A DNA stretch of 64,000 bases from Nitrospira sp. GTDB lineage: Bacteria > Nitrospirota > Nitrospiria > Nitrospirales > Nitrospiraceae. Positions 1 through 64,000 of this stretch are shown in pieces. The DNA is taken from the NCBI GenBank assembly GCA_029865225.1, contig JAOUHJ010000010.1:1-64000 (forward strand), written 5' to 3'. How positions within the stretch are numbered: position 1 is the first letter of the stretch; each line of letters starts with the position of its first letter. The notes below the pieces were generated by a model, which had not been told where the DNA came from, made no database searches, and saw only the letters and a program-made list of their open reading frames with translations. The translations under genes were made by a program, and so were the position numbers.

Positions 1-29
1 AGCCCAACAATCACCTTGGGTGTCTTCAT
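1..29 (-). CDS. 5' end of an unknown gene running off the window
   Basis: An ATG on the minus strand at 29 opens a frame reading MKTPKVIVG before the window edge. A strong Shine-Dalgarno sequence, AAGGAGGA, lies about 7 bases upstream of that ATG on the same strand (around 36-45). The frame start and ribosome site are seen directly; nine residues are too few to say what the protein is. It is transcribed away from the peptide locus at 0.8 kb. Confidence 0.5.
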
Positions 30-835
30 GAGCCGCTCCTCCTTCTGTGGATCCGCTCCGCCATCCGCGGAGTGTTCCACCGTACCAAACCGGTACGCAG
101 GTTGTCGGCTCGTCCATCTTATCTAGTCCATTCGGGCGTGTGTTTGCCCACACATCAATTACCTCCACAAACACCAAACCCTCCTGGCCAAAATCAGCCT
201 GACTACCGGGGACCTTGGGTTCTGTCACAGTAACTATTTGCGTGAAGGCAGAGCCAACCACCAGGTTCTAGCCAGGTTTTGCTCATGTAATGCTGAATGC
301 AATGCATGAGGCAGAAGCGGAGTAATGGCGTTGCCAATCCTCAGTTTCAATTGATGTTGAACAGGCTTGGTATTCAGAGAACGTTTCAGCTCAGTGATCT
401 CGTGACCCTACCATCTGCGCTGACACCGAAATCCTGGTTTCTGCGCATCGGCATTACAGTTGCTTGTCAGCTGGTGTACCAAGATCAGTACCCCCTACGA
501 ATGTGGAATATACGCAAAAGATTCAGTTGATGTATAGGCTATATGGCCTAGGTAGTAAGGTTTAGTGATGAACAGAAGGCACCTCTCCAAAACACGGTCG
601 ATCCCATCAAGCAATTGGCGCTTCCATTCCGGCAAGTCACAATTTTCGATTCCGTACTTCCCTGACTGAGTTCCGAGCAGAAAGGTGTGCGGCCTTTTTC
701 ACGAGGGCATCGTGCGTCAAGAATGGACTCAGACTCGGCAGCTACCCTATGGGTCAGAGAGACCGATAGGACCGGCGTTCGAGGGCTCAGATCGTCTCCC
801 TGATAGAACAACATCCGCGTAAGGAGGAAAAATCC
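30..835. other. Long intergenic region upstream of the peptide locus
   Basis: About 800 bases between a leftward gene and the rightward peptide-modification genes. Apart from the ribosome site of the leftward gene, I see no convincing coding frame, RNA gene or repeat. The open frames here lack ribosome sites and have no recognisable protein features. Promoters for both flanking units probably lie here, but I cannot place them with confidence. Confidence 0.4.
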
Positions 836-1177
836 ATGTCTCGCTCTCTTCACCAAGCTACCTCCGATGCCGTACCAGTTTGGACCATCGATCAAACCGT
901 GTGCGATCGAACGGTCCTCCGGTCCAGCCCCGATGTCCAAGGCACGAGCATGGATGGGGAGACTGTGTTGTTGGACCTCAGCAGTGGGCGGTACTACACG
1001 CTCAACCGGGTCGGTAGTGTTATTTGGGAACAGTGTACAGGCGACAAGACCATCAGCGACATCCAGGCGGTCCTCTGTGACCGGTTCGATGTCGCTCCCG
1101 AGCGGGCCCTCGACGATCTCGTCACCTTGGTCAACGAGCTGACCCAGGAGGGGCTACTTCAACAAGAAAGGAGGTGA
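836..1177 (+). CDS. PqqD-family peptide-recognition protein (lasso B1-like)
   Basis: A 113-residue protein of the PqqD type. Proteins of this fold bind the leader part of ribosomally made precursor peptides and present it to modifying enzymes. Typical PqqD features are seen: a beta-strand stretch with GETVLLDLSSGRYYTLN (about residues 40-57), a hydrophobic VIWEQ segment, and a helical C-terminus ending in a DLVTLVNELTQEGLL helix. The start is fixed by AAGGAGGA seven bases before ATG 836. It lies six bases before the candidate precursor gene and heads a same-strand run with a B2-type peptidase, so it most likely works as the B1 half of a split leader peptidase. It is slightly longer than a minimal PqqD because of about 25 extra N-terminal residues. 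Confidence 0.85.
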   Translation: MSRSLHQATSDAVPVWTIDQTVCDRTVLRSSPDVQGTSMDGETVLLDLSSGRYYTLNRVGSVIWEQCTGDKTISDIQAVLCDRFDVAPERALDDLVTLVNELTQEGLLQQERR

Positions 1178-1183
1178 GGCAGC

Positions 1184-1366
1184 ATGAAGAAAGAGACGTA
1201 TGTACAGCCGGCTCTTGCCAAGCATGAACTGTTGCGGGATATCACCGCGACGCGTTCCGGCCATGGCGGACCGCGCGGCAACAACGGTTGGGGTAACGGC
1301 GGTTGGGATGGCGTGCCGGGACGGTCCGGGAATACCGGGAAGTTCTGGAACTTTGGCGACCGGTAA
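1184..1366 (+). CDS. RiPP precursor peptide, lasso-type leader with Gly/Asn/Trp-rich core
   Basis: A 60-residue peptide six bases after the PqqD-like gene, with the ribosome site AAAGGAGG upstream. The N-terminal half carries TYVQPALAKHELLRDIT, which fits the YxxPxL leader motif bound by PqqD-like proteins in lasso-peptide systems, followed by a Thr near the expected cleavage region. The C-terminal half is strongly biased (Gly, Asn, Trp, Arg), with GNNGWGNGGW and the end KFWNFGDR. No Asp or Glu lies 7-9 residues after any plausible cleavage site; a lasso ring needs such an acceptor. The peptide therefore looks like a lasso-family leader with a non-lasso core. The modification and final product are unknown. 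Confidence 0.8.
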   Translation: MKKETYVQPALAKHELLRDITATRSGHGGPRGNNGWGNGGWDGVPGRSGNTGKFWNFGDR

Positions 1367-1434
1367 CCCGTAAGAGAGGGCTGGTTGGTTCGTGAGGATC
1401 AGCCAGCCTTCTTCATACCCATGTCGAGCAGCGA

Positions 1435-2505
1435 ATGATAACCAGTGACTTGAGGCGCAGCGTGGCGATGCCAGTCGCAGATCAGCCGAAGACCGAATAT
1501 CTCTTTTCCCTGTACGGGACACCGGTCCGGTATACCACCTCATCTTCCCTGCTGACCGCACCAGTAGAGGAGTTGCTGCGGCATTTCCGGCGCGATGCCA
1601 TTGAGGAGACTACACCGCTCACCGTGCAGTTCTATACCGTACAGGACCGATCGGAAATTCCCCTGGCGCTTTCCCCGTCGGTTCGGCACCTGGTTTCCGG
1701 CACGGACGTGGCGGCTGAGGGGCGACCGGAGGACGATTTGCCCTATGTCGTGAGTCAGGACGGCGGACGATTGCTCATCGACTTTACTGATGCGGGGTTA
1801 TTCGTGATTGATGGTGCCAACGGCCGAGCCGAGGGGTACCTGCTCAAGCCTGAGCGGATGTCCGACAACTTGATTGAATATCTGTTTCATCTGACCTTGA
1901 TCGAACTCTTACGACACCAGCGCCTCTATACTATCCATGCTACGGCGCTAGAGTGGCAGGGGCGTGGCGTCCTCATCCCTGGGAACAGCGGCCGCGGGAA
2001 GACGACGTCTTTTATCTCCTTGCTCCGTGCCGGCTATCGGTATCTTTCGGATGACCACCCACTGATTAGAGATGCCGGAGGCCACATCGAGCTCCTTTCT
2101 TTCCCAATCAAGATCAACGTCACCGATGAGACCATTGCCTTCTTTCCTGAACTTCGCAATGCGCCAGAGCAGGTGCTGCAGCGACAGCCTGGTTTTCACA
2201 AGCGAGGCTTTTACGCCGAGGAAATCTACCCTACTGGGATCGGGACCTGTTGCAAGCCAGCTTTGGTGCTGTTTCCGCAGGTTGTTGATGCCCCGAAGAG
2301 CCATCTGGAGAGGATCTCTAAGAGCCGTGCCTTAGAACTGGTGCTGCCGCAAGCCTTATTGGTCTATGACCAAGAGGTGGCCCGGCGAGAATTTCAGGTC
2401 TTGACGAAGCTCGTCCAGCAGGTGGACTGTTATCGCTTACACTTTGGCCGGGACATCCTCGACCTGCCTAAACTAGTCACCCCTCTTCTGGAGCAGGTAT
2501 GCTGA
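1435..2505 (+). CDS. HprK-related kinase of the peptide locus
   Basis: A 356-residue protein with a P-loop, PGNSGRGKTT, at about residues 181-190, followed by LSDDHPL near 205, as in HPr-kinase-related proteins found in lasso-type gene clusters. Known members of this wider family phosphorylate precursor peptides, but others have no proven substrate. The N-terminal 170 residues have no motif I recognise. Start: ATG 1435 has only a weak ribosome site; ATG 1468 is an alternative. The end overlaps the next gene by seven bases (ATGCTGA), which indicates translational coupling. By position, the likely substrate is the peptide encoded at 1184-1366 or an intermediate made from it; that is inference. 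Confidence 0.8.
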   Translation: MITSDLRRSVAMPVADQPKTEYLFSLYGTPVRYTTSSSLLTAPVEELLRHFRRDAIEETTPLTVQFYTVQDRSEIPLALSPSVRHLVSGTDVAAEGRPEDDLPYVVSQDGGRLLIDFTDAGLFVIDGANGRAEGYLLKPERMSDNLIEYLFHLTLIELLRHQRLYTIHATALEWQGRGVLIPGNSGRGKTTSFISLLRAGYRYLSDDHPLIRDAGGHIELLSFPIKINVTDETIAFFPELRNAPEQVLQRQPGFHKRGFYAEEIYPTGIGTCCKPALVLFPQVVDAPKSHLERISKSRALELVLPQALLVYDQEVARREFQVLTKLVQQVDCYRLHFGRDILDLPKLVTPLLEQVC

Positions 2506-3758
2506 TGCCTACACCGTCTGTGGCTCGGCAGTTTCCTCTGACCCCTGAGGCGGAATTGCTCGTCTGGTGTGCCCGCACAATCGTATCCGATGATCTCAAA
2601 ACGCGTATTCGACACCAGGTACAGGCGTCGCTAGACTGGGCGGTTGTGCTCGCGATGGCCGAGTATCATGGCGTGAGCCACCTGTTACATAGGAATCTGA
2701 GCACAATTTGCCCTAATCTTGTACCTCTCGAACCGCTAGCTCATTTGAGGAAAAAGACCCAAGCGGGTGCCTTGCTGAATCGGTCGCTTGCCCAAGAAGT
2801 CATTACTTTGTGTGAAGCGTTTCAGGCGCGTGGAGTCCCGGTTATTCCGATCAAAGGGGCCACACTTGCTGTGTTGGCATATGGAGATCTAACTCTTCGC
2901 GATTTTACCGACCTCGACCTGCTTGTTCCTGAAGACTCCGTGGAGAAAGCACAGGTGATTTTGTCGGCGCTGGGCTACGACCGAAGGAGCGTGGTAGCCG
3001 AGCAGAGTGACCGGCATCATGATCACGGCCCACACCAGGTGTTTGTGAAAAGACGGACGCTCTGTCGCGTCGATCTCCAATGGGTGATGGCGCATCAACA
3101 CTTTGCCTTTCGCTTAGATCGCCCAGAGTTCTGGGCTCGGCGGGTTGGGGTTGCGTTTGCAAACCAGACAGTGCCGGGCTTGGCACCGGAAATGCTTTTG
3201 ATTGTACTGTGTGTTCATGGGTCGAAGCACGCGTGGGAGCACCTGAAATGGGTCTGCGATGTGGCAGAATTTGTCCGGTCACATCCAGATCTAGGCTGGA
3301 ATCAGATCTTTGTCCATGCTTCAACCTGGCGATGTCGGCGCATGCTCTATCTTGGCTTGTCAGTCGCACATATCATGCTTGATGCGCCCCTACCTGCCGC
3401 GGTGCTTGAACGGCTCAAAACCGACGTAGAAGTTGAGGCACTTGCTCACCGGATGCCGGCCAGTTTGCTGTCAGATGCCCATCAGGGGATTACCGAGGAA
3501 CAGGCAGGAGCACTCTATTTTTCAGTAAAGGATTCATGGTCGGAGCGTTGGTGGTTGGGCTTGTCGCTGTGTCGCGCTCACAGTCCCGTGGCGATAACAC
3601 CTCCCTCATGGTGTCATGGTGGTCTCCTTCTTTCGTGCCTCGCTCAGATCATTGTCCCACTTCATCGAGAGGTGAAGCGTCTCTTGTCGCCAAGAATTCG
3701 TGGAGTGATTAATCGTTGGTTCGCGTTCATTGGCGAGGCTCTCACTAGTCGGTGTTGA
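2499..3758 (+). CDS. Nucleotidyltransferase-family protein of the peptide locus
   Basis: A 419-residue protein of the NTP_transf_5 type. The signature seen is IPIKGATLAVLAYGD (from about residue 117) followed by DFTDLDLLV near 136-144, which gives the paired acidic residues expected for metal-dependent nucleotidyl transfer. Such proteins recur beside PqqD-like, HprK-like and B2-type genes in peptide clusters, and their chemical role is not settled. The start overlaps the kinase stop and has GGAG six bases upstream. About 250 residues follow the catalytic part, rich in His and Trp and without a motif I know. It may modify the peptide or act on a nucleotide-linked intermediate; I cannot decide which. 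Confidence 0.8.
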   Translation: MLMPTPSVARQFPLTPEAELLVWCARTIVSDDLKTRIRHQVQASLDWAVVLAMAEYHGVSHLLHRNLSTICPNLVPLEPLAHLRKKTQAGALLNRSLAQEVITLCEAFQARGVPVIPIKGATLAVLAYGDLTLRDFTDLDLLVPEDSVEKAQVILSALGYDRRSVVAEQSDRHHDHGPHQVFVKRRTLCRVDLQWVMAHQHFAFRLDRPEFWARRVGVAFANQTVPGLAPEMLLIVLCVHGSKHAWEHLKWVCDVAEFVRSHPDLGWNQIFVHASTWRCRRMLYLGLSVAHIMLDAPLPAAVLERLKTDVEVEALAHRMPASLLSDAHQGITEEQAGALYFSVKDSWSERWWLGLSLCRAHSPVAITPPSWCHGGLLLSCLAQIIVPLHREVKRLLSPRIRGVINRWFAFIGEALTSRC

Positions 3759-3817
3759 CATGTCCGTGGGCTAGCTCTGTGAGAGACGGTGATTCATAGA
3801 ATGCTGCTCTGCCACAG

Positions 3818-4330
3818 ATGGTGGTGAAGTTGAGGCGTGCTTTTATGAGACAGATAAGGTTTCGGCTTGTACACAAGTACTGGACAATCCTTTGGGTTGG
3901 TGCTGCGGTGCTCTGGATTCGTATCGCATTGCGATTCAAGACGTTGCCGAGGGTGCTTGAGCAATTTGGCACGCTCTCAGCCAAAGCTAAACAGAACGAT
4001 GCGGAGATGAAGATCCTGACCTGCTATGTGGATCGCTGGCTCCGGCTGTTTCCCTACAATAAGAGAGGGAATTGCTTTCCGCGATCACTCGCACTCTATC
4101 GATTCGCTCGGCAACTGGGATATCCAGTCATGTTTCATTGTGGAGTCAGAAAAGACATGTCGGGTCTCGATGGCCATGCTTGGCTCACACTTAACGGGCA
4201 GGCCTTTCAGGAGCCGGGGACGCACTGGCAAGGCTTTACGGTCACCTTTTTCTATCCGCCTGATGGTTCAAAGTCGGTGAGTCAGGGATCTGGGATCCGG
4301 TGTGAGTGTTTTGGAACGATGGAGCCGTGA
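3818..4330 (+). CDS. Lasso-type B2 leader peptidase (transglutaminase-like fold)
   Basis: A 170-residue protein of the lasso-peptide biosynthesis B2 family, a cysteine protease that removes the leader once a PqqD-like B1 partner binds it. The catalytic Cys is in NCFPRSLALY (residue 86) and the catalytic His in LDGHAWLTL (residue 120), with acidic residues following. An N-terminal hydrophobic segment (about 25-45, WTILWVGAAVLWI) suggests membrane association near the exporter. Its 3' end overlaps the start of the ABC exporter gene by up to 29 bases. The length is close to that of stand-alone B2 proteins, so it relies on the separate B1 protein at 836-1177. Confidence 0.85.
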   Translation: MVVKLRRAFMRQIRFRLVHKYWTILWVGAAVLWIRIALRFKTLPRVLEQFGTLSAKAKQNDAEMKILTCYVDRWLRLFPYNKRGNCFPRSLALYRFARQLGYPVMFHCGVRKDMSGLDGHAWLTLNGQAFQEPGTHWQGFTVTFFYPPDGSKSVSQGSGIRCECFGTMEP

Positions 4331-6170
4331 TGCGGGGTACATGGTGCTTCAGCTGTTCATGAATGGGATGACAAAGCGGCTAGGGCCTTTTCTGCTCACC
4401 GTTCGTCGGGCCCTTTCGTTCGTCTGGCAGAGCAGCCCACGCCTGGCGGTTGCCAGCGTTGTAGTCCGCATCCTCCAGGGGCTTCTTCCGCTGATAATGC
4501 TCTATCTCACAAAGCTCTTGATCGATGCTGTGACCGAAGGACTGAAGACTCCTACGGATGACGCTTCGTTGACCAGAGTCATCACCATTCTTGCTGGGCT
4601 AGCGGGTGTTGCGGGGATCAGTGCCATGTTGGGCGTAGCAGCTGGTCTGATTTCAAAAATACAGGCCCAAGTCGTCACCGATCACATGTACGCGCTCCTT
4701 CAGGCAAAGTCGGTTGAGGTCGATCTCGAGTACTATGAAAATGCGCAATACCAGGACACGTTGCATCATGCCCAACAGGAGGCTCCATACCGACCGACCG
4801 CGATTCTCAATGCTGTGCTTCAACTTGGGCAGAACACTATTTCGTTGCTCTCGATGGGGGCGATACTGTGGTGGCTGCATTGGGGGATCATTCCGGTTCT
4901 AATTGCGACGGCCATTCCGTACTTCTTGGTCCGTCTTCAGCAATCCAACACTCTGTATGTTTGGGAACGAACGCGGATACCACTGGAGCGGAAAGCTTGG
5001 TACGTCAACGCGTTATTGACGCAAGCGACGGCAGCCAAAGAAGTTCGGTTGTTCGATCTTGGTCCGAGTCTACGAGAATGGTTCCAAGACGCTCGATCGG
5101 TGCTGCGTCAGGAGCGAATCAGTTTGGAGCGTCGATGGGCGATCAAAACCCTTGTAGCACAACTCATTGGTGTAGCCGGTGTATTCGGGGTCTGCAGCTT
5201 CGTGGCGGTCCGCACATTTTACGGTTTGCTCACTCTGGGTGACCTTGTTATTTGCTTTCAAGCGGTACAGCGGGCCTCAGGATTTCTGGAGGGATTTGGA
5301 CACAGCGTTTCGAACCTCTATGAAAGCAATCTATTCCTAACGACATTGGGCGAGTTCTTAGGCATCCAATCCCGATTGCCGACGCCTGCGAAGCCGAGGG
5401 CTTTCCCCAGACCGATCACGCAAGGGGTCGTATTCGATCATGTCTCGTTCCAATATCCTCATGAGGAGCGTGTCGCGATTCGAAATTTCACCTTTTCGAT
5501 CAAACCTGGGGAACATGTTGCCTTTGTCGGCGCGAATGGCGCAGGGAAAACGACGTTGGTGAAGCTCTTGTGTCGTCTGTACGATCCATCAGAGGGGCGT
5601 ATTTTTATTGATGGAGTTGATCTTCGGGACTATCCCATTACCGAGGTCCGTGGTGCAGTCAGTGGGATCTATCAGGACTTTGTGAAGTTTCAGCTGTCTG
5701 CAAAAGAAAATATTGGGTTAGGCGTAAGAGGCCTCGCTGTTGATGACACGGCCGTCGCGCAGGCGGCCAAACAGGCTGGGATTCATGAAGTCATTCAGCG
5801 CTTGCCGCAGGGGTATGACACATTGCTCGGCAAGTTGTTTGATGGTGGGCATGAATTGAGTATCGGGGAATGGCAAAAGGTGGCGCTCGCCAGAGCCTTA
5901 CTTCGAGACTCGCAGATTCTTATTCTTGATGAGCCGACCAGTGCCATGGATGCCAAAGCGGAGGCAGAGCTCTTCGAGAGATTTCACGAACTCGCACGTG
6001 GACGGATGGCGATTTTGATCAGCCATCGGCTATCGACGGTTAAAATGGTGGATCGGATCTTTGTCGTCGATCAGGGGCAAATCGTGGAACAAGGCACCCA
6101 CGACAATTTGATGCGACAACAAGGGCTATATGCCAGCCTGTTTCTCACCCAAGCTCAGCATTACCGGTAG
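4302..6170 (+). CDS. ABC exporter (membrane domain fused to ATPase) of the peptide locus
   Basis: A 622-residue half-transporter: about six membrane helices (residues 40-340) followed by an ATPase domain with Walker A GANGAGKTTL (about 410), signature LSIGEWQKVALARA (about 519) and Walker B ILILDEPTSAMD (about 540). It lacks an N-terminal C39 peptidase, which fits leader removal by the separate B1/B2 pair. The start may be GTG 4302, inside the peptidase gene, or ATG 4341. It probably exports the mature peptide as a dimer. It is the last gene of the locus and runs convergently into the propeller gene 41 bases later. Confidence 0.88.
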   Translation: MSVLERWSRDAGYMVLQLFMNGMTKRLGPFLLTVRRALSFVWQSSPRLAVASVVVRILQGLLPLIMLYLTKLLIDAVTEGLKTPTDDASLTRVITILAGLAGVAGISAMLGVAAGLISKIQAQVVTDHMYALLQAKSVEVDLEYYENAQYQDTLHHAQQEAPYRPTAILNAVLQLGQNTISLLSMGAILWWLHWGIIPVLIATAIPYFLVRLQQSNTLYVWERTRIPLERKAWYVNALLTQATAAKEVRLFDLGPSLREWFQDARSVLRQERISLERRWAIKTLVAQLIGVAGVFGVCSFVAVRTFYGLLTLGDLVICFQAVQRASGFLEGFGHSVSNLYESNLFLTTLGEFLGIQSRLPTPAKPRAFPRPITQGVVFDHVSFQYPHEERVAIRNFTFSIKPGEHVAFVGANGAGKTTLVKLLCRLYDPSEGRIFIDGVDLRDYPITEVRGAVSGIYQDFVKFQLSAKENIGLGVRGLAVDDTAVAQAAKQAGIHEVIQRLPQGYDTLLGKLFDGGHELSIGEWQKVALARALLRDSQILILDEPTSAMDAKAEAELFERFHELARGRMAILISHRLSTVKMVDRIFVVDQGQIVEQGTHDNLMRQQGLYASLFLTQAQHYR

Positions 6171-6211
6171 CTGTGGTACTTGCTGCAGATCTCTGAGATC
6201 GGGCAGTGACA

Positions 6212-7279
6212 TCATCTTCTGTCGTCGGAATTCCGCTTGCCGGAGATGAGCAGATTCGGCGGTGGCCCGATTGGCTCAAAGTTCCTCAGCAGCGGAATGT
6301 GGTCTTTGTGAACCCACATGATATCGTGATTATACGAATCACGAGGGCCCGAGCCACCCGTGAACGTCTTGCCGTCCGGCGTAAAGGTCCAACACATATC
6401 TTCGCCACTTGTGTTGATGGTATCGCCAAGGTTCAGTGGTTCCTGCCACTCGCCATTCTGATTTTGGTAGGAGATCCACATATCATGTCCGCCCCGCGAG
6501 CCCATATCTGGGCGTGTGCTGGTGATAATGAGGCTCTTTCCATCCGTTGACAGACCGGTCCAGTGCATATGGTCACGAAAGGGTGAATTGATGCGTGGTC
6601 CCAAGCTCTCAGGTTTCTGCCAAACACCATCCTTCTTTTCAACCTTCCAGATGTCGCTATCTTGAGTGACTCCCGGCTGCTGATAGTTAAAATAAATCAG
6701 GCTATCCGAGGCGATGATGGGGCAATGTTCTTCCCCGGTTGGGGTATTGATGTGAGGGAGTTCCGGGACATCGTTCCAATTTCTCGCCGGTTGCCAGACT
6801 CCATTGACCTTCTGGGTCACGTAGAGATCGCCGGTGGAGAGATTGCCAGGTTGGTATCTCGTGAAATAAATGACATTTCCGTCTGCCGAGAAGCTCGGTT
6901 CGAGCTCCCATGCTGATGTATTGATATTTGGACCCACTGTCGGATCGATATCTGGTCCCAGATGAATCGGTTCTTGCCACTCGCCATTCACATTGTGCGC
7001 CATCCAGATATCGAAGTTGTAGGGAACTTCTGGTGAGGGGATGCTCCCTCGGCGTCCGGAAACAAAGATGGCGGTCTTCCCATCGGCACTGTAAGTCATC
7101 TCGATCTCCGCTTCCGAGGAGTTAATCGGTGACGCCATACTCTTGGAGAGTGAAGAACCCGTGCTCGCGTGTTCGCTATACGGCAAGTCCATACCTGACA
7201 TTGCATTAGTCAGGGTAGGAGCCAAAAGGAGTGTGAGTGCTGCCGAGAAATGTGTTGCACGAAAGATGTTGCGGGTCAT
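6212..7279 (-). CDS. Secreted PD40/TolB-like beta-propeller protein
   Basis: A 355-residue protein with a signal peptide (MTRNIFRATHFSAALTLLLA...TNA). It then has repeated blades built on the pattern E-x-x-x-x-S-A-D-G-x-x-x-Y-F-x-S, for example MTYSADGKTAIFVSGRR, SFSADGNVIYFTRYQPG and GLSTDGKSLIITSTRPD, each followed by DIWM/DLYV and W-Q-P/W-Q-E-P-x-x-L-G. This is the WD40-like PD40 repeat of TolB-type propellers. About six blades can be counted. The start has GAGG six bases upstream. Such proteins are usually periplasmic or surface exposed; no catalytic residues or partner can be named. It lies alone between the peptide exporter (convergent) and a broken lipoprotein gene. Confidence 0.82.
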   Translation of the reverse strand: MTRNIFRATHFSAALTLLLAPTLTNAMSGMDLPYSEHASTGSSLSKSMASPINSSEAEIEMTYSADGKTAIFVSGRRGSIPSPEVPYNFDIWMAHNVNGEWQEPIHLGPDIDPTVGPNINTSAWELEPSFSADGNVIYFTRYQPGNLSTGDLYVTQKVNGVWQPARNWNDVPELPHINTPTGEEHCPIIASDSLIYFNYQQPGVTQDSDIWKVEKKDGVWQKPESLGPRINSPFRDHMHWTGLSTDGKSLIITSTRPDMGSRGGHDMWISYQNQNGEWQEPLNLGDTINTSGEDMCWTFTPDGKTFTGGSGPRDSYNHDIMWVHKDHIPLLRNFEPIGPPPNLLISGKRNSDDRR

Positions 7280-7371
7280 TAGGGCCTCCAGGTCTTCGTC
7301 TACTGTCCTTGGGACAAGTCAGCCTTACATATGTGCAGGACCGTCAGTATATCGATTTGCATAATATTCCG

Positions 7372-8009
7372 TCATCTATTTGCTCGTCCTGCGATCACTG
7401 GCATGGTTGGGCAGTAGGTCTGCTCTATATTCTGCGAACATAGCTTTTGTAGAGTGGGTGACTGCAGCGCATGAACAAGAGCAAATCGCATGTCATCTGA
7501 AAGAGACTCCACGCCTTTGATGACGCCAGAACCTCCATTCTGCCAGTGAATAGTGAACACCCGAGCCAGTTTCTGACTGGGCAATGTGTGTTCGGCAATA
7601 TGCAGTACGACTTCTGTTCCTCCGTCAATGAGCGCGGGCGAGGCAAGGAGCTTGATCACTGGTCCGAGCTCTCGAACTGCTCATTTGCTGAGCCTACTTC
7701 CGTGGCAATCATGGGTGGACTCATGATTGGTAGGCGGCGAAGCTCAAATCTCGCGAAGCATCTGGATCGGTGCAGAAACTCCTTCAAGCCGATTTCAGCG
7801 GCAGCCTCCCGCTCCGGCACGTCCTTTTGATCTGGACGCCACTGGTGTGTCCAGAGAACGAGGACAGAAGCCGCGCCATCGCAGATGGGAGGCTGGGGTG
7901 ATGGTGTGATTGTCACGGTCGTGGTTGCACATCCCGTGAGGGCGGCCCATGTCGTCGCAATTGCTGCACGATGGAGGTAACTGAATGGGCGACGCATCTG
8001 CGATTTCAA
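7372..8009 (-). pseudogene. Lipoprotein gene split by a frameshift
   Basis: Two minus-strand frames look like halves of one protein. The 5' part (8009-7656) has a lipoprotein signal ending in ALTGC and stops after ...TEVGSANEQFESSDQ. The 3' part (from 7659) continues in another frame as VIKLLASPALIDGGTEVVLHIA. Reading the 3' frame back across the junction gives AVRELGPVIKLL before a stop, so one missing base (or two extra) near 7677 would join the halves into a lipoprotein of about 210 residues. The GTGA overlap could also be read as translational coupling of two genes. However, the second frame has no ribosome site, and its sequence reads like the middle of a folded domain. Function unknown. 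Confidence 0.6.
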
Positions 8010-8730
8010 ACGTTCTTTATGGAGTTTGTGTGCTGAGGTAGCTGCGTTTGGATGAATTATGAACGAGACCGCTCGTGGTTCGTCAAGCCCAGAATCCGAG
8101 CAAGGGCACGGGAGTAGGGGTGGAGTTGCGGCTGTATCTAGTCGAGATCTTCGGGAAAACTTCTCCGAAACCTCCTGCGTAGGTCGGCGAATGATTTTGT
8201 GAAAGAGGTCTGGGAAGGAGAAGCGTGAAAATAATCTCCGGACTTGCTGTGAGTACCAATGGGTTTGGGCCAGGACTTTTCAGCGGTACAAAACCGGCTC
8301 ACGTCGACCCAGGCTTCGCATCCAATCGAGATCGGTTCTGAATGAAGTGGAAGGGGACCTTTGTGCTTTGTGTGGATGAAGAAAGAGAAGCTCATTCTTT
8401 GATGTCTCCAGTCGCCATTGGAAACCTTACAGCGCCACCCCCTTCTTGCCTATTCCCCGATAGTAGTCCCACAGAGTTTCACCGCGACACGATCCTTATT
8501 CTTCTCAGAAGGGTGCAATACGCCTCTCCGCTACATCAGCAAGGGAAATGCCAGACGAAGGCAGCTTCGGAACTGCCGAGGATTCCGTCATATCGCATTG
8601 ATTGCGAAGACAAATGCTTCTGTCTGCAGTAAAGCCAGAAGTCTTACTTCTGTATCCGCAAGGATGCAGGGATGTATCTCAATGTCCGCCGGAGACCTAG
8701 GGAGGACAGTAATGGGCGTAGGGGTGTGTG
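8010..8730. other. Intergenic region without recognisable genes
   Basis: About 720 bases between the truncated-haemoglobin gene, which ends at 8731, and the broken lipoprotein gene. Several open frames exist on both strands but none has a ribosome site, a family motif or protein-like composition. I see no repeat, terminator hairpin or RNA gene here. Confidence 0.4.
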
Positions 8731-9150
8731 CTAGAACTCTCCCATATTTACTTGCCGGACTCGTTCCGCTGGGATACTAAGTGCGGCTAGGAGGTACTGC
8801 TTGAACTCCTCGGTGTATGGCTGAGTAGCGAGGGCCCGTTGCATGCAGAGGAGCCAGGCGTCGCGTTCTTCGTAGCCTATTGGGAATCGCTTGTGAGCAC
8901 CAGGAATGCTGATTGGCCCATAGTGTTGCTGAAAAAGTCGGGGACCTCCCAGCCAGCCGCACAGGAAATAGGTCAATTTTCTGCGGGATTCGGTGAGATC
9001 GGGCGGGTGCATTTTTCTGATCGTTTCAGCTTCCGGCAATGTATCCATATTGGCATAAAATTCATCCACCAACTTGGTGATGCCCACAAGCTCGCCTGCT
9101 GCTTGGTAAGGAGTGGTCTGATCGCTACTGTCTTGGTCTTCCAGGGACAT
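8731..9150 (-). CDS. Group II truncated haemoglobin (TrHbO type)
   Basis: A 139-residue globin of the truncated group II type. Diagnostic features are the short GGPRLFQQHYG turn, the proximal-histidine segment HKRFPIG, and the YEERDAWLLCMQRAL stretch with the Trp characteristic of groups II and III. An N-terminal helix (LVGITKLVDEFYANMD) supplies the distal haem side. Proteins of this family bind oxygen or nitric oxide and are cytoplasmic; the exact ligand role cannot be read from the sequence. It lies 20 bases after the YgfZ-like gene on the same strand and is probably the last gene of that unit. No clear ribosome site precedes ATG 9150. Confidence 0.88.
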   Translation of the reverse strand: MSLEDQDSSDQTTPYQAAGELVGITKLVDEFYANMDTLPEAETIRKMHPPDLTESRRKLTYFLCGWLGGPRLFQQHYGPISIPGAHKRFPIGYEERDAWLLCMQRALATQPYTEEFKQYLLAALSIPAERVRQVNMGEF

Positions 9151-9170
9151 TGGTTTTCTGGGGTATGGCG

Positions 9171-10262
9171 TCAGGGCTTGGTGTAAAAGGGGAGGGTCTG
9201 AATAGTTGCCGGATATCGGCTGTTCTCATGTTCCACAGTCAAGTCGGTACCAGGCTTACTGAAGTCTCGCAGCGGAAATCCGAACGCCACAACTTGGTTG
9301 AGTTGAGGGGAATGGGCCGCACTGCTGATCCACCCCACTTCACGATCAACACTATAGAGCTTAGCACCATGCGGTGGAATTATTGAATCCTTCAAAACCA
9401 ACCCGACAAGCTTGCGGCGGACGTTGCCGTATGTATCCATACGTGCGACGACTTCTTGTCCCGGATAGCACCCCTTGCTCAAGCTGAACGCTTTGCCTTC
9501 GAGATTAGCTTCAGGGGGGACAATCTCCTCGTTCAAATCCGGTCCAGCCTTTGGAAGACCGGCTTCCAGGCGCAACGCTTCTCGTGCCTGGCTCCCAATG
9601 GCTTTGATTCCAAACTTGGCGCCGGCTTCCATGGCAGCTGTCCATGCCGGCAGCAGGCTATCGGCAGGAAGCAGCACCTCGATATCGACCTCTCCTGTTT
9701 CTTCCGTGCGTATTACCAATGCGTGATGCCCGCTGATTTGTGCTGTGACGAAATTGACTGGCTGCAAATCCGTGACATCCACTCCGAACGCTGATTGCAC
9801 CACATGGGCCGCCTTTGGTCCGCTGATCTGGAGTAGCCCCCAGCTCTCGGCGCAGTTTTCCATCTTTGCTTTGGTCCCGTAGAGCAGGAATTTACGAAGA
9901 GCCTGAAACGTCATCTCCCCAATTTCACCGACATCTTCCACCATGATCGCTTCCGTCTGCATGTACAGGCGAAAGTATGTGAGCATCTTGCCTTTATGGG
10001 TCAACAAGCTGGAGTAGCGGCCATTCCCAGGTTGGAGGGGAAGGATGTCGTTGCTAATGACGTTTTGCAGCCACTTCACGCGATCTTCGCCGGTCACCCT
10101 GATTTTGCCTCGATGCGAGAGATCGGCAATGCCGACGGCCTGTCGGACAGCACGATGCTCAGCAGCCACATCGCCGTAGTGAGCTGGCATCTCCCAGCCG
10201 GTGACCTCTTCAAACGTTGCTCCGAGTTGGGCATGTTGTGAGTGAAGGCGTGACTGTTTCAT
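9171..10262 (-). CDS. ygfZ: YgfZ/GcvT-family folate-binding protein
   Basis: A 363-residue protein of the aminomethyltransferase fold. The N-terminus (TFEEVTGWEMPAHYGDVAAE) and the DLSHRGKIRVTGEDR region resemble GcvT, the T protein of glycine cleavage. The KGCYPGQEVVARMDTYG motif near residues 255-270 is the K-G-C-Y-x-G-Q-E signature of YgfZ, a tetrahydrofolate-using protein that supports iron-sulphur enzymes. I favour YgfZ because of that motif and because no other glycine-cleavage genes are near. ThiC and NadA, both iron-sulphur proteins, are encoded within 6 kb, which fits a role in cluster maintenance, but that link is inference. Confidence 0.82.
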   Translation of the reverse strand: MKQSRLHSQHAQLGATFEEVTGWEMPAHYGDVAAEHRAVRQAVGIADLSHRGKIRVTGEDRVKWLQNVISNDILPLQPGNGRYSSLLTHKGKMLTYFRLYMQTEAIMVEDVGEIGEMTFQALRKFLLYGTKAKMENCAESWGLLQISGPKAAHVVQSAFGVDVTDLQPVNFVTAQISGHHALVIRTEETGEVDIEVLLPADSLLPAWTAAMEAGAKFGIKAIGSQAREALRLEAGLPKAGPDLNEEIVPPEANLEGKAFSLSKGCYPGQEVVARMDTYGNVRRKLVGLVLKDSIIPPHGAKLYSVDREVGWISSAAHSPQLNQVVAFGFPLRDFSKPGTDLTVEHENSRYPATIQTLPFYTKP

Positions 10263-10325
10263 GGTCAGTTGAGAAATCTGCGCATGTTGAAATTGAAAGT
10301 CATAGCAGGTAAATCCCTTCCGTTG

Positions 10326-10709
10326 CTATGAAGTGGCAGCATGTCCGGTTACCAATTCCTCTACCAATGCTTTCGTCCGAGCCGAAAACTCATTGCGGGA
10401 AACGATCTTTGTTACCCCGAGTGCCTTTGCACGGTTCCAGGTGTCCACTTCTTCATGGTTGGCAAAGGCGAGTGTTGGAATCGTGTGCAATCGTGGATCG
10501 TCTTGCAACTGTTCCAATGCGTGAAACGCATCAAGGGTCAAATCGTTCATGTTGAGAATGATCAAGCTCGGGCTTGTCGACGCAGCTTTGTCGATGATAT
10601 CCTGTTGAGCTCGGGCTTTCTCTATCTGGAAATTCGTCTGTCGCAGCGCATCCTTGACTTTCGTGTAGAAGAACAAGTCGGTGATGGCCACGAGGATAGT
10701 CTTGTGCAT
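10326..10709 (-). CDS. Degenerate response-regulator receiver domain
   Basis: A 127-residue stand-alone protein with the receiver layout: beta-1 TILVAITDL, beta-3 SLIILNMNDL, beta-4 TIPTLAFANH, beta-5 TKIVSRN. The phosphoacceptor Asp expected after LIIL is Asn (residue about 54), and the acidic pair after beta-1 is reduced to a single Asp. The usual Thr/Ser of beta-4 and Lys of beta-5 are also not in place. It therefore probably cannot take a phosphate in the normal way and may act as a protein-binding module. It is 10 bases downstream of the TPR gene, on the same strand, and precedes ygfZ. Confidence 0.75.
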   Translation of the reverse strand: MHKTILVAITDLFFYTKVKDALRQTNFQIEKARAQQDIIDKAASTSPSLIILNMNDLTLDAFHALEQLQDDPRLHTIPTLAFANHEEVDTWNRAKALGVTKIVSRNEFSARTKALVEELVTGHAATS

Positions 10710-10719
10710 GAGTACGACC

Positions 10720-11235
10720 TTAGTTGAGAGAGCTCACCAGCCGCCCGAGGGCCTTTCTGGCGAGCTTATAATTCGGATCTAGAGCGAGGGCTTTCTTGTA
10801 CGACTCGATCGCGTCGGTCCAGTTCCCCATGCGTTCATACACCCGGCCGAGATTCAGGTGCGGGTAGGCAGGGCTCTCGTACCGCTTGGCCTGCATCGCT
10901 TTCTGAAACCATGTAATGGCTTCCTCGAATTCACCTTTTTCTATCAGGTACGCGCCGATATCGTTGTAGGGATTGCCGAAATCCGGGTCTTGCGCGATGG
11001 CTTTGTGACATTCTTCGATGGCGTCATCAAGCCGCCCCATGAAGCTATAGGTCCAGCCCAAGAATGTGTAGCCCTCGGCAGTGGGATGGGTTGCGATTGA
11101 TTGCTTGTAGAGGTTGACCGCCTCCTCAAGTTCTCCTTTCATCTGTCGTTCAAACGCCTGTTGGAACAGAGTCCAAGCTTGGCGCTTGTCTTCCTCGCGC
11201 CCTTCGCCCTGAAGGAGGAAATCCTGAACGTCCAT
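10720..11235 (-). CDS. TPR-repeat protein
   Basis: A 171-residue protein with no signal peptide and about four tetratricopeptide repeats from residue 25 onward. Repeat cores seen are EEAVNLYKQSIATHPTAEGY, DDAIEECHKAIAQDPDFGNPY, EEAITWFQKAMQ and TDAIESYKKALALDPNYKLA. TPR proteins act as protein-binding scaffolds, so a partner is likely but not identifiable. It starts 83 bases after thi4 and ends ten bases before the degenerate receiver gene. The two may form a pair; their closeness to the thiamin genes may only reflect a shared operon. Confidence 0.85.
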   Translation of the reverse strand: MDVQDFLLQGEGREEDKRQAWTLFQQAFERQMKGELEEAVNLYKQSIATHPTAEGYTFLGWTYSFMGRLDDAIEECHKAIAQDPDFGNPYNDIGAYLIEKGEFEEAITWFQKAMQAKRYESPAYPHLNLGRVYERMGNWTDAIESYKKALALDPNYKLARKALGRLVSSLN

Positions 11236-11318
11236 GTTTCGTCAACGCCTTTACCCAGTCGTCATCGTTATGGAGAGCGGTCCTGAACCCTCTGCTGTCT
11301 GACGATCGAGAGGTGCCG

Positions 11319-12119
11319 TTACTCCTGTTTCAGTTTCTTCTTAATCAATTCGGCTCCGTACCGTCCAGAGAGCAACATGGACCCAAAGGCAGGTCCCATT
11401 CTTGGTGTGCCATAGACGGCGGCGACGGCCAATCCGATCACGAAACAATTCGGATAGACCTCTCCCGTCCGGTCCATGATCTCCTCTTCGGATCGCGCCA
11501 CCCACATGGCCCCGTTTCCCGGTACTTTATTATACAGATTTCGTTTATGGAGAAGCTCGACCACGATGGCATCATGGCCGGTAGCGTCCACCACGATCTT
11601 GCTCTCAAGGGCAATCGGATCAACGTGGATCAGATCATGGCCCGCCATCTCGGCTGTGGTGTTGTTGACGACGACTCCTTCCAGCACGCCATTGTCGCGG
11701 AGGATCAAGTCTAGCACGCGCGTCAGGTTCATGACCTTGGCACCGGCGTTGTAGGCGGCTGAGATCAGGGCGCCTGTGGCGTGCGGGGGATCGACCATAT
11801 ACATCCCCTCGCACTCTTTGATCCTTTTGCAGGGAATGCCGATTTCATCGAGAATCTCGTTCGCCGGCTCGCAGATCGTGGCTTTGTTCATGAGGTATCC
11901 ACCGGACCAAAATCCCCCGCCGAGCGCCAAGCTCTGTTCGATGAGCAGCGTTCGAAATCCCATGGTCGCCAGATCATGTGCACAGATCAGCCCTGACGGC
12001 CCAGCGCCGACGATAATGACATCACTCTCGATGAGCTGATCGAACTCTTTATAGTATTCCCGGGCGATCTGCCTGGTGATGTCTCGCTCACGTAACGGAG
12101 CAGGCTTCGGTTTTGCCAT
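11319..12119 (-). CDS. thi4: Thi4-type thiazole synthase, His-containing (sulfide-dependent type)
   Basis: A 266-residue protein of the Thi4 family, which makes the adenylated thiazole precursor of thiamin from NAD, glycine and a sulfur source. A dinucleotide-binding motif IIVGAGPSGL lies at about residues 35-44, followed by the acidic/basic LLIEQSLALGGGFW and the C-terminal GLAVAAVYGTPRMGPAFGSM. Where fungal and plant suicide enzymes carry the sulfur-donating Cys, this protein has His (LIHVDP, residue 165), as in archaeal members that use free sulfide catalytically. It follows thiC by nine bases on the same strand and shares the TPP riboswitch. A catalytic, sulfide-using enzyme is the best reading. 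Confidence 0.88.
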   Translation of the reverse strand: MAKPKPAPLRERDITRQIAREYYKEFDQLIESDVIIVGAGPSGLICAHDLATMGFRTLLIEQSLALGGGFWSGGYLMNKATICEPANEILDEIGIPCKRIKECEGMYMVDPPHATGALISAAYNAGAKVMNLTRVLDLILRDNGVLEGVVVNNTTAEMAGHDLIHVDPIALESKIVVDATGHDAIVVELLHKRNLYNKVPGNGAMWVARSEEEIMDRTGEVYPNCFVIGLAVAAVYGTPRMGPAFGSMLLSGRYGAELIKKKLKQE

Positions 12120-12128
12120 ACAGCTCTC

Positions 12129-14111
<1,983 letters not shown>

Positions 14112-14133
14112 TCAGAGGGTTCGCGGTCATCCG

Positions 14134-14215
14134 GCTTCCCTACGCTGGTATTACCCAGGTCAGGTTGTGAGGGTCGTCCGATCATTCGGACTCTCAGCTC
14201 GAGAGCTCCCCTAGC
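14134..14215 (-). promoter_or_regulatory. TPP riboswitch aptamer
   Basis: The minus strand carries the hallmarks of the thiamin-pyrophosphate aptamer: GGGGAGCT near the start, CTGAGAGT, then CCTGACCTGGGTAATACC followed by AGCGTAGGGAA. These are the CUGAGA and ACCUGA...GGGUAAUACCAGCGUAGGGAA elements of the class. A variable stem (GTCCGAATGATCGGAC) lies between them. Placed about 95 bases upstream of thiC and followed by an intrinsic terminator, it should control thiC and thi4 together. Confidence 0.96.
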
Positions 14216-14383
14216 GATTTTTTATGATCGTAGTACTCTGAGTTTGTGAAGTCAATCGGCTATTAGGCCCAGTGCGCCTCCGATCCTTTGGGGGCTCTGA
14301 CTAGGACTTTCCCTCATTGGGCGATTCATTGAATGTGAGGCGAGGCTATCGTAGAATAACCATTCTTTTCATTTGGAGGAGCT

Positions 14384-15487
14384 GTGTCAGTCACTGCGAC
14401 AGTACCGAAGCCGATTGATGAGTACCAGGCGCTGCCCGCCGAAGAATTGCACCGGCGGATCGTTGCGGCTAAGCAGGTACTGGGTGAGCGAGTCATGATT
14501 CTGGGCCATAACTACCAGCGGGATGAAGTCATCCAGCATGCCGATTTTCGAGGTGATTCACTCTTGTTAGCCAAACTGGCCGCCGAGCGGTCTGAACGGC
14601 CCTACATCGTTTTTTGTGGCGTACACTTTATGGCTGAAACGGCGGATATCCTCAGCCGTTCTCAGCAAACAGTCATCCTGCCGGACATGGCTGCGGGCTG
14701 TTCCATGGCCGATATGGCTGCGATCGAGCAAGTCGACCAATGTTGGGAGGCGCTGGGGCGTGTGATCCCAGTCGAGGAGACCGTGATGCCGGCCGTCTAT
14801 GTGAATTCGGCGGCAGTCCTGAAGGCGTTTTGTGGAGAACATGGAGGGATTACGTGCACATCATCCAATGCCAAAGCAGTGATCGAATGGTGTTGGGCGA
14901 GGCGAGAAAAGATTCTCTTTTTCCCAGACGAGCATTTAGGTCGGAATACAGCCAATAAGATGGGGATTCCGCGGGAGCAGATGATCGTGTGGGACCCCTA
15001 TCAACCAAACGGCGGGAATACCAGAGACGCCATCAAGCGAGCCACCTTGATCTTATGGAAGGGGCATTGCAGCGTCCATCAAATGTTCCAGCCGGTGCAT
15101 GTGGATCATTTTCGCAAACAATATCCAGACGGTAAGGTGATCGTCCATCCAGAGTGTCACGAGGATGTGGTGAACAAGGCCGATCTCATCGGATCGACAG
15201 AATTCATTATCCGCACCGTGACGGCTGCACCGGCCGGTACGACGTGGGCGGTCGGGACGGAACTGAATCTCGTGAATCGTTTAAAAGACGAACTCACCGA
15301 CAAGAAAGTATTCTTCTTGTCTTCTACGGTTTGTCAGTGCGCCACTATGTTTCGGATCGATGCGGCGCACCTGTGCTGGGCCATGGAGAATCTGGCAGAT
15401 GGTCACGTCGTCAACCGCATCGTGGTGCCGGAGGACGACAAGCAGTGGGCAAAGGTCGCACTCGATCGTATGATGGCAGTGAGTTAG
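14384..15487 (+). CDS. nadA: Quinolinate synthase NadA
   Basis: A 367-residue NadA, which condenses iminoaspartate and dihydroxyacetone phosphate to quinolinate in NAD synthesis using a [4Fe-4S] cluster. Conserved segments are ILGHNYQRDEVIQHADF, FCGVHFMAETADIL (first cluster Cys), GITCTSSNAK (second), VHPECHEDVVNKADLIGST, and CQCATMFRID near the C-terminus (third). The start is GTG 14384 with GGAGGA six bases upstream. It is divergent from the thiamin unit; NAD is also the substrate of Thi4, so the neighbouring pathways are linked. No nadB or nadC is in the window. Confidence 0.96.
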   Translation: MSVTATVPKPIDEYQALPAEELHRRIVAAKQVLGERVMILGHNYQRDEVIQHADFRGDSLLLAKLAAERSERPYIVFCGVHFMAETADILSRSQQTVILPDMAAGCSMADMAAIEQVDQCWEALGRVIPVEETVMPAVYVNSAAVLKAFCGEHGGITCTSSNAKAVIEWCWARREKILFFPDEHLGRNTANKMGIPREQMIVWDPYQPNGGNTRDAIKRATLILWKGHCSVHQMFQPVHVDHFRKQYPDGKVIVHPECHEDVVNKADLIGSTEFIIRTVTAAPAGTTWAVGTELNLVNRLKDELTDKKVFFLSSTVCQCATMFRIDAAHLCWAMENLADGHVVNRIVVPEDDKQWAKVALDRMMAVS

Positions 15488-15564
15488 GGCTGGTACCTAC
15501 CCCCTTCCTTCCGGTATATTCCGTCGATTCCGTATGACGAATGGTGTGAGTGTTCGGGTGTTCT

Positions 15565-18378
15565 ATGTCTACTGATTACAAGTCAACACTCAATCTTCCC
15601 AAAACCGATTTCCCGATGAAGGCGAATTTGCCTCAGCGGGAACCGGAGATGCTGGCTTGGTGGGAGCAGCAGAAGCTCTATGAGCAGATTCAGGCCTTGG
15701 GGAAGGGACGGCCTCGCTATGTATTGCATGATGGCCCTCCCTATGCGAACGGCCGTATCCATATCGGACATGCCCTGAACAAGGTGCTCAAGGACATCAT
15801 CGTCAAGTCGAAGACGATGGCAGGCTTTCATGCGCCCTACGTGCCGGGGTGGGATTGTCACGGGTTGCCGATTGAGCATCAAGTCATGAAGGAGCTCGGC
15901 GACAAGAAAAAGGATCTGGATGTGTCGGCGATCCGTAGGCTTTGTCGTGAGTATGCCGAGCGATACGTCACTATTCAGCGAGAGGAATTCAAACGGCTCG
16001 GGGTGCTAGGGGAATGGGAGCATCCCTACCTGACGATGACGCCGGGCTATGAAGCCACGATCATTCGTGAGTTCGGGAAGTTTGTCGAGCGTGGAGGGGT
16101 CTACAAGGGGCTCAAGCCGGTTCTGTGGTGCACCCATGATCAAACGGCGCTGGCGGAAGCGGAGGTCGAATACGAAGATCACACGTCACCATCGATCTAT
16201 GTGAAGTTCCCGATCGTCACCTCGCCGGCGGTACTTGCTTCGACTTTTCCTGGCATTTCCTTTCCCGATGAGATCAAGCGTGTGTCCGTTGTCATCTGGA
16301 CGACGACGCCCTGGACCCTCCCTGCCAATCAAGCGGTCTGTCTCCACCGGGATTTCGACTACGCATTTGTTCATGTCGGCGATGAACTGCTGATTGTCGC
16401 GGAAAAGCTTCTGGAGGCCGTTGCAAAGGCTTGCGCCATCACAGACTATCGCGTCGTGGGGGCAAAGAAGGGTGGAGAGGGCTTTGAAGGCTTGGAAACT
16501 CAGCGGCCGCTTTCCACCGGGCTTTCGCCGATCCTCCTGGGGGATTTCGTTACCCTCGATCAAGGGACCGGCTGCGTCCACATCGCGCCGGGCCATGGGA
16601 TGGAAGACTACATTCTCGTCCTCGATCACAATGCCAAGGCCTCACCAGGAGAGAAACTGGAAATCCTAGCTCCAGTCGATAGTGCTGGACGGTTTACAGA
16701 GGTAGTGAAAGAATTCGCTACACAGCATGTGTTCAAGGCGAATCCGAAGATTGTCGATTACCTTCAGGCGAACGGCCGTCTACTGAGCCACGGTTCATTG
16801 AACCATTCGTATCCACACTGCTGGCGGTGTAAAAACCCTGTGATCTTCCGCGCCACCGAACAGTGGTTCGTCTCGATGGAGACGAATGAGTTGCGGAAAG
16901 AGGCGCTAGGCGAGATCGAACGAGTCCAATGGATTCCGAGCTATGGCCGTGATCGAATTTTCGGCATGATTGAAAACCGGCCAGACTGGTGTCTCTCGCG
17001 CCAGCGTGTGTGGGGTGTGCCGATCCCAGGATTCACCTGTACGGGATGTCATCATGTGGTAGCCGACCCAGTCGTCATCGAGCATATCGCGTCTCTGATG
17101 GAATCAGAGGGGGCGGATGTCTGGTTCGAACGATCCGCTGGTGACCTACTGCCAGCTGGAACAACCTGTCAGACGTGTGGCGGAACAGGCTTTGAGAAAG
17201 AGCGGGACATTCTCGATGTATGGTTTGAATCCGGTGTGAGTTATGCGGCCGTTCTTAAGGCGAGGAAGTGGTGGCCAGCTGATCTCTATCTAGAAGGCTC
17301 CGACCAACATCGAGGTTGGTTCCATAGCGCCCTATTAGCCGGTGTCACGACGGATCATCGCGCACCCTATCGAGCCGTCCTGACGCATGGTTTTGTCGTA
17401 GACGGGCAGGGGAAGAAGATGTCCAAGTCGGCCGGCAATGTCGTAGCGCCACAGGATGTCATCAAACAGTCTGGTGCGGAAATTCTTCGTTTGTGGGTAG
17501 CGGCTCAGGATTATCGCGAAGACCTGCGCATCTCCCAGGAGATTCTGACGCATCTGATCGAGGCCTATCGGAAGATCCGCAACACATCCAGATTTCTCCT
17601 CAGTAATTTGTACGATTTCGATCCAGCGATGCATCGTGTTCCCTATGAACAGCTACCGGAGCTGGATCGCTGGGCCTTGATGCGTCTTGGAGAGCTGGTC
17701 GACAAAGTACGGCGAGCGTACGACGAGTTCGAGTTTCATACCATCTTTCATGCGCTCAATAATTTTTGTTCGGTCGACCTCAGTGCAATTTATTTGGATA
17801 TTCTGAAGGATCGGCTCTATACGTTTCGCGCAGATGCCCCGCTGAGACGAGGCTCCCAGACCGTTCTGTATGAAATTATTGTGGCACTGGCAAAACTCAT
17901 GGCTCCGATCTTGAGTTTTACCGCCGATGAGATTTGGCGCATGTTGCCGGAATCGGCCCGCAAGGAAGCGATGAGTGTGCATGTGGTCTCGTTCCCGGAA
18001 GCACACGCTCGCTGGAAGGACGATGCGTTGGCGACTCGCTGGGAGAAACTGCTGGCGTATCGAACCCGTGTGCAAGGTGAACTGGAAGTCTCTCGTCGAG
18101 ACAAGCTGATCGGATCGTCCCTCGAGGCTCATGTGCGGATCGAAGCCGGTCCTGACGCGCATCAGTTTTTAACCGCGTATGCCCGTGAGCTCGGCACCAT
18201 TTTCATCGTGTCTCGTGTGACGCTGGTGCCCGCACCGACGGACTCTTCGGATATCCGGATCACCGTTGAAAAATCGGTAGCCGCAAAATGCGAACGGTGC
18301 TGGAACTATCGCGATGCTGTCGGCAAGGATCGTGACCACCCGACTCTCTGCGAACGGTGTGTGGAGGCCGTCTTGTGA
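15565..18378 (+). CDS. ileS: Isoleucyl-tRNA synthetase
   Basis: A class I synthetase of 937 residues that charges tRNA-Ile. The start at ATG 15565 gives [20 protein letters not shown], the usual bacterial IleS beginning; an upstream GTG at 15550 would add five residues. HIGH motif: HIGHALN at about residue 68. KMSKS motif: [10 protein letters not shown] near 620. An editing domain ([12 protein letters not shown], about 245) lies between them. The C-terminus has the zinc-binding CERCWNY and CERC motifs, as in the bacterial-type enzyme. lspA follows with a GTGA overlap, so the two genes are translationally coupled, as in many bacteria. Confidence 0.97.
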
Positions 18379-18899
18379 GCGCGTCGTGGCTTCGCAATAT
18401 GGCGTTGGCATTGGTGACCGGCAGTATCGTTCTGCTGGATCAGCTGACCAAGCAGCAGATCATGCAGACGATGCGCTTGCACGAGTCGATCCCCATCATC
18501 CCCAATCTTTTCAGCCTGACATATATTCGGAACCCAGGCGCAGCGTTCGGCTTATTGGCTGGGAGCAGCAACGCGTTTCGGATGGTGTTTTTTGGGCTGA
18601 CCTCGATCTTTGCACTCGGGTTGCTGAGCACGATCTTGGTGCGGATGCCCGAACAGGACTGGGTGGGCCGTGTGAGCGTGGCGGCAATTCTCGGCGGTGC
18701 GATTGGTAACTTGATTGATCGACTGCGATTCGGAGAAGTGATCGACTTTCTGGATGTCTATATCGAAAACTACCACTGGCCGGCGTTTAATGTGGCGGAC
18801 TCTGCCATCACCGTCGGCGTGATTTTTCTGATCATTCACTTCGCATTTGAAAAGAAACCCGACTCCTCCACCGCCTCAGAGCCTAATTCGGTTCCCTAA
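18375..18899 (+). CDS. lspA: Lipoprotein signal peptidase LspA
   Basis: A 174-residue inner-membrane aspartic protease that removes signal peptides from prolipoproteins. Four membrane helices are visible. The catalytic Asp residues lie in [18 protein letters not shown] and [11 protein letters not shown], and the N-terminal DQLTKQ and the NPGAAFGL segment are also conserved. I place the start at GTG 18375, which overlaps the ileS stop, rather than at GTG 18357 inside ileS. The window holds several of its likely substrates: the lipoproteins at 7.4-8.0, 20.4 and 31.6 kb. Confidence 0.95.
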
Positions 18900-18931
18900 T
18901 TCCAATTTCGCCTTGTGTGTGTAAGCGTCTT

Positions 18932-18969
18932 CGGTCATTCGTCACGGGCTGACCCGGCACGAATGACCG
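18932..18969. terminator. Hairpin between convergent lspA and DUF2024 gene
   Basis: A perfect 11-base inverted repeat, CGGTCATTCGT / ACGAATGACCG, with a 16-base loop that can itself pair GGG with CCC. It lies between two convergent genes and has no T run on either side, so it is a likely but not classical terminator for both. Confidence 0.6.
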
Positions 18970-18979
18970 TGCTTCGTCG

Positions 18980-19240
18980 CTAGGCGGGCATGGGGACAAT
19001 GAATCCACCCTTCTCTTTGACTTGTTTCTGCTGCTCCGCTGAAAACATGACGAGCGGTTCGCTGTGACAGAACTGGCATTCCTTCGTCGTCACCGCAGCA
19101 TTTGGCTCACCGATACTGACCAAGTACTCCTTGGCAAGCTTGAGCGCGGTCGTTTCATCCGTCGTCATCACATCGAAGTGAATGCGACCATTCTTTCCAT
19201 GAACCCACGTATCGTAGACATGAATCGTATCTGACGCCAT
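18980..19240 (-). CDS. DUF2024-family protein
   Basis: A small protein of 86 residues. IHVYDTWVHGKNGRIHFDVM at the N-terminus is typical of DUF2024, a family of small cytoplasmic proteins of unknown function, and ECQFCHSEP is a possible metal-binding CxxC. The start at ATG 19240 is chosen over an upstream in-frame TTG because AAGGAG lies seven bases before it. It is 12 bases downstream of uppP on the same strand and probably co-transcribed. No function is assigned. Confidence 0.8.
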   Translation of the reverse strand: MASDTIHVYDTWVHGKNGRIHFDVMTTDETTALKLAKEYLVSIGEPNAAVTTKECQFCHSEPLVMFSAEQQKQVKEKGGFIVPMPA

Positions 19241-19252
19241 GCACAACTCCTT

Positions 19253-20128
19253 TCAACGAACGACCAACATGACCAACACTCCGAGCATAATACGATAGTA
19301 GGCAAAGACCCGCAAGGTGTGCCGTTTGACATAGGTGAGGAAGGCGGCGATGACGGCCCAGGCGACAAGGAATGACACGACCATGCCGAGCGCGAGTGCC
19401 AGAAAGTCTTGATCGGTAAAGGTTCCGCGTGCCTTCCAGGTTTCATAGAGCGTGGCTGCAATGATGGTTGGGAGGGCGAGAAAAAAGGAATATTCCGTGG
19501 CAACCTTGCGATCGAGGCCTGCGAGCAGACCACCGATGATGGTTGACCCGGAGCGTGACATGCCGGGAATCAGCGAGGCACATTGCGCGACACCGATCCA
19601 GAACGCCTGCATCGGTGAAACTTGATCCAGGCTCATCGCGTGACTTGTGCGTTTGGTGGCTTCGACGATCAGGATGATAAAGCCTCCAAGAATCGAAGTG
19701 GTCGCCACGGTTTGGGGGGTGAACAGATGTGACTTGATCCATCCATGTGCAGCGAGGCCGAGGAGGGCAGCCGGCAGAAAGGCGATCCCTAACCCAATCA
19801 AGAACCATAAGTTGTGATGCTGTTGCATCGAAGCCTTGATCCGATCTGTCCAGGACGCATGCGACCCGCTTGTGCTGTTGGAACGAAATATCTTTTGCTC
19901 CTGCCAAGCGCCGGAGAGAAGCCGACCGATCTTTTCCCGTTCGAACACGATGACGGCGAGGATGGCTCCCAACTGGATCGAGATTTCCGCGTTGGCCGCC
20001 ACGTCTCCGGTGAATCCAAGGGCATGGCCGACAAGGATCAGATGCCCGGTGGATGAGACGGGGAGAAACTCAGTCATCCCCTCCACGACTCCAAGAATCA
20101 CTGCGAGTGCTGGACCCCATTCGTTCAT
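19253..20128 (-). CDS. uppP: Undecaprenyl-diphosphatase UppP (BacA)
   Basis: A 291-residue integral membrane enzyme that dephosphorylates undecaprenyl diphosphate, recycling the lipid carrier for peptidoglycan and O-antigen. The two family motifs are plain: EGMTEFLPVSSTGHLILV near the N-terminus and GMSRSGSTIIGGLLAGLDR near residue 185. About eight hydrophobic helices are present. I start at ATG 20128 (MNEWGPAL), with GGAG six bases upstream, rather than the TTG 12 bases earlier. The loop at about 85-110 is somewhat long compared with compact members. The gene pairs with the small DUF2024 gene. Confidence 0.94.
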   Translation of the reverse strand: MNEWGPALAVILGVVEGMTEFLPVSSTGHLILVGHALGFTGDVAANAEISIQLGAILAVIVFEREKIGRLLSGAWQEQKIFRSNSTSGSHASWTDRIKASMQQHHNLWFLIGLGIAFLPAALLGLAAHGWIKSHLFTPQTVATTSILGGFIILIVEATKRTSHAMSLDQVSPMQAFWIGVAQCASLIPGMSRSGSTIIGGLLAGLDRKVATEYSFFLALPTIIAATLYETWKARGTFTDQDFLALALGMVVSFLVAWAVIAAFLTYVKRHTLRVFAYYRIMLGVLVMLVVR

Positions 20129-20424
20129 GCGGTGCTCCAATTCCGATTGTGGGCCATCGAATTTTCACCCTCCATGGTCATGTCTGATAGAATGTGTCGG
20201 ATAATCACAGAGCGACGCCGATCCGTCAAGCGCATTGGTTCTTCTGATTCGACGCTTGAGGAACAGAGCTGATTGGTCTCGAACAAGAGCAATTATGTTG
20301 ACAATGCCGAGGGGTTGGCATACACACAAAGAACACCATCACATGAACGGGGAGATGGCGGGATACAAGCAGGGATCCGTATGAAGCACATTCACGCGGT
20401 AGGATTTGATGGAGGGAGGATCGC

Positions 20425-21111
20425 ATGAAACGCGAGTGGACGGCAATAGTATTGGTCGGTGCCGTGTTGACTACGGGTTGCGTCTCCAACAAGAAATACC
20501 AAGAAGCACTGACCGAGGCGGACACCGCCAGAATGGAATTGGAAAAAGCTCGCCAACAGAAGGGTGCGATGGAACAGCAGGTCCGCACGCTCAAGGAGCT
20601 GAACGTCAAATTCAACAACGAGGCCGAGGCCGCTCGGGATGAACTGCAACGGTTTGAGCACGGACGGGATGCAGAACGAGGCACGCTTGAGGCACGAACC
20701 AAAGAACTTGAAGATAAAGTGAGGGCGTTATCGGCTCAAAATCGGAATGTGAAGCAGGAATATCAGGACGTCAAGCGTCATAACGACACATTGAAATCGT
20801 TGGTAGCTCGTTATCAAAAAGAGTTGAAGGATCGTTCTCAATCAGGGTCGTCGGCGCAAGCCGCGACACTGACCCCCAAACAGGGATCGGGGGGGACGGC
20901 CTCGGTCGCACCAGCGACGACTTCGGCGTCGTTGAATATCAACAAGGTTTCGGCCAACGATATGGTCCTCTTCTTGGGGCTCAAACAGGATGAGGCCGAT
21001 CGGATCGTGAGTAATCGTCCCTATCGTGTGAAAGGTGAATTGGTAGCGAAGAATGTCGTCCCAAAGGAAACCTTCGACCTGATTAAGGACCGCATTTCTG
21101 TGAGCCCATAG
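20425..21111 (+). CDS. Lipoprotein with long coiled coil and C-terminal helix-hairpin-helix-like domain
   Basis: A 228-residue lipoprotein: signal peptide with lipobox LTTGC (Cys at about residue 19), a heptad-rich coiled coil from about 25 to 135, a Ser/Gly/Thr/Ala linker (137-170), then SLNINKVSANDMVLFLGLKQDEADRIV and NRPYRVKGELVAKN. The last part resembles the ComEA-type helix-hairpin-helix, which elsewhere binds DNA or mediates protein contacts. The start has GGAGG upstream. It is likely anchored in the outer membrane with the coiled coil spanning the periplasm; the binding partner is unknown. It is a single-gene unit closed by a strong terminator. Confidence 0.8.
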   Translation: MKREWTAIVLVGAVLTTGCVSNKKYQEALTEADTARMELEKARQQKGAMEQQVRTLKELNVKFNNEAEAARDELQRFEHGRDAERGTLEARTKELEDKVRALSAQNRNVKQEYQDVKRHNDTLKSLVARYQKELKDRSQSGSSAQAATLTPKQGSGGTASVAPATTSASLNINKVSANDMVLFLGLKQDEADRIVSNRPYRVKGELVAKNVVPKETFDLIKDRISVSP

Positions 21112-21139
21112 CTCTCTAATCGGTTTTGAACGTGATATC

Positions 21140-21180
21140 GAGGGCCGTTCTCCGACGAAGGAGAACGGCCCTCTTATTTT
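21140..21180. terminator. Strong intrinsic terminator after the coiled-coil lipoprotein
   Basis: A 14-base perfect stem, GAGGGCCGTTCTCC / GGAGAACGGCCCTC, with a six-base loop, followed by TTATTTT. It lies 28 bases after the lipoprotein stop and just before the convergent anti-sigma candidate. It serves the plus strand; the minus-strand gene could also use the stem, but has no good T run there. Confidence 0.88.
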
Positions 21181-21212
21181 TACCGAAGCCTGTTCCGGTC
21201 GATTGTGTATGG

Positions 21213-22610
21213 TCAGTGTAGCGGAATTCTAACCGTAAGTGTGGATGCTGAGGGATCTCGAGTGACGACATAGGTCGCTTGTTCTTGAGAGTTGGCTGCC
21301 TCAAGAGAAGCGGAGGACTCTTGAAGGTGTTCACGTGGCGATGGTGTCATCACGTCGGACCCTATTGTGGAAGGGGTATCGAATGGTATGAGGGACAAAC
21401 GGACCGTAATGGAACGATGGCCGGCAAGGATCGGAATTCTCCTCCGCTGATGGGCCAACAACCGTGATGAAACCGGGTCCCCTGCTGAGAAAGGGAACAG
21501 GAGGTGAGGCGGTAGGGAACCGGCCTCTCCCCATACCTGAAAGAAGCTATCCTGATTGGCCTCGATCATAAGATCAAACGAACCTGTCCGGAGAGAGGTT
21601 TCCCCATCTCTGTCATCGTGCAGGTCCTTCATTCCGTTCATGACAAGGCTGTAACGAATGCCTAAGGGCCTAGCAGTTTCCGCACGTGTTTCTGTCAGAT
21701 CGGCACCCCGTTCACCTTTATGTGTAGGTCGGTCGAACTGCTGTACGGAATAGCTACCTTCCTGCTTTTCCTTCGCCGCGCTAGAAACGACCTCCCGGGA
21801 TTCTCCATAGAACAAGGAGCGTGCACTCAGCGCTGAACCGACTTGAGTGGTTCGTGTGTCGGTAGTCGGCGTGTTGGTAGGTGCGACCCTGGAAGCGGAG
21901 GTCAATGGCACGCTCGCAAGGTCTTGGTCTGCTGAGCTCGATGCTTGTTCTTCCGAACGGTGAAATGATTGTGGGGTTGATGGAGGACGTTCTCTTGATG
22001 CATCCGCCCCGTTCTGCAGGGTTGCCCGCTCTTCTTTCGCTTTAGCCATTGTTGAAGTTGCTGGTTTGGACGTGTTCGCGGTGAATGCTTGTTTGCCTGT
22101 TGGAGCTATCGAGTTCGTTTTCTCCGGTGTCTCCTTCCGAGATCCATTGATCCCAGGTGTGGCTGGTTTCTCTGCGGAGGGCGCAGAATCTGGTGGGGTT
22201 GGGGCCACTACCTCTTCATCGGCGACGGATCGTGCAGCCTCTTTGAGGCTTTCTTGGTAGATGTTGGTGCCAAGGACAAGTGCGAAGAGGGCTGCGGTGA
22301 GGCCACCAGCCCAGGCGAGTCCAGCAGGTCTGCGGAACCAGCCGAACCATGACACGTTGCCTCCGTCCGTTGTCGAGGTTGTTTCACGTAACGATTGCAA
22401 AAGCTTCTCACGCACCACGGGATCCGTCAGTAGTTCCTTTAGCGCTTGTTCGTCGGCAAACAAGTTGAAGAGTTGCTGATCGTGTAGGGCGGTATGGTAG
22501 AGCCGTTGTTTCTCCTCCGGCGTTAACGTATCGGCCGCAAATCCACCGAGCAGCTTTTCGAGGTCGTCGTCAGGCATTGAAACCCGTGGTTCGGGAGATG
22601 TGAACCGCAT
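21213..22610 (-). CDS. Membrane anti-sigma-factor candidate with a large extracytoplasmic part
   Basis: A 465-residue protein 27 bases downstream of an ECF sigma gene. N-terminal cytoplasmic part (1-90) is helical with LEKLLGGFAADTLTPEEKQRL and ADEQALKELLTDP, like sigma-binding regions. One membrane helix follows (about 96-118, LAWAGGLTAALFALVLGTN), then a long Ser/Thr/Pro/Ala-rich linker to about 310. A C-terminal domain contains FDLMIEANQDSFFQVW and LFPF, resembling DUF4384-type domains. Start: ATG 22610, or ATG 22577 (MPDDDL). I infer that it holds the sigma factor at the membrane and senses an envelope signal. No zinc-finger (HxxxCxxC) is present. Confidence 0.65.
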   Translation of the reverse strand: MRFTSPEPRVSMPDDDLEKLLGGFAADTLTPEEKQRLYHTALHDQQLFNLFADEQALKELLTDPVVREKLLQSLRETTSTTDGGNVSWFGWFRRPAGLAWAGGLTAALFALVLGTNIYQESLKEAARSVADEEVVAPTPPDSAPSAEKPATPGINGSRKETPEKTNSIAPTGKQAFTANTSKPATSTMAKAKEERATLQNGADASRERPPSTPQSFHRSEEQASSSADQDLASVPLTSASRVAPTNTPTTDTRTTQVGSALSARSLFYGESREVVSSAAKEKQEGSYSVQQFDRPTHKGERGADLTETRAETARPLGIRYSLVMNGMKDLHDDRDGETSLRTGSFDLMIEANQDSFFQVWGEAGSLPPHLLFPFSAGDPVSSRLLAHQRRRIPILAGHRSITVRLSLIPFDTPSTIGSDVMTPSPREHLQESSASLEAANSQEQATYVVTRDPSASTLTVRIPLH

Positions 22611-22637
22611 CGTGTCTGGGACTCAGGACTATTCCCA

Positions 22638-23138
22638 TCATTCCCAACTGCCACCCATTAAAGTTAATAATTCCCTCCGACAGCGTAAGTCCCACGTATA
22701 GATTGTATTGATCGACGTCTGCCTCATCAATTGCTGAATCTCAGGAAAACTTTTCCCTTCTAGCTTCCACTTGAATAGTTTGCGGCATCGTTCGCCAAGT
22801 TGGGCCATGGCCACGAGCAGCCGATCGACGCGCTGTTTCTGGTCAAGTTGAGTTGCGGGGTCGTCACGGGCGTCGGCGAGTGGCAGATCCTCCACCGATT
22901 CTTGATTGTACTCTCCTCGCCGGAACGCTTTCCGATGGGCGTCCAGCATCTTATACCGTAGGACCTGAAATGCCAGGGGGACCAGTTCAACCAATTCCGT
23001 GACCTGCGAATACTTCTCGTACAGAACAGCCATGACGTCCTGCGTCAGGTCTTCGGCACGGTCTCTCGATACACGTGATGTCGCGAACGCAAGGATCCTT
23101 TCACGAAGGGTGGCCAGTATCTGATCTCGGTTCATCAT
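22638..23138 (-). CDS. ECF-type RNA polymerase sigma factor
   Basis: A 166-residue sigma-70-family protein with the two ECF domains. Region 2 lies at about residues 10-75 (RDRAEDLTQDVMAVLYEKY, AFQVLRYKMLDAHRK). Region 4 lies at about 105-160 (LGERCRKLFKWKLEGKSFPEIQQLM, then the recognition helix INTIYTWDLRCRREL). It follows the amidohydrolase gene by three bases and is followed by a membrane protein that could be its anti-sigma factor. Its target promoters cannot be named from this sequence. Confidence 0.88.
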   Translation of the reverse strand: MMNRDQILATLRERILAFATSRVSRDRAEDLTQDVMAVLYEKYSQVTELVELVPLAFQVLRYKMLDAHRKAFRRGEYNQESVEDLPLADARDDPATQLDQKQRVDRLLVAMAQLGERCRKLFKWKLEGKSFPEIQQLMRQTSINTIYTWDLRCRRELLTLMGGSWE

Positions 23139-23141
23139 CGT

Positions 23142-24119
23142 CTAGGAATTCGCCGAGGGGGCCAAGAGTTCTCCGAATGAGCGGAATCCGAGCCGCAGCC
23201 CTGTGCATACTTCAACCTGCCGGTCGAACCGATTCTTCGTGCAGATCATACCCCATAACTTGTGTGGACCGACCCTTCCCCAGGCGGCTAAGTGGAAGAC
23301 TGACAGAGGATAGTCCGTCCCAAACAGGAGGCGCGACTGAAGTTCCGGGTGATGTCTGAGATGCAGCAGCATCTTCATACGATGCGGCTGCGTGAGAGCC
23401 GAAATGTCGCAATAGAAGTTGGGGTAACGTGATACGAACTCTCGGAGAGTCGGCAAGAACTTTTCATAGAGAACCAGGCCATAACTACAGGCATGGGCGG
23501 CGATCATGGTCACGCCTTCATCCAAGGCCAGGCGGAGTCGGTTGGGATCTCCAAGCGATTGATCCTTTCCGATCAGGCTGAATTCGTAGCCGACGTGACT
23601 GAGAAAGGCCAACTTCCGTTGGACCAGCGCACGGTAGAACGGCCTATACTTCTCGTCTGCGGGGTTGAAGTGCTGGGCATTCGGCAAGACCTTGATCAGG
23701 ACTGCACCTGCATCAGCACAGCGATGCACCTCGTCGATTGCGTCTTTGCGTTGCGGATTGATGGAGGGGCCCGCCAGGAAGACATCCGGATAGGCGCGCA
23801 CGGCACCGAACACGTAGTCGTTACTGACCAAGAAGTCGGTATGTTGACGATTCAGCAAGCCGGATTGATCGTAGAATCCATCCATGGCAAGCAGCACGGC
23901 CTTTGAGACATAGCGGGAGGCGCGGAGTTCTCTGAGGAGGTGATCGAGATAGCGTTGATTAGCCGTGCGTGGTTCAGTCGGCGAGAGGTCGTGTTTCCAG
24001 AGGAGAAAACGAAACAACGGGCTGCGGAGGAGTTTTGGCGAGATGAAGCAGCCGTTGTCGCCGTCCGGCAACGCGGCAAGATGGACATGGCAATCGATGA
24101 GCGATTTGGTTTGCGTCAT
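23142..24119 (-). CDS. Amidohydrolase-family metal-dependent hydrolase
   Basis: A 325-residue TIM-barrel hydrolase of the amidohydrolase-2 type. Metal ligands are suggested by LIDCHVHLAAL at the N-terminus, SHVGYEF near 195, AAHACSYG near 225 and FGTDYPLS near 275 (final Asp). The substrate is unknown. It is 19 bases after the MFS-PlsC-AMP ligase gene and three bases before the sigma gene, so it is clearly in the same transcription unit. Ribosome-site evidence is weak because of the tight packing. Confidence 0.82.
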   Translation of the reverse strand: MTQTKSLIDCHVHLAALPDGDNGCFISPKLLRSPLFRFLLWKHDLSPTEPRTANQRYLDHLLRELRASRYVSKAVLLAMDGFYDQSGLLNRQHTDFLVSNDYVFGAVRAYPDVFLAGPSINPQRKDAIDEVHRCADAGAVLIKVLPNAQHFNPADEKYRPFYRALVQRKLAFLSHVGYEFSLIGKDQSLGDPNRLRLALDEGVTMIAAHACSYGLVLYEKFLPTLREFVSRYPNFYCDISALTQPHRMKMLLHLRHHPELQSRLLFGTDYPLSVFHLAAWGRVGPHKLWGMICTKNRFDRQVEVCTGLRLGFRSFGELLAPSANS

Positions 24120-24138
24120 TCCCGTCTATGCTCAGCAA

Positions 24139-27100
24139 TCAGGACTCGTCATGTCCTTGTAATCGATCCGTGGCGATACGTTTCACCCCTCGCAGATCCA
24201 GCTTACCGGTCCCCAACAGGGGCAAGGCCTCGACTTTCACAAACTGACTCCGCGAGGGGATAAAGAGGTTGGGAAGACCGGTAGCCGATAGCTTCACGAG
24301 GATCTCGGGAATCAGGCTGTCATCCAGTGTATGCAGGACGGCCAACCGCTCGCCTTTTTTCTCGTCCGGAAGGCCGGTGACAGCAAAGACTTGTGTCTCG
24401 GCTTCGGCCGCCTGTTGCAAGGCTTCTTCAACTTTCCCGTGCGGAACCATCTCGCCTCCGATCTTGGAAAAGCGAGAAAGCCGGTCGGTGATCGTCAGGA
24501 AGCCGTCGTCGTCCATGGAGGCGATGTCCCCGGTGATATACCAGCCATCCCGCATGACCTGGGCTGTGAGGTCTTTCCGTCCCAGGTAGCCCTTCATGAC
24601 GTTCGGGCCTTTCACCAACAACATCCCAGGGGTGCCGGCTGGCAGTGGAGCGTACGTGTCAGGATCGACGATCTGGACGGACACGCCCGGGAGCGGCTGG
24701 CCGACGGTCCCTCGTCGCGATGCCGGTTGATAGTAGCCGGCGGCACGGAAGTCCGGACAGTTGACGGCAATGACCGGAGCACATTCCGTGACACCGTAGC
24801 CTTCGATTGGTCCGATCCCAAACTTGTCCTCAATAGACTGCGCAAGTCGAACCGATAGTTTTTCCGCGCCGGTGAGGATCACACGCACCGAACTAAATTG
24901 CTCCGCGGTGCAGCGGCGTGCATAGAGTTGTAGGAAGGTTGGAGTGATGACGATGAACGTGAGACGGTATTGGCGAATGAGTTCCCCGATCGCCGCCACG
25001 TCAAGAGGCGAAGGGTGAAAGACCATCGCCGCGTTGTTAAACATCACAAACCAAAACACCATGTATCCGAACGAATGGAAGAATGGCAAGATGCCAAGGA
25101 TCCGTTCATCTTGATAGAGATGGAGCATCTGCGTGGCGCCTTGGCAGTTAGAGTCGATGCTGAAATGGGAGAGCAGGACGCCCTTAGGTTCGCCGGTGCT
25201 GCCGCTACTGAAGATGATCGTGGCCGGACTATCTGGAGTGAGCGGGGTTACCTGTCCGCAGGCACGCTCGATGAGGCGGCAGGGAGCGAGCAGGGCGAGG
25301 AAGGTTGCATAGAGTTTCTGTCCCGTGCCGATCGTCTCGGCGATATCCTCCAGCCACAGCACCGACGGCCCATCCGGCAGTTCGAGCTTGGCTTTTTCGA
25401 CGAAGGTACGGCTCGTGAGAACCGTGCGCAGATCTGCCAGGCGCACCGCGGCTTCCAAGCCGGATTTCCCGACCGTATAGTTCAAGTTGACGATGGTCTT
25501 CCCACAGAGGGCGACGGCCACATTCACTAAGGCTGTGGCGACTGTCGGCGGCAGCAGGACACCGATGTGCTGTTGGTCCTGCCAGTGGGGGCGCAGCGTA
25601 CGTGCGAGAACGATGGAGCCGATCAACGCCTGCAAGGACGACACTCGAGGGCGATTTTGGTCGGCCATGGCCATGCGGAATGGGTAGCGACGCATGGCCG
25701 AAATAAACTGTCGATGGAGAGGCCGACGACCGGATTTCCTGAGCTGCCAGGCGGCTTCGCCAAGCTCTTGAATCGTTCTGCGAACAGTGTCCGCCGTCGT
25801 ATCCGGGGGCAGCGGCGCACCGAATGAGACTGTGACCGGGTAGGGGAGACGTTCGGGAAGCTTCCACAGAAACCGGCCGTGATTGAAGCTGAAGATACTA
25901 CCCCAGACGCGATCCAGGTGAACCGGGATGATGGGCGTCGTTCGTCCCTTGACGATGCGTTCGAACCCACGACGGAATGGCAAGAGCGTGCCGGTGCGGG
26001 TGATCTGACCTTCAGGGAAAATGCAGACCAGCTCGCCGTCATCCAGCGCCTGTCCCGCAGCGCGCAGAGCGCGAAGAATCAAGCGGGGACTTCCCGATGA
26101 AGAAATCGGGATGACGTTGAGCCGCTTCATGAATGGCTTGAGGAGTGGGTGGGCAGCGTAGTGCTCGTCGACCACGAACCTCACCGGACGATCCAGGCTC
26201 GCAATCAGCAGAAACCCATCGATGAACGACACATGATTGGGGACCAGCAACGCGCCGCCTTCGCGCGGGATATGGTCCTGTCCGATGACAGTGAGGCGGT
26301 ACAGGATACGGGGCAGCAGAGCGACGACGAACCGGAGCAGACTGTTCGGCAGTAACCTGACGACGACCAAGGCCCCGATCAGTGACAAGACGGCACAGGC
26401 CAGTAAGATGTCGCTGGCTGACAAGCCGAGTTGCGACAGCAGTCCGGCACTCAGAGAACCGGCAAGGATACCCCCGAACACAAAGGTGTTGCCGAGGGCG
26501 ATCACGGCGCCGCGACGGTCGGCTGGAGCTCGCCACTGAATCAGGGCATTGATTGGGACATTAATAAACCCGCTGGCGACGCCGAGTCCACCCATGAGCA
26601 CGAGTGTCCAGGTCAGGCTCGGTGGGATGAGGCCAAGGATGAACAGGCCCAGGGCCAACCCGATCGCTCCCGGCGGGATCAAGCCGGTTTCAATCTTGTG
26701 GGCGGAGAGTCGGCCGGCCAGGACCGCCCCGATTCCGATCCCGATGGCGAGGATCGCCATCGGAAGACCGGAGAGTGCATCCGAAAGGGCGAGTCGGCCC
26801 TTTGCATAGATCAGCATGTCCTGCCCGAACAAGCTCGCAATGGTCCAAAACACGACATTGATTCCGATGGCGATCCTGAGCAGACGGTCTGCTCGCATGG
26901 TTGTCCAGGCCACGGCCAGGGTTTCGGCTACGCCACCCTCGCCTCTGGCTGGGGGCACATGAGGAATTGCATAGGCGGCTGCGGCGCCTATAGCGGCGAT
27001 TAGCGTCAAGATGAGACCGGCTTGCCAGGGAGCCGTTTCGGTGTATTGGAGCAGAACGCCGCCGGATGATGTGCCAGCGATGATGGCTGCAAAAGTCCAG

Positions 27101-27588
27101 AGTTTCAGGAGGCCATTTCCCATGGAGAGCTGCTCATACGAAAGCAGCTCCGGCAAGATGCCATACTTTGCTGGGCTGAGAATGGCGTTGTGAATCCCCA
27201 TGGCTCCAAGCACGACCAAGAGAGCTGTGCCGCCGGTTGGACTATTCCAGAGCACCAGCGTTCCAGCTCCCATCAACGCCACCTCGGCAATCTTCATTGC
27301 GATGATGACCGTGCGCTTGCTGAAACGGTCTGAAAATACACCGGCAACCAGAGAGAACAGCATGAGGGGCAGTGTGAAGACCACAAAGGCGATGGTGGCT
27401 TGAGTCTGAGAGGCTGCTTCAAAGGCGGGGCCGGTCTGGCCGACGATCGCGGCGACCTGGTGGATCATGAGGAGGGCGACCATCAACTTCCAGGCATTGT
27501 CATTGAACGCGCTGCAAAACTGGGCGAGGAGGAGGGCACGAAGGGGATGGGAGCGAGACTGGGTTTCAGAACCGGTTGGAGTGCTCAT
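24139..27588 (-). CDS. MFS transporter / PlsC acyltransferase / acyl-ACP ligase fusion (LplT-Aas type)
   Basis: A 1149-residue three-part protein. Residues 1-415 are an MFS transporter with about 12 helices (FSDRFSKRTVI loop). Residues 425-640 are a PlsC-type acyltransferase with NHVSFID (H-x4-D) and FPEGQITRTG. Residues 655-1149 are an AMP-forming ligase with IIFSSGSTGEPKGV, GYGVTECAPVIAVN and YITGDIASMDDDGFL. Fusions of this order are known; by analogy with LplT and Aas they flip lysophospholipids inward and re-acylate them with an activated fatty acid. It sits nine bases after the MutS-like gene. Being beside a sigma/anti-sigma pair, it may belong to an envelope-maintenance regulon. Confidence 0.9.
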   Translation of the reverse strand: MSTPTGSETQSRSHPLRALLLAQFCSAFNDNAWKLMVALLMIHQVAAIVGQTGPAFEAASQTQATIAFVVFTLPLMLFSLVAGVFSDRFSKRTVIIAMKIAEVALMGAGTLVLWNSPTGGTALLVVLGAMGIHNAILSPAKYGILPELLSYEQLSMGNGLLKLWTFAAIIAGTSSGGVLLQYTETAPWQAGLILTLIAAIGAAAAYAIPHVPPARGEGGVAETLAVAWTTMRADRLLRIAIGINVVFWTIASLFGQDMLIYAKGRLALSDALSGLPMAILAIGIGIGAVLAGRLSAHKIETGLIPPGAIGLALGLFILGLIPPSLTWTLVLMGGLGVASGFINVPINALIQWRAPADRRGAVIALGNTFVFGGILAGSLSAGLLSQLGLSASDILLACAVLSLIGALVVVRLLPNSLLRFVVALLPRILYRLTVIGQDHIPREGGALLVPNHVSFIDGFLLIASLDRPVRFVVDEHYAAHPLLKPFMKRLNVIPISSSGSPRLILRALRAAGQALDDGELVCIFPEGQITRTGTLLPFRRGFERIVKGRTTPIIPVHLDRVWGSIFSFNHGRFLWKLPERLPYPVTVSFGAPLPPDTTADTVRRTIQELGEAAWQLRKSGRRPLHRQFISAMRRYPFRMAMADQNRPRVSSLQALIGSIVLARTLRPHWQDQQHIGVLLPPTVATALVNVAVALCGKTIVNLNYTVGKSGLEAAVRLADLRTVLTSRTFVEKAKLELPDGPSVLWLEDIAETIGTGQKLYATFLALLAPCRLIERACGQVTPLTPDSPATIIFSSGSTGEPKGVLLSHFSIDSNCQGATQMLHLYQDERILGILPFFHSFGYMVFWFVMFNNAAMVFHPSPLDVAAIGELIRQYRLTFIVITPTFLQLYARRCTAEQFSSVRVILTGAEKLSVRLAQSIEDKFGIGPIEGYGVTECAPVIAVNCPDFRAAGYYQPASRRGTVGQPLPGVSVQIVDPDTYAPLPAGTPGMLLVKGPNVMKGYLGRKDLTAQVMRDGWYITGDIASMDDDGFLTITDRLSRFSKIGGEMVPHGKVEEALQQAAEAETQVFAVTGLPDEKKGERLAVLHTLDDSLIPEILVKLSATGLPNLFIPSRSQFVKVEALPLLGTGKLDLRGVKRIATDRLQGHDES

Positions 27589-27597
27589 CCGTGCGGT

Positions 27598-29445
27598 CTA
27601 TTGTGCCCGATTAGTAGCGTTTGAGGAAATAGGCAACCCTTCCAGCTCCATGATTCGCAGGGCATTCGTTGTGGGGCAAGGGCCAGGTCGAAACTGGTAG
27701 TCAAACGTCAGCGCGCCTGCCGAGACGGTCTCCTGAAAGTGTGCGTTTGTGAGGCCGGGTACGTCGTGCTCCAGATCGGCCAATTCCAGGTCGTGTGTAC
27801 TCACAAGGCCATACCCGTTCCCTTTGGAGAGTTCTGTGATGTAGGCTTTGCTCCCGATAAGCCGCTCTCGGTTATTGGTGCCTTTAAAAATCTCGTCGAT
27901 TAAGAACAGCGTGGGGGGAGCCGTCGAGTCCTGAGTGGTCTCGAGGATCGCTTTGAGTCGTTTGACCTCGGCGTAAAAAAACGACAGGCCGGCATCGAGC
28001 GAATCATCGACACGGATGCAACAGGCTAGCCGACTCCAGGTCCATTCGAACGACCGCCCGCAGACAGGCCCGCCGGCTTGCGCGAGACAGAGGTTGATTC
28101 CGATCGTGCGGAGGAATGTGCTCTTGCCGGACATATTTGAGCCGGTGATCAAGTGGATTGAACCACGTCCAGCCAACCGAACATCGTTGGCGACGCGGGT
28201 CTTGGCTGAGAGGAGCGGGTGGGCGAGCCGATCAGCCTGAAGCGTTGGAGGGACTCCGTTTAGTTCGCCGGACATGGTAAGCGGTGTCGGCCAGGCATAG
28301 TCAGGGTGGAGGTGTGCAAAGGTGGCCAGTGCCGAGGCCGCTTCAACTTCCGCCAGACAGTTCAACCACTGGGGGAGGGCTTGCTGAATGTCCTGTTGCT
28401 CGTGCATCAGTCTGCGCAGGAACCAGAGATCCCATGGACAAAGGGCATTGACCATCAGATGGACGAGCGGGTGGGCCTTGATACTGATTGCGTGCAGGGT
28501 GCGCGCGACTCGCGTGAGTTGCACCGTAGGACTGGTCTTGCCGATCAGCCTGTTCCAGGTTGAAGACAGAACCGTGTTTTGCCGCCGTGCGTGGCGCTCG
28601 AGATAGCCGAGGACAGTCGCAAGCCGTTCGGTTTCGAGGTGCAGGCCGACTGCGTGTTCGAGCAGTTCTTCTCCCTGGTCCGTCATGAAGTAAATCAGGA
28701 CGTAGGCGGCAAACGAAAACATCCAGTAGCCTGGCAGAAGCCCAAATATCGTAGCGAGAGCGAGGCTGATTGTCGTGAAGGCCAGGAGGCCTTGGACGAT
28801 GAGGATCGTATCGAGGTAAGGCAGGTTGATGGAATGTTCTGTGACGGCGGCCAATCGCTTGCCGTTGATTTCCTGGTCACCGGTCAGTTTCGCATCCAGC
28901 GCAAGACGGTCACGAAACAAGGATCGAGGTGTCAGCTCTTTCACTAAAGATTGCCGCGCATACCAGTCTGCAGGGGCCGCTGGTTGCTCCAGGAGCCAGC
29001 TCTGTAATCGCGCTCGTCCATGGTCCGACACCGTGGTGTCGAGGAGATGTGTGAGGGAATGGGGGCCAAAGAGATCGAGGTCAGCGACATAGGGATGGAG
29101 CTTTGGAGCCTCACCAGCCCTGGAGGGAATTGCCGTCCAGTTCAAGGCAATGCGTGCAAGATGTGTCTGCTTGATCTGCTTCCACTGCCGGAGCCGGTGA
29201 ATCTGGCTTTCCACCTTGTTATGATAGGCCGCGACGGCGATAAAGATCGCGAGGAAGAGAGCAAGCGAGAGGTTGCCGCTGTTGTACCAGTCCAACTTGT
29301 ATAGGGCAATGGTACAGACAAGGCCGATGAGGAAAATGATCAGTCGCCATCGCGTAAAGGATGCGCTTAGCTTCGTGCCGCGTTCGATCAGCCGATCCGT
29401 CCGAAGAATAATGGTTTCGAGTTGAGCGCTTCTCGACGTGGTCAT
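27598..29445 (-). CDS. Membrane-associated MutS-family ATPase
   Basis: A 615-residue protein with two hydrophobic pairs near the N-terminus (LIIFLIGLVCTIALY at about 34-48, then LSLALFLAIFIAVAAY) and another near 215-255 (LLAFTTISLALATIFGL). The C-terminal MutS ATPase has Walker A TGSNMSGKSTFLRTIG (about 430), a VDDSLDAGLSFFYAEVKRLK segment, Walker B LFLIDEIFKGTN and the STHDLEL switch. The mismatch-binding domain of true MutS is absent. Its role is unknown: DNA repair by homology, but the membrane segments argue for another process. It is the first gene of the minus-strand operon and diverges from prmA. Confidence 0.85.
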   Translation of the reverse strand: MTTSRSAQLETIILRTDRLIERGTKLSASFTRWRLIIFLIGLVCTIALYKLDWYNSGNLSLALFLAIFIAVAAYHNKVESQIHRLRQWKQIKQTHLARIALNWTAIPSRAGEAPKLHPYVADLDLFGPHSLTHLLDTTVSDHGRARLQSWLLEQPAAPADWYARQSLVKELTPRSLFRDRLALDAKLTGDQEINGKRLAAVTEHSINLPYLDTILIVQGLLAFTTISLALATIFGLLPGYWMFSFAAYVLIYFMTDQGEELLEHAVGLHLETERLATVLGYLERHARRQNTVLSSTWNRLIGKTSPTVQLTRVARTLHAISIKAHPLVHLMVNALCPWDLWFLRRLMHEQQDIQQALPQWLNCLAEVEAASALATFAHLHPDYAWPTPLTMSGELNGVPPTLQADRLAHPLLSAKTRVANDVRLAGRGSIHLITGSNMSGKSTFLRTIGINLCLAQAGGPVCGRSFEWTWSRLACCIRVDDSLDAGLSFFYAEVKRLKAILETTQDSTAPPTLFLIDEIFKGTNNRERLIGSKAYITELSKGNGYGLVSTHDLELADLEHDVPGLTNAHFQETVSAGALTFDYQFRPGPCPTTNALRIMELEGLPISSNATNRAQ

Positions 29446-29509
29446 GACAGCAGACCTTACTGGGAACTGATTGGAACGTCAAATGATGAAGCCCGGCAGA
29501 GAGATCACC

Positions 29510-30385
29510 ATGTCGACGAACTGGGTTGAGGTTTGCATTCACGAACGGCTGGACGCAGGGGAATTATTGAGTCGGCTGGACGATGCATTTGCGCAGGGTG
29601 CCTGGGAGGATCAGGGCCTGGTCCACCTCTACTGGCCGGAGGATCAGTGGAACGAAGCGCGACTGGCCTTGTTGCGGCAGGTCCTCTCGGAGCTAGCGCC
29701 GTCGGGCAAGGATGTTCCGGTTTCGGTCAGCCAGATTCCCTCGCAGGATTGGAATGAAGCCTGGGCTCGCTCGGTGCAGCCCCTTCGGATTGGGAGGCTG
29801 GTCATTCGTCCCAGTTGGGAGCAGGTCTCGCTTGATCCGAACGACGTCGAGATTGTGTTGGATCCCAAGCAAGCCTTTGGTACGGGTCACCATGCGACGA
29901 CTCGCATGTTGCTTCTGTGGTTACAGGAAGATATCCGTGGTGGAGAAATCGTGCTGGATGTCGGCACCGGCAGCGCGATCCTGGCTATGGCGGCTGTGAA
30001 GCTTGGGGCAGCCTTTGCTCGTGGGGTGGAGATCGATCCGGTCGCGGTAGACTGTGCGCGCGAGTATGTCGAGTTGAATCAATTGGGCGATCAAATCGAG
30101 ATTCTCACCGGCACACTAGCCGACTTGACGGAGGGGAACTGGCCGATGCCAGATCTGGTGTTGGCTAATCTCGATCGGCAGACCGTCTTGAATCTCGGCG
30201 ACGACTTGGCCACCTTGGCGGCACGTGGGGCGAGAGTATTGGTTTCCGGTATTCTTGTGGAGCAGGAGGAAGAGGTCGTCGATCACTTTTCCAGTCTCGG
30301 CCTCGTGTGTGAGAAGCGAGGTGAAGAAGAGGGTTGGGTGGCGATGACATTCTTCAAGCCGGAATCGTGCGACGGAGAGGCCTAA
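29510..30385 (+). CDS. prmA: Ribosomal protein L11 methyltransferase PrmA
   Basis: A 291-residue methyltransferase that trimethylates ribosomal protein L11. The PrmA N-terminal domain reads NWVEVCIHER..., and the linker has QDWNEAWARSVQPLRIG. The S-adenosylmethionine site is LDVGTGSAILAMAAVKLGA (about residue 150), with KQAFGTGHHATTRM just before and LVLANLDRQ, the catalytic NxL motif, after. I use ATG 29510, which matches the family N-terminus; upstream starts at 29471 or 29480 would add 10-13 unconvincing residues. It leads a plus-strand unit with MOSC, methyltransferase and lipoprotein genes. Confidence 0.93.
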   Translation: MSTNWVEVCIHERLDAGELLSRLDDAFAQGAWEDQGLVHLYWPEDQWNEARLALLRQVLSELAPSGKDVPVSVSQIPSQDWNEAWARSVQPLRIGRLVIRPSWEQVSLDPNDVEIVLDPKQAFGTGHHATTRMLLLWLQEDIRGGEIVLDVGTGSAILAMAAVKLGAAFARGVEIDPVAVDCAREYVELNQLGDQIEILTGTLADLTEGNWPMPDLVLANLDRQTVLNLGDDLATLAARGARVLVSGILVEQEEEVVDHFSSLGLVCEKRGEEEGWVAMTFFKPESCDGEA

Positions 30386-30387
30386 CC

Positions 30388-30891
30388 ATGCCGAACAAGC
30401 CGCCTTATCCGCATGTGCATCAGATCAACATCTCCGACGGAGGTGTCCCAAAGCTGCCGGTTTGGGAAGCCAAGGTCAGTGAACAGGGGCTGGATGGTGA
30501 TCGGCAACGCAATCTGAAGTTCCATGGTGGACCTGACCGTGCTGTTTGTTTGTATTCCTTTGAGTTGATCGAGCGGTTACAGGATGAAGGACATCCGATC
30601 GATGCCGGATCTTCTGGGGAAAATCTGACCTTATCTGGGTTGGAATGGGAATTGGTCCGGCCTGGAAGTCGGTTGGCTATTGGACCAGATGTTCAACTTG
30701 AGGTCACCAGTTATACGACTCCCTGTAGTCACAATGGCCGTTGGTTTCGTGACGAAGATTTTTCGCGCATTTCGGAAAAATTGAACCCAGGCTGGAGCCG
30801 CGTCTATGCCAAGGTGTTGCAGGGAGGCGTGGTCAGGCCTGGAGACATGGTGAAACTTCATGCGAATTCGACTGCCGAGGAGATGGCGTAA
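30388..30891 (+). CDS. MOSC-domain protein
   Basis: A 167-residue protein with the MOSC fold found at molybdenum-cofactor sulfurase C-termini and in YiiM-like proteins. Characteristic parts are GLDGDRQRNLKFHGGPDRAV, LERLQ-like SFELIERLQDEG, SGENLTLSGL and VTSYTTPCSHN, with the conserved Cys in the last. Members act in sulfur carrier or molybdenum-cofactor chemistry and some reduce N-hydroxylated compounds; the exact role here is open. The start at ATG 30388 is two bases after the prmA stop, with GGAGAGG upstream; its stop overlaps the next ATG (TAATG). Confidence 0.85.
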   Translation: MPNKPPYPHVHQINISDGGVPKLPVWEAKVSEQGLDGDRQRNLKFHGGPDRAVCLYSFELIERLQDEGHPIDAGSSGENLTLSGLEWELVRPGSRLAIGPDVQLEVTSYTTPCSHNGRWFRDEDFSRISEKLNPGWSRVYAKVLQGGVVRPGDMVKLHANSTAEEMA

Positions 30892-31550
30892 TGGACCGTG
30901 TCCTTGAACCTGAACTCATGGACGATCCGAGGCAGGCCGAAGCCTACGCCCAAGCTGATTTCGAAAAAGAAAATCAGGGATTCGTTGAGCGGTTTCGGGA
31001 ATGCTTTCCGGAGTTTGCTCAAGGCACGGTTCTGGATCTCGGGTGTGGTCCGGGTGATATCCCCATCCGGTTCGCCAAACTGTATCCGGCTTGCCAGGTG
31101 ATTGGCGTCGATGCGTCAGCGCCGATGATTCAGTTCGGAGAACAGGCGGTGCAGCAGGCCGGTTTGACGGATCGCATTACGCTGCGTTGCGAACGATATG
31201 AAGAGGTGGCCGGTGCGAGGATTGCCGATGCAGCCATTTCCAATAGCCTCCTGCATCATCTGCCGAACCCACTTCAGTTTTGGCAGAAGCTCCGGCAGCT
31301 GGTGAAGCCGGGAGCGCCGGTGCTGGTCATGGACTTACTTCGTCCCGAATCACCGGAAGCGGCTCAGGCCATTGTCGATCAATATGCCGCCAATGAGCCG
31401 GATATTCTTCGCCGGGACTTCCACAATTCCCTGCTCGCCGCTCTTACGGAGGACGAGATTGGCTCTCAGCTCGCACGCATGAATCTGACACGATTACTGA
31501 TCGACATCCCGGATGACCGGCACTGGGTGGTCGGAGGGATTATTTATTGA
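30891..31550 (+). CDS. Class I SAM-dependent methyltransferase
   Basis: A 219-residue methyltransferase. The cofactor motif VLDLGCGPGDIPIRFAK is at about residues 46-62, followed by VIGVDASAPMI (motif II), DAAISNSLLHHLP (motif IV) and PGAPVLVMDLLRPES (motif V-VI). The C-terminus is MNLTRLLIDIPDDRHWVVGGIIY; a diverged copy of this end lies about 450 bases downstream at 31935-32009. Start ATG 30891 overlaps the MOSC stop by one base. Substrate unknown. Confidence 0.88.
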   Translation: MDRVLEPELMDDPRQAEAYAQADFEKENQGFVERFRECFPEFAQGTVLDLGCGPGDIPIRFAKLYPACQVIGVDASAPMIQFGEQAVQQAGLTDRITLRCERYEEVAGARIADAAISNSLLHHLPNPLQFWQKLRQLVKPGAPVLVMDLLRPESPEAAQAIVDQYAANEPDILRRDFHNSLLAALTEDEIGSQLARMNLTRLLIDIPDDRHWVVGGIIY

Positions 31551-31557
31551 GGGGTAT

Positions 31558-31911
31558 ATGCGAGAAAATCTATGGATCGCTTTGAGAGGACGATTGCGTG
31601 TTTGCTGGACTTTGGTGGGTAGCATCATCTTACTCGTAGTCGTTACTGCCGGATGCAGTGAGCGGGAAAACTTTCTTGAAATCGAGATGCCGACGGATCT
31701 TCGGAGCATCGAACAGGTGTCATCTTCAGCTGGGTCGGCAAGTACTGGGATTGAGCCAGGAAAGGTGATCGCAACTCTGAAGGCAGGCGAGACGGCGCAT
31801 GTCGTCGCTGTCTACCACGGTGAGAATTTTGATGGCTTTAAAGTCAAGCTTGCCGATGGCACTGAGGGACTTATTCTTGCCGGGGACACCTTCAAAGTAG
31901 TGTCGAGGTGA
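31558..31911 (+). CDS. Small lipoprotein with an SH3-like C-terminal domain
   Basis: A 117-residue protein with a lipoprotein signal: hydrophobic IILLVVVTAGC, Cys near residue 29. The mature part ends in a short beta-rich domain, GETAHVVAVYHGENFDGFKVKLADG followed by TEGLILAGDTFKVVSR, that looks like a bacterial SH3-type fold. The start at ATG 31558 has GAGG seven bases upstream and lies seven bases after the methyltransferase stop. A ten-residue copy of its C-terminus occurs as gene debris at 41364-41396. Function unknown. Confidence 0.7.
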   Translation: MRENLWIALRGRLRVCWTLVGSIILLVVVTAGCSERENFLEIEMPTDLRSIEQVSSSAGSASTGIEPGKVIATLKAGETAHVVAVYHGENFDGFKVKLADGTEGLILAGDTFKVVSR

Positions 31912-31934
31912 GATGTGGAGTAGGAGGTGAGTTA

Positions 31935-32009
31935 AGGTTGCAGTCGGCAAGTTTGAGTCGGATCAGACTTGTGAATGACGTGCCGGATGACCAGAACTGG
32001 GTGCCTGGT
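31935..32009 (+). pseudogene. Remnant of the methyltransferase 3' end
   Basis: In one frame this stretch reads SLSRIRLVNDVPDDQNWVPG, which matches the C-terminus of the methyltransferase at 30891-31550 (MNLTRLLIDIPDDRHWVVGG) at most core positions; the shared DNA includes CCGGATGACC and ACTGGGTG. The rest of the gene is missing and no start is present, so it is a short, diverged duplicate of the gene end. Confidence 0.6.
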
Positions 32010-32036
32010 CAGCGACCAAAGGAGTGGGGATGACTC

Positions 32037-32375
32037 ATGAGGTTTGAAGCACGAGAACTGAAACCATATGCTGAACCAGTATCAGTGAACGAGCTGAAAC
32101 TAGGTAAAGAGTATTTCTCTGTCACATTTGTCGATGACGAAGGTTGCATTCCCATCATCGATACATTGATCTTCACAGGGAAAACCGACGAGGGGCTACT
32201 ACGATTTCAAGATGTTGTGTCTTATCGACGGGGAGTGCGGCCTGATGAAGATACTGCCGAAGGGCATGCTACTTTTTATGAGTGCACAGAGGATCAAATG
32301 AATGTTATTTTTGACTACGAACGCGCATTGGATGTCCTCATGTGTTGCTCATTGAAGCGACGCGATCGAGCATAG
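32037..32375 (+). CDS. Hypothetical protein
   Basis: A 112-residue, fairly acidic protein starting MRFEARELKPYAEPVSVNEL, with a GGAG-containing stretch about 15 bases upstream of ATG 32037. The middle reads like a beta-rich fold (YFSVTFVDDEGCIPIIDTLIFTG, LLRFQDVVSYRRG) and the end like a helix. I recognise no family, signal peptide or catalytic motif. It faces the PIN/antitoxin pair and follows the methyltransferase remnant. Confidence 0.5.
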   Translation: MRFEARELKPYAEPVSVNELKLGKEYFSVTFVDDEGCIPIIDTLIFTGKTDEGLLRFQDVVSYRRGVRPDEDTAEGHATFYECTEDQMNVIFDYERALDVLMCCSLKRRDRA

Positions 32376-32437
32376 AGCACATCCTCTCATCCCTACCTTC
32401 CCGTGTGCATGCTGGGCTGGCGGTTCTTGAAATCAAG

Positions 32438-32839
32438 CTACTCCTGCAGTTGAGCAAGGAAATCGGCCAGCGAGATGATATTGCTGTCTGCATGGCGCTT
32501 ATGAGCCAATAGGTGGCGATCGCCGGAGACGATCCACTGAGCCTGGGCCGCCGCCGCACATTCCAAGATGCGATTATCAGGCTCATCTTTTAGCACGTGA
32601 AGAATCGGGCGGGGTCGTAGCACGGTGGCTGTTTGGCTGATCTCCTGGATAACTTGCCGAGTACGGTCTTCTGTCCAATCGAACTTCGTTTGAAGTACTC
32701 TGGCCGTTTCAGTCAGGATTGCGACCGAGGTGAACAATTCAAACTGGCCATGAATGGCTTTGAGATAGGCCTCCTCAGCGTTGCCTCCAGGAATAGCGAA
32801 GGCCGAGATATAGATGTTGGTGTCGAAGACGACGCGCAC
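32438..32839 (-). CDS. PIN-domain toxin (VapC-like ribonuclease)
   Basis: A 133-residue PIN-domain protein. The acidic residues expected for the metal-dependent nuclease site are seen: FDTNIYISAF at the N-terminus (Asp6), SVAILTETARVL (Glu), EPDNRILECAAAAQAQWIVSGDRHLL (Asp residues) and the terminal SLADFL. Proteins of this type cut RNA and are held inactive by a partner antitoxin. The gene starts two bases after the ribbon-helix-helix gene, typical of a toxin-antitoxin operon with the antitoxin first. Confidence 0.87.
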   Translation of the reverse strand: MRVVFDTNIYISAFAIPGGNAEEAYLKAIHGQFELFTSVAILTETARVLQTKFDWTEDRTRQVIQEISQTATVLRPRPILHVLKDEPDNRILECAAAAQAQWIVSGDRHLLAHKRHADSNIISLADFLAQLQE

Positions 32840-32841
32840 GA

Positions 32842-33087
32842 TCAGCGGCCTTGGAACACCAGTTTTTCCACGTCGGCCTCGGTCAACACTCCCTTCTTCC
32901 TCGCCTGCTTCGCGCCGTAGCGCTGTAACTCGTGGAACTGCTCTTCTCGTCGGCGCCGCTCGTATGTGGTGAGCATGTCCCTGAATAGCTGGCTCTTGTT
33001 CTTGGCCTCTGCCTTGGCCAGCCGCTCAAAGTTTTCAGCAAGATTGGAGGGGAGCGACACAGTGATTGGTACGCGGGTACGTTTCAT
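32842..33087 (-). CDS. Ribbon-helix-helix antitoxin partner of the PIN toxin
   Basis: An 81-residue protein. The N-terminal RTRVPITVSLPSNLAENFERLAKAEAKNKSQLF gives the beta-strand, helix and helix pattern of ribbon-helix-helix DNA-binding proteins. The C-terminal half (RREEQFHELQRYGAKQA...) would wrap the toxin. I start at ATG 33087, with GGAGA upstream, rather than at a codon inside the promoter. It is expected to bind the palindrome at 33097-33117 and repress its own operon. Confidence 0.82.
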   Translation of the reverse strand: MKRTRVPITVSLPSNLAENFERLAKAEAKNKSQLFRDMLTTYERRRREEQFHELQRYGAKQARKKGVLTEADVEKLVFQGR

Positions 33088-33096
33088 GAATGTCTC

Positions 33097-33138
33097 CTGT
33101 ATGACAAAATCATACAGTGCTGATAGGCATATGGTCAA
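33097..33138 (-). promoter_or_regulatory. Promoter and palindromic operator of the PIN toxin-antitoxin pair
   Basis: Minus strand: -35 TTGACC (33138-33133), 18 bases, -10 TATGAT (33114-33109). A perfect eight-base inverted repeat, CTGTATGA/TCATACAG with a five-base centre, covers 33097-33117, including the -10 box and the bases just before the ribosome site. Binding there would block transcription. The same half-site, GTATGA, recurs at the MazEF-like pair at 50.7 kb. Confidence 0.82.
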
Positions 33139-33273
33139 ACGCTTGCATGAACAAGGTCTAAGCGAAGGTGTACGTACTTCTTGGCTTAGGCATGGACCAC
33201 GCCGAGAGAGAGTCTACAGTGGACCGCTGAATCCCAAACACGTGGGAACACTCTACGGGAATATGTCGGGGAC

Positions 33274-33515
33274 TACTGCAGCGCATCCGGCGGGGTTTTG
33301 AGGAGCTTGGCGAAGCGATTCTTGTCGATAGCCTTCTCGTAGGCCTCTTCCGGCGAGATCCATTTCTTGGTGAGGAGATCCTGAATGGCGTCATCCAACG
33401 TCTGCATGCCGACGTTCTTGCCGGTCTGCATCGCCGAAGCGATCTGAAACGTTTTGGCGTCCCTGCTCTTTCTTGTCGATTGCGCTTGAAGAGATTTTGC
33501 GCCACCACGACGCAT
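33274..33515 (-). pseudogene. Broken copy of the pilT 3' end
   Basis: The frame ending at 33274 encodes RDAKTFQIASAMQTGKNVGM and continues identically to the C-terminus of PilT (35302-36381) through KTPPDALQ, about 63 residues. In another frame just before this, VVVAQNLFKR matches PilT as well, but some 20 codons between the two pieces are missing and the frame is shifted. So this is a truncated, internally deleted duplicate, in the same orientation as the intact gene about 2 kb away. The two copies bracket the cyclase gene. Confidence 0.9.
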
Positions 33516-33910
33516 GTGAATAGGTGTCAGAGAACTATTTCGTTGCAGGAGGCAATCGGGGAGAAAGTCGGACGGCGATGAGTCGAGGGAACACGGGGAC
33601 GACCAAAACGGCCATGTCAGACCAAGGAATAGCAGTCTGACCCCCCATTCTTCTCTTCCGGTCAATGGCCTATGACCGGTTATATACAGACTGTATAAGA
33701 CGACGATCTGAAAGCGGTATTAGAGCATAACTTGCCTTGCTCCAATGGGATAGAGTAGGCAATTGGTGTGTACCAGCCGATTTAGGCAGGTGTGGACAAG
33801 CTGCAGTAACGGGATTATACAGTTTGTTCACGCATTGTTCGAGTGCGATTCTAAACCTTGCTGAACAGTGCGATACATGACTGAATTCAATCTCATTATT
33901 GAGGTGACGC
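33516..33910. other. Intergenic region upstream of the cyclic-nucleotide-binding cyclase
   Basis: About 395 bases between the pilT remnant and the cyclase gene. No coding frame is convincing; open minus-strand frames here are extensions of the pilT remnant or overlap the cyclase. The region 33660-33900 is A/T-richer and probably carries the cyclase promoter, but I cannot assign -35 and -10 boxes firmly. Confidence 0.4.
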
Positions 33911-35230
33911 ATGAGGGGTGATGGGGCCAAGTTGGCTAAACAACTCTTACCCCAGGTCGCAATGTTATCGTTCCTATCCCCCGAAGAAATACAAGCGATT
34001 GCACAACGCGGGGAAACATTGTCTCTGAATGATGGCGATGTTCTCATTGCTGAGGGCGTGGTTGGAAACACATTGTTTCTTGTGCTGCGAGGCCAAGTTG
34101 CGATCTCACGGGATGGGTTTCGCCTGGCCGTAAGTGAAACAGGATCTGTCGTAGGCGAAATATCACTCGTTGACTCAGGGAAGGCAACCGCAACAGTAAC
34201 AGCTATCGGTCCAGTGTTGGTGTTCAAAATATCCAGGGAGCACTTTGAAACTCTGTATTCGAACAAGAATTTTGTTCGCGCCATTCTCAAAGGTCTTGCC
34301 GCGAAAACAAGGGAGGCGCTTGACCGAGACGTCGGCAACCTTCACAGGATAGAAGGACTGCGTGATACGTTCGGGCGATATGTTTCTAAGGCAGTGTTGG
34401 ATGATATCTTGTCTTCTTCTGACCCGGAGTCACTGTTGTCCGGTCGCTTGGCCAATGCAACAATCCTCTTTTCTGATATTCGCAATTTCACCACTTTCTC
34501 CGAGCATCTGTCCGCTGCTGACATGATCGGTCTGCTTCGAGACTATTTTGGCCGAATGGTTCCTCTCGTAACGAAGCACAACGGGTATATAAACAAGTTC
34601 ATGGGTGATGCTCTCTTGGTGCTATTTAATCTTCCAGTGGCATACTCAAATTCCGCCATCGAAGCGGCACAGACTGCAATTGAAATGTCTCAAGCGCTTG
34701 ACGAGATGAACGCTGATCGACGCGACCGCGGAAAATCTGCGATAAGTATCGGAATTGGGATCCATGTAGGAGAAGTAATTGCTGGCAACATTGGTAGTGT
34801 TGAGAGAATGGAATACACCGTCATTGGTGACAATGTGAATCTATGCTCGCGCCTTGAGGGTTTGACCAAGCACTATGGAGTACGGGTGCTGATCAGCGAA
34901 GACCTGCGAGAGAAGATTGCCCAACATTTCCTCATTCGCGCAATAGATGTAGTAATAGTGCAAGGTAGGCAGAAGCCCACACGGATCTATGAACTTTGTG
35001 GGACGATATCTTCAGCGAGAGATGTAGAGGTATCAACGTGTCAGCAGTATGAGGAAGCACTAAATCTATACTTCGCTAGACGCTGGCGTGACTGTATCAA
35101 GCAAATATCGGAGAGCAAACTGCTAGCTAACGACAATCCATCTAACGTGCTGCGTAACAGATGTGAGTTATTTTTAAAAGAACCTCCTTCCGAAAACTGG
35201 AATTGCGCTTTTGCCATGGGTGAAAAGTGA
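33911..35230 (+). CDS. Class III adenylate/guanylate cyclase with N-terminal cyclic-nucleotide-binding domain
   Basis: A 439-residue protein without membrane helices. Residues 15-130 are a cyclic-nucleotide-binding fold (GDVLIAEGVVGNTLFLVLRG, then GSVVGEISLVDSGKATATVTA, the binding cassette). Residues 155-365 are a class III cyclase: ATILFSDIRNFTTFSE (first metal Asp), YINKFMGDALLVLFN (Lys of the base pocket and second Asp), IGIHVGEVIAGNIG, and TVIGDNVNLCSRLEGL (transition-state residues). The end has a TPR-like helix pair and FLKEPPSENW...GEK, a tail shared with the CHASE2 cyclase. Product feedback on its own sensor domain is plausible. Codon use is A/T-richer than its neighbours, which suggests transfer, and two pilT copies flank it. 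Confidence 0.9.
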   Translation: MRGDGAKLAKQLLPQVAMLSFLSPEEIQAIAQRGETLSLNDGDVLIAEGVVGNTLFLVLRGQVAISRDGFRLAVSETGSVVGEISLVDSGKATATVTAIGPVLVFKISREHFETLYSNKNFVRAILKGLAAKTREALDRDVGNLHRIEGLRDTFGRYVSKAVLDDILSSSDPESLLSGRLANATILFSDIRNFTTFSEHLSAADMIGLLRDYFGRMVPLVTKHNGYINKFMGDALLVLFNLPVAYSNSAIEAAQTAIEMSQALDEMNADRRDRGKSAISIGIGIHVGEVIAGNIGSVERMEYTVIGDNVNLCSRLEGLTKHYGVRVLISEDLREKIAQHFLIRAIDVVIVQGRQKPTRIYELCGTISSARDVEVSTCQQYEEALNLYFARRWRDCIKQISESKLLANDNPSNVLRNRCELFLKEPPSENWNCAFAMGEK

Positions 35231-35301
35231 TAGGGTAAGGTGCATGCTAGTATTGCAGTGGGTCGATTGCTTCTGGCTCCCTAACCGGATCCCTATCGTT
35301 G

Positions 35302-36381
35302 CTACTGCAGTGCATCCGGTGGGGTTTTGAGGAGCTTGGCGAATCGATTCTTGTCGATGGCTTTCTCGTAGGCCTCTTCAGGAGAGATCCATTTCTTGGT
35401 GAGGAGATCCTGGATCGCGTCATCCAAGGTCTGCATGCCGACGTTCTTCCCGGTCTGCATGGCTGATGCGATCTGAAACGTTTTCGCGTCCCGAATTAGA
35501 TTGCTGACGGCCGGGGTACAGACCATGATCTCCAACGCCGCACAGCGCCCCTTTTGATCGATCCGCTTGAAGAGGTTCTGGGCCACGACCACGCGGAGTG
35601 CCGTGGAGAGGGTATTACGAATTTGCGGTTGCTCCGAGGCCGGAAACACTTCGATGATGCGGTCGACGGTCTTCGCGGCATTCTCCGTGTGCAGCGTTCC
35701 AAACACCAAATGCCCAGTTGCCGCTGCCTCCACCGCCAAGGCGATGGTTTCGAGATCACGCATCTCGCCGACCAGAATAATATCCGGATCCTCACGGAGG
35801 GCACCACGCAGGGCAGAACCAAACGTGACAGTATGTAAGCCGATTTCTCGGTGGTTGACGATACAGCTCTTGCTTTGATGGACAAACTCGATCGGATCCT
35901 CGATGGTCAGAATATGATCTTTCCGATTGCGGTTGGCATAGTCGACCATCGCTGCCAGGGTGGTAGATTTACCGCTCCCGGTAGGCCCCGTCACCAATAC
36001 CAGCCCTTTCCGTAGCATGGCCGCGCGTGTCAGCACGGGGGGGAGGCCCAGCTCTTCGGCAGAGACGATGGTCGTGGGAATCTTTCGAAACACTGCGCCA
36101 ATGCCGTGCTTGTGGTTGAAAAAGTTTGACCGGAATCGGGCGACGCCGGCAATTTCATAGCCGAAGTCGACGTCACCGGTTGCCTCGAAGACTTCCTTCT
36201 TGGAGCTCGGTGCGATCTCGTAGAGCATCTCATGAAGGACCTGGTTCTCGAGCACGACAGTCCCTGGCAGGCGTTCCAATTCACCGTTGATACGGAAGCC
36301 TGGAACTTGGCCGGCAATCAGGTGAAGATCCGAAGCCTTGTGTTCAAGCATCATACGGAACAATTCATCGATTTTCGGCAT
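35302..36381 (-). CDS. pilT: Type IV pilus retraction ATPase PilT
   Basis: A 359-residue PilT, the hexameric ATPase that drives pilus retraction and twitching. Walker A GPTGSGKSTTLAAMV at about residue 130; Asp box HILTIEDPIEFVHQ; Walker B ALREDPDIILVGEMRDLETI; His box VFGTLHTENAAKTVDRII. The start has AAGGAGA about ten bases upstream. No other pilus genes are in the window, but cAMP signalling genes surround it, and cAMP controls pili in some bacteria. A truncated second copy of its last quarter lies at 33274-33515. Confidence 0.95.
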   Translation of the reverse strand: MPKIDELFRMMLEHKASDLHLIAGQVPGFRINGELERLPGTVVLENQVLHEMLYEIAPSSKKEVFEATGDVDFGYEIAGVARFRSNFFNHKHGIGAVFRKIPTTIVSAEELGLPPVLTRAAMLRKGLVLVTGPTGSGKSTTLAAMVDYANRNRKDHILTIEDPIEFVHQSKSCIVNHREIGLHTVTFGSALRGALREDPDIILVGEMRDLETIALAVEAAATGHLVFGTLHTENAAKTVDRIIEVFPASEQPQIRNTLSTALRVVVAQNLFKRIDQKGRCAALEIMVCTPAVSNLIRDAKTFQIASAMQTGKNVGMQTLDDAIQDLLTKKWISPEEAYEKAIDKNRFAKLLKTPPDALQ

Positions 36382-36536
36382 GGCGCATCAGTCTCCTTGT
36401 GACTTGCACCTCCACTATACGGGTTTTTTGTATAGCGACAAGCAAAACGCGGTTCGCGCACGACTGATCATAAGCCCGCCCCGTACGGGTCTAGCCTCTT
36501 GTGCGAGACTATCCGATTCGATTACTGTCACGGGTG

Positions 36537-37247
36537 ATGGAAGAAGATACCTCCGCTGCCGCGCCTTCGGTTGAGGAAGCCGACAAGATCGTCATCTATT
36601 GGGAGCGGGAATACTCGACCGCCTTTCCACCGGAGCGGCTGAAGCTGGACTTTCATCCTCATCGGCCGATGTTGAGCAACATGTCGTTGGATGAGCAGCG
36701 GGCGCTCGCCGCCAGCGGCTACAAGGTGTTGCCGGATGACTGTGGGCCGGTGCGAACGGTGGGCAACTATGGCTGGTTGATCCGCTGTCCGGCGGACGTA
36801 AAATTGCGCCGCACCGCCGAGGGTGTTCGGTGGCAATCGCCTCAGATCCTGCCGGAAGAGCGACTCCTCGGGTACAAGACCTTTTCCGGCATGTATGTCG
36901 ATTTGATTCTGAACAGTGGCTACCCCAAACTCTGCTGCGGAGTTCGTCTCTATTACCCGAAGCATGTCGGATTGATGATGAAGGATATGCCCAATCACTT
37001 TTATCACTACCCGGAACGGACCTTCACGGTTTGGGAAGGGATCAAGACGCAGGAGTACAAGCGCACCCCGAATCAGTATGCGTGGTTGCCGGACTACGAA
37101 GCCTTCACCGCCAATTTCCTATTGCAGTTGCACAAGCCCACCACGATCAAGCGCGGTGATCCGATCGGGATCATCTTGCCCGTCCTATTGCCAAAACAGT
37201 TCGTGCTGGAGGAAATTCAGCACCCGCCTGCTTCGGGTTCTGAGTGA
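36537..37247 (+). CDS. Hypothetical protein of about 236 residues
   Basis: No signal peptide or membrane helix. It contains NYGWLIRCPADVKLRR near residue 70, LGYKTFSGMYVDLILNSGYPKLCCG near 112, and HKPTTIKRGDPIGIILPVLLPKQ near 205. These give a compact, beta-rich, Tyr/Pro-rich impression, and I cannot name a family with confidence. I prefer ATG 36537; a GTG at 36501 would add 12 residues. It diverges from pilT and is followed after 33 bases by the FGE-type protein, so the two are probably co-transcribed. Confidence 0.7.
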   Translation: MEEDTSAAAPSVEEADKIVIYWEREYSTAFPPERLKLDFHPHRPMLSNMSLDEQRALAASGYKVLPDDCGPVRTVGNYGWLIRCPADVKLRRTAEGVRWQSPQILPEERLLGYKTFSGMYVDLILNSGYPKLCCGVRLYYPKHVGLMMKDMPNHFYHYPERTFTVWEGIKTQEYKRTPNQYAWLPDYEAFTANFLLQLHKPTTIKRGDPIGIILPVLLPKQFVLEEIQHPPASGSE

Positions 37248-37280
37248 GCCTGTCGGGGGCAGTTGAGGCGTGATCGTGCA

Positions 37281-38093
37281 ATGATGCGGATTCTACAACT
37301 CCTCATCGTGTTGTGCGTCCTATGTGACCCGCTACTTGTTCCAGCCCAGTTAGAGCGTCTGAAGAAATTCAAGCATGCCGGTTCAGTCGTCACCGACACA
37401 CCAATGATCGAGATCCCGGCTGGAGAATTCCTCATGGGGCTAGATGGGGTTCAGGCGCTGGAGGATGAGCGACCAGCACATCGCATCTGGCTCGATACCG
37501 TTGCCATCGATCAATACGAGGTCACGACGACGCAATATGCGGAGTTCATCAACACCGTAAAGCGAGAGCTTCCTTGGCAATGGGAAGCTGTGGAACCGTC
37601 TCGTCACGGTGATCGACCGGTCATCGGCGTGAGCTGGCACGATGCCGAGGCCTATTGCCGGTGGAAGGACAAACGACTCCCGACCGAAGCCGAATGGGAA
37701 AAAGCGGCGCGTGGTACGGATGGTCGATTCTATCCCTGGGGCAACCAGGCGCCAACGAACCAACGTGCCAACTTTGCGCTGGGGGCTCGGTTCAGCTATG
37801 ACCATGTGCTTTCGCCGGTGCAATCACATCCTCAGGGCGCGAGCCCGTTTGGCCTCCATCATATGGCGGGGAATGTCTATGAATGGGTGCAGGACTGGTA
37901 TGCGATCGACTATTACGACAGCTCACCGGATCGAAACCCAAGTGGGCCCGTACAGGGTCAATTCAAGGTGGTGCGCGGCGGTTCTTGGTCGGATCTGCCG
38001 AAGTATCTCCTCACCTATGGACGATTCAAACTCCCTCCAGATACCCGCAATAGCTATACGGGGTTTCGCTGTGCAAGATCCATCGCTCAATAG
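37281..38093 (+). CDS. Secreted formylglycine-generating-enzyme-like (SUMF1) domain protein
   Basis: A 270-residue protein with an N-terminal signal sequence (MMRILQLLIVLCVLCDPLLVPAQ without a lipobox Cys at the cleavage point) and a full SUMF1/FGE-sulfatase domain: MIEIPAGEFLMGLD, DQYEVTTTQYAEFIN, RPVIGVSWHDAEAYCRWK, RLPTEAEWEKAARG, GNVYEWVQDWY, VVRGGSWSD and TGFRCARS. True sulfatase-modifying enzymes need two cysteines near the C-terminus; here only the Cys of GFRCA is present, so formylglycine generation is unlikely. Such proteins often serve other oxidising or binding roles. Confidence 0.88.
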   Translation: MMRILQLLIVLCVLCDPLLVPAQLERLKKFKHAGSVVTDTPMIEIPAGEFLMGLDGVQALEDERPAHRIWLDTVAIDQYEVTTTQYAEFINTVKRELPWQWEAVEPSRHGDRPVIGVSWHDAEAYCRWKDKRLPTEAEWEKAARGTDGRFYPWGNQAPTNQRANFALGARFSYDHVLSPVQSHPQGASPFGLHHMAGNVYEWVQDWYAIDYYDSSPDRNPSGPVQGQFKVVRGGSWSDLPKYLLTYGRFKLPPDTRNSYTGFRCARSIAQ

Positions 38094-38151
38094 CTACTGG
38101 TCAGAGACATGACAGGGTTTCAGGTGCCGGTGTCGTGGTTGCGACCTGAAC

Positions 38152-38487
38152 TCAGGGCTTTGCCGAGGTTGAGGCATCGCTAAGTTGTGGGGCATTCGAA
38201 GGGAGTCTGTCTTTGGGTTGGGTAGCCGTCAAGGGCGGCACCATTGGTCTCTTCACCAGCTTGTGACGGAATGAGGATGGTGGCGTTGAGGGTAAACCCG
38301 AGTTTTGATCCGGTCGGGAGTGGCGGTTGGCTGAATCAAGTGTCACGGGTGGCCTGGGCTGGAATGTAGGTCGATGAATCAAGCTATGGCGGCCACTCTT
38401 TACTGTTTCGGCACTCACGATGCTTGCGCACAACACGAGAGTGACCGTCGTCACCGAGCTGATGCAGATGTGCTTAGAATGAAGCAT
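38152..38487 (-). CDS. Small secreted protein, Pro/Ser-rich, unknown
   Basis: A frame of 111 residues with an apparent signal peptide (HICISSVTTVTLVLCASIVSA followed by ET) and a mature part of low complexity, rich in Pro, Ser and Arg (RPTFQPRPPVTLDS, STPPSSFRHKLVKRP). ATG 38487 has AGGA about nine bases upstream. Signal peptide and ribosome site support a real gene; the composition gives no function. It converges on the FGE-like gene. Confidence 0.45.
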   Translation of the reverse strand: MLHSKHICISSVTTVTLVLCASIVSAETVKSGRHSLIHRPTFQPRPPVTLDSANRHSRPDQNSGLPSTPPSSFRHKLVKRPMVPPLTATQPKDRLPSNAPQLSDASTSAKP

Positions 38488-38853
38488 TGTGATCATGTCC
38501 TGTGGATCAGCTTAAACGCGAGATCACGGTAGTACGCAACCGGTATGCCAAAGAGGAAGAAGGGGCTTGGTACGGGGACACCGTCTCATAACGTCGCATT
38601 GAGCCAGGTTTCTGTCGGATAGTGAAGGTGCACTGAATGGTTGGGAGGGTGGGATTGTACCAAAAGCAATCCTGGGGTGGACCACTACGAACACGGGACA
38701 GTCCGTGTAAACGCGACGTGGGAGCCAGTTTGAATGGGGTTCGAATCCCGAAATTATAGAAACTCGTTGTTTGATTTTGAGAAAGGTTCTAGTCATACTC
38801 CACCGGCAATTCTCGGTGGCGGGCGTGTGATCGGCCTTATCCAGGTTTAGACT
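38488..38853. other. Intergenic region between the small secreted protein and the UspA-kinase fusion
   Basis: About 365 bases. A six-base hairpin, CCACCG/CGGTGG, lies at 38800-38819, 35 bases before the fusion gene start. A minus-strand frame (to 38949) overlaps the fusion gene and looks like a shadow. No RNA gene or repeat is recognised. Confidence 0.4.
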
Positions 38854-40938
38854 ATGAACGATCAGCCTCAGGACCACACCATACGGCGTGTCATGGTTGG
38901 CACCGACCGCTCCAAGACAGCGGATCAGGCGGTTCGCTGGGCTGCGCAATTCGCTAAACGCTACGATGCGGACCTGTTCGTGGTCCAGGTCATTGTGTCA
39001 CAGCACCCGTCAACCACCGAATTTGGCGCAGCGGAACACACCCGGGCTGCAGCTGCGAGGCATGAGTTGACAGATTTTGTCCGGCAGCTTGTTGGGGAGC
39101 GCGGACATGCGTTCGTCGTCATGGATGATGACCCGGCGTTGGCCATCGTCCGCGCCGCTGAGCAAGAAACCATCGATGTCTTGGTGGTGGGGAATTATGG
39201 CATGGCGGGGAGAAAAGAGTTTTTACTCGGCAACGTCCCGAACCGAATCAGTCACAACTCCCGTTGTACTGTGATCATTGTAAATACTCAGCTCTTAGTC
39301 GATGGGCTCACTGCGGAGTCTATACCAGTCAGTTCCTCTCAACCTGAAGTCCACGTCGTTGAGCCTCACCTCGGTGCGCGGACAGTCAAAATTGCTGGCG
39401 TGGTAGCCAAATATGGTATCCAGGAATTCTTCAGCCAACCTGCTCAATCGGATGTCGCGACACGTCGTGAACAAGCCAAACGTCTCCGCGCTGCGCTGGA
39501 AGAATTGGGTCCCACCTTTTCGAAGCTTGGGCAGGTGTTGTCGACTCGTCCGGATCTTCTTCCTCCGGAATACATCGAGGAACTGGCGATGTTACAGAGT
39601 CACGTTCCTCCGATGCCCGAACGTGAAGTGGTGCGTGTGGCTGAGCAGGAATTGCGAGTGCCGTGGGAGGATGTCTTCGAGTCTATTGACCCGAAGCCGC
39701 TTGCTGCCGGGACCATCGCACAAGTTCATCGGGCGACACTTGAAAGCGGTGATCGAGTGGTCGTGAAGGTTCAGCGGCCTACGGCACGAACGGAAATTGA
39801 ACAGGATCTGGCCCTCCTGGAGATGTTTGCCCAGAAAGTCGGTAAACGTCCCGCGCTGAATCAAGTGGTGGATATGGAAGCGGTGTTCAAGCACCTCTCG
39901 ACGTCGCTTCAGCGTGAACTCGATTTCCGTCAGGAGATTGAGAACATCAGCCGAATGCAGGTGATGCTTGCAGACTATGATCGCTTGGCGGTCCCGTCCG
40001 TGTATCGAGAGCTGTCGACCGGCCGACTGTTGGTGATGGAAGAGATTCAGGGTGTGCAAATTTCCCAGGCGCCGGACGGTCCGGAGCGCGTTGAAGCCGC
40101 CCGCCAGCTTCTGGAAAGTTTCTATAAACAGATCATCGTCGAGGGGTTTTTTCATGCCGATCCTCATCCCGGCAACCTCATGTGGTGGAAGGACCGGATC
40201 TATCTCCTGGATTTCGGTATGGTTGGGGCGGTGGATGCGAATGTGCGTGAGCACCTGTTGTTACTCCTGATGGCGTTGTGGAAAGAAGATACGGTGTTCC
40301 TGAGCGACATCATTCTGATGATGGCCGGGTCGCTTGATCGGAGCGATTTAGATGTACCGCAGTTTCAACGTGAAATAGGCGACCTGCTCTCGAGATACCG
40401 CAAGACAGTTCTGGCGGACATGCAGATCGGACCGCTTCTTCAAGAAATGAGTGCGATCGGGGTTCGGCACGGAGTGCCACTGCCGGCGTCGTTGACGCTT
40501 GCGGCCAAGGCGCTTGCGCAGGTCCAACTTGCGACGGCGCAACTGGATCCCAAGCTCGATCCGTATGATGTGGCGGGAAAGTTTTTGATGCGATCGATGC
40601 TGAAGCGTGTGAGCGCTACCCTGGATCCCAGAGCGTTGGTGTATCAATCGCAGAAGTTGAAAGTGCGAGCAGAGCGGGTCGTCGAAGCGATAGAACACCT
40701 CATCGGCGCCCGTCCAGGTCAGAAGCTCGTCGTCAATTTTAAGGCCAACTCACTCGAGGATACGGTTCGCCGTGCCGGTCGGCGTCTGGCAGTGGGTCTG
40801 ACCGCTACCGCAAGCATTGTTGCCAGTGGACTCACGGCGACTTCAGCCACAACTGCGGATTGGGTCCCGGTCTCGTTCGGGATCGTCGCCGGACTGCTGA
40901 TTGTTGGATTGGTTCTCGATCTGATGCGCGGACGGTAA
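38854..40938 (+). CDS. Universal stress protein (UspA) domain fused to an ABC1/UbiB-type kinase
   Basis: A 694-residue fusion. Residues 10-148 are a UspA domain: RRVMVGTDRSKTADQAVRWA, DVLVVGNYGMAGRKEFLLGNV (nucleotide-loop G-x2-G-x9-G) and CTVIIV. Residues 170-600 are an ABC1/UbiB atypical kinase: the KxGQ motif in PTFSKLGQVLSTRPDLLP, the Ala-rich loop in KPLAAGTIAQVHRATL, VVVKVQRP (Lys), EGFFHADPHPGNLMW and YLLDFGMVG. Two hydrophobic helices end the protein (about 645-690). UbiB-type proteins support quinone synthesis or lipid transport. A stress-sensing nucleotide domain in front of such a kinase is unusual; I infer that the UspA part senses ATP or AMP. Confidence 0.9.
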   Translation: MNDQPQDHTIRRVMVGTDRSKTADQAVRWAAQFAKRYDADLFVVQVIVSQHPSTTEFGAAEHTRAAAARHELTDFVRQLVGERGHAFVVMDDDPALAIVRAAEQETIDVLVVGNYGMAGRKEFLLGNVPNRISHNSRCTVIIVNTQLLVDGLTAESIPVSSSQPEVHVVEPHLGARTVKIAGVVAKYGIQEFFSQPAQSDVATRREQAKRLRAALEELGPTFSKLGQVLSTRPDLLPPEYIEELAMLQSHVPPMPEREVVRVAEQELRVPWEDVFESIDPKPLAAGTIAQVHRATLESGDRVVVKVQRPTARTEIEQDLALLEMFAQKVGKRPALNQVVDMEAVFKHLSTSLQRELDFRQEIENISRMQVMLADYDRLAVPSVYRELSTGRLLVMEEIQGVQISQAPDGPERVEAARQLLESFYKQIIVEGFFHADPHPGNLMWWKDRIYLLDFGMVGAVDANVREHLLLLLMALWKEDTVFLSDIILMMAGSLDRSDLDVPQFQREIGDLLSRYRKTVLADMQIGPLLQEMSAIGVRHGVPLPASLTLAAKALAQVQLATAQLDPKLDPYDVAGKFLMRSMLKRVSATLDPRALVYQSQKLKVRAERVVEAIEHLIGARPGQKLVVNFKANSLEDTVRRAGRRLAVGLTATASIVASGLTATSATTADWVPVSFGIVAGLLIVGLVLDLMRGR

Positions 40939-40942
40939 AACT

Positions 40943-40964
40943 CAGGTGGTCCAGAAGCCACCTG
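40943..40964 (+). terminator. Hairpin after the UspA-kinase fusion
   Basis: CAGGTGG and CCACCTG pair around an eight-base loop starting five bases after the stop codon. No T run follows, so termination may be inefficient or factor-assisted. Confidence 0.5.
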
Positions 40965-41281
40965 TCAACCTCACCGCTTCGTCCCACTTTTTTTGAGCGA
41001 GCGTAGGATCATTCGCTCAAGCAGGTAAGCAAACACCGACATCCCGAAGGATATCAGCGAACTTTCAAGCCGGTGTACAAAAGACCGAGACTTCAGCACA
41101 CTGCTCATGGCGAGGCCATTATCACTGATGGACCCATTACCTGCAAGAGGGTATTCAGCCTTACGATGTCCTGTGTTTGACGGCTCGCCGTTCATTGACA
41201 GTTCTGCTGGGCGTTCTGCTTGACCATCGGGAACAGCTCTTTTGGCATTGCCAACCATTCCCAGGGGAAACCTACTGGGGG
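40965..41281. other. Intergenic region with possible decayed coding sequence
   Basis: About 315 bases between the fusion gene hairpin and the debris at 41282. A minus-strand frame ends in VFAYLLERMILRSLKKSG, faintly like the C-terminal helix of cyclic-nucleotide-domain proteins, but the resemblance is too weak to name. Otherwise nothing is recognised. Confidence 0.3.
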
Positions 41282-41363
41282 GTGCCACGGCGTATGTCTC
41301 GCAACAGCCGTTCGACGATCAACCTCATGAAAAAGAAACCGAGTTTTGGATTCTGGTAGTACA
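41282..41363 (-). pseudogene. Remnant of the cyclic-nucleotide-domain gene 3' end
   Basis: About 80 bases here match 41458-41540, the 3' end of the cyclic-nucleotide-domain gene, in the same orientation and with roughly four in five bases identical. Shared blocks include CCGTTCGAC, CATGAAAAAGAA and GGATTCTGGTAGTACAG. The encoded part corresponds to YYQNPKLGFFFMRLIVERLL. The remnant joins directly to a fragment of another gene at 41364. Confidence 0.8.
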
Positions 41364-41396
41364 GCCGGTGATACCTTCAAAGTAACGTCTCGCTGA
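41364..41396 (+). pseudogene. Remnant of the SH3-like lipoprotein 3' end
   Basis: This stretch reads AGDTFKVTSR followed by a stop, ten residues that match the C-terminus of the lipoprotein at 31558-31911 (AGDTFKVVSR and stop) with one change. It abuts the cyclic-nucleotide-domain remnant without a gap, forming a junction of two unrelated gene ends in opposite orientation. Confidence 0.65.
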
Positions 41397-41431
41397 GAAA
41401 CAGGGCATGGATGCCGTGAGGTACCGTGCAA

Positions 41432-42079
41432 CTACTTTTCCTCCTCGATCTCAACCGCGCCACGCTTCACATCACGCAGCAACCGTTCGACAATCAACCG
41501 CATGAAAAAGAAGCCCAGCTTCGGATTCTGGTAGTACAGGTGATAAATCATCTCGTCCGTCATCTCGTATAACTCGCAGTCGGTATCGCAGATCACGGTC
41601 ATCGTGCGCGCCCGCTCTGCGGAGAACAGCCCGATCTCGCCGATCAACTCACCGGCCTCGATGTAGTGGCCAACTTCCTGAAGCTTGAGGCGTCCCGCCG
41701 CCACGTAGAGAATCTCGTGAGCCCTGTCACCTCTTCTGAAAAGCACTTCACCGGCTTTGTGTTTCCTGAGATGCATATGCGGCAACAGCCATTCCGAAAT
41801 GGGCGAAGCCACGGTGGCCTGTTCGATTTGCTTTGTCAGTCGGAGGATTTCACTCAGCCGTTTGGCATTCACCGGTAACAGGATCGCGTTCAAAATGTTT
41901 TCCGGCATCCTGACCATCTCCATGATGTCGAAATGCGCGTGCAGTAGACCGAAGATGAGGAATAAGACATTGCTAGCCAAGGCCAGTACCCGCAGAGACA
42001 CCATGTCTTTCTGATAGTGACTGGCAAGATAAAACGCACCGCCGAGAAAACCGATGGCTGTGGTGATATCAAAGTGCAT
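41432..42079 (-). CDS. Membrane-anchored cyclic-nucleotide-binding protein
   Basis: A 215-residue protein: two N-terminal membrane helices (about 5-20, ITTAIGFLGGAFYLA, and 28-48, VLALASNVLFLIFGLLHAHF), a linker with NAILLPVNAKRLSEILRLTKQIE, then a cyclic-nucleotide-binding fold (about 95-200: HKAGEVLFRRGDRAHEILYVAAG, AGELIGEIGLFSAERARTMTVIC). The phosphate-binding cassette GEIGLFSAERART is well kept, so binding of cAMP or cGMP is likely. A helix after the domain could pass the signal on. It diverges from the CHASE2 cyclase gene across 563 bases; a product-sensor pair is plausible. Confidence 0.85.
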   Translation of the reverse strand: MHFDITTAIGFLGGAFYLASHYQKDMVSLRVLALASNVLFLIFGLLHAHFDIMEMVRMPENILNAILLPVNAKRLSEILRLTKQIEQATVASPISEWLLPHMHLRKHKAGEVLFRRGDRAHEILYVAAGRLKLQEVGHYIEAGELIGEIGLFSAERARTMTVICDTDCELYEMTDEMIYHLYYQNPKLGFFFMRLIVERLLRDVKRGAVEIEEEK

Positions 42080-42642
42080 GGATCGGGGTCTTCCTAGTGA
42101 TGGCCACTGTAATCTGTCCGAGTGGCCGTCGGGACATCGCTGCTGTCATAGTCAGGCTAACTGATGAATTCATGGTACCAGCAGAGACCTTCGTTAAGGT
42201 GCTTGAAGTAAGCCCGCGCCACGTCCAGTAGTATGGAATCATGGATATGTTCGACAACGTATATCGGAAGGGGGCCCTCCCAATTCAAGCGAGGTGAGTT
42301 CGCTTGAACATGCATGCGCAGGAAGTTGTTGAACGAGTCTAACCGGTTTCGCGGCGCCCATGATAGCGCCAATGATGGGAAAAGTGAATCCAACTCTTGC
42401 GCAGTGGCATTGGTTGATGTGGTGGACGTTTGCTCACGACCAGTTGCGCCCAGTAGGCAGTCGGTGGTAAGTACGGAAGCTTTTTCAAGCCGTAGCGGAC
42501 ACAAGATCGCTCGATACGACCTGGAGTCGAACAGTTCCTGTCTGGGCGATCGTTTCCGAGGCATCAGCACCTGCGGACAGCAGATAGGGCATCCTGGCCG
42601 ACCTAAGATGAGTGTTTCAGTAACCGACTCAACTTTGAAGCG
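42080..42642. other. Divergent intergenic region between sensor and CHASE2 cyclase
   Basis: About 560 bases. Frames on both strands exist, including a long minus-strand one that runs into the cyclase gene, but none has a ribosome site or protein-like features. Promoters of two divergent signalling genes must lie here; no clear -35/-10 pair or operator stands out to me. Confidence 0.4.
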
Positions 42643-44898
42643 ATGACGAGAATATTCAAAGCGCTCGCATGGGGCTGTGCAGTCGGGCTCATGGGGCTCG
42701 TCCTCAGCTTCACGCACATGGCGAGAAGTTTTGAGGAGGATCTTGGTCTCGATCTTTTCTTCAAGTTGAGAGGTATTCAACAACCGCCCACGGAAGCCGT
42801 CGTCGTCAGTATCGACAGAGACTCTGCAGAAAACCTCACAATCCCGGACAACCCTGACAAGTGGCCTCGCTCTGTTCATGCGAGACTTGTCGACACTCTC
42901 GAGCGAGCAGGCGCCAAGGCCATTACCTTCGACGTGCATTTTATCGAGCCGAAGGTAACGGAAGACGATCATCTGTTCGAACAGGCGATTCGCCGCGCCG
43001 GGAATGTGGTCCTCGCCGACGCCATGAGGGCGAAGGATATTCCGACTTCATCGGCTGGGAATGATGTATCCGACACCACCACCATCGTGAAGCTCACCAA
43101 GCCGTTTGAGCCGTTCGCGCAGGCGGCAACGGGAACGGCGCCATTCGTCCTACCCAGGATTCCATTCAAGGTGAATCAGTATTGGACGTTCCAGCAGGGA
43201 GCTGGTGATGTTCCGACTTTTCCGGTCGCGGCATTGCAGCTGTACGGGTGGGAGGAGTTCGGAGATTTGGTGCAGTTGGTGAAACAGGTTACCCCGGCCT
43301 ATGCGGAAAGAGTGCCTGCCGATGTTGAGAAGGAGCGGATCACACGGGGACTTGTAGGGATGATCCGTGACCTGCGAGACCTCTTTGAAGGAGATCCGTT
43401 GCTGGGCGGGAAGGTGCGTGAGGAATTAGAGCGGTCGGGTCTGCGCGCGAAGGACGAGGACCGGTATCGTCGGCTGAAGGCATTGATCAATATCTACGGG
43501 GGAGAAGCCAGCCGGTATATCAACTTCTATGGGCCGCCCGGCACGATTCCCACGATCCCTTATCATCAGGCGCTGCAGATTGGAACGGAGTCAGGACCAG
43601 CTTTCGATGTTGTGAAGGGGAGAGCGGTTTTTGTCGGCCTTTCGGAGGTTCTGCTCGCAGAACGAAAGGACAGCTTTTACACCGTGTTCTCGCAGGGAAA
43701 CGGGGTATTCATCGGCGGAGTGGAAATCGCCGCAAGCGCCTTTCTGAACATTCTCGATGACGCGACGATCGTGCCGATCAGCTTGCCGGCTCATATCGGG
43801 CTGTTGCTGTCTTGGGGGATTATCGTCGGAGTGCTCTGCCGGCTGCTCCCCATCAGCATGGCCGCCGGGGCGATGTTCGGTATTGCCGGGCTCTATTTGG
43901 CTCTCGCTGCATACCAATTTCAGTCCGGCCAGCAATGGTATCCGCTTGTGCTCCCCCTCCTCGTGCAGTTGCCGATCGGGTTCGGCGGCGCGGTCCTCTG
44001 GAACTATGCCGAATCGGAACGTGAACGCAAGAACATCCGCAACGCGTTCGGTCTCTACTTGCCGAACGATGTCGTTGATCAATTGGCCAAGGACATGGCG
44101 AACATCAAGGGCACGACCCAGGTGGTCTACGGAACCTGCTTGTTTACCGATGCCGGCGACTACACTGCGCTATCAGAGAAGATGACGCCAAAGGACCTCA
44201 GCGATTTCCTGGGCCAGTATTTCGAAGCCCTCTTCCAGCCGGTGCGCAAACATGGTGGTCTGATCGTGGACCTGAAAGGGGATTCGATCTTAGCTATTTG
44301 GAAAGGACCACTCGATGATCCAGCTCTGCGCAAAAGGGCTTGTCTGGCCGCGCTGGAGATGTCCGAGTCCGTGGCCCGGTTTAATCAATCTGTGGCGCCA
44401 TATAGCTTGCCCACACGCATCGGTCTGCATGCTGGTGAATTGACGATCGGGGCGGTCGGAGCTATGGATCACTATGAATATCGGCCGACCGGCGATGTCG
44501 TCAATACGGCCTCACGCGTGGAAGGATTCAACAAGTATGTTGGAACGCAAATCGCCGTGAGCGACGAGGTGATCCAAGGATTGGACGGACTGCTGACCAG
44601 ACAACTTGGGATGTTCCGGCTCAAGGGCAAAGGCAAGCCGCTGGGGCTTCATGAACTGGTGAACCGCTCAGAACAGGTGGACCAGGCACAACGTGAAACC
44701 TGCATGATCTTTGCGGAGGGGTTGACGGCGTTTCGAAATCGTTCCTGGGATGAGGCTCGCGTTGCCTTCCAGCAGTGTATCGACGTGACAGAGAAAGATG
44801 GCCCCTCTCAGTTCTATCTCGCCCTCTGTGAGCAGTATCTCAAGAGTCCCCCTTCAGAAGAACCCTGGGAGGCCGTCGTCACTCTCGAGAAAAAATAG
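42643..44898 (+). CDS. CHASE2-domain membrane adenylate/guanylate cyclase
   Basis: A 751-residue sensor cyclase. An N-terminal helix (about 5-25) is followed by a periplasmic CHASE2 domain (30-370: VVVSIDRDSAENL, WPRSVHARLVDTLERAGAKAITFDVHF, INFYGPPGTIPTIPYHQ, VFVGLSEV). Three helices follow (375-455), then a class III cyclase (about 485-660): GTCLFTDAGDYTALSEKM (first Asp), GLIVDLKGDSILAIW (second Asp), RIGLHAGELTIGAVG and YRPTGDVVNTASRVEG. A TPR-like end closes with YLKSPPSEEPW...EKK. CHASE2 senses an unknown extracytoplasmic signal. In the first motif Ala-Gly replaces the usual Ile/Val-x before Asp-Tyr. The next gene (FecR-TPR-barrel) is on the same strand, 650 bases on. Confidence 0.93.
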   Translation: MTRIFKALAWGCAVGLMGLVLSFTHMARSFEEDLGLDLFFKLRGIQQPPTEAVVVSIDRDSAENLTIPDNPDKWPRSVHARLVDTLERAGAKAITFDVHFIEPKVTEDDHLFEQAIRRAGNVVLADAMRAKDIPTSSAGNDVSDTTTIVKLTKPFEPFAQAATGTAPFVLPRIPFKVNQYWTFQQGAGDVPTFPVAALQLYGWEEFGDLVQLVKQVTPAYAERVPADVEKERITRGLVGMIRDLRDLFEGDPLLGGKVREELERSGLRAKDEDRYRRLKALINIYGGEASRYINFYGPPGTIPTIPYHQALQIGTESGPAFDVVKGRAVFVGLSEVLLAERKDSFYTVFSQGNGVFIGGVEIAASAFLNILDDATIVPISLPAHIGLLLSWGIIVGVLCRLLPISMAAGAMFGIAGLYLALAAYQFQSGQQWYPLVLPLLVQLPIGFGGAVLWNYAESERERKNIRNAFGLYLPNDVVDQLAKDMANIKGTTQVVYGTCLFTDAGDYTALSEKMTPKDLSDFLGQYFEALFQPVRKHGGLIVDLKGDSILAIWKGPLDDPALRKRACLAALEMSESVARFNQSVAPYSLPTRIGLHAGELTIGAVGAMDHYEYRPTGDVVNTASRVEGFNKYVGTQIAVSDEVIQGLDGLLTRQLGMFRLKGKGKPLGLHELVNRSEQVDQAQRETCMIFAEGLTAFRNRSWDEARVAFQQCIDVTEKDGPSQFYLALCEQYLKSPPSEEPWEAVVTLEKK

Positions 44899-45548
44899 CC
44901 TGCCGCGTCACGCGAGACTTGGGGGAGTAGGTGATTGAAACGAATCTATCCTCCGTTGTAAGACCTCAGAGCTACTTCGCCAACCCTCGTAAAAAGGGCG
45001 TCATAGCCAACCACCTTCTGCGGGCCTGAATCGAATCGGATACAGGATCTGTTTAGATACAATAGACCTGTTTCGATACATCAAGATCTTGACGACGATG
45101 GCGGAAACAATTGTGATCGGAAGCTCCCGCCAGTGACTGGTGTGCCCTGTTCGGTCGGTCTATCTAACTGAAAAAGCAGTGCAACCTACTGTCGCAGCAC
45201 TGCATGACTGAACCACTGGGCCTCCAATAGATTGGTCCCGTCTTCCCCCCCCCTCACATTCATTTTTGCATGGGTACACCGTATGCATATTCGTGGAGCA
45301 ACGTGATGTTGCCGTCCTGGCGCAATGGTTGTAATTCGGTTGCCTAATGAAAGTGATGCTGCCGCCTCGTCGTGATGCTTGTAAGTTGGTTGAGTGGCAT
45401 GATAGGGTCCCGCCCCTACATGAGGATTTGTAGGAACCTGGAGAAGTAGTCGAGCCGTCAGAAAGACGACTTGATCAGAGCCCCCCAGAGTACTTACGGC
45501 CGATTCAACAGTGGGACGGTCGTGAAGCGACGAGAAGGGAGGTAGGTG
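44899..45548. other. 650-base intergenic region with hairpin and repeat
   Basis: Between the CHASE2 cyclase and the FecR-TPR gene. A seven-base inverted repeat GCAGTGC/GCACTGC (45176-45203), a run of nine C near 45250, and an imperfect direct repeat at 45302-45401 are seen. No coding frame or known RNA class is recognised. The ribosome site GGGAGG for the next gene lies at its end. Confidence 0.45.
45302..45401. repeat. Imperfect tandem repeat, two units of about 50 bases
   Basis: Units start GTGATGTTGCCG and GTGATGCTGCCG, followed in both by a GTAA-T-GGTTG stretch (GTAATTCGGTTG, GTAAGTTGGTTG). They are 50 bases apart and about two-thirds identical. Role unknown; the distance to the next start codon (about 150 bases) would allow a regulatory function. 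Confidence 0.5.
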
Positions 45549-48500
45549 ATGAGACCCACGGCGAGCCGATGGGCGATTTCTTCAAGCCTCCTGGTTTGCA
45601 CAAGCCTCCTGATGGATCTGTTCTCTCCTGCCACGTCGCGTGCGGCAACATGCGAGCCGCCGATCGCAAAAGCCATGGCCGTCGAGGGCAAGGTGGATGT
45701 CCGCTCCGCCGATAGCACGCAGTGGCGGCCGGTCAAGCTGAACGACACCTTCTGCTCCGGCGACGTGATTCGCGTGCAAGAACGAAGCAGAGCCGATATC
45801 GCGCTCTCGAATCAGCCGATCTTACGTCTCGATCAGAACAGCACGATGACGCTCGGCGGCGTCAAGAAACAAGGCGGCTCGGTCGTGGAACTCACGAAGG
45901 GCGCTATGCACTTCTTCAGTCGCCTCCCTAGGAACCTCGACATCAAGACCGCCTTTGTGAACGCAGGTGTGGAAGGCACGGAAGGCGTCGTGAATGTCGG
46001 CGACGAGAAGGCGGAAGTCACGATCTTCGAAGGCAAGGTGGTTGCGGCGAACGAGAGCGGCACGTTGACCATCACCAACGGCCAATCGGCGGTCGCAGAG
46101 CAAGGGAAAGCGCCGGCGTATCAAACCGTCGTGAAGCCGCGCGACGCGGTGCAGTGGGCGCTGTACTACCCGCCGGTGATGGACCTACCACCTGACGAAG
46201 CGGTGAACGAAGATGATCCTCGTTCATTAGCCGGTCGTGCCGCCCGTTCCTTATCCGTCGGTCGTGTCGACGATGCCAAAGCCGATCTCGATCGCGCCGT
46301 CAAGCTCGATCCTCGGTCTGCTGACGCATTGGCCCTTCAGTCCATCATCGCCGTCGTGCAAAACGAGAAGGAACAGGCGCTGGGCTTGGCCACCAGCGCA
46401 GTGGCGGCGAATCCGCAATCCGCCTCCGCCAAGATCGCCCTGTCCTATGCCCAGCAGGCCAATTTCGATGTCGACGGAGCGTTGAAGAGCCTCCAGGAGG
46501 CTGTCAAGGCCGAACCCACCAACGCCCTGGCTTGGTCGCGGGCGGCGGAACTGCATCTGTCGCTGCAGCAACTCAGCGAGGGATTCTCAGCCGCGAAAAA
46601 GGCCGTGGAGTTGAATCCCAATGTCGAGCGCGCGCACACGGTGTTGGGGTTCGCTTACCTCTTGCAGGTCAAAACCAAAGAGGCGCAGGCCGAGTTTCAA
46701 CAGGCGCATGAAATTGACCAAGCCGCGGCGTTGCCACAACTGGGATTAGGGTTGGCCAAATTCCGGGAAGGTAAAGTGGAAGAGGGTCGCCGCGAGATGG
46801 AAGTCGCCGCCAGCTTGGATCCGAACAACGCGATGATCCGGAGCTACCTGGGCAAAGCGTATTTCGAGGAGAAACGCGACGACCTCACAGAGCGGGAATA
46901 CAAGAATGCCAAGGAACTTGACCCCAAAGATCCAACAGCGTTCTTCTATGATGCGCTACAGAAGCAGCTCACCAACCGGCCAGTTGAGGCACTCAAGGAC
47001 ATGGAGAAAGCGATTGAGCTGAATAAGAATCGCGCCGTCTACCGGTCACAGTTTCAGATGGATTCTGATGTAGCAGCACGGAGTGCAAGCCTGGGCCGAA
47101 TCTATTCCAATCTCGGATTTCAATACCAAGCACTTGTAGAGGGATGGTTATCCATCAACACGGATCCTAGCAGCTTCACGGCAGCACGCTTTTTGGCCGA
47201 TTCCTATAGCTCCTTGCAGAGGCATGAAATTGCACGGGTCAGCGAACTACTGAGATCTCAATTACTTCAACCGGTGAATATAACCCCCATCCAGCCCAGC
47301 CAAGCAGTGAGTAATCTGTTCTTGATGAGCTCATTGGGACCAACAGCCACCTCCTTCAACGAGTTTAATACATTGATGGTCAATCGTGATCGTTTGACAG
47401 TGCTGACAAACGGCATAGTTGGCAACAACAGCACGCTAGGCGGAGAAGCAATCGTCTCCGGGATCTATAATAAGGCCTCCTTTAGTGCTGGATGGAATAC
47501 CTTTTATACTGACGGCTGGCGACCAAATGCGGATCAAAGGGATAATTTGGGAAATGCCTTTGTGCAGTATGAGTTATCGCCAAATACAAGCATTCAGGCG
47601 GAATATAGGTATAGAAAGCTTACGCGAGGGGATAATAGTCTTCGATTCTTTGAGGATGACTTCTTGTCCAATTTTAGGGAAACCCTCAAGACGAATACGT
47701 ATCGTTTGGGTCTGCGCCACAACTTAGCTCCTAATTCAATCATACTTGCCAACGGCATGTATCAATCATTTGATTCTGCCGGAACCTTCACTGGGCCTGC
47801 TCCCATCAACTTCTTCACTGTTCAGCAGCCTCAAAGTGGATGGGCAGGTGAAATACAGCATCTCTTTCTTTCTCAATACATCAACACAACCATCGGGGCG
47901 GGAACTTTTCATATCGACGGTGTGCAGAGAACGATAGGCAATATCCAATCCTTCTGTGCTGCCCCTAACCCTGCTCCTCCTCCAGATTGTTTATTCACGG
48001 TGCCTGCACAACTCTTCTCTACCTCGGTCGGGAATGATGTGAAGCACACGAATGTGTATGGGTATAGCTACATTAAGCCTGTGCCTAATGTGATAGCCAC
48101 TGCGGGCGTCAGCGCAGACTTCGTGAATTCGGATGATCCTGCCGGCGGCAATACGAACCAAGTTAATCCTAAGTTCGGTATTATCTGGGAGCCGTTGCCA
48201 GGCACGACCCTTCGGGCCGCAGCGTTTAGAACGTTAAAAAGAACACTGCTTGCGAACCAAACTATCGAACCAACACAGGTCGCAGGCTTTAACCAATTTT
48301 ATGACGATATTAATTCCGCAGAGGCTTGGCGCTACGCTGTGGCACTCAATCAGAAATTCACCAAAAGTGTCTACGCGGGTGGAGAATATTCCTACCGGCA
48401 GATCAAGGCTCCATTTTCAGATTTAACCGATCCAAATGTACCGGTGGTTAGGCGTGAGCCTCAGAATGACTATCAAGGGCGGGGGTACTTGTTCTGGACC

Positions 48501-48896
48501 CCGCATGATTGGGTTGCTCTTCGGACGGAATTGATATGGGACTTATACAAAACGGCCGGATTGACAGATCAACCAAGAGATCTTACGACCTATCGTGTTC
48601 CTTTAGGCATCAATGTGTTCCATCCATCGGGCATCAGTGCTTTCTTGACCGGAACCTACTGGAACCAGGAAGGGACATTTCTCCGACAGAATGGCAATGT
48701 CCAGTCCGGAAGCGATACTTTTTGGCTCGTTGACATAGGTGTAAGTTATCGCTTGCCCAAACGGTATGGCCTCCTTATGGCTGGGGTGCAAAATCTCCTC
48801 GACCAGTCGTTCCAATTTTTTGACCGAGACCTAAGCAATCCCATCATCCAACCGAACAGACTGGTCTTTACCAGACTGACGCTGGCGTTTCCGTAA
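45549..48896 (+). CDS. Large FecR-TPR-beta-barrel outer-membrane protein
   Basis: A 1115-residue exported protein. Signal peptide (1-33, ending ATSRA). A FecR-like domain lies at about 40-170 (GDVIRVQERSRADIALSNQPILRLDQNSTMTL, then KTAFVNAGVEGTEGVVNV). Some eight TPR repeats follow at about 225-500 (DDAKADLDRAVKLDPRSADA, VEALKDMEKAIELNKN). The C-terminal half from about 590 has alternating aromatic beta strands (FVQYELSPNTSIQAEYRYRK, NTYRLGLRHNLAP) ending in RLTLAFP, as in TonB-dependent-receptor-type barrels. No plug or TonB box is evident. The barrel half is visibly A/T-richer than the FecR-TPR half. It may sense or export surface polymers together with the CHASE2 cyclase; that is inference from co-location. 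Confidence 0.87.
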   Translation: MRPTASRWAISSSLLVCTSLLMDLFSPATSRAATCEPPIAKAMAVEGKVDVRSADSTQWRPVKLNDTFCSGDVIRVQERSRADIALSNQPILRLDQNSTMTLGGVKKQGGSVVELTKGAMHFFSRLPRNLDIKTAFVNAGVEGTEGVVNVGDEKAEVTIFEGKVVAANESGTLTITNGQSAVAEQGKAPAYQTVVKPRDAVQWALYYPPVMDLPPDEAVNEDDPRSLAGRAARSLSVGRVDDAKADLDRAVKLDPRSADALALQSIIAVVQNEKEQALGLATSAVAANPQSASAKIALSYAQQANFDVDGALKSLQEAVKAEPTNALAWSRAAELHLSLQQLSEGFSAAKKAVELNPNVERAHTVLGFAYLLQVKTKEAQAEFQQAHEIDQAAALPQLGLGLAKFREGKVEEGRREMEVAASLDPNNAMIRSYLGKAYFEEKRDDLTEREYKNAKELDPKDPTAFFYDALQKQLTNRPVEALKDMEKAIELNKNRAVYRSQFQMDSDVAARSASLGRIYSNLGFQYQALVEGWLSINTDPSSFTAARFLADSYSSLQRHEIARVSELLRSQLLQPVNITPIQPSQAVSNLFLMSSLGPTATSFNEFNTLMVNRDRLTVLTNGIVGNNSTLGGEAIVSGIYNKASFSAGWNTFYTDGWRPNADQRDNLGNAFVQYELSPNTSIQAEYRYRKLTRGDNSLRFFEDDFLSNFRETLKTNTYRLGLRHNLAPNSIILANGMYQSFDSAGTFTGPAPINFFTVQQPQSGWAGEIQHLFLSQYINTTIGAGTFHIDGVQRTIGNIQSFCAAPNPAPPPDCLFTVPAQLFSTSVGNDVKHTNVYGYSYIKPVPNVIATAGVSADFVNSDDPAGGNTNQVNPKFGIIWEPLPGTTLRAAAFRTLKRTLLANQTIEPTQVAGFNQFYDDINSAEAWRYAVALNQKFTKSVYAGGEYSYRQIKAPFSDLTDPNVPVVRREPQNDYQGRGYLFWTPHDWVALRTELIWDLYKTAGLTDQPRDLTTYRVPLGINVFHPSGISAFLTGTYWNQEGTFLRQNGNVQSGSDTFWLVDIGVSYRLPKRYGLLMAGVQNLLDQSFQFFDRDLSNPIIQPNRLVFTRLTLAFP

Positions 48897-48974
48897 AGTG
48901 CGGTAGTGTGGTGCATATGTGTGAGGAAAAGAAGGGGCAGAGCTTGAACTGTTACACTCGGATGGGAGGTTGTT

Positions 48975-49643
48975 ATGCCTGGGAAACTAACAGTAACTTT
49001 GATAGGTGTATGCGTGATTGTCATGAGCGTGGCGTTTTTGGGGAGTGAGGCGCATGCCGGATGTGCCGTTATCGGTGGAAAGAAGATTTGTGCAGCATGG
49101 ATAACAGGATCAAATATCGACACCATTTCCGTTAATGGCATAGGGAACACGCCGGGCCAAATCCTTGCGGCGGTGGGTGGAACCATCAGTACTGCTGGTA
49201 GTAATCCGAATTGCAATGAAACGAGCAGTAACTTTCCGACAGAAGCGGATAATTGTGGGGTTGAAGGAATAGCCTTTTGTATAAACCACGGAGGTAACGC
49301 TGCAAAGGCCGAAGGAAGGCCGTTTAGCTTGAATGCTGTTCTCCTGGGAACTGCCCTCTTTCAATCCTGTGTAAGAAATGGAAAGTGTACTGGGTCTGTC
49401 ACTTTGGATGCCACGGACGAGCAAGTGGTATGCCAGAATCCCAACTGGCAACTCCTCACATTTACGGCCACCAAGTATAAGGGGAAATCTCAACACTGCA
49501 CGACTTCGTGGAATCTAGCTGTTGACCCTCCGCAGTGTATCGATGGTGGAGAGGTAAGAACCGTAGTTGAGTTGTGCACCATTGATCCTAATACGGTGAA
49601 GCCAACCGGTGGGCAACCAATCACGTGTGTTCCATTGCAGTAA
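48975..49643 (+). CDS. Secreted Cys-rich protein, unknown
   Basis: A 222-residue protein with a signal peptide (LIGVCVIVMSVAFLGSEAHA) and a mature part with about 12 Cys, including GCAVIGGKKICAAW, NPNCNETSSN, NCGVEGIAFCINHGG and the final PITCVPLQ. The Cys content suggests disulphides in the periplasm or outside the cell. GGGAGG lies upstream of ATG 48975. It follows the FecR-TPR-barrel gene by 78 bases on the same strand and could be its partner. No family recognised. Confidence 0.75.
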   Translation: MPGKLTVTLIGVCVIVMSVAFLGSEAHAGCAVIGGKKICAAWITGSNIDTISVNGIGNTPGQILAAVGGTISTAGSNPNCNETSSNFPTEADNCGVEGIAFCINHGGNAAKAEGRPFSLNAVLLGTALFQSCVRNGKCTGSVTLDATDEQVVCQNPNWQLLTFTATKYKGKSQHCTTSWNLAVDPPQCIDGGEVRTVVELCTIDPNTVKPTGGQPITCVPLQ

Positions 49644-50348
49644 TGAGAGAAAGTGTTCACTCAGGGTTGGAGCGCAGAGAATCACCGAGAAGATAGAGGC
49701 AGAGGCGAAGGTGGAGGCAAAATACTGGAATGGCCGAATGTCCAGAGTCTTAAAGTAAGAGTATGAAGCAGTTAAGTGGAACATACTAAGTGGAATTACC
49801 TCATTATTCATTAGTGGGTGTTTTATGAACGGTGCACAGCCGATGGAGAAGTTTGTGCAGATCATCGACGAAGAACTGGCGTTCGCACAGGAGAAGGCAT
49901 CGGCGGCGCAGCGTTGAATGAGAGTGGTCTTCATTCGCAGAGAACCTGAATGAGACGGGTGGAAGAAGAGGCTGCGTGCGATAGGCGAGACAGTTGCAGG
50001 GCCTAGTATTCAATTCTTTGACTACTTGCATAAAGTGCTACGCGATGTGACGGGTGGTCAGGAAACGAGCAGGCCATGACTGATCATCATGAAGCCCTTC
50101 CTCCCACAACTCAGGTGCTGATACCGCATGACCCACTTCTCTTCGCTGAGCGATTTCTCCGGTCATCAACCCGTAACCAGCCTCTTGCACTTCGAATATA
50201 AATTCACTGACCGATGGCGCGACCCAAGACACGCATGACACAGTCGAGCCCAACATGGTATATAGTCGTCCTATAGTGAGAGTCAGCTCTACTTGATTGG
50301 CTGCTGAGATAGTAACCGGCACGAGCGTTCCTGCCGGTGACCAGCTGT
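49644..50348. other. Intergenic region with possible decayed small genes
   Basis: About 700 bases. A 30-codon frame at 49825-49917 (MNGAQPMEKFVQIIDEELAF...) lacks a good ribosome site. On the minus strand near 50200 a frame reads SEFIFEVQEAGYG, like the start of small HicB-like proteins, but its continuation does not match. Both could be remnants; neither is firm enough to call as a gene. Confidence 0.35.
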
Positions 50349-50371
50349 ATATTTTAAACCGAAGTTTATGG

Positions 50372-50601
50372 ATGCAGATACGAGTATTGGGTTGCCACGG
50401 GGCTGATTGTCTCGTGGAGGCTAGGGATGGGCCAGTCCGCCAGGAGAGCTGTGGGTTCCTTATCGATGACTCTGTGCTCCTGGATGCCGGAACGATCGGG
50501 ACGCGACTGACCTTAGCGAGCAGGGTCGTATCCGATTCGTGCTTTTGAGCCACCTTCACTTTGACCATGTTAAGGGTCTGCCGCTGTCGGTCGACAACCT
50601 G
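50372..50601 (+). pseudogene. Broken copy of the class II phosphodiesterase 5' end
   Basis: These 230 bases match the first 230 of the phosphodiesterase gene at 51408 (MQIRVLGCHGADCLVEA..., then LIDDSVLLDAGTIGTRLTL) at well over four in five positions. A one-base deletion near 50520 shifts the frame to LASRVVSDSCF and stop, and nothing after the LPL-x-VDNL segment is present. About 20 bases upstream of the ATG also resemble the intact copy. It is a non-functional direct duplicate; a MazEF-like pair lies between the copies. Confidence 0.92.
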
Positions 50602-50658
50602 TTAATCTCATCCGCTGACGAAGTATCGCCAAAACATATTGCTTGCGCATACTCCATA

Positions 50659-50690
50659 GTATGATAAAATGTTCATACAAAGAGGTATGA
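50659..50690 (+). promoter_or_regulatory. Promoter and operator of the MazEF-like pair
   Basis: A -10 box TATGAT at 50660-50665 with a weak -35 (TTGCTT, 15 bases upstream). Three alternating half-sites follow one another: GTATGA (50659), TCATAC (50673) and GTATGA (50685), making two overlapping inverted repeats that cover the -10 box and the ribosome site. This suits repression by the antitoxin encoded just downstream. The half-site equals that of the PIN pair operator at 33097. Confidence 0.75.
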
Positions 50691-50692
50691 GC

Positions 50693-50920
50693 ATGAATTA
50701 TAGAGCCACATTTACGTTGGAGCCGGAGGCGATGGCTTTTCTGCAACAGGTGGGAGGCAAGAACCGTAGCGGCTATATCAATGAGTTACTCAAAAGGGAG
50801 AGAAAGCAGGCGTTGGAAAGAGCCCTTCTTCAGAGCAACCGCGAGGAAGCGGGCGACTCGGCGTATCAGGAGGAGCTGGCAGCATGGGACGCTCGGCTTG
50901 AAGACGGGCTTGAGCCGTGA
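50693..50920 (+). CDS. Ribbon-helix-helix antitoxin of a MazEF-like pair
   Basis: A 75-residue protein with YRATFTLEPEAMAFLQQVGG then NRSGYINELLKRERKQALERAL, matching a ribbon-helix-helix DNA-binding start (strand, helix, turn, helix) and an acidic C-terminus (EELAAWDARLEDGLEP) that would cover the toxin. I use ATG 50693, with AGAGG eight bases upstream; ATG 50687 and 50669 are alternatives. Its stop overlaps the toxin GTG start (GTGA). Confidence 0.82.
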   Translation: MNYRATFTLEPEAMAFLQQVGGKNRSGYINELLKRERKQALERALLQSNREEAGDSAYQEELAAWDARLEDGLEP

Positions 50921-51264
50921 GAGAGGAATGGCTCAAACAATTAGAAATCAGATGGGTGGATTTGAATCCGACAAGAGGGGCCGAAACGCGCAAGAAAAGA
51001 CCCTGTGTAATCGTGCAGGGCGACTTGGTCAATCGAGAATCACAGACGGTGATCGTGGCTCCGCTCTTGCCAGGCCACAAGACTTGGCCATTTGCCGTGA
51101 ACGTGACGCCGAGCCAGGACAATGGCATCGATAGGGAACGGCACGTCAACGTGAAGCAACTGCGGGCGGTGGACGTATCACGCATCGAAAACAAGCAAGG
51201 CATTCTGGAGCGGAAGTATCTCGACCCGATTAAAGACGCCGTTCGGGTGGTGTTTGATTTGTAG
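50917..51264 (+). CDS. MazF/PemK-type toxin
   Basis: A 115-residue protein with the PemK/MazF fold: WVDLNPTRGAETRKKRPCVIVQGD at the N-terminus, TVIVAPLLPG, and NVKQLRAVDVSRI. Such toxins are sequence-specific RNA-cleaving enzymes. The start is GTG 50917, inside the end of the antitoxin gene, so the two are translationally coupled with the antitoxin first. The pair sits between the broken and intact copies of a phosphodiesterase gene. Confidence 0.88.
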   Translation: MREEWLKQLEIRWVDLNPTRGAETRKKRPCVIVQGDLVNRESQTVIVAPLLPGHKTWPFAVNVTPSQDNGIDRERHVNVKQLRAVDVSRIENKQGILERKYLDPIKDAVRVVFDL

Positions 51265-51407
51265 GGCTGAGGCAGCAGTGAATGTCAGACGGAACGGGAA
51301 TATACATGGTCAGGTGGAGCAATGTGGGGGTTGCCCGCGAAAACTTCACCGGTATGAATTGGCCCCGCCGGTAGTCGGCCATCTATTTAGTAAACGGACC
51401 TCTTTCC

Positions 51408-52196
51408 ATGCAGATACGCGTATTAGGGTGCCACGGGGCTGATTGTCTCGTGGAGGCTACGGATAGGCCGGTTCGCCAGGAGAGTTGCGGATTCCTTATT
51501 GATGACTCTGTGCTCCTGGATGCCGGAACGATCGGCACGCGGCTTACCTTGGCAGAACAGCATCGTATCCGGTTCGTGCTCCTCAGCCACCTTCATTTTG
51601 ACCATATCAAGGGCCTGCCATTATTGGTCGACAATCTGGCCGAATGGTTCGTGGCACCTGTCGTCGTGGCGGCCACTGAACCAGTGATTCAAGGGTTGAT
51701 CGACCATGTCTTTAACGACAAGGTCTATCCGAATTTTTTCAAGATACCAAATCAGGACCATCCGGTCTTGCAAGCGCAAGTGCTCGACCCCGGCAAAACG
51801 GTCACGTTGGGCCATCTCGACGTCATTCCCGTGCCGGTCAACCATGCCGTCCCGACTGTGGGATATATCGTGAAGGACCGGGGATCTGCCCTGCTCTATA
51901 GCGGTGATACCTATCAGACGGAGGAAATCTGGAGCGTGGGGCGGACAACCCCTAACCTCAAGGCCGCCTTCATTGAATCATCCTTTCCTGACGAACTGGG
52001 GGAGTTGGCCAAAAGATCCAAACACCTCACCCCCTCACTGTTCCTCAAAGAGTTTCAAAAACTCGGGCGCCCCGATCTGCCTGTCTATGCCTATCACATG
52101 AAGCCTGCGTATCGTCACCAGATTGAAGAGCAAATTAGCAGGCTTGGTATTGAGCGGGTGGCGTTTCTTGCGGAAGGTCAGATCATTACCGTGTAA
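51408..52196 (+). CDS. Class II cyclic-nucleotide phosphodiesterase (metallo-beta-lactamase fold)
   Basis: A 262-residue enzyme of the metallo-beta-lactamase superfamily. The metal motif SHLHFDHIKGLPLLVDN (HxHxDH) lies at about 60-76; further likely ligands are VNHAVPTVG (His, about 145) and LLYSGDTYQTEE (Asp, about 165), with a last His in VYAYHMKPAYRH near 228. The pattern suits the class II cAMP phosphodiesterases. With two cyclases and two cyclic-nucleotide sensors in the neighbouring 18 kb, cAMP hydrolysis is a reasonable assignment, though other phosphodiester substrates remain possible. No good ribosome site precedes ATG 51408. Confidence 0.8.
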   Translation: MQIRVLGCHGADCLVEATDRPVRQESCGFLIDDSVLLDAGTIGTRLTLAEQHRIRFVLLSHLHFDHIKGLPLLVDNLAEWFVAPVVVAATEPVIQGLIDHVFNDKVYPNFFKIPNQDHPVLQAQVLDPGKTVTLGHLDVIPVPVNHAVPTVGYIVKDRGSALLYSGDTYQTEEIWSVGRTTPNLKAAFIESSFPDELGELAKRSKHLTPSLFLKEFQKLGRPDLPVYAYHMKPAYRHQIEEQISRLGIERVAFLAEGQIITV

Positions 52197-52252
52197 TCGC
52201 GTGCAAACGCCAAGATTCTTGGCAGCACTCCTGGGTGGGGTATTCCAACTTG

Positions 52253-53020
52253 CTATTCGGTGAGATAGCTGGTCAGCCAGTCGGCAATGACGTTCGTCAT
52301 TCGTTTGAAATCATCGCCCTTCGTGAACTGATGGTCGGCGCCGGGCAGCATCTCAAGATGTTTCTTGACTCGTAGGGCTTCGTAGAGCTGCCCGCTTTGA
52401 TGAAGCGGCACATGTTCATCTTTATCTCCCTGCACGATCACGGTCGGGGCCGTGATGGATCGAGCGGGGTCGTATGCAATCTGGCGGAGGCAGTCTTCAT
52501 AAAAGGCATAGCGCAGTTTGATTCGCTCAACACCGGCCATGATATTGGGAATCGTGTCGGTTGTCTTCCACTGCGCCATGCCCTCCTCTCCAAACTCCAA
52601 CCGTAGCTCTTCTGCGAAATCCACCACGGGGCATTTGAGCGCGAGGCACGTCAGGTCCGCACGTTGTGAGGCGGTGAGTATCGAAACCAGGCCGCCAAAG
52701 CTCGATCCCATCAGGCCGATATGCCGAAACCCTTTCTGCTGCATCAAATCGATCGCTGCGATGGCCTGTTCGACAGCCAAGGTGACGGTAATCTGATCGA
52801 ACGGCCCCTCGCTTTCCGCCTGCCCGAAGAAGTCAAAGCGAAAGGTAGCGATGTCGTGGTCTATGAGCATTCGAGTCAGCGCGTTGTTCGTTGAGCTCGT
52901 TTTTGAAGAAAGAAATCCGTGACACAGCACTGCGACTTTATCCGTTCCGTTGTTGGGCCTGGTCAGGATAGCGGCGACCCGATGGCTGTGGGGATCGAGA
53001 AATGAGAATCGTTCTTCCAT
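52253..53020 (-). CDS. Alpha/beta-hydrolase (esterase-type)
   Basis: A 255-residue protein of the alpha/beta-hydrolase fold. An oxyanion-site HGF is seen in VAVLCHGFLSSK; the nucleophile Ser is in GLMGSSFGGLVS (about residue 110); the acid in VIVQGDKDEHVPLHQS (about 200) and the His in LPGADHQFTK (about 230). It is cytoplasmic, without a signal peptide, and the substrate is unknown. The gene lies 68 bases after the haem-copper-oxidase-like gene on the same strand and may be the last of the thiD unit. Confidence 0.88.
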   Translation of the reverse strand: MEERFSFLDPHSHRVAAILTRPNNGTDKVAVLCHGFLSSKTSSTNNALTRMLIDHDIATFRFDFFGQAESEGPFDQITVTLAVEQAIAAIDLMQQKGFRHIGLMGSSFGGLVSILTASQRADLTCLALKCPVVDFAEELRLEFGEEGMAQWKTTDTIPNIMAGVERIKLRYAFYEDCLRQIAYDPARSITAPTVIVQGDKDEHVPLHQSGQLYEALRVKKHLEMLPGADHQFTKGDDFKRMTNVIADWLTSYLTE

Positions 53021-53088
53021 GGTCGGATTGTAACAGAATCCGCTGGCGTGGTCAGGTGGGAAAACAGGGCAGAGGTCTATTCACGTTG

Positions 53089-54411
53089 TCAGCTTGGACT
53101 CGCCGTAGGACTCGACTCATGGTGGGAGGCAAGGGGCTCCGGTTGTTTGGCCACCATGGTGGTCAGCTTGATGGCGAAGAGAAGAAAGCTGGTCAATAAC
53201 AGAATGAAACATGTCCACATCGTTGTGTGGATATAGATCGAGCTCAGCGGGACATTCCACGTGAGGGTCGCTAAGATACCGATCCCCATCGTTCCGAGAG
53301 AAAGCGTAGCAACCTGTATGGATCTCCCACGGTTCATGATGGCGGTGAGTTGATCGCAATAGAGGGTGCGCTTTTTGTGACCGGCGACGCGGCGCGCAGC
53401 AAGGGCAATGGGAAGAAGGTGGGAGCATGCACCCATCGTGGCGTTCATGATGAAGCCGACGAATGCCATATGGGTGTAGGCAACCAGGTGGAGTGTGCCG
53501 TATGGCAACACTGGCGGGCTGGACAAGTTGTTTGCTCCGATCAGGATACCGAGTAGGACGGTAAACAGGAGAAAGAAGGTCGAGACCAGGAGATGGTCCG
53601 ATGCGGCGCTTCCGGTGTGGGCGGAGGAGAGCCACGTTCCGAACAGGTTGCCGATCAGGAGTCCAACGCTTACGAACAAAACGGCACCAGCAATCATTTC
53701 AACCGGAACGGATGAATTCAAGAATCCACCGATCAAGGCGACCACTCCGATCGCCAGGAAGATGGTCGTGAGCCGCACCAGCCTCGGGTGTGCGAGCGTG
53801 GTACTCCAGACTGTCGGCAGGATCTGGTGCATCATGTCGATGAGGACCAATGTCACAAAGCCGAGCACGACAAGATGGATGTGCGCAAGTCGTACATAAC
53901 CGTGGTGTTCTGGAAAAATCCCAAAGGCCAGGAGCGCTCCGCAGATCGATCCGCCGACAAGGCCGAAAAAAAGGAGCGCGTAGTACCACGATGGGCCGAA
54001 CGACGAGTTCCAGGCTAGCCTCGCACGCGTCCATATGCCTCGGATGATGGAGAGAAACCCGGCGATCACTGCGAACCCGGCGATGCCCACAACCAGATCG
54101 TGATGCAACCAAAAGCCGAGCAGCATCCCGATCACGCCGCCGTTCAATGCCCAGAACGTGAAAGGACGAGCGTCTGATTCTAGGTTGGTTTTCGACTCAG
54201 GTGGAGCGACGAGCAAAAGAAGCCCGCCGAGAATGATCTGAGCCACTCCGCCGATCAGGGTTGCATGAACATGGAGTGACCGCACCCATGACGGCAGTGG
54301 AGTACCCCGAACCAATCCGATAAGGATCGCCAACCCAAGAATGGAGCCGAGGGTGAGCCAGGTGAAACCTGTGAAGCACAATGTGAGAGGCGAGTAGCTT
54401 CGTGCCCGCAT
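53089..54411 (-). CDS. Multi-pass membrane protein related to haem-copper oxidase subunit I
   Basis: A 440-residue protein with about 12 hydrophobic helices. Several His sit at places reminiscent of haem-binding helices of oxidase subunit I or NnrS: WVRSLHVHATLIGG (about 45), RLAHIHLVVLGFV (about 175), IDMMHQILPTVW (about 190) and VAYTHMAFVGF (about 320). The Cu-binding HPEVY-type motif of true terminal oxidases is not seen, so oxygen reduction is unlikely. It may carry haem or help nitric-oxide handling. Ten bases after thiD on the same strand; function remains open. Confidence 0.65.
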   Translation of the reverse strand: MRARSYSPLTLCFTGFTWLTLGSILGLAILIGLVRGTPLPSWVRSLHVHATLIGGVAQIILGGLLLLVAPPESKTNLESDARPFTFWALNGGVIGMLLGFWLHHDLVVGIAGFAVIAGFLSIIRGIWTRARLAWNSSFGPSWYYALLFFGLVGGSICGALLAFGIFPEHHGYVRLAHIHLVVLGFVTLVLIDMMHQILPTVWSTTLAHPRLVRLTTIFLAIGVVALIGGFLNSSVPVEMIAGAVLFVSVGLLIGNLFGTWLSSAHTGSAASDHLLVSTFFLLFTVLLGILIGANNLSSPPVLPYGTLHLVAYTHMAFVGFIMNATMGACSHLLPIALAARRVAGHKKRTLYCDQLTAIMNRGRSIQVATLSLGTMGIGILATLTWNVPLSSIYIHTTMWTCFILLLTSFLLFAIKLTTMVAKQPEPLASHHESSPTASPS

Positions 54412-54421
54412 CCGCAGTTGC

Positions 54422-55222
54422 CTAGCGTTCCAAAAAGTAAAAATGATCCGTGGGCCCCTGTCCGTGGCCGATGTCTAAGCCATGTCGGATCGCTTCCGTG
54501 ACGTACGATTTCGCCGCCTGCGCGGAATCTAAGACGGATCGCCCACGAGCGAGATGCGCGGCCAGTGCAGAGGCGAACGTGCAGCCGGTGCCGTGGGTAT
54601 GGCTGGTCTCAATGAACTCCCCTTTCAACACGTTGAAAAACCGTCCGTCATACAGCAAATCGGTCGCCCGTTCGTCGAGGAGGTGACCGCCTTTGATCAG
54701 GACGTGCTTACATCCGAATTGGTGAATCACCTTCGCCGCTCGTCGTGCATCGGCCAATGATCGTATCTCAATGCCTGACAGTTGCTGTGCCTCATGCACA
54801 TTCGGCGTCACGATCAAGGCGAGTGGAAGCAGCTTCGTTTTGACGGCTTCGACAGCCTCCGGTTGCAACAGGGGATGGCCGCTCTTGGAGATCATAACCG
54901 GATCGACGACGAGGTTGGCGACTTTCTGAGGAGTCAGCATGCGTACGACGACCTCGACGATGGCGGAAGACGACAACATGCCGGTCTTGACGGCAGCCAC
55001 GTCGAAATCGTCGAAGACGGCGTCGAGTTGCGAGGCAATGATCGTGGGAGGCAATTCGAACACATCTGTCACTTCCTCGGTATTTTGAGCCGTGACCGCG
55101 GTAATCACGGACATGGCAAAGACGCCGTTGGCGGACATCGCCTTCAGATCGGCCTGAATGCCTGCGCCTCCACCGGAATCCGAACCAGCAATGGTGAGCA
55201 CTTGTTTCAACGTATTCGACAT
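54422..55222 (-). CDS. thiD: Hydroxymethylpyrimidine/phosphomethylpyrimidine kinase ThiD
   Basis: A 266-residue ribokinase-fold kinase that phosphorylates hydroxymethylpyrimidine and its monophosphate, using the product of ThiC. Typical segments: IAGSDSGGGAGIQADLKAMS near the N-terminus, VVDPVMISKSGHPLL, IVTPNVHEAQQLSG, VLIKGGHL and HTHGTGCTFASALAAHLARG, with the catalytic Asp/Cys region in the last. It lies between a FlgO-like gene (ten bases upstream) and the oxidase-like gene (ten bases downstream). No TPP riboswitch is seen before this unit, unlike thiC. Confidence 0.96.
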   Translation of the reverse strand: MSNTLKQVLTIAGSDSGGGAGIQADLKAMSANGVFAMSVITAVTAQNTEEVTDVFELPPTIIASQLDAVFDDFDVAAVKTGMLSSSAIVEVVVRMLTPQKVANLVVDPVMISKSGHPLLQPEAVEAVKTKLLPLALIVTPNVHEAQQLSGIEIRSLADARRAAKVIHQFGCKHVLIKGGHLLDERATDLLYDGRFFNVLKGEFIETSHTHGTGCTFASALAAHLARGRSVLDSAQAAKSYVTEAIRHGLDIGHGQGPTDHFYFLER

Positions 55223-55232
55223 AAATGACTTT

Positions 55233-56201
55233 CTAAGGCGTTGCGTTCACGGGACCGGTTGTGGGTCCAAGCGTCAATCCATCAATCGTGAACGACGCAT
55301 GCCGCCTTGGTAACTTTTCGTAAAAGAGAAGGGTGAACTGTGTGCCCGGCCCATCCGCTGATGCGGTGAAGATGAGGACGGCCCGCCGTTTCCGGTGAGG
55401 CGATAATTCGAGGCCGCGCGTGCAGAGACCTTCCCGATTGTCCTCGACTGCCTGGTGCCAGGTCGTGCCATGTTCATCTTTCAGCACCGTCTCGTGCAAC
55501 TGACACAGAAGCTTCAGGTCGCGCGACGAATGGTTTTCAATCGTGGCATCCAATTTCACTCGACCCTGTCGCTTGTCGATTGCCGTCACGACGAACTCGT
55601 AGGACTCGTTCCGATGAGTCCCCAAGCTGATCGGAGGCGGAGGTTCCTGCAGCTGTTCTGCGGCAACCTCAGGCTGGGGAGATTCCTCTTTCTTGAAGAA
55701 CGAGTTCAAGGGGCCTGTTTTCGGCAACGTCGCTCGTGCAGCACCGATGGGCTGGCCGTTCGAAGGATTGATCAGCTTAGCGGTGACCTGCAGGCCGTCA
55801 GGAGTCTCGATCGAGACTCCGCTGACGAACGCCTCGGCGCGGATCGCTTTTGCCACACGCTGGACGGCTTTGGCATGGTCGGAGTCGATCTGATCGACGT
55901 GGAATTGCTTCAGCGTGGAGTTGATGAGCGTTCGATCGACGACCGTCAATTCTCCTGCCAGCATGAGTTGAGTTCCGAGCTCCTCGGCAAGGAACGGTCC
56001 GACTTTGGTGGGTTGCCCTTCGGTGTCGGTGAAATCGAGAATGGCCAGACGTTGCTTCTTGGCCTTCGTCGCGGCTTCAGTGATGGCGTCGGCCAATTGT
56101 TTGAGGGTGTCCTCATAACTTGCGCCGGCCCATGACGAGGTCGGATGTGAAAATGGCGACAAGAGGGCGAAGAGCAGTATGAGGGGGCCGATCATAGCCA
56201 T
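55233..56201 (-). CDS. Secreted FlgO/CsgG-like periplasmic protein
   Basis: A 322-residue protein starting at ATG 56201 with a signal peptide (MAMIGPLILLFALLSPFSHP...SWA). Residues about 45-190 fit the FlgO/CsgG-type domain: RLAILDFTDTEGQPTKVGPFLAEELGTQL, ELTVVDRTLINSTLKQF and AEAFVSGVSIETPDGLQV. The C-terminal third (from about 215) has a beta-rich domain with FVVTAIDKRQGRVKL and FTLLFYEKLPRRHASFTIDG. Starts further upstream would place the coding sequence across the promoter. Role unknown; possibly an outer-membrane-associated scaffold. Confidence 0.78.
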   Translation of the reverse strand: MAMIGPLILLFALLSPFSHPTSSWAGASYEDTLKQLADAITEAATKAKKQRLAILDFTDTEGQPTKVGPFLAEELGTQLMLAGELTVVDRTLINSTLKQFHVDQIDSDHAKAVQRVAKAIRAEAFVSGVSIETPDGLQVTAKLINPSNGQPIGAARATLPKTGPLNSFFKKEESPQPEVAAEQLQEPPPPISLGTHRNESYEFVVTAIDKRQGRVKLDATIENHSSRDLKLLCQLHETVLKDEHGTTWHQAVEDNREGLCTRGLELSPHRKRRAVLIFTASADGPGTQFTLLFYEKLPRRHASFTIDGLTLGPTTGPVNATP

Positions 56202-56213
56202 TGAACTGATGTC

Positions 56214-56241
56214 ATTATACTCAGGGCCGAGCGAGAGTCTA
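56214..56241 (-). promoter_or_regulatory. Promoter of the FlgO-like/thiD unit
   Basis: Minus strand: -35 TAGACT (56241-56236), 16 bases, -10 TATAAT (56219-56214), a perfect consensus -10 box. The expected start of transcription is near 56207, only about six bases before ATG 56201, and no ribosome site is seen, so the transcript would be almost leaderless. Confidence 0.55.
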
Positions 56242-56377
56242 GCAGGGCCAGAAAACGGGGACACTTTGGCATCGTTTCGACGCTCGCGATTATTCATGGA
56301 TGATTTCCAAGACATAAATCGGTATCTTCTTCCCTCTATGTACGTGATGCGGAACATCGAGGTAAGGAGGTCTCTTC

Positions 56378-57526
56378 ATGGCTAAGAGTAAAAAGTATCG
56401 GGGCGAGGTGCCTTTGCATGATCGATACGGGCCGGAGGCGAAGTACGCGGTCGAAGCCGAGGCGCTGCTCCCGACGACGAAACATGAGGAGGAAATTGCT
56501 CGCGGCCTTCAGCTGGGGTTGCCTGGCGCCGATTCGATCGTCGATCGCCGGATTCCGACCTTCAGCCGAGGAGAATTGCCTCACTTCGCAGGAATTAATA
56601 CCTTCACGAAAGCGCCATATGTGGAAGATGTGCGCAAATGCGGCGAGTATGACGTCGCGATCCTTGGTGCTCCGTTCGATGGCGGTACGACCTATCGCTC
56701 CGGGACAAGGTTTGGGCCGCAGGGGATTCGAAAGATTTCGGCGCTGTACGGCACCTATAGCTTTGAACTTGGGGTGGATCTTCGAGAATCAGTATCCATG
56801 TGCGATCTCGGCGACGTCTTTACCATTCCGGCCAACATCGAAAAGACGTTCGATCAGGTCAGCAAGGGTGTTGCACACGTCTACGCCAGCGGTGCGTTTC
56901 CCGTGGTGCTGGGAGGGGATCATTCACTAGGCTTTGCGACTGTCCGTGGTGTCGCGCAACATTTGAACGGGAAGAAGCTCGGCATCATCCATTTCGATCG
57001 ACATGTGGATACCCAGGATACCGATCTCGATGAACGGATGCATACCACGCCGTGGTTTCACGCCACGAACATTCCCAACGTGCCGGCCAAGAATCTTGTG
57101 CAGATCGGTATCGGCGGTTGGCAAGCCCCTCGGCCCGGCGTCAAGTCAGGGCGTGAACGTCAAACTACCATTATGACCGTCACCGACTGTGTGGAGATGG
57201 GCATTGAAAATGCGGCGAAACAGGCGTTGGAAGTCGCGTGGGATGGCGTGGACGCAGTTTGGCTCAGCTTCGACGTCGATTGCTTGGATGCCGCCTTCGT
57301 GCCGGGAACGGGCTGGCCTGAACCAGGCGGATTCATGCCGCGTGAAGTGCTGAAGTTCCTCCAGATCATCGCGGATACCAAGCCGCTGGCCGGGATGGAG
57401 ATCGTCGAATGTTCACCACCCTACGATGCAGCGGAGATTACCAGTCTCATGGCCACGCGGGTGATCTGCGATGTCTTGGCCTGCCAGGTGCGCTCAGGTC
57501 ATCTAGGGGGGCGGAGAAAGACCTAA
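56378..57526 (+). CDS. speB: Agmatinase/arginase-family ureohydrolase
   Basis: A 382-residue ureohydrolase with a binuclear Mn site: VVLGGDHSLGFA (His), IIHFDRHVDTQDTD (Asp, His, Asp) and WLSFDVDCLDAAFVPGTG (Asp, Asp). The substrate-pocket segment AILGAPFDGGTTYRSGTRFGP is typical of agmatinases. The usual FDAH is FDRH here. About 85 extra N-terminal residues precede the core, more than in a standard agmatinase. AAGGAGG lies eight bases upstream of ATG 56378. Agmatine is the likely substrate, yielding putrescine and urea, but guanidine-type substrates are known in related proteins. Confidence 0.85.
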   Translation: MAKSKKYRGEVPLHDRYGPEAKYAVEAEALLPTTKHEEEIARGLQLGLPGADSIVDRRIPTFSRGELPHFAGINTFTKAPYVEDVRKCGEYDVAILGAPFDGGTTYRSGTRFGPQGIRKISALYGTYSFELGVDLRESVSMCDLGDVFTIPANIEKTFDQVSKGVAHVYASGAFPVVLGGDHSLGFATVRGVAQHLNGKKLGIIHFDRHVDTQDTDLDERMHTTPWFHATNIPNVPAKNLVQIGIGGWQAPRPGVKSGRERQTTIMTVTDCVEMGIENAAKQALEVAWDGVDAVWLSFDVDCLDAAFVPGTGWPEPGGFMPREVLKFLQIIADTKPLAGMEIVECSPPYDAAEITSLMATRVICDVLACQVRSGHLGGRRKT

Positions 57527-57556
57527 ACAGTGGGGTAGAGAGGTCTCTGCCACTGT
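57527..57556. terminator. Hairpin between convergent speB and RelE-type toxin genes
   Basis: ACAGTGG pairs with CCACTGT, with a second inner pairing AGAG/CTCT, directly after the speB stop codon. No T run, but the position between convergent genes suggests a shared terminator. Confidence 0.55.
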
Positions 57557-57575
57557 GGACTCAGCGATAGACCTC

Positions 57576-57818
57576 TTACCGGTCACCGATCTTCACGACG
57601 AGCACGATCAGTTCTTTGTCTTGAATCGTATAGATGATCCGGCAGGTGCCTTCCCGGATACGGTAGAGATCATCTTCACCGGTGAGTTTCTTCACGCCCT
57701 GGGGACGAGGATTGTGTCGTAGGGCTTTCAGGCGCGTGACGATTCGCTCCTGCGTGGTTCCGGCAAATGCCTTGAGTTGACGTTCCGCAGAGGGGGCGAG
57801 AAGGACCGAATAGGCCAT
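57576..57818 (-). CDS. RelE/ParE-superfamily toxin
   Basis: An 80-residue protein with the RelE fold pattern: YSVLLAPSAERQLKAFA at the start, ALRHNPRPQGVKKLTGEDDLYRIREGTCRIIYTI in the middle and a terminal VVKIGDR. The Lys/Arg residues of RelE-type RNA cleavage are represented by KKLTG, YRIREG and CRIIY. The start at 57818 lies six bases after the antitoxin stop, so the gene order is antitoxin then toxin. Confidence 0.88.
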   Translation of the reverse strand: MAYSVLLAPSAERQLKAFAGTTQERIVTRLKALRHNPRPQGVKKLTGEDDLYRIREGTCRIIYTIQDKELIVLVVKIGDR

Positions 57819-57824
57819 GGAAGA

Positions 57825-58079
57825 TTAGAGGCCGAGATCCTTGAGAATGACATCGAGCGGTTTCGCGCCTTTCTTTCTCGTTTCGGCGAGGGCGGCCCGC
57901 GCATCGACGAGATCGATCCGATCTTCCAATTCCTCCAGGAGGCGCAAGTCGTCGATCGGTACCACCGCAGCGATTTCCTTCCCACGTCGCCGCACGACCA
58001 CCCGTTCTTTCCCATAGGCTGCGCGATTGATCGTATCCGCAAAACCTTGCCGTGCCTTACTCGCTGGAAGATGCGCCAT
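57825..58079 (-). CDS. Phd/YefM-family antitoxin
   Basis: An 84-residue protein starting MAHLPASKARQGFADTINRA, then KERVVVRRRGKEIAAVVPIDDL, the Phd/YefM DNA-binding fold, and an acidic helical tail (LEELEDRIDLVDARAAL...) that would cover the toxin. ATG 58079 has AAGGAG seven bases upstream; longer starts are unlikely because they cross the operator. It should repress the pair at 58108-58138. Confidence 0.87.
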   Translation of the reverse strand: MAHLPASKARQGFADTINRAAYGKERVVVRRRGKEIAAVVPIDDLRLLEELEDRIDLVDARAALAETRKKGAKPLDVILKDLGL

Positions 58080-58107
58080 TGGTGTCTCCTTCGAGGACAT
58101 CGCACCT

Positions 58108-58138
58108 GTACTGAACGTACGAATAGTACAAGTTGTAC
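58108..58138 (-). promoter_or_regulatory. Operator with four GTAC sites at nine-base spacing
   Basis: GTAC occurs at 58108, 58117, 58126 and 58135, exactly nine bases apart, each separated by five bases. GTAC is its own complement, so every site is a small palindrome, and the third reads AGTACA, near the TGTACA core known from YefM-type operators. The array lies 29-59 bases upstream of the antitoxin start and probably overlaps the promoter. Confidence 0.7.
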
Positions 58139-58353
58139 GGCAGGACTTCTTGGTGGTCAAGGGCGAGAGGAGTGTGGATTATGGGAGACACAAGATCGTT
58201 CGTCCCGTGGACGAAATCATTCGACTTTCGCTCGGCACGGTCGGTGAACATCTCGCCGGATGTGGGCTGTAATTTCGGAGTGTTTTCTGTTTGAAATAGC
58301 TGTAAGCTCCTCTTGCTGATAAGACGACCAGAGGTCTTGTCATATGATGTCCG

Positions 58354-59619
58354 ATGGCTGATCCAACGATCATTTGCCCCAGTTGTAAGACTGAAATCAA
58401 ACTCACGGAATCCCTCGCGGCTCCGCTGATCGAATCCACTCGCCGTGAGTATGAAACGCGGTTGGCTCAGAAAGAAGCCGACGTGGCGAAACGCGACGCC
58501 GTCTTACGCGAGCGGGAGGAAGCGCTCTCGAAGGCGCAGCAAACCATCGACGACCAGGTAAACGAGAAGGTTCGCTCGGAGCGTGCCAAGATTGCAGCCG
58601 ATGAAGCGAAGAAAGCCAAGCTCGCACTCCAGAATGACTTGGATCATAAAGCGAAAGAAGTCGCCGATCTGCATGAAGTCATCAGGCAGCGGGAGGCGAA
58701 GCTGGCAGAAGCGCAAAAGGTGCAGGCGGATCTCCTGCGCAAGCAGCGCGAGCTGGACGATGCGAAGCGCGAACTCGAATTGACCGTTGAAAAACGGGTG
58801 CAAGAGGGATTGACGGCGACCAGGGAACAAGCCAGGAAAGAAGCTGAAGACGGGCTGAGGCTCAAAGTCCTCGAGAAAGAGCAAACCATCGCCTCCATGC
58901 AGAAGCAGATCGAGGAGCTGAAACGAAAGGCCGAGCAGGGCTCCCAACAACTTCAGGGGGAGGTCCAGGAATTGGAGTTGGAGGCGCTGTTGCGGGAGAA
59001 GTTTCCATGGGACACGATCGAACCAGTTCCCAAAGGCGAACATGGCGGGGATGCGCTTCAGCGAGTGGTGGGGCCTCAGGGGCAGCCCTGCGGAACGATC
59101 ATTTGGGAATCGAAGCGGACCAAGAACTGGAGCGATGGCTGGCTCGCCAAGTTGCGGGAAGATCAGCGGGCTGCCAAGTCTGAAATCGCCGTCATCGTGA
59201 GCCAATCGCTGCCCAAAGACGTTGAGACATTCGGCCTGGTCGAGAACGTGTGGGTCACCCATACGAAGACGGTGCTTCCGTTGGCGCTCGCACTCCGCCA
59301 GACCCTCATCGAGGTCGCCTCGGCGCGACAAGCGTCCGAAGGCCAACAAACCAAGACGGAAATGATCTACCAATATCTGACCGGTCCTCGCTTTCGCCAT
59401 CGAGTCGAAGCCATCGTCGAAGCGTTCTCGACGATGAAGGACGATCTCGATAAGGAGAAGAAGGCCATTACCAAACAATGGGCGAAGCGGGAAGAACAGA
59501 TCGACCGGGTGATGCAGGCGACGGCGGGGATGTATGGAGACCTTCAGGGAATAGCCGGAAAAACCATTCAAGAGATCGAGGGACTGGAGTTTCCCGCGCT
59601 CGGCCCTCCCACCTCCTAA
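58354..59619 (+). CDS. DUF2130 protein with zinc-ribbon-like start and long coiled coil
   Basis: A 421-residue protein. The N-terminus has TIICPSCKTEIKL (CxxC), then a highly charged coiled coil at about 25-210 (REYETRLAQKEADVAKRDAV...). The DUF2130 domain runs from about 212 to 390: LEALLREKFPWDTIEPVPKG, GGDALQRVV, GTIIWESKRTKNWSDGWLAKL, EIAVIVSQSLP and VENVWVTH. The D-x(n)-E-x-K arrangement (HGGDA...WESKRT) recalls restriction-endonuclease-type nucleases; that is inference. It is cytoplasmic. No clear ribosome site before ATG 58354. Function unknown. Confidence 0.88.
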   Translation: MADPTIICPSCKTEIKLTESLAAPLIESTRREYETRLAQKEADVAKRDAVLREREEALSKAQQTIDDQVNEKVRSERAKIAADEAKKAKLALQNDLDHKAKEVADLHEVIRQREAKLAEAQKVQADLLRKQRELDDAKRELELTVEKRVQEGLTATREQARKEAEDGLRLKVLEKEQTIASMQKQIEELKRKAEQGSQQLQGEVQELELEALLREKFPWDTIEPVPKGEHGGDALQRVVGPQGQPCGTIIWESKRTKNWSDGWLAKLREDQRAAKSEIAVIVSQSLPKDVETFGLVENVWVTHTKTVLPLALALRQTLIEVASARQASEGQQTKTEMIYQYLTGPRFRHRVEAIVEAFSTMKDDLDKEKKAITKQWAKREEQIDRVMQATAGMYGDLQGIAGKTIQEIEGLEFPALGPPTS

Positions 59620-59830
59620 TCCATACGGTAGGGATGGAGTGCGAGGATAGAAACCGGTATTTCTTACGGTTTAGCGCCTACTTAGTTGGACTTTCTCCGA
59701 CTCCCGCCGCCAGGAAGATTGCTCGCCCTGCTCGTATCCTCCAGGCAGAGTTTGACAAGAGCGCTGAGGAGTGGGGTACACTGCGCTCCCATAGTCTCCC
59801 TACATGCTCCCACTGCCGAAGGAGGCCTCC

Positions 59831-61135
59831 ATGCGGAACAGCTTCTGGTTGAAGGTGCTCAGCGCAGCAAGTCTCTGCCTTCTGTGCGTCACAAGTTGGG
59901 TCGGTGCCGAAGAACCGGCGGGTGCCGTGAATGAAGCGCGCCTGGTCGCGCAGTACAACTATTCGATCCACATCCTGGCCATGTTGGTGGTTGGGTTCGG
60001 ATTTCTCATGGTGTTCGTCAGGCGGTATGGCTTCGGCGCGACGACCGGCACCTATCTCGTGGTCGCAACCGGATTGCCGCTGTATATGTTGCTCCGCGCA
60101 AACGGAGTGGTGGGACATGAGATCAAGGCCCATTCGGTTGAAACGCTGATGTTGGCTGAATTTTCAGTCGCGACGGCGTTGATTGCGATGGGAGCGGTGC
60201 TCGGCCGTTTACGCGTGTTTCAGTACGCCTTACTTACCCTGTTGCTCGTGCCGCTCTACGCACTCAATGAATATGTCGTGCTGGACAACGGCTTGGGGCT
60301 CACGAAAGGGTTTCAAGATTCAGCCGGCTCGATCGTGATTCACGCCTTCGGTGCGTATTTTGGGTTGGCCGCGTCTCTGGTTCTGACGACCGCGCAGCAA
60401 CGCAGTCAGCCGATTGAATCCGACCCGACGTCCGATCGATTTGCCATGCTCGGATCGATGGTGCTGTGGTTGTTTTGGCCAAGCTTCGCGACGGCGATCG
60501 TGCCGTTTGAGGAAATGCCTCAGACGATCGTGAACACTATTCTGGCCTTGAGCGGGGCGACGCTCGCCACCTACTTCCTCAGCACGTATTTTCATCATGG
60601 CAAGACGTCGATGGTGGATATGGCGAACGCTGCATTGGCCGGCGGGGTCTCGATCGGCTCGACCTGTAACCTGGTGAGCCCAGTCGGTGCCTTTTCGATC
60701 GGGTTGATCGCGGGTGCGTTGTCCGTCATCGGGTTTGTGTTTATCCTTCCCATGCTTGAATCCAAGATCAAGCTGATTGATACCTGTGGCGTCCACAACT
60801 TGCATGGAATGCCAGGCTTGCTCGGGGGACTCTGTGCCATCGTTGTCGTGCCCGGCATTGCCGGCGTGCAGCTGACCGGTATTGCCTTGACGCTCGTCAT
60901 TGCGGTGGTCGGTGGAGTGATCGCTGGTGCGGTGATCAGGGCGACCGGCACCACGGAACAGGCCTATGAAGACTGCCATGAGTTTTCCCACGTGCCGGGT
61001 CCGGAGAGTGAGCGGAAAGTCGAGGAGATTGCGTTGGGGGCCAGAGCCGATATCGAGGCGCTACAGAAAGAATTGCTGGCCCAGACTGCATCCAAGATGC
61101 GATCAGGGAAGGAAGAGGCAAGCCCGGCGACATAG
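59831..61135 (+). CDS. Rh-type (Rh50) ammonium/ammonia channel
   Basis: A 434-residue membrane protein with a cleavable signal sequence (about 1-26) and some 11-12 helices. Rh rather than Amt identity is shown by MLVVGFGFLMVFVRRYGF, SIVIHAFGAYFGLAAS (first pore His), MVLWLFWPSFATA, VDMANAALAGGVSIGS, and DTCGVHNLHGMPGLLGG (second pore His). The start at ATG 59831 has GAAGGAGG five bases upstream. Rh proteins conduct NH3 and possibly CO2. In nitrifiers, Rh50 supplies ammonia to oxidation or assimilation. No glnK-type gene is adjacent, whereas amtB usually has one. Confidence 0.93.
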   Translation: MRNSFWLKVLSAASLCLLCVTSWVGAEEPAGAVNEARLVAQYNYSIHILAMLVVGFGFLMVFVRRYGFGATTGTYLVVATGLPLYMLLRANGVVGHEIKAHSVETLMLAEFSVATALIAMGAVLGRLRVFQYALLTLLLVPLYALNEYVVLDNGLGLTKGFQDSAGSIVIHAFGAYFGLAASLVLTTAQQRSQPIESDPTSDRFAMLGSMVLWLFWPSFATAIVPFEEMPQTIVNTILALSGATLATYFLSTYFHHGKTSMVDMANAALAGGVSIGSTCNLVSPVGAFSIGLIAGALSVIGFVFILPMLESKIKLIDTCGVHNLHGMPGLLGGLCAIVVVPGIAGVQLTGIALTLVIAVVGGVIAGAVIRATGTTEQAYEDCHEFSHVPGPESERKVEEIALGARADIEALQKELLAQTASKMRSGKEEASPAT

Positions 61136-61154
61136 TCCGCAGATCGGTCATCGG

Positions 61155-61193
61155 AATCCTGGCGTGGCACCATAATGGTGCCACGCCAGGATT
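61155..61193. terminator. Perfect 39-base palindrome between convergent genes
   Basis: Arms of 19 bases at 61155-61173 and 61175-61193 are exactly complementary around one central A (AATCCTGGCGTGGCACCAT and its mirror). It lies 20 bases after the Rh gene stop and 44 bases before the convergent MscS gene end. No T run, but such a stem would form a strong hairpin in either transcript, so a bidirectional terminator is the simplest reading. Confidence 0.75.
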
Positions 61194-61236
61194 GGTCCTG
61201 TTGGTGAGGCGACAGGAGGAAGGTGCCGGCTCCGTA

Positions 61237-62124
61237 TCAGCCTGGTGAGACCTGCCGCACGTTGAGCGTTCCGCTCTTGATGTGGAGATCCCGCTGTGGG
61301 AAGGGGATCTCGATACCCTGCTCTTTGAATGCCCGGCTGATCGCAAAATACAATTCACTGCGCAATACGCCGGGAACTGTCGAAAAATCCCTCGTCCACA
61401 CGCGAAGCACGAAGTTCAACGCACTGTCGCCGAATGAGTCGAAGAGCACGGAAGGTCCCGGTTCTTTCAGGACTCCATGGTGAGCCCTCGCCACCTCGAG
61501 CAGTACGCTGCGGACTTGCTCAGGGTCTGAGCCGTACGAAACTCCGACCGGGAAATTAAAGCGAACATTCCGATTCGTATAGCTCCAGTTGACGACCTTC
61601 GATGAGATGAAATCGGCGTTCGGGACGATGATCGCGATGTTGTCGTTCGTCACGATCGTGGTCGCGCGCGGCGAGATATTAATGACATCGCCGTTGACGT
61701 TACCCACTTCGATGCGGTCTCCGACCTTGATCGGGCGTTCGAGCAAGAGAATGATCCCACTCACGAAGTTATTCGTCACACCCTGGAGGCCGAATCCGAC
61801 GCCGATGCCCAATGCGCCGAAGAGAACAGTCAAGGAGCTCAGGTTGATACCGGCCGTTTGGAGAATGATGATCAGACCGAAGGCCAGGAAGACCATGCGC
61901 ACGATGTTGCCGACCGCGTGCCTGACACCCAGTTCGACTTGACTGCGCAAGAGCAGTCCTTCGACGATCCAGGTTTTCAGTTTGCCGGTGATATAGAAGA
62001 GCGCCACGACCAGCACCGTCAGATACAGCATCGTGCCCAGCGTGATCGTCGTGTCTCCGATTGAATACAGAGGAATTTGCGTGAAGGCTCCCAAAGGTTC
62101 TAAGAGGTCAAAGATCCGATCCAT
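61237..62124 (-). CDS. MscS-family small-conductance mechanosensitive channel
   Basis: A 295-residue channel of the MscS type. Three to four helices at the N-terminal half; the pore-lining helix is LTVLFGALGIGVGFGLQGVTNNFVSG (Gly/Ala packing), followed by the beta domain IKVGDRIEVGNVNGDVINISPRATTIV and the C-terminal alpha/beta domain. Start ATG 62124 has GGAG five bases upstream. It opens under membrane tension to relieve osmotic stress. Confidence 0.93.
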   Translation of the reverse strand: MDRIFDLLEPLGAFTQIPLYSIGDTTITLGTMLYLTVLVVALFYITGKLKTWIVEGLLLRSQVELGVRHAVGNIVRMVFLAFGLIIILQTAGINLSSLTVLFGALGIGVGFGLQGVTNNFVSGIILLLERPIKVGDRIEVGNVNGDVINISPRATTIVTNDNIAIIVPNADFISSKVVNWSYTNRNVRFNFPVGVSYGSDPEQVRSVLLEVARAHHGVLKEPGPSVLFDSFGDSALNFVLRVWTRDFSTVPGVLRSELYFAISRAFKEQGIEIPFPQRDLHIKSGTLNVRQVSPG

Positions 62125-62184
62125 GGCTACTCCGTTCTAACTGGCTGAATGGTCGAAGAACCACATTGTTTGTTATTCATGTGT

Positions 62185-63972
62185 TCATGCGGGCTGGAAT
62201 GGCCAGAAGACGGGAATGAAGATAGTGGCCAATACCCAAAAGAGGATGTTCAGAGGAGCGCCGACACGGAGAAAATCTTTGAAAGTATATTGCCCTGGTC
62301 CATAGATCAATGTGTTGGTCTGATAGCCGACCGGGGTCATGAAGCTGGCTGAGGCGGCAAACGTGATAGCCATGAGAAACGGACGGGGATCCACCTCCAG
62401 CGACTGGGCGGCGGCGATAGCGATGGGCGTGAGGAGCGCAGCGGTGGCATTGTTCGACATGGCCTCCGTAAGCAGCGAGGTGATGAGATAGAAGGCTGAT
62501 ACGAGCGCGATGGGACCCCAGAGCCCGACCGTCGCAATCAGCCAGTTCGACAACAACAAGGCGGTTCCGGTCTTTTCAAGTGCGACCCCCAACGTCAAAA
62601 CTCCGGCGAGCAGAAAAATGATTTTCCATTCGACCGCCTGGTACGCTTCTTCCATGGTCAGACAGCCTGTCAGGATGAGCAGCGCACAGCCGCTGATGGC
62701 GCTGATGACGATGGGAACGACGTTGAGTGCCGCTGCACCTACCACGGCGGCGATAATGGCCAGGGCGGTCAGGAGTTTTTGGGGTCGAAACGTTGAAAGG
62801 CCGACATCCGACAGCATGACGAAGGCAGGACTGTCTCTCAGCCGCTTGAACGAATCGGTTCGCACTTTGAGCAAAAGCATGTCGCCGCCTCGCAGGATGC
62901 GCGTATTGAGATTCTCGTGTACGAGTTCGCCGTGATGACGGATGGCTAGGACAGTGGCACCGAAATTGTCCTTAAATCGGATGCCTCTGACCGATCTGCC
63001 GTCCAGCACGGAATAGGGTGCCACAACAGCTTCCATCAGCCTGGTCTCGTCGGATTCTAAATCCCTATCGCGCCACTGCATCTCGGATTTCAGCGTGATC
63101 CCCTCCCGCTCCTGAAGGCGCGTGATTTGTGCGGCGTTACACCGGACAAGCAGAATGTCGTCGGCTTGCAACACTGTGTGGGGGCCGGGAAATTGCAATC
63201 GACCTGCATGGCGCCGGACCTCTAGAATTTCGAGGTCGATATCCTTTCCGAGCGGAGCATCGGCGATCGTCGTGCCGACGGATTTGGCTTCAGGGAGCAG
63301 GACGATCTCCGTCAGATACTCACCCATCGCGAAACGTTGCGTCAGGTCGTCCTCCTCTCCGCGGTCTGGAATCCACCGTACGCCGACTGCCAACATATAC
63401 ACGGTCCCGGCGGTGAAAAAAACCAACCCGAGTTGCGTCATTTCGAACATGCCAAGTCCGGGCTGCCCATACCGTTCGGCGATGGAGCTGACCAGGATAT
63501 TGGTCGAGCTCCCGATCAGTGTACAGACGCCTCCGAACATGGATGCAAATGACAGGGGCATGAGGAGTTTGGAAGGGGCCATACGCATGTTCCGCGCCGT
63601 TTCCATCACGACCGGCAGGAGCATGGCGACGGCAGCGGTATTGTTGATGAAAGCGGAGATGGCGCCTATACAGGTCATCATCGTGAGCGTCATGATCCTC
63701 GAACCGTACCGGCTGAGTTTGTGTAATCCCGCCCCGAGAATATTCACGGCGCCGCTCTTAAACAGTCCGGCGCTCAACACCAGCATCGCACCGACCGTGA
63801 CGGTCGCTGGATTACTGAATCCCGAAAGGCCTTCCTCCGGTGTGATGATCCGGCTCATCATCAGGGCGGCGATGATGGTCAGCGCCACGAGATCCAGCGG
63901 GACCTTCTCGGTGATGAAGAGGATCACCGCCGACAGCACGACGATGAGCACTAAGACCATCTCAACAGTCAT
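62185..63972 (-). CDS. SLC13-type anion permease with two TrkA-C domains
   Basis: A 595-residue transporter: helices at about 1-185, two TrkA-C regulatory domains (about 205-285, VGTTIADAPLGKDIDLEILEV, and 300-375, DGRSVRGIRFKDNFGATVLAI) and a second helix group at about 400-590. The conserved transport-site loops read FINNTAAVAMLLPVV (about 110) and LLTEAMSNNATAALLTPIA (about 515). The family moves dicarboxylates, sulfate or similar anions with Na+ or H+. Start ATG 63972 has GAGG seven bases upstream. The substrate cannot be named. Confidence 0.9.
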   Translation of the reverse strand: MTVEMVLVLIVVLSAVILFITEKVPLDLVALTIIAALMMSRIITPEEGLSGFSNPATVTVGAMLVLSAGLFKSGAVNILGAGLHKLSRYGSRIMTLTMMTCIGAISAFINNTAAVAMLLPVVMETARNMRMAPSKLLMPLSFASMFGGVCTLIGSSTNILVSSIAERYGQPGLGMFEMTQLGLVFFTAGTVYMLAVGVRWIPDRGEEDDLTQRFAMGEYLTEIVLLPEAKSVGTTIADAPLGKDIDLEILEVRRHAGRLQFPGPHTVLQADDILLVRCNAAQITRLQEREGITLKSEMQWRDRDLESDETRLMEAVVAPYSVLDGRSVRGIRFKDNFGATVLAIRHHGELVHENLNTRILRGGDMLLLKVRTDSFKRLRDSPAFVMLSDVGLSTFRPQKLLTALAIIAAVVGAAALNVVPIVISAISGCALLILTGCLTMEEAYQAVEWKIIFLLAGVLTLGVALEKTGTALLLSNWLIATVGLWGPIALVSAFYLITSLLTEAMSNNATAALLTPIAIAAAQSLEVDPRPFLMAITFAASASFMTPVGYQTNTLIYGPGQYTFKDFLRVGAPLNILFWVLATIFIPVFWPFQPA

Positions 63973-64000
63973 AGGTAGGCCTCATGCAGAAGGTAACCGC

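Follow-up and report, generated by a model that had tools for sequence, protein, structure and literature searches.

A cyclase-free operon of lasso-type genes in Nitrospira, predicted to make a linear modified peptide

The DNA analyzed here (the window) is a 64,000-base stretch of a Nitrospira sp. draft genome of 4.12 Mb, namely positions 1-64000 of a contig of 71,984 bases. Six genes lie on one strand at 836-6170 in the order B1, precursor (A), kinase (K), NTP_transf_5 protein (NT), B2 and ABC exporter (D), with no cyclase gene. Because the window starts at the contig end, 835 bases are visible 5' of the operon. The genes are tightly packed: K and NT overlap, as do B2 and the exporter, and the gap between B1 and the precursor is 6 bp. 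The features are as follows.

836-1177, + strand: B1, discrete RiPP recognition element (RRE) of the PqqD family, 113 aa (PF05402, NF033536)
1184-1366, + strand: precursor peptide, 60 aa (leader motif and Ser invariant in 49/49; dN/dS < 1)
1184-1249, + strand: precursor leader, MKKETYVQPALAKHELLRDITA
1250-1363, + strand: predicted precursor core, TRSGHGGPRGNNGWGNGGWDGVPGRSGNTGKFWNFGDR
1256-1258, + strand: codon of the conserved Ser3 of the precursor
1376-1411, + strand: RNA hairpin between the precursor and kinase genes (z = -4.9; conserved in 15 loci)
1435-2505, + strand: K, HprK-like kinase, 356 aa (PF07475 and TIGR04352, both below cut-off; HprK structures by sequence)
2499-3758, + strand: NT, NTP_transf_5 protein, 419 aa, with the DxD motif DFTDLDLLV (PF14907)
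3818-4330, + strand: B2, lasso-type transglutaminase-like leader peptidase, 170 aa (PF13471, NF033537)
4302-6170, + strand: D, MsbA-like ABC exporter, 622 aa (PF00005, PF00664; best NCBIfam match MsbA-type)

A preliminary description of this DNA had listed the same six genes, with a B1, a precursor, a kinase, an NTP_transf_5 protein, a B2 and an exporter. Its coordinates and frames agree with the reading frames of the window, the Pfam and NCBIfam scans agree with its assignments, and these scans gave no family match for the 60-aa precursor. It had also reported that the window lacks a cyclase, and indeed no asparagine-synthetase-like gene lies on the window contig, all seven PF00733 matches of the genome being on other contigs.

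B1 matched PF05402 (PqqD) with 68.6 bits (5.8e-19), its best NCBIfam model was NF033536 (lasso_PqqD_Bac, 1.5e-16), and its profile matched the structures of TbiB1, PbaB1 and LppB; it is predicted to bind the YxxPxL leader. The kinase scored 25.5 bits with PF07475 (Hpr_kinase_C), under the cut-off, and 59.6 bits with TIGR04352 (HprK-related kinase A system), short of the cut-off of 200. Its P-loop is intact, however faint these matches, and His168, the P-loop GNSGRGKT (Lys189) and Asp206-Asp207 are invariant among 19 homologues. The same His-Lys-Asp-Asp set has been reported for lasso kinases (PMC9266682), and the predicted model of K has a fold like those of PEPCK and HprK. NT matched PF14907 with 204 bits (3.9e-60), and a Foldseek search with its model, which matched the nucleotidyltransferases ANT(2'')-Ia, LnuA and MenT, suggests a nucleotidyltransferase fold. 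B2 scored 61 bits with PF13471 (Transglut_core3, 1.2e-16) and exceeded the cut-off of NF033537 (lasso_biosyn_B2), and its Cys86 and His120 are invariant in the alignment. Searching solved structures by sequence gave nothing useful for NT or B2. The exporter, whose start codon overlaps B2 and whose true start is uncertain, is 74-96% identical to its counterparts in other genomes. All operon genes are under purifying selection as judged from dN/dS.

The precursor gene is preceded by a Shine-Dalgarno sequence, AAAGGAGG, and its product is 83% identical to the orthologues in two other genomes (L041 and L051). The dN/dS is ~0.2-0.3 overall, with dN values of 0.04 (leader) and 0.14-0.17 (core). Since the identity is high, dN/dS is well below 1 and a ribosome-binding site is present, the sequences indicate that the precursor is a genuine gene. 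Its core ends in Arg and has neither Asp nor Glu at positions 7-9. In the hairpin that follows at 1376-1411 (the z value being relative to shuffled sequences), 6 of the 13 pairs show two-sided compensatory changes; this hairpin is likely a partial terminator or processing element that raises the dosage of the precursor.

When orthologous NT proteins at >=56% identity were tallied, the operon was kept in the same order in ~31 of 79 Nitrospira genomes, and this order persists across species at identities of 56-96%. In the closest relative, L051, the kinase is 92% and the DNA 88% identical to those of the window. The fetched loci have the order B1-A-K-NT-B2-ABC, some of them with two or three precursors or extra B1-A pairs, and the precursor is relocated behind the exporter in L043, L047 and L070. 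Ca. N. defluvii (FP929003) carries a rearranged set, B2-B1-A-K-NT, adjoining purL-purF. In the open-licence literature on Nitrospira lasso peptides, on NTP_transf_5 in lasso pathways and on HprK-related kinase systems, we found no description of this operon.

We collected 86 distinct precursors and sorted them into three classes. Class I (n = 49), to which the window peptide belongs, has the leader Y..P......H..LLRDITA and a core of 12-38 residues beginning xxSG. The leader residues Y1, P4, H9 and T16-A17 are invariant (49/49), as is the Ser at motif position 20, which is core position 3 and the only invariant core residue; Gly follows at core position 4 in 43/49, and later positions are hypervariable. 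In class II (n = 22, leader ending in TG), core position 3 is Tyr in 12 and Ser in 10. Class III (n = 15, the N. defluvii type) has cores of 9-13 residues, IQLSR[VI]..., with Ser at core position 4 in 15/15; the putative N. defluvii peptide is IQLSRVLDRTPA. Of the 49 class I cores, 35 have neither Asp nor Glu at positions 7-9 and 11 are devoid of acidic residues altogether, so that, judging from these sequences, the operon cores cannot be lassos.

A different contig of the window genome (C6) also carries a true lasso locus, which was absent from the preliminary description. It has a B1, a B2, a cyclase (481 bits with NF033535, slightly below the cut-off of 525), a methyltransferase, an HprK-like protein and an NTP_transf_5 protein, and both the second PqqD and the second B2 of the genome lie within it. 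Its precursor is YNTPTLVEYGDIAKLTQ followed by GNPSGMFGD, with Asp9 as the ring acid. Among the Nitrospira genomes, a lasso-type second B2 (the set was read by hand) occurs in 6/31 with the operon and 7/48 without it (Fisher p = 0.76), and 25/31 genomes have the operon without any second B2. True lasso loci thus do not co-occur with the operon.

None of the fetched Nitrospira operon loci has a lasso cyclase in its flanks, including L051, in which 7.7 kb of upstream sequence is available. Because such relatives fill, with kilobases of sequence, the upstream gap left by the contig start, we reject a cyclase hidden there. The preliminary description had counted a cyclase constantly accompanying these genes as evidence against its reading, and no such cyclase was seen in these loci. 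Candidates were rejected as follows. A gene 4 kb upstream of the operon in G063 (L043:1931-3829) is an AsnB starting MCGI and not a lasso cyclase; its neighbours are, by eye, SGNH/polysaccharide-type genes, and this AsnB is absent from the other loci. Weak AsnB matches ~7 kb away in N. defluvii-type loci are purF, detected through its glutaminase domain. The one strong Asn-synthetase of G001 (one contig, 99% complete) is a Cys2 AsnB within a glycosyltransferase cluster, and the same AsnB also occurs in G077, a genome without the operon. We further inspected near-closed genomes, four in all (two assembled in a single contig, one in two contigs, and the chromosome of N. defluvii): in each of G001, G040, G064 and N. 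defluvii FP929003, the only B2 is the one in the operon set. G001 has no lasso-type cyclase, and in the single-contig genomes, which retain the operon, no cyclase is linked to a B2. The preliminary description had pointed to complete relatives as a check and to loss of the precursor frame as evidence against its reading; the set is kept in these relatives, in rearranged form in N. defluvii, and the frame persists with its invariant leader residues and core Ser.

A second module lies behind the exporter in seven genomes of our survey (G002, G023, G039, G040, G051, G067 and G068). It has two adjacent ATP-grasp-type genes, the second matching TIGR04187 (4e-36) and MvdD (6e-26). A further B1, class II precursors, one or two FA_hydroxylase proteins and an NTP_transf_5 protein belong to the module as well, and usually so does a second kinase. 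The Ser/Thr/Lys/Asp/Glu-rich cores of these sister modules look like graspetide substrates. At E<=1e-20, neither the window genome nor G001 has a relative of their ATP-grasp proteins. We know of no graspetides that use B1/B2/HprK sets.

A precedent for such a pathway is given by the linear polyphosphorylated peptides (LPPs) of Bacillota, published in May 2026 in Nat Commun and exemplified by the lpp cluster of Paenibacillus alginolyticus (PMC13381572). LPP clusters have an RRE, an HprK-like kinase, an NTP transferase and an MsbA-like exporter but no cyclase; LppK phosphorylates Ser3 of the core, the S3A exchange abolishes phosphorylation, and the product is a linear peptide freed by a SipW-like peptidase (PMC13381572). 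From this precedent and the shared Tyr/Pro/His/Thr register, we infer that the Nitrospira operon is probably a cyclase-free RiPP operon working like an LPP cluster, with a lasso-type B2 in place of the SipW-like peptidase, and exporting a linear modified peptide. B1 would hold the YxxPxL leader and present the precursor, the HprK-like kinase would add one or more phosphates to core Ser3, and the NTP_transf_5 protein is predicted to anchor a nucleotide or sugar on the phosphoserine. B2 would then cleave after T(-2)-A(-1), and the ABC transporter would export a linear peptide of 12-38 residues with its modified residue near the N-terminus. Since LppN had no detectable effect in the LPP heterologous system (PMC13381572), the one precedent for the NT step is pseudomycoidin PsmN, a nucleotidyltransferase-like protein needed for the hexose on phosphoserine (PMC9266682). 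The target residue is Ser3 in both systems provided that each peptidase cuts where predicted, B2 after T(-2)-A(-1) and SpI (the SipW-like peptidase) after T(-1). The Tyr in 12/22 class II cores and the Ser at core position 4 in class III stand against this reading. The preliminary description had suggested a non-lasso class, possibly phosphorylated or nucleotidylated; the lack of a cyclase, the kept frame and, by analogy, the linear and phosphorylated LPPs support that suggestion.

Several other explanations can be considered. If the operon were part of an ordinary lasso pathway, its cyclase would lie upstream of the contig start or act in trans from elsewhere, and both the position of the window at a contig end and the C6 cyclase in the same genome (NF033535, 481 bits) could be taken in this sense. 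However, relatives with kilobases of upstream sequence, L051 among them, have no cyclase there, 25/31 operon genomes have no second B2 (p = 0.76 for the association), G001 has no lasso-type cyclase, and most cores miss the acid required for a macrolactam. We regard this explanation as very improbable and already largely refuted. A degenerate lasso cluster that has lost its cyclase and is decaying would account for the presence of all other lasso components, but it is refuted by conservation and is the merest chance in our estimate: selection is purifying, catalytic residues are invariant, the gene order is kept at 56-96% identity, and the precursors have been duplicated and diversified.

A new kind of ring, made by B2 as a transpeptidase or by an unlinked ligase, is unlikely but deserves some weight. 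The fold of B2 is that of a transglutaminase, a disulfide could form in those cores that contain two Cys residues (CxxC), and the ATP-grasp peptide maturases of the sister modules suggest that cyclisation chemistries are exchanged within this family. On the other hand, the window genome and G001 have no such ATP-grasp relative, no acceptor/donor pair is common to the cores, and lasso B2s are hydrolases. It is also quite improbable that the precursor serves as a scaffold or substrate for small-molecule assembly, in a PQQ- or pearlin-like manner, with its core consumed and not exported; the PqqD-type RRE, the nucleotidyltransferase and the N. defluvii-type cores as short as 9-12 residues would fit this idea, whereas the dedicated peptide-type exporter, the leader peptidase and the long hypervariable class I cores do not.

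If the linear, exported peptide is the correct reading, cyclase-free phosphorylated RiPPs would reach beyond Bacillota, and the lasso B2 peptidase would also serve non-lasso pathways. Nitrite oxidisers, which matter in the nitrogen cycle and wastewater treatment, would have an exported peptide that is conserved yet varies between species, and its role would be accessible to study in cultivable Nitrospira such as N. defluvii. Lasso genome mining that starts from B1 plus B2 would mislabel these loci. A wider and more tentative idea is that Nitrospira, independently of Bacillota, came to make short exported phosphopeptides throughout the genus by a lasso pathway minus the cyclase, with B2 kept, and that in the sister modules an ATP-grasp ligase and oxygenases of the fatty-acid-hydroxylase type took the place of the cyclase. 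A single leader/RRE chassis would then give rise to lasso, linear and grasp-crosslinked products within the genus, and these might serve nitrite oxidisers as signals.

Compared with known systems, the operon has the B1, the B2 and the YxxPx[LVI]...T(-2) leader of lasso pathways, but it has no linked macrolactam cyclase and most cores have no Asp or Glu at 7-9; because of these two differences we do not assign it to the lasso peptides. The C6 lasso locus shares its enzyme families and has a similar leader, YxxPxLxxxGxxxxxTx, whereas it includes a cyclase and a G1...D9 core, and its B1 and B2 are 30% and 25% identical to the window proteins. The graspetide likeness (ATP-grasp, TIGR04187/MvdD) concerns the sister modules only, the window genome having no ATP-grasp protein of this kind. 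The paeninodin/pseudomycoidin-type pathways (PMC9266682) resemble the operon in B1, B2, the HprK-like kinase with its His-Lys-Asp-Asp residues, the nucleotidyltransferase, the ABC exporter and the leader Thr at -2; unlike them, the operon has no macrolactam cyclase, and most of its cores have no ring acceptor. The conserved Ser of the paeninodin type, the target of its kinase, is at the core C-terminus and is absent there from the Nitrospira cores, in which the conserved Ser is near the N-terminus.

The closest resemblance in working is to the LPPs, owing to which cyclase-free phosphorylated RiPPs are no longer a wholly unknown class since 2026. Both systems combine a discrete RRE, an HprK-like kinase, an NTP transferase and an MsbA-like exporter with no macrolactam cyclase; both have one to three precursors with a YxxPx[LV] leader containing conserved His and Thr, hypervariable cores and an invariant core Ser3 (in class I here), and both often lie beside true lasso loci. 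The Tyr, Pro, hydrophobic residue 6, His9 and Thr16 of the LPP motif (YxxPxVLxHQxIxFETxxS) are matched in 86/86 precursors, with the Ser one residue later: T16-x-x-S19 in LPPs versus T16-A17-x-x-S20 in Nitrospira. With 22% pairwise identity to LppB and 25-30% to lasso B1s, the window B1 stands no nearer to the former than to the latter. The leader peptidase is a lasso-type B2 here and the SipW-like SpI in LPPs, and none of the six operon genes encodes SpI; the hosts belong to Nitrospirota here, whereas LPPs have been called restricted to Bacillota (PMC13381572). On these grounds we file the Nitrospira operon as a B2-type variant and not as a member of the LPPs.

The precursor-kinase intergenic hairpin of the operon is retained genus-wide, with covariation.

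1376-1411, the covarying intergenic hairpin, with the precursor gene on one side and the kinase gene on the other
L105:8702-12356, B2-B1-A-K-NT set with adjoining purL-purF, Ca. Nitrospira defluvii FP929003

The latter arrangement, in which B2, B1, precursor, HprK-like kinase and NTP_transf_5 genes stand beside purL-purF, was found throughout L101-L110 and in L121. Their cores are 9-13 residues long and of the IQLSRVLDRTPA type; no exporter was found adjacent to these sets, and no cyclase. Among Nitrospirales loci that are more distant (L114, L115-L119), the kinase is retained together with B1, and L118/L119 have ATP-grasp genes.

The window genome itself carries a true lasso locus, encoding a cyclase, B1, B2, a methyltransferase, HprK-like and NTP_transf_5 proteins and a precursor (leader YNTPTLVEYGDIAKLTQ, core GNPSGMFGDGQSGMFMSTVCL).

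L071:10240-16499, true lasso locus on contig C6

Separately, one AsnB gene of this genome appears to span L003 (start of contig C80) and L004 (end of C94), which share a short overlap; it looks like a single gene split by an assembly break, not two genes.

Syntrophomonas loci (L122:8830-14193 and L123) contain B1, B2, HprK-like and NTP_transf_5 genes and also encode a 309-aa protein and, as assigned by eye, a B12-binding radical-SAM-like protein; these are the same parts in another non-lasso role.

Extended loci carry a second module.

L067:12030-19658, second module of an extended locus

It recurs in L049, L050, L068, L069, L090-L092, L097 and L111, and encodes two TIGR04187/MvdD-like ATP-grasp-type proteins, a further B1, class II precursors (leader ending TG, core residue 3 Tyr or Ser), fatty-acid-hydroxylase proteins, NTP_transf_5 and, usually if not constantly, an HprK-like kinase. 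The module is possibly a hybrid graspetide pathway that uses a lasso-type leader.
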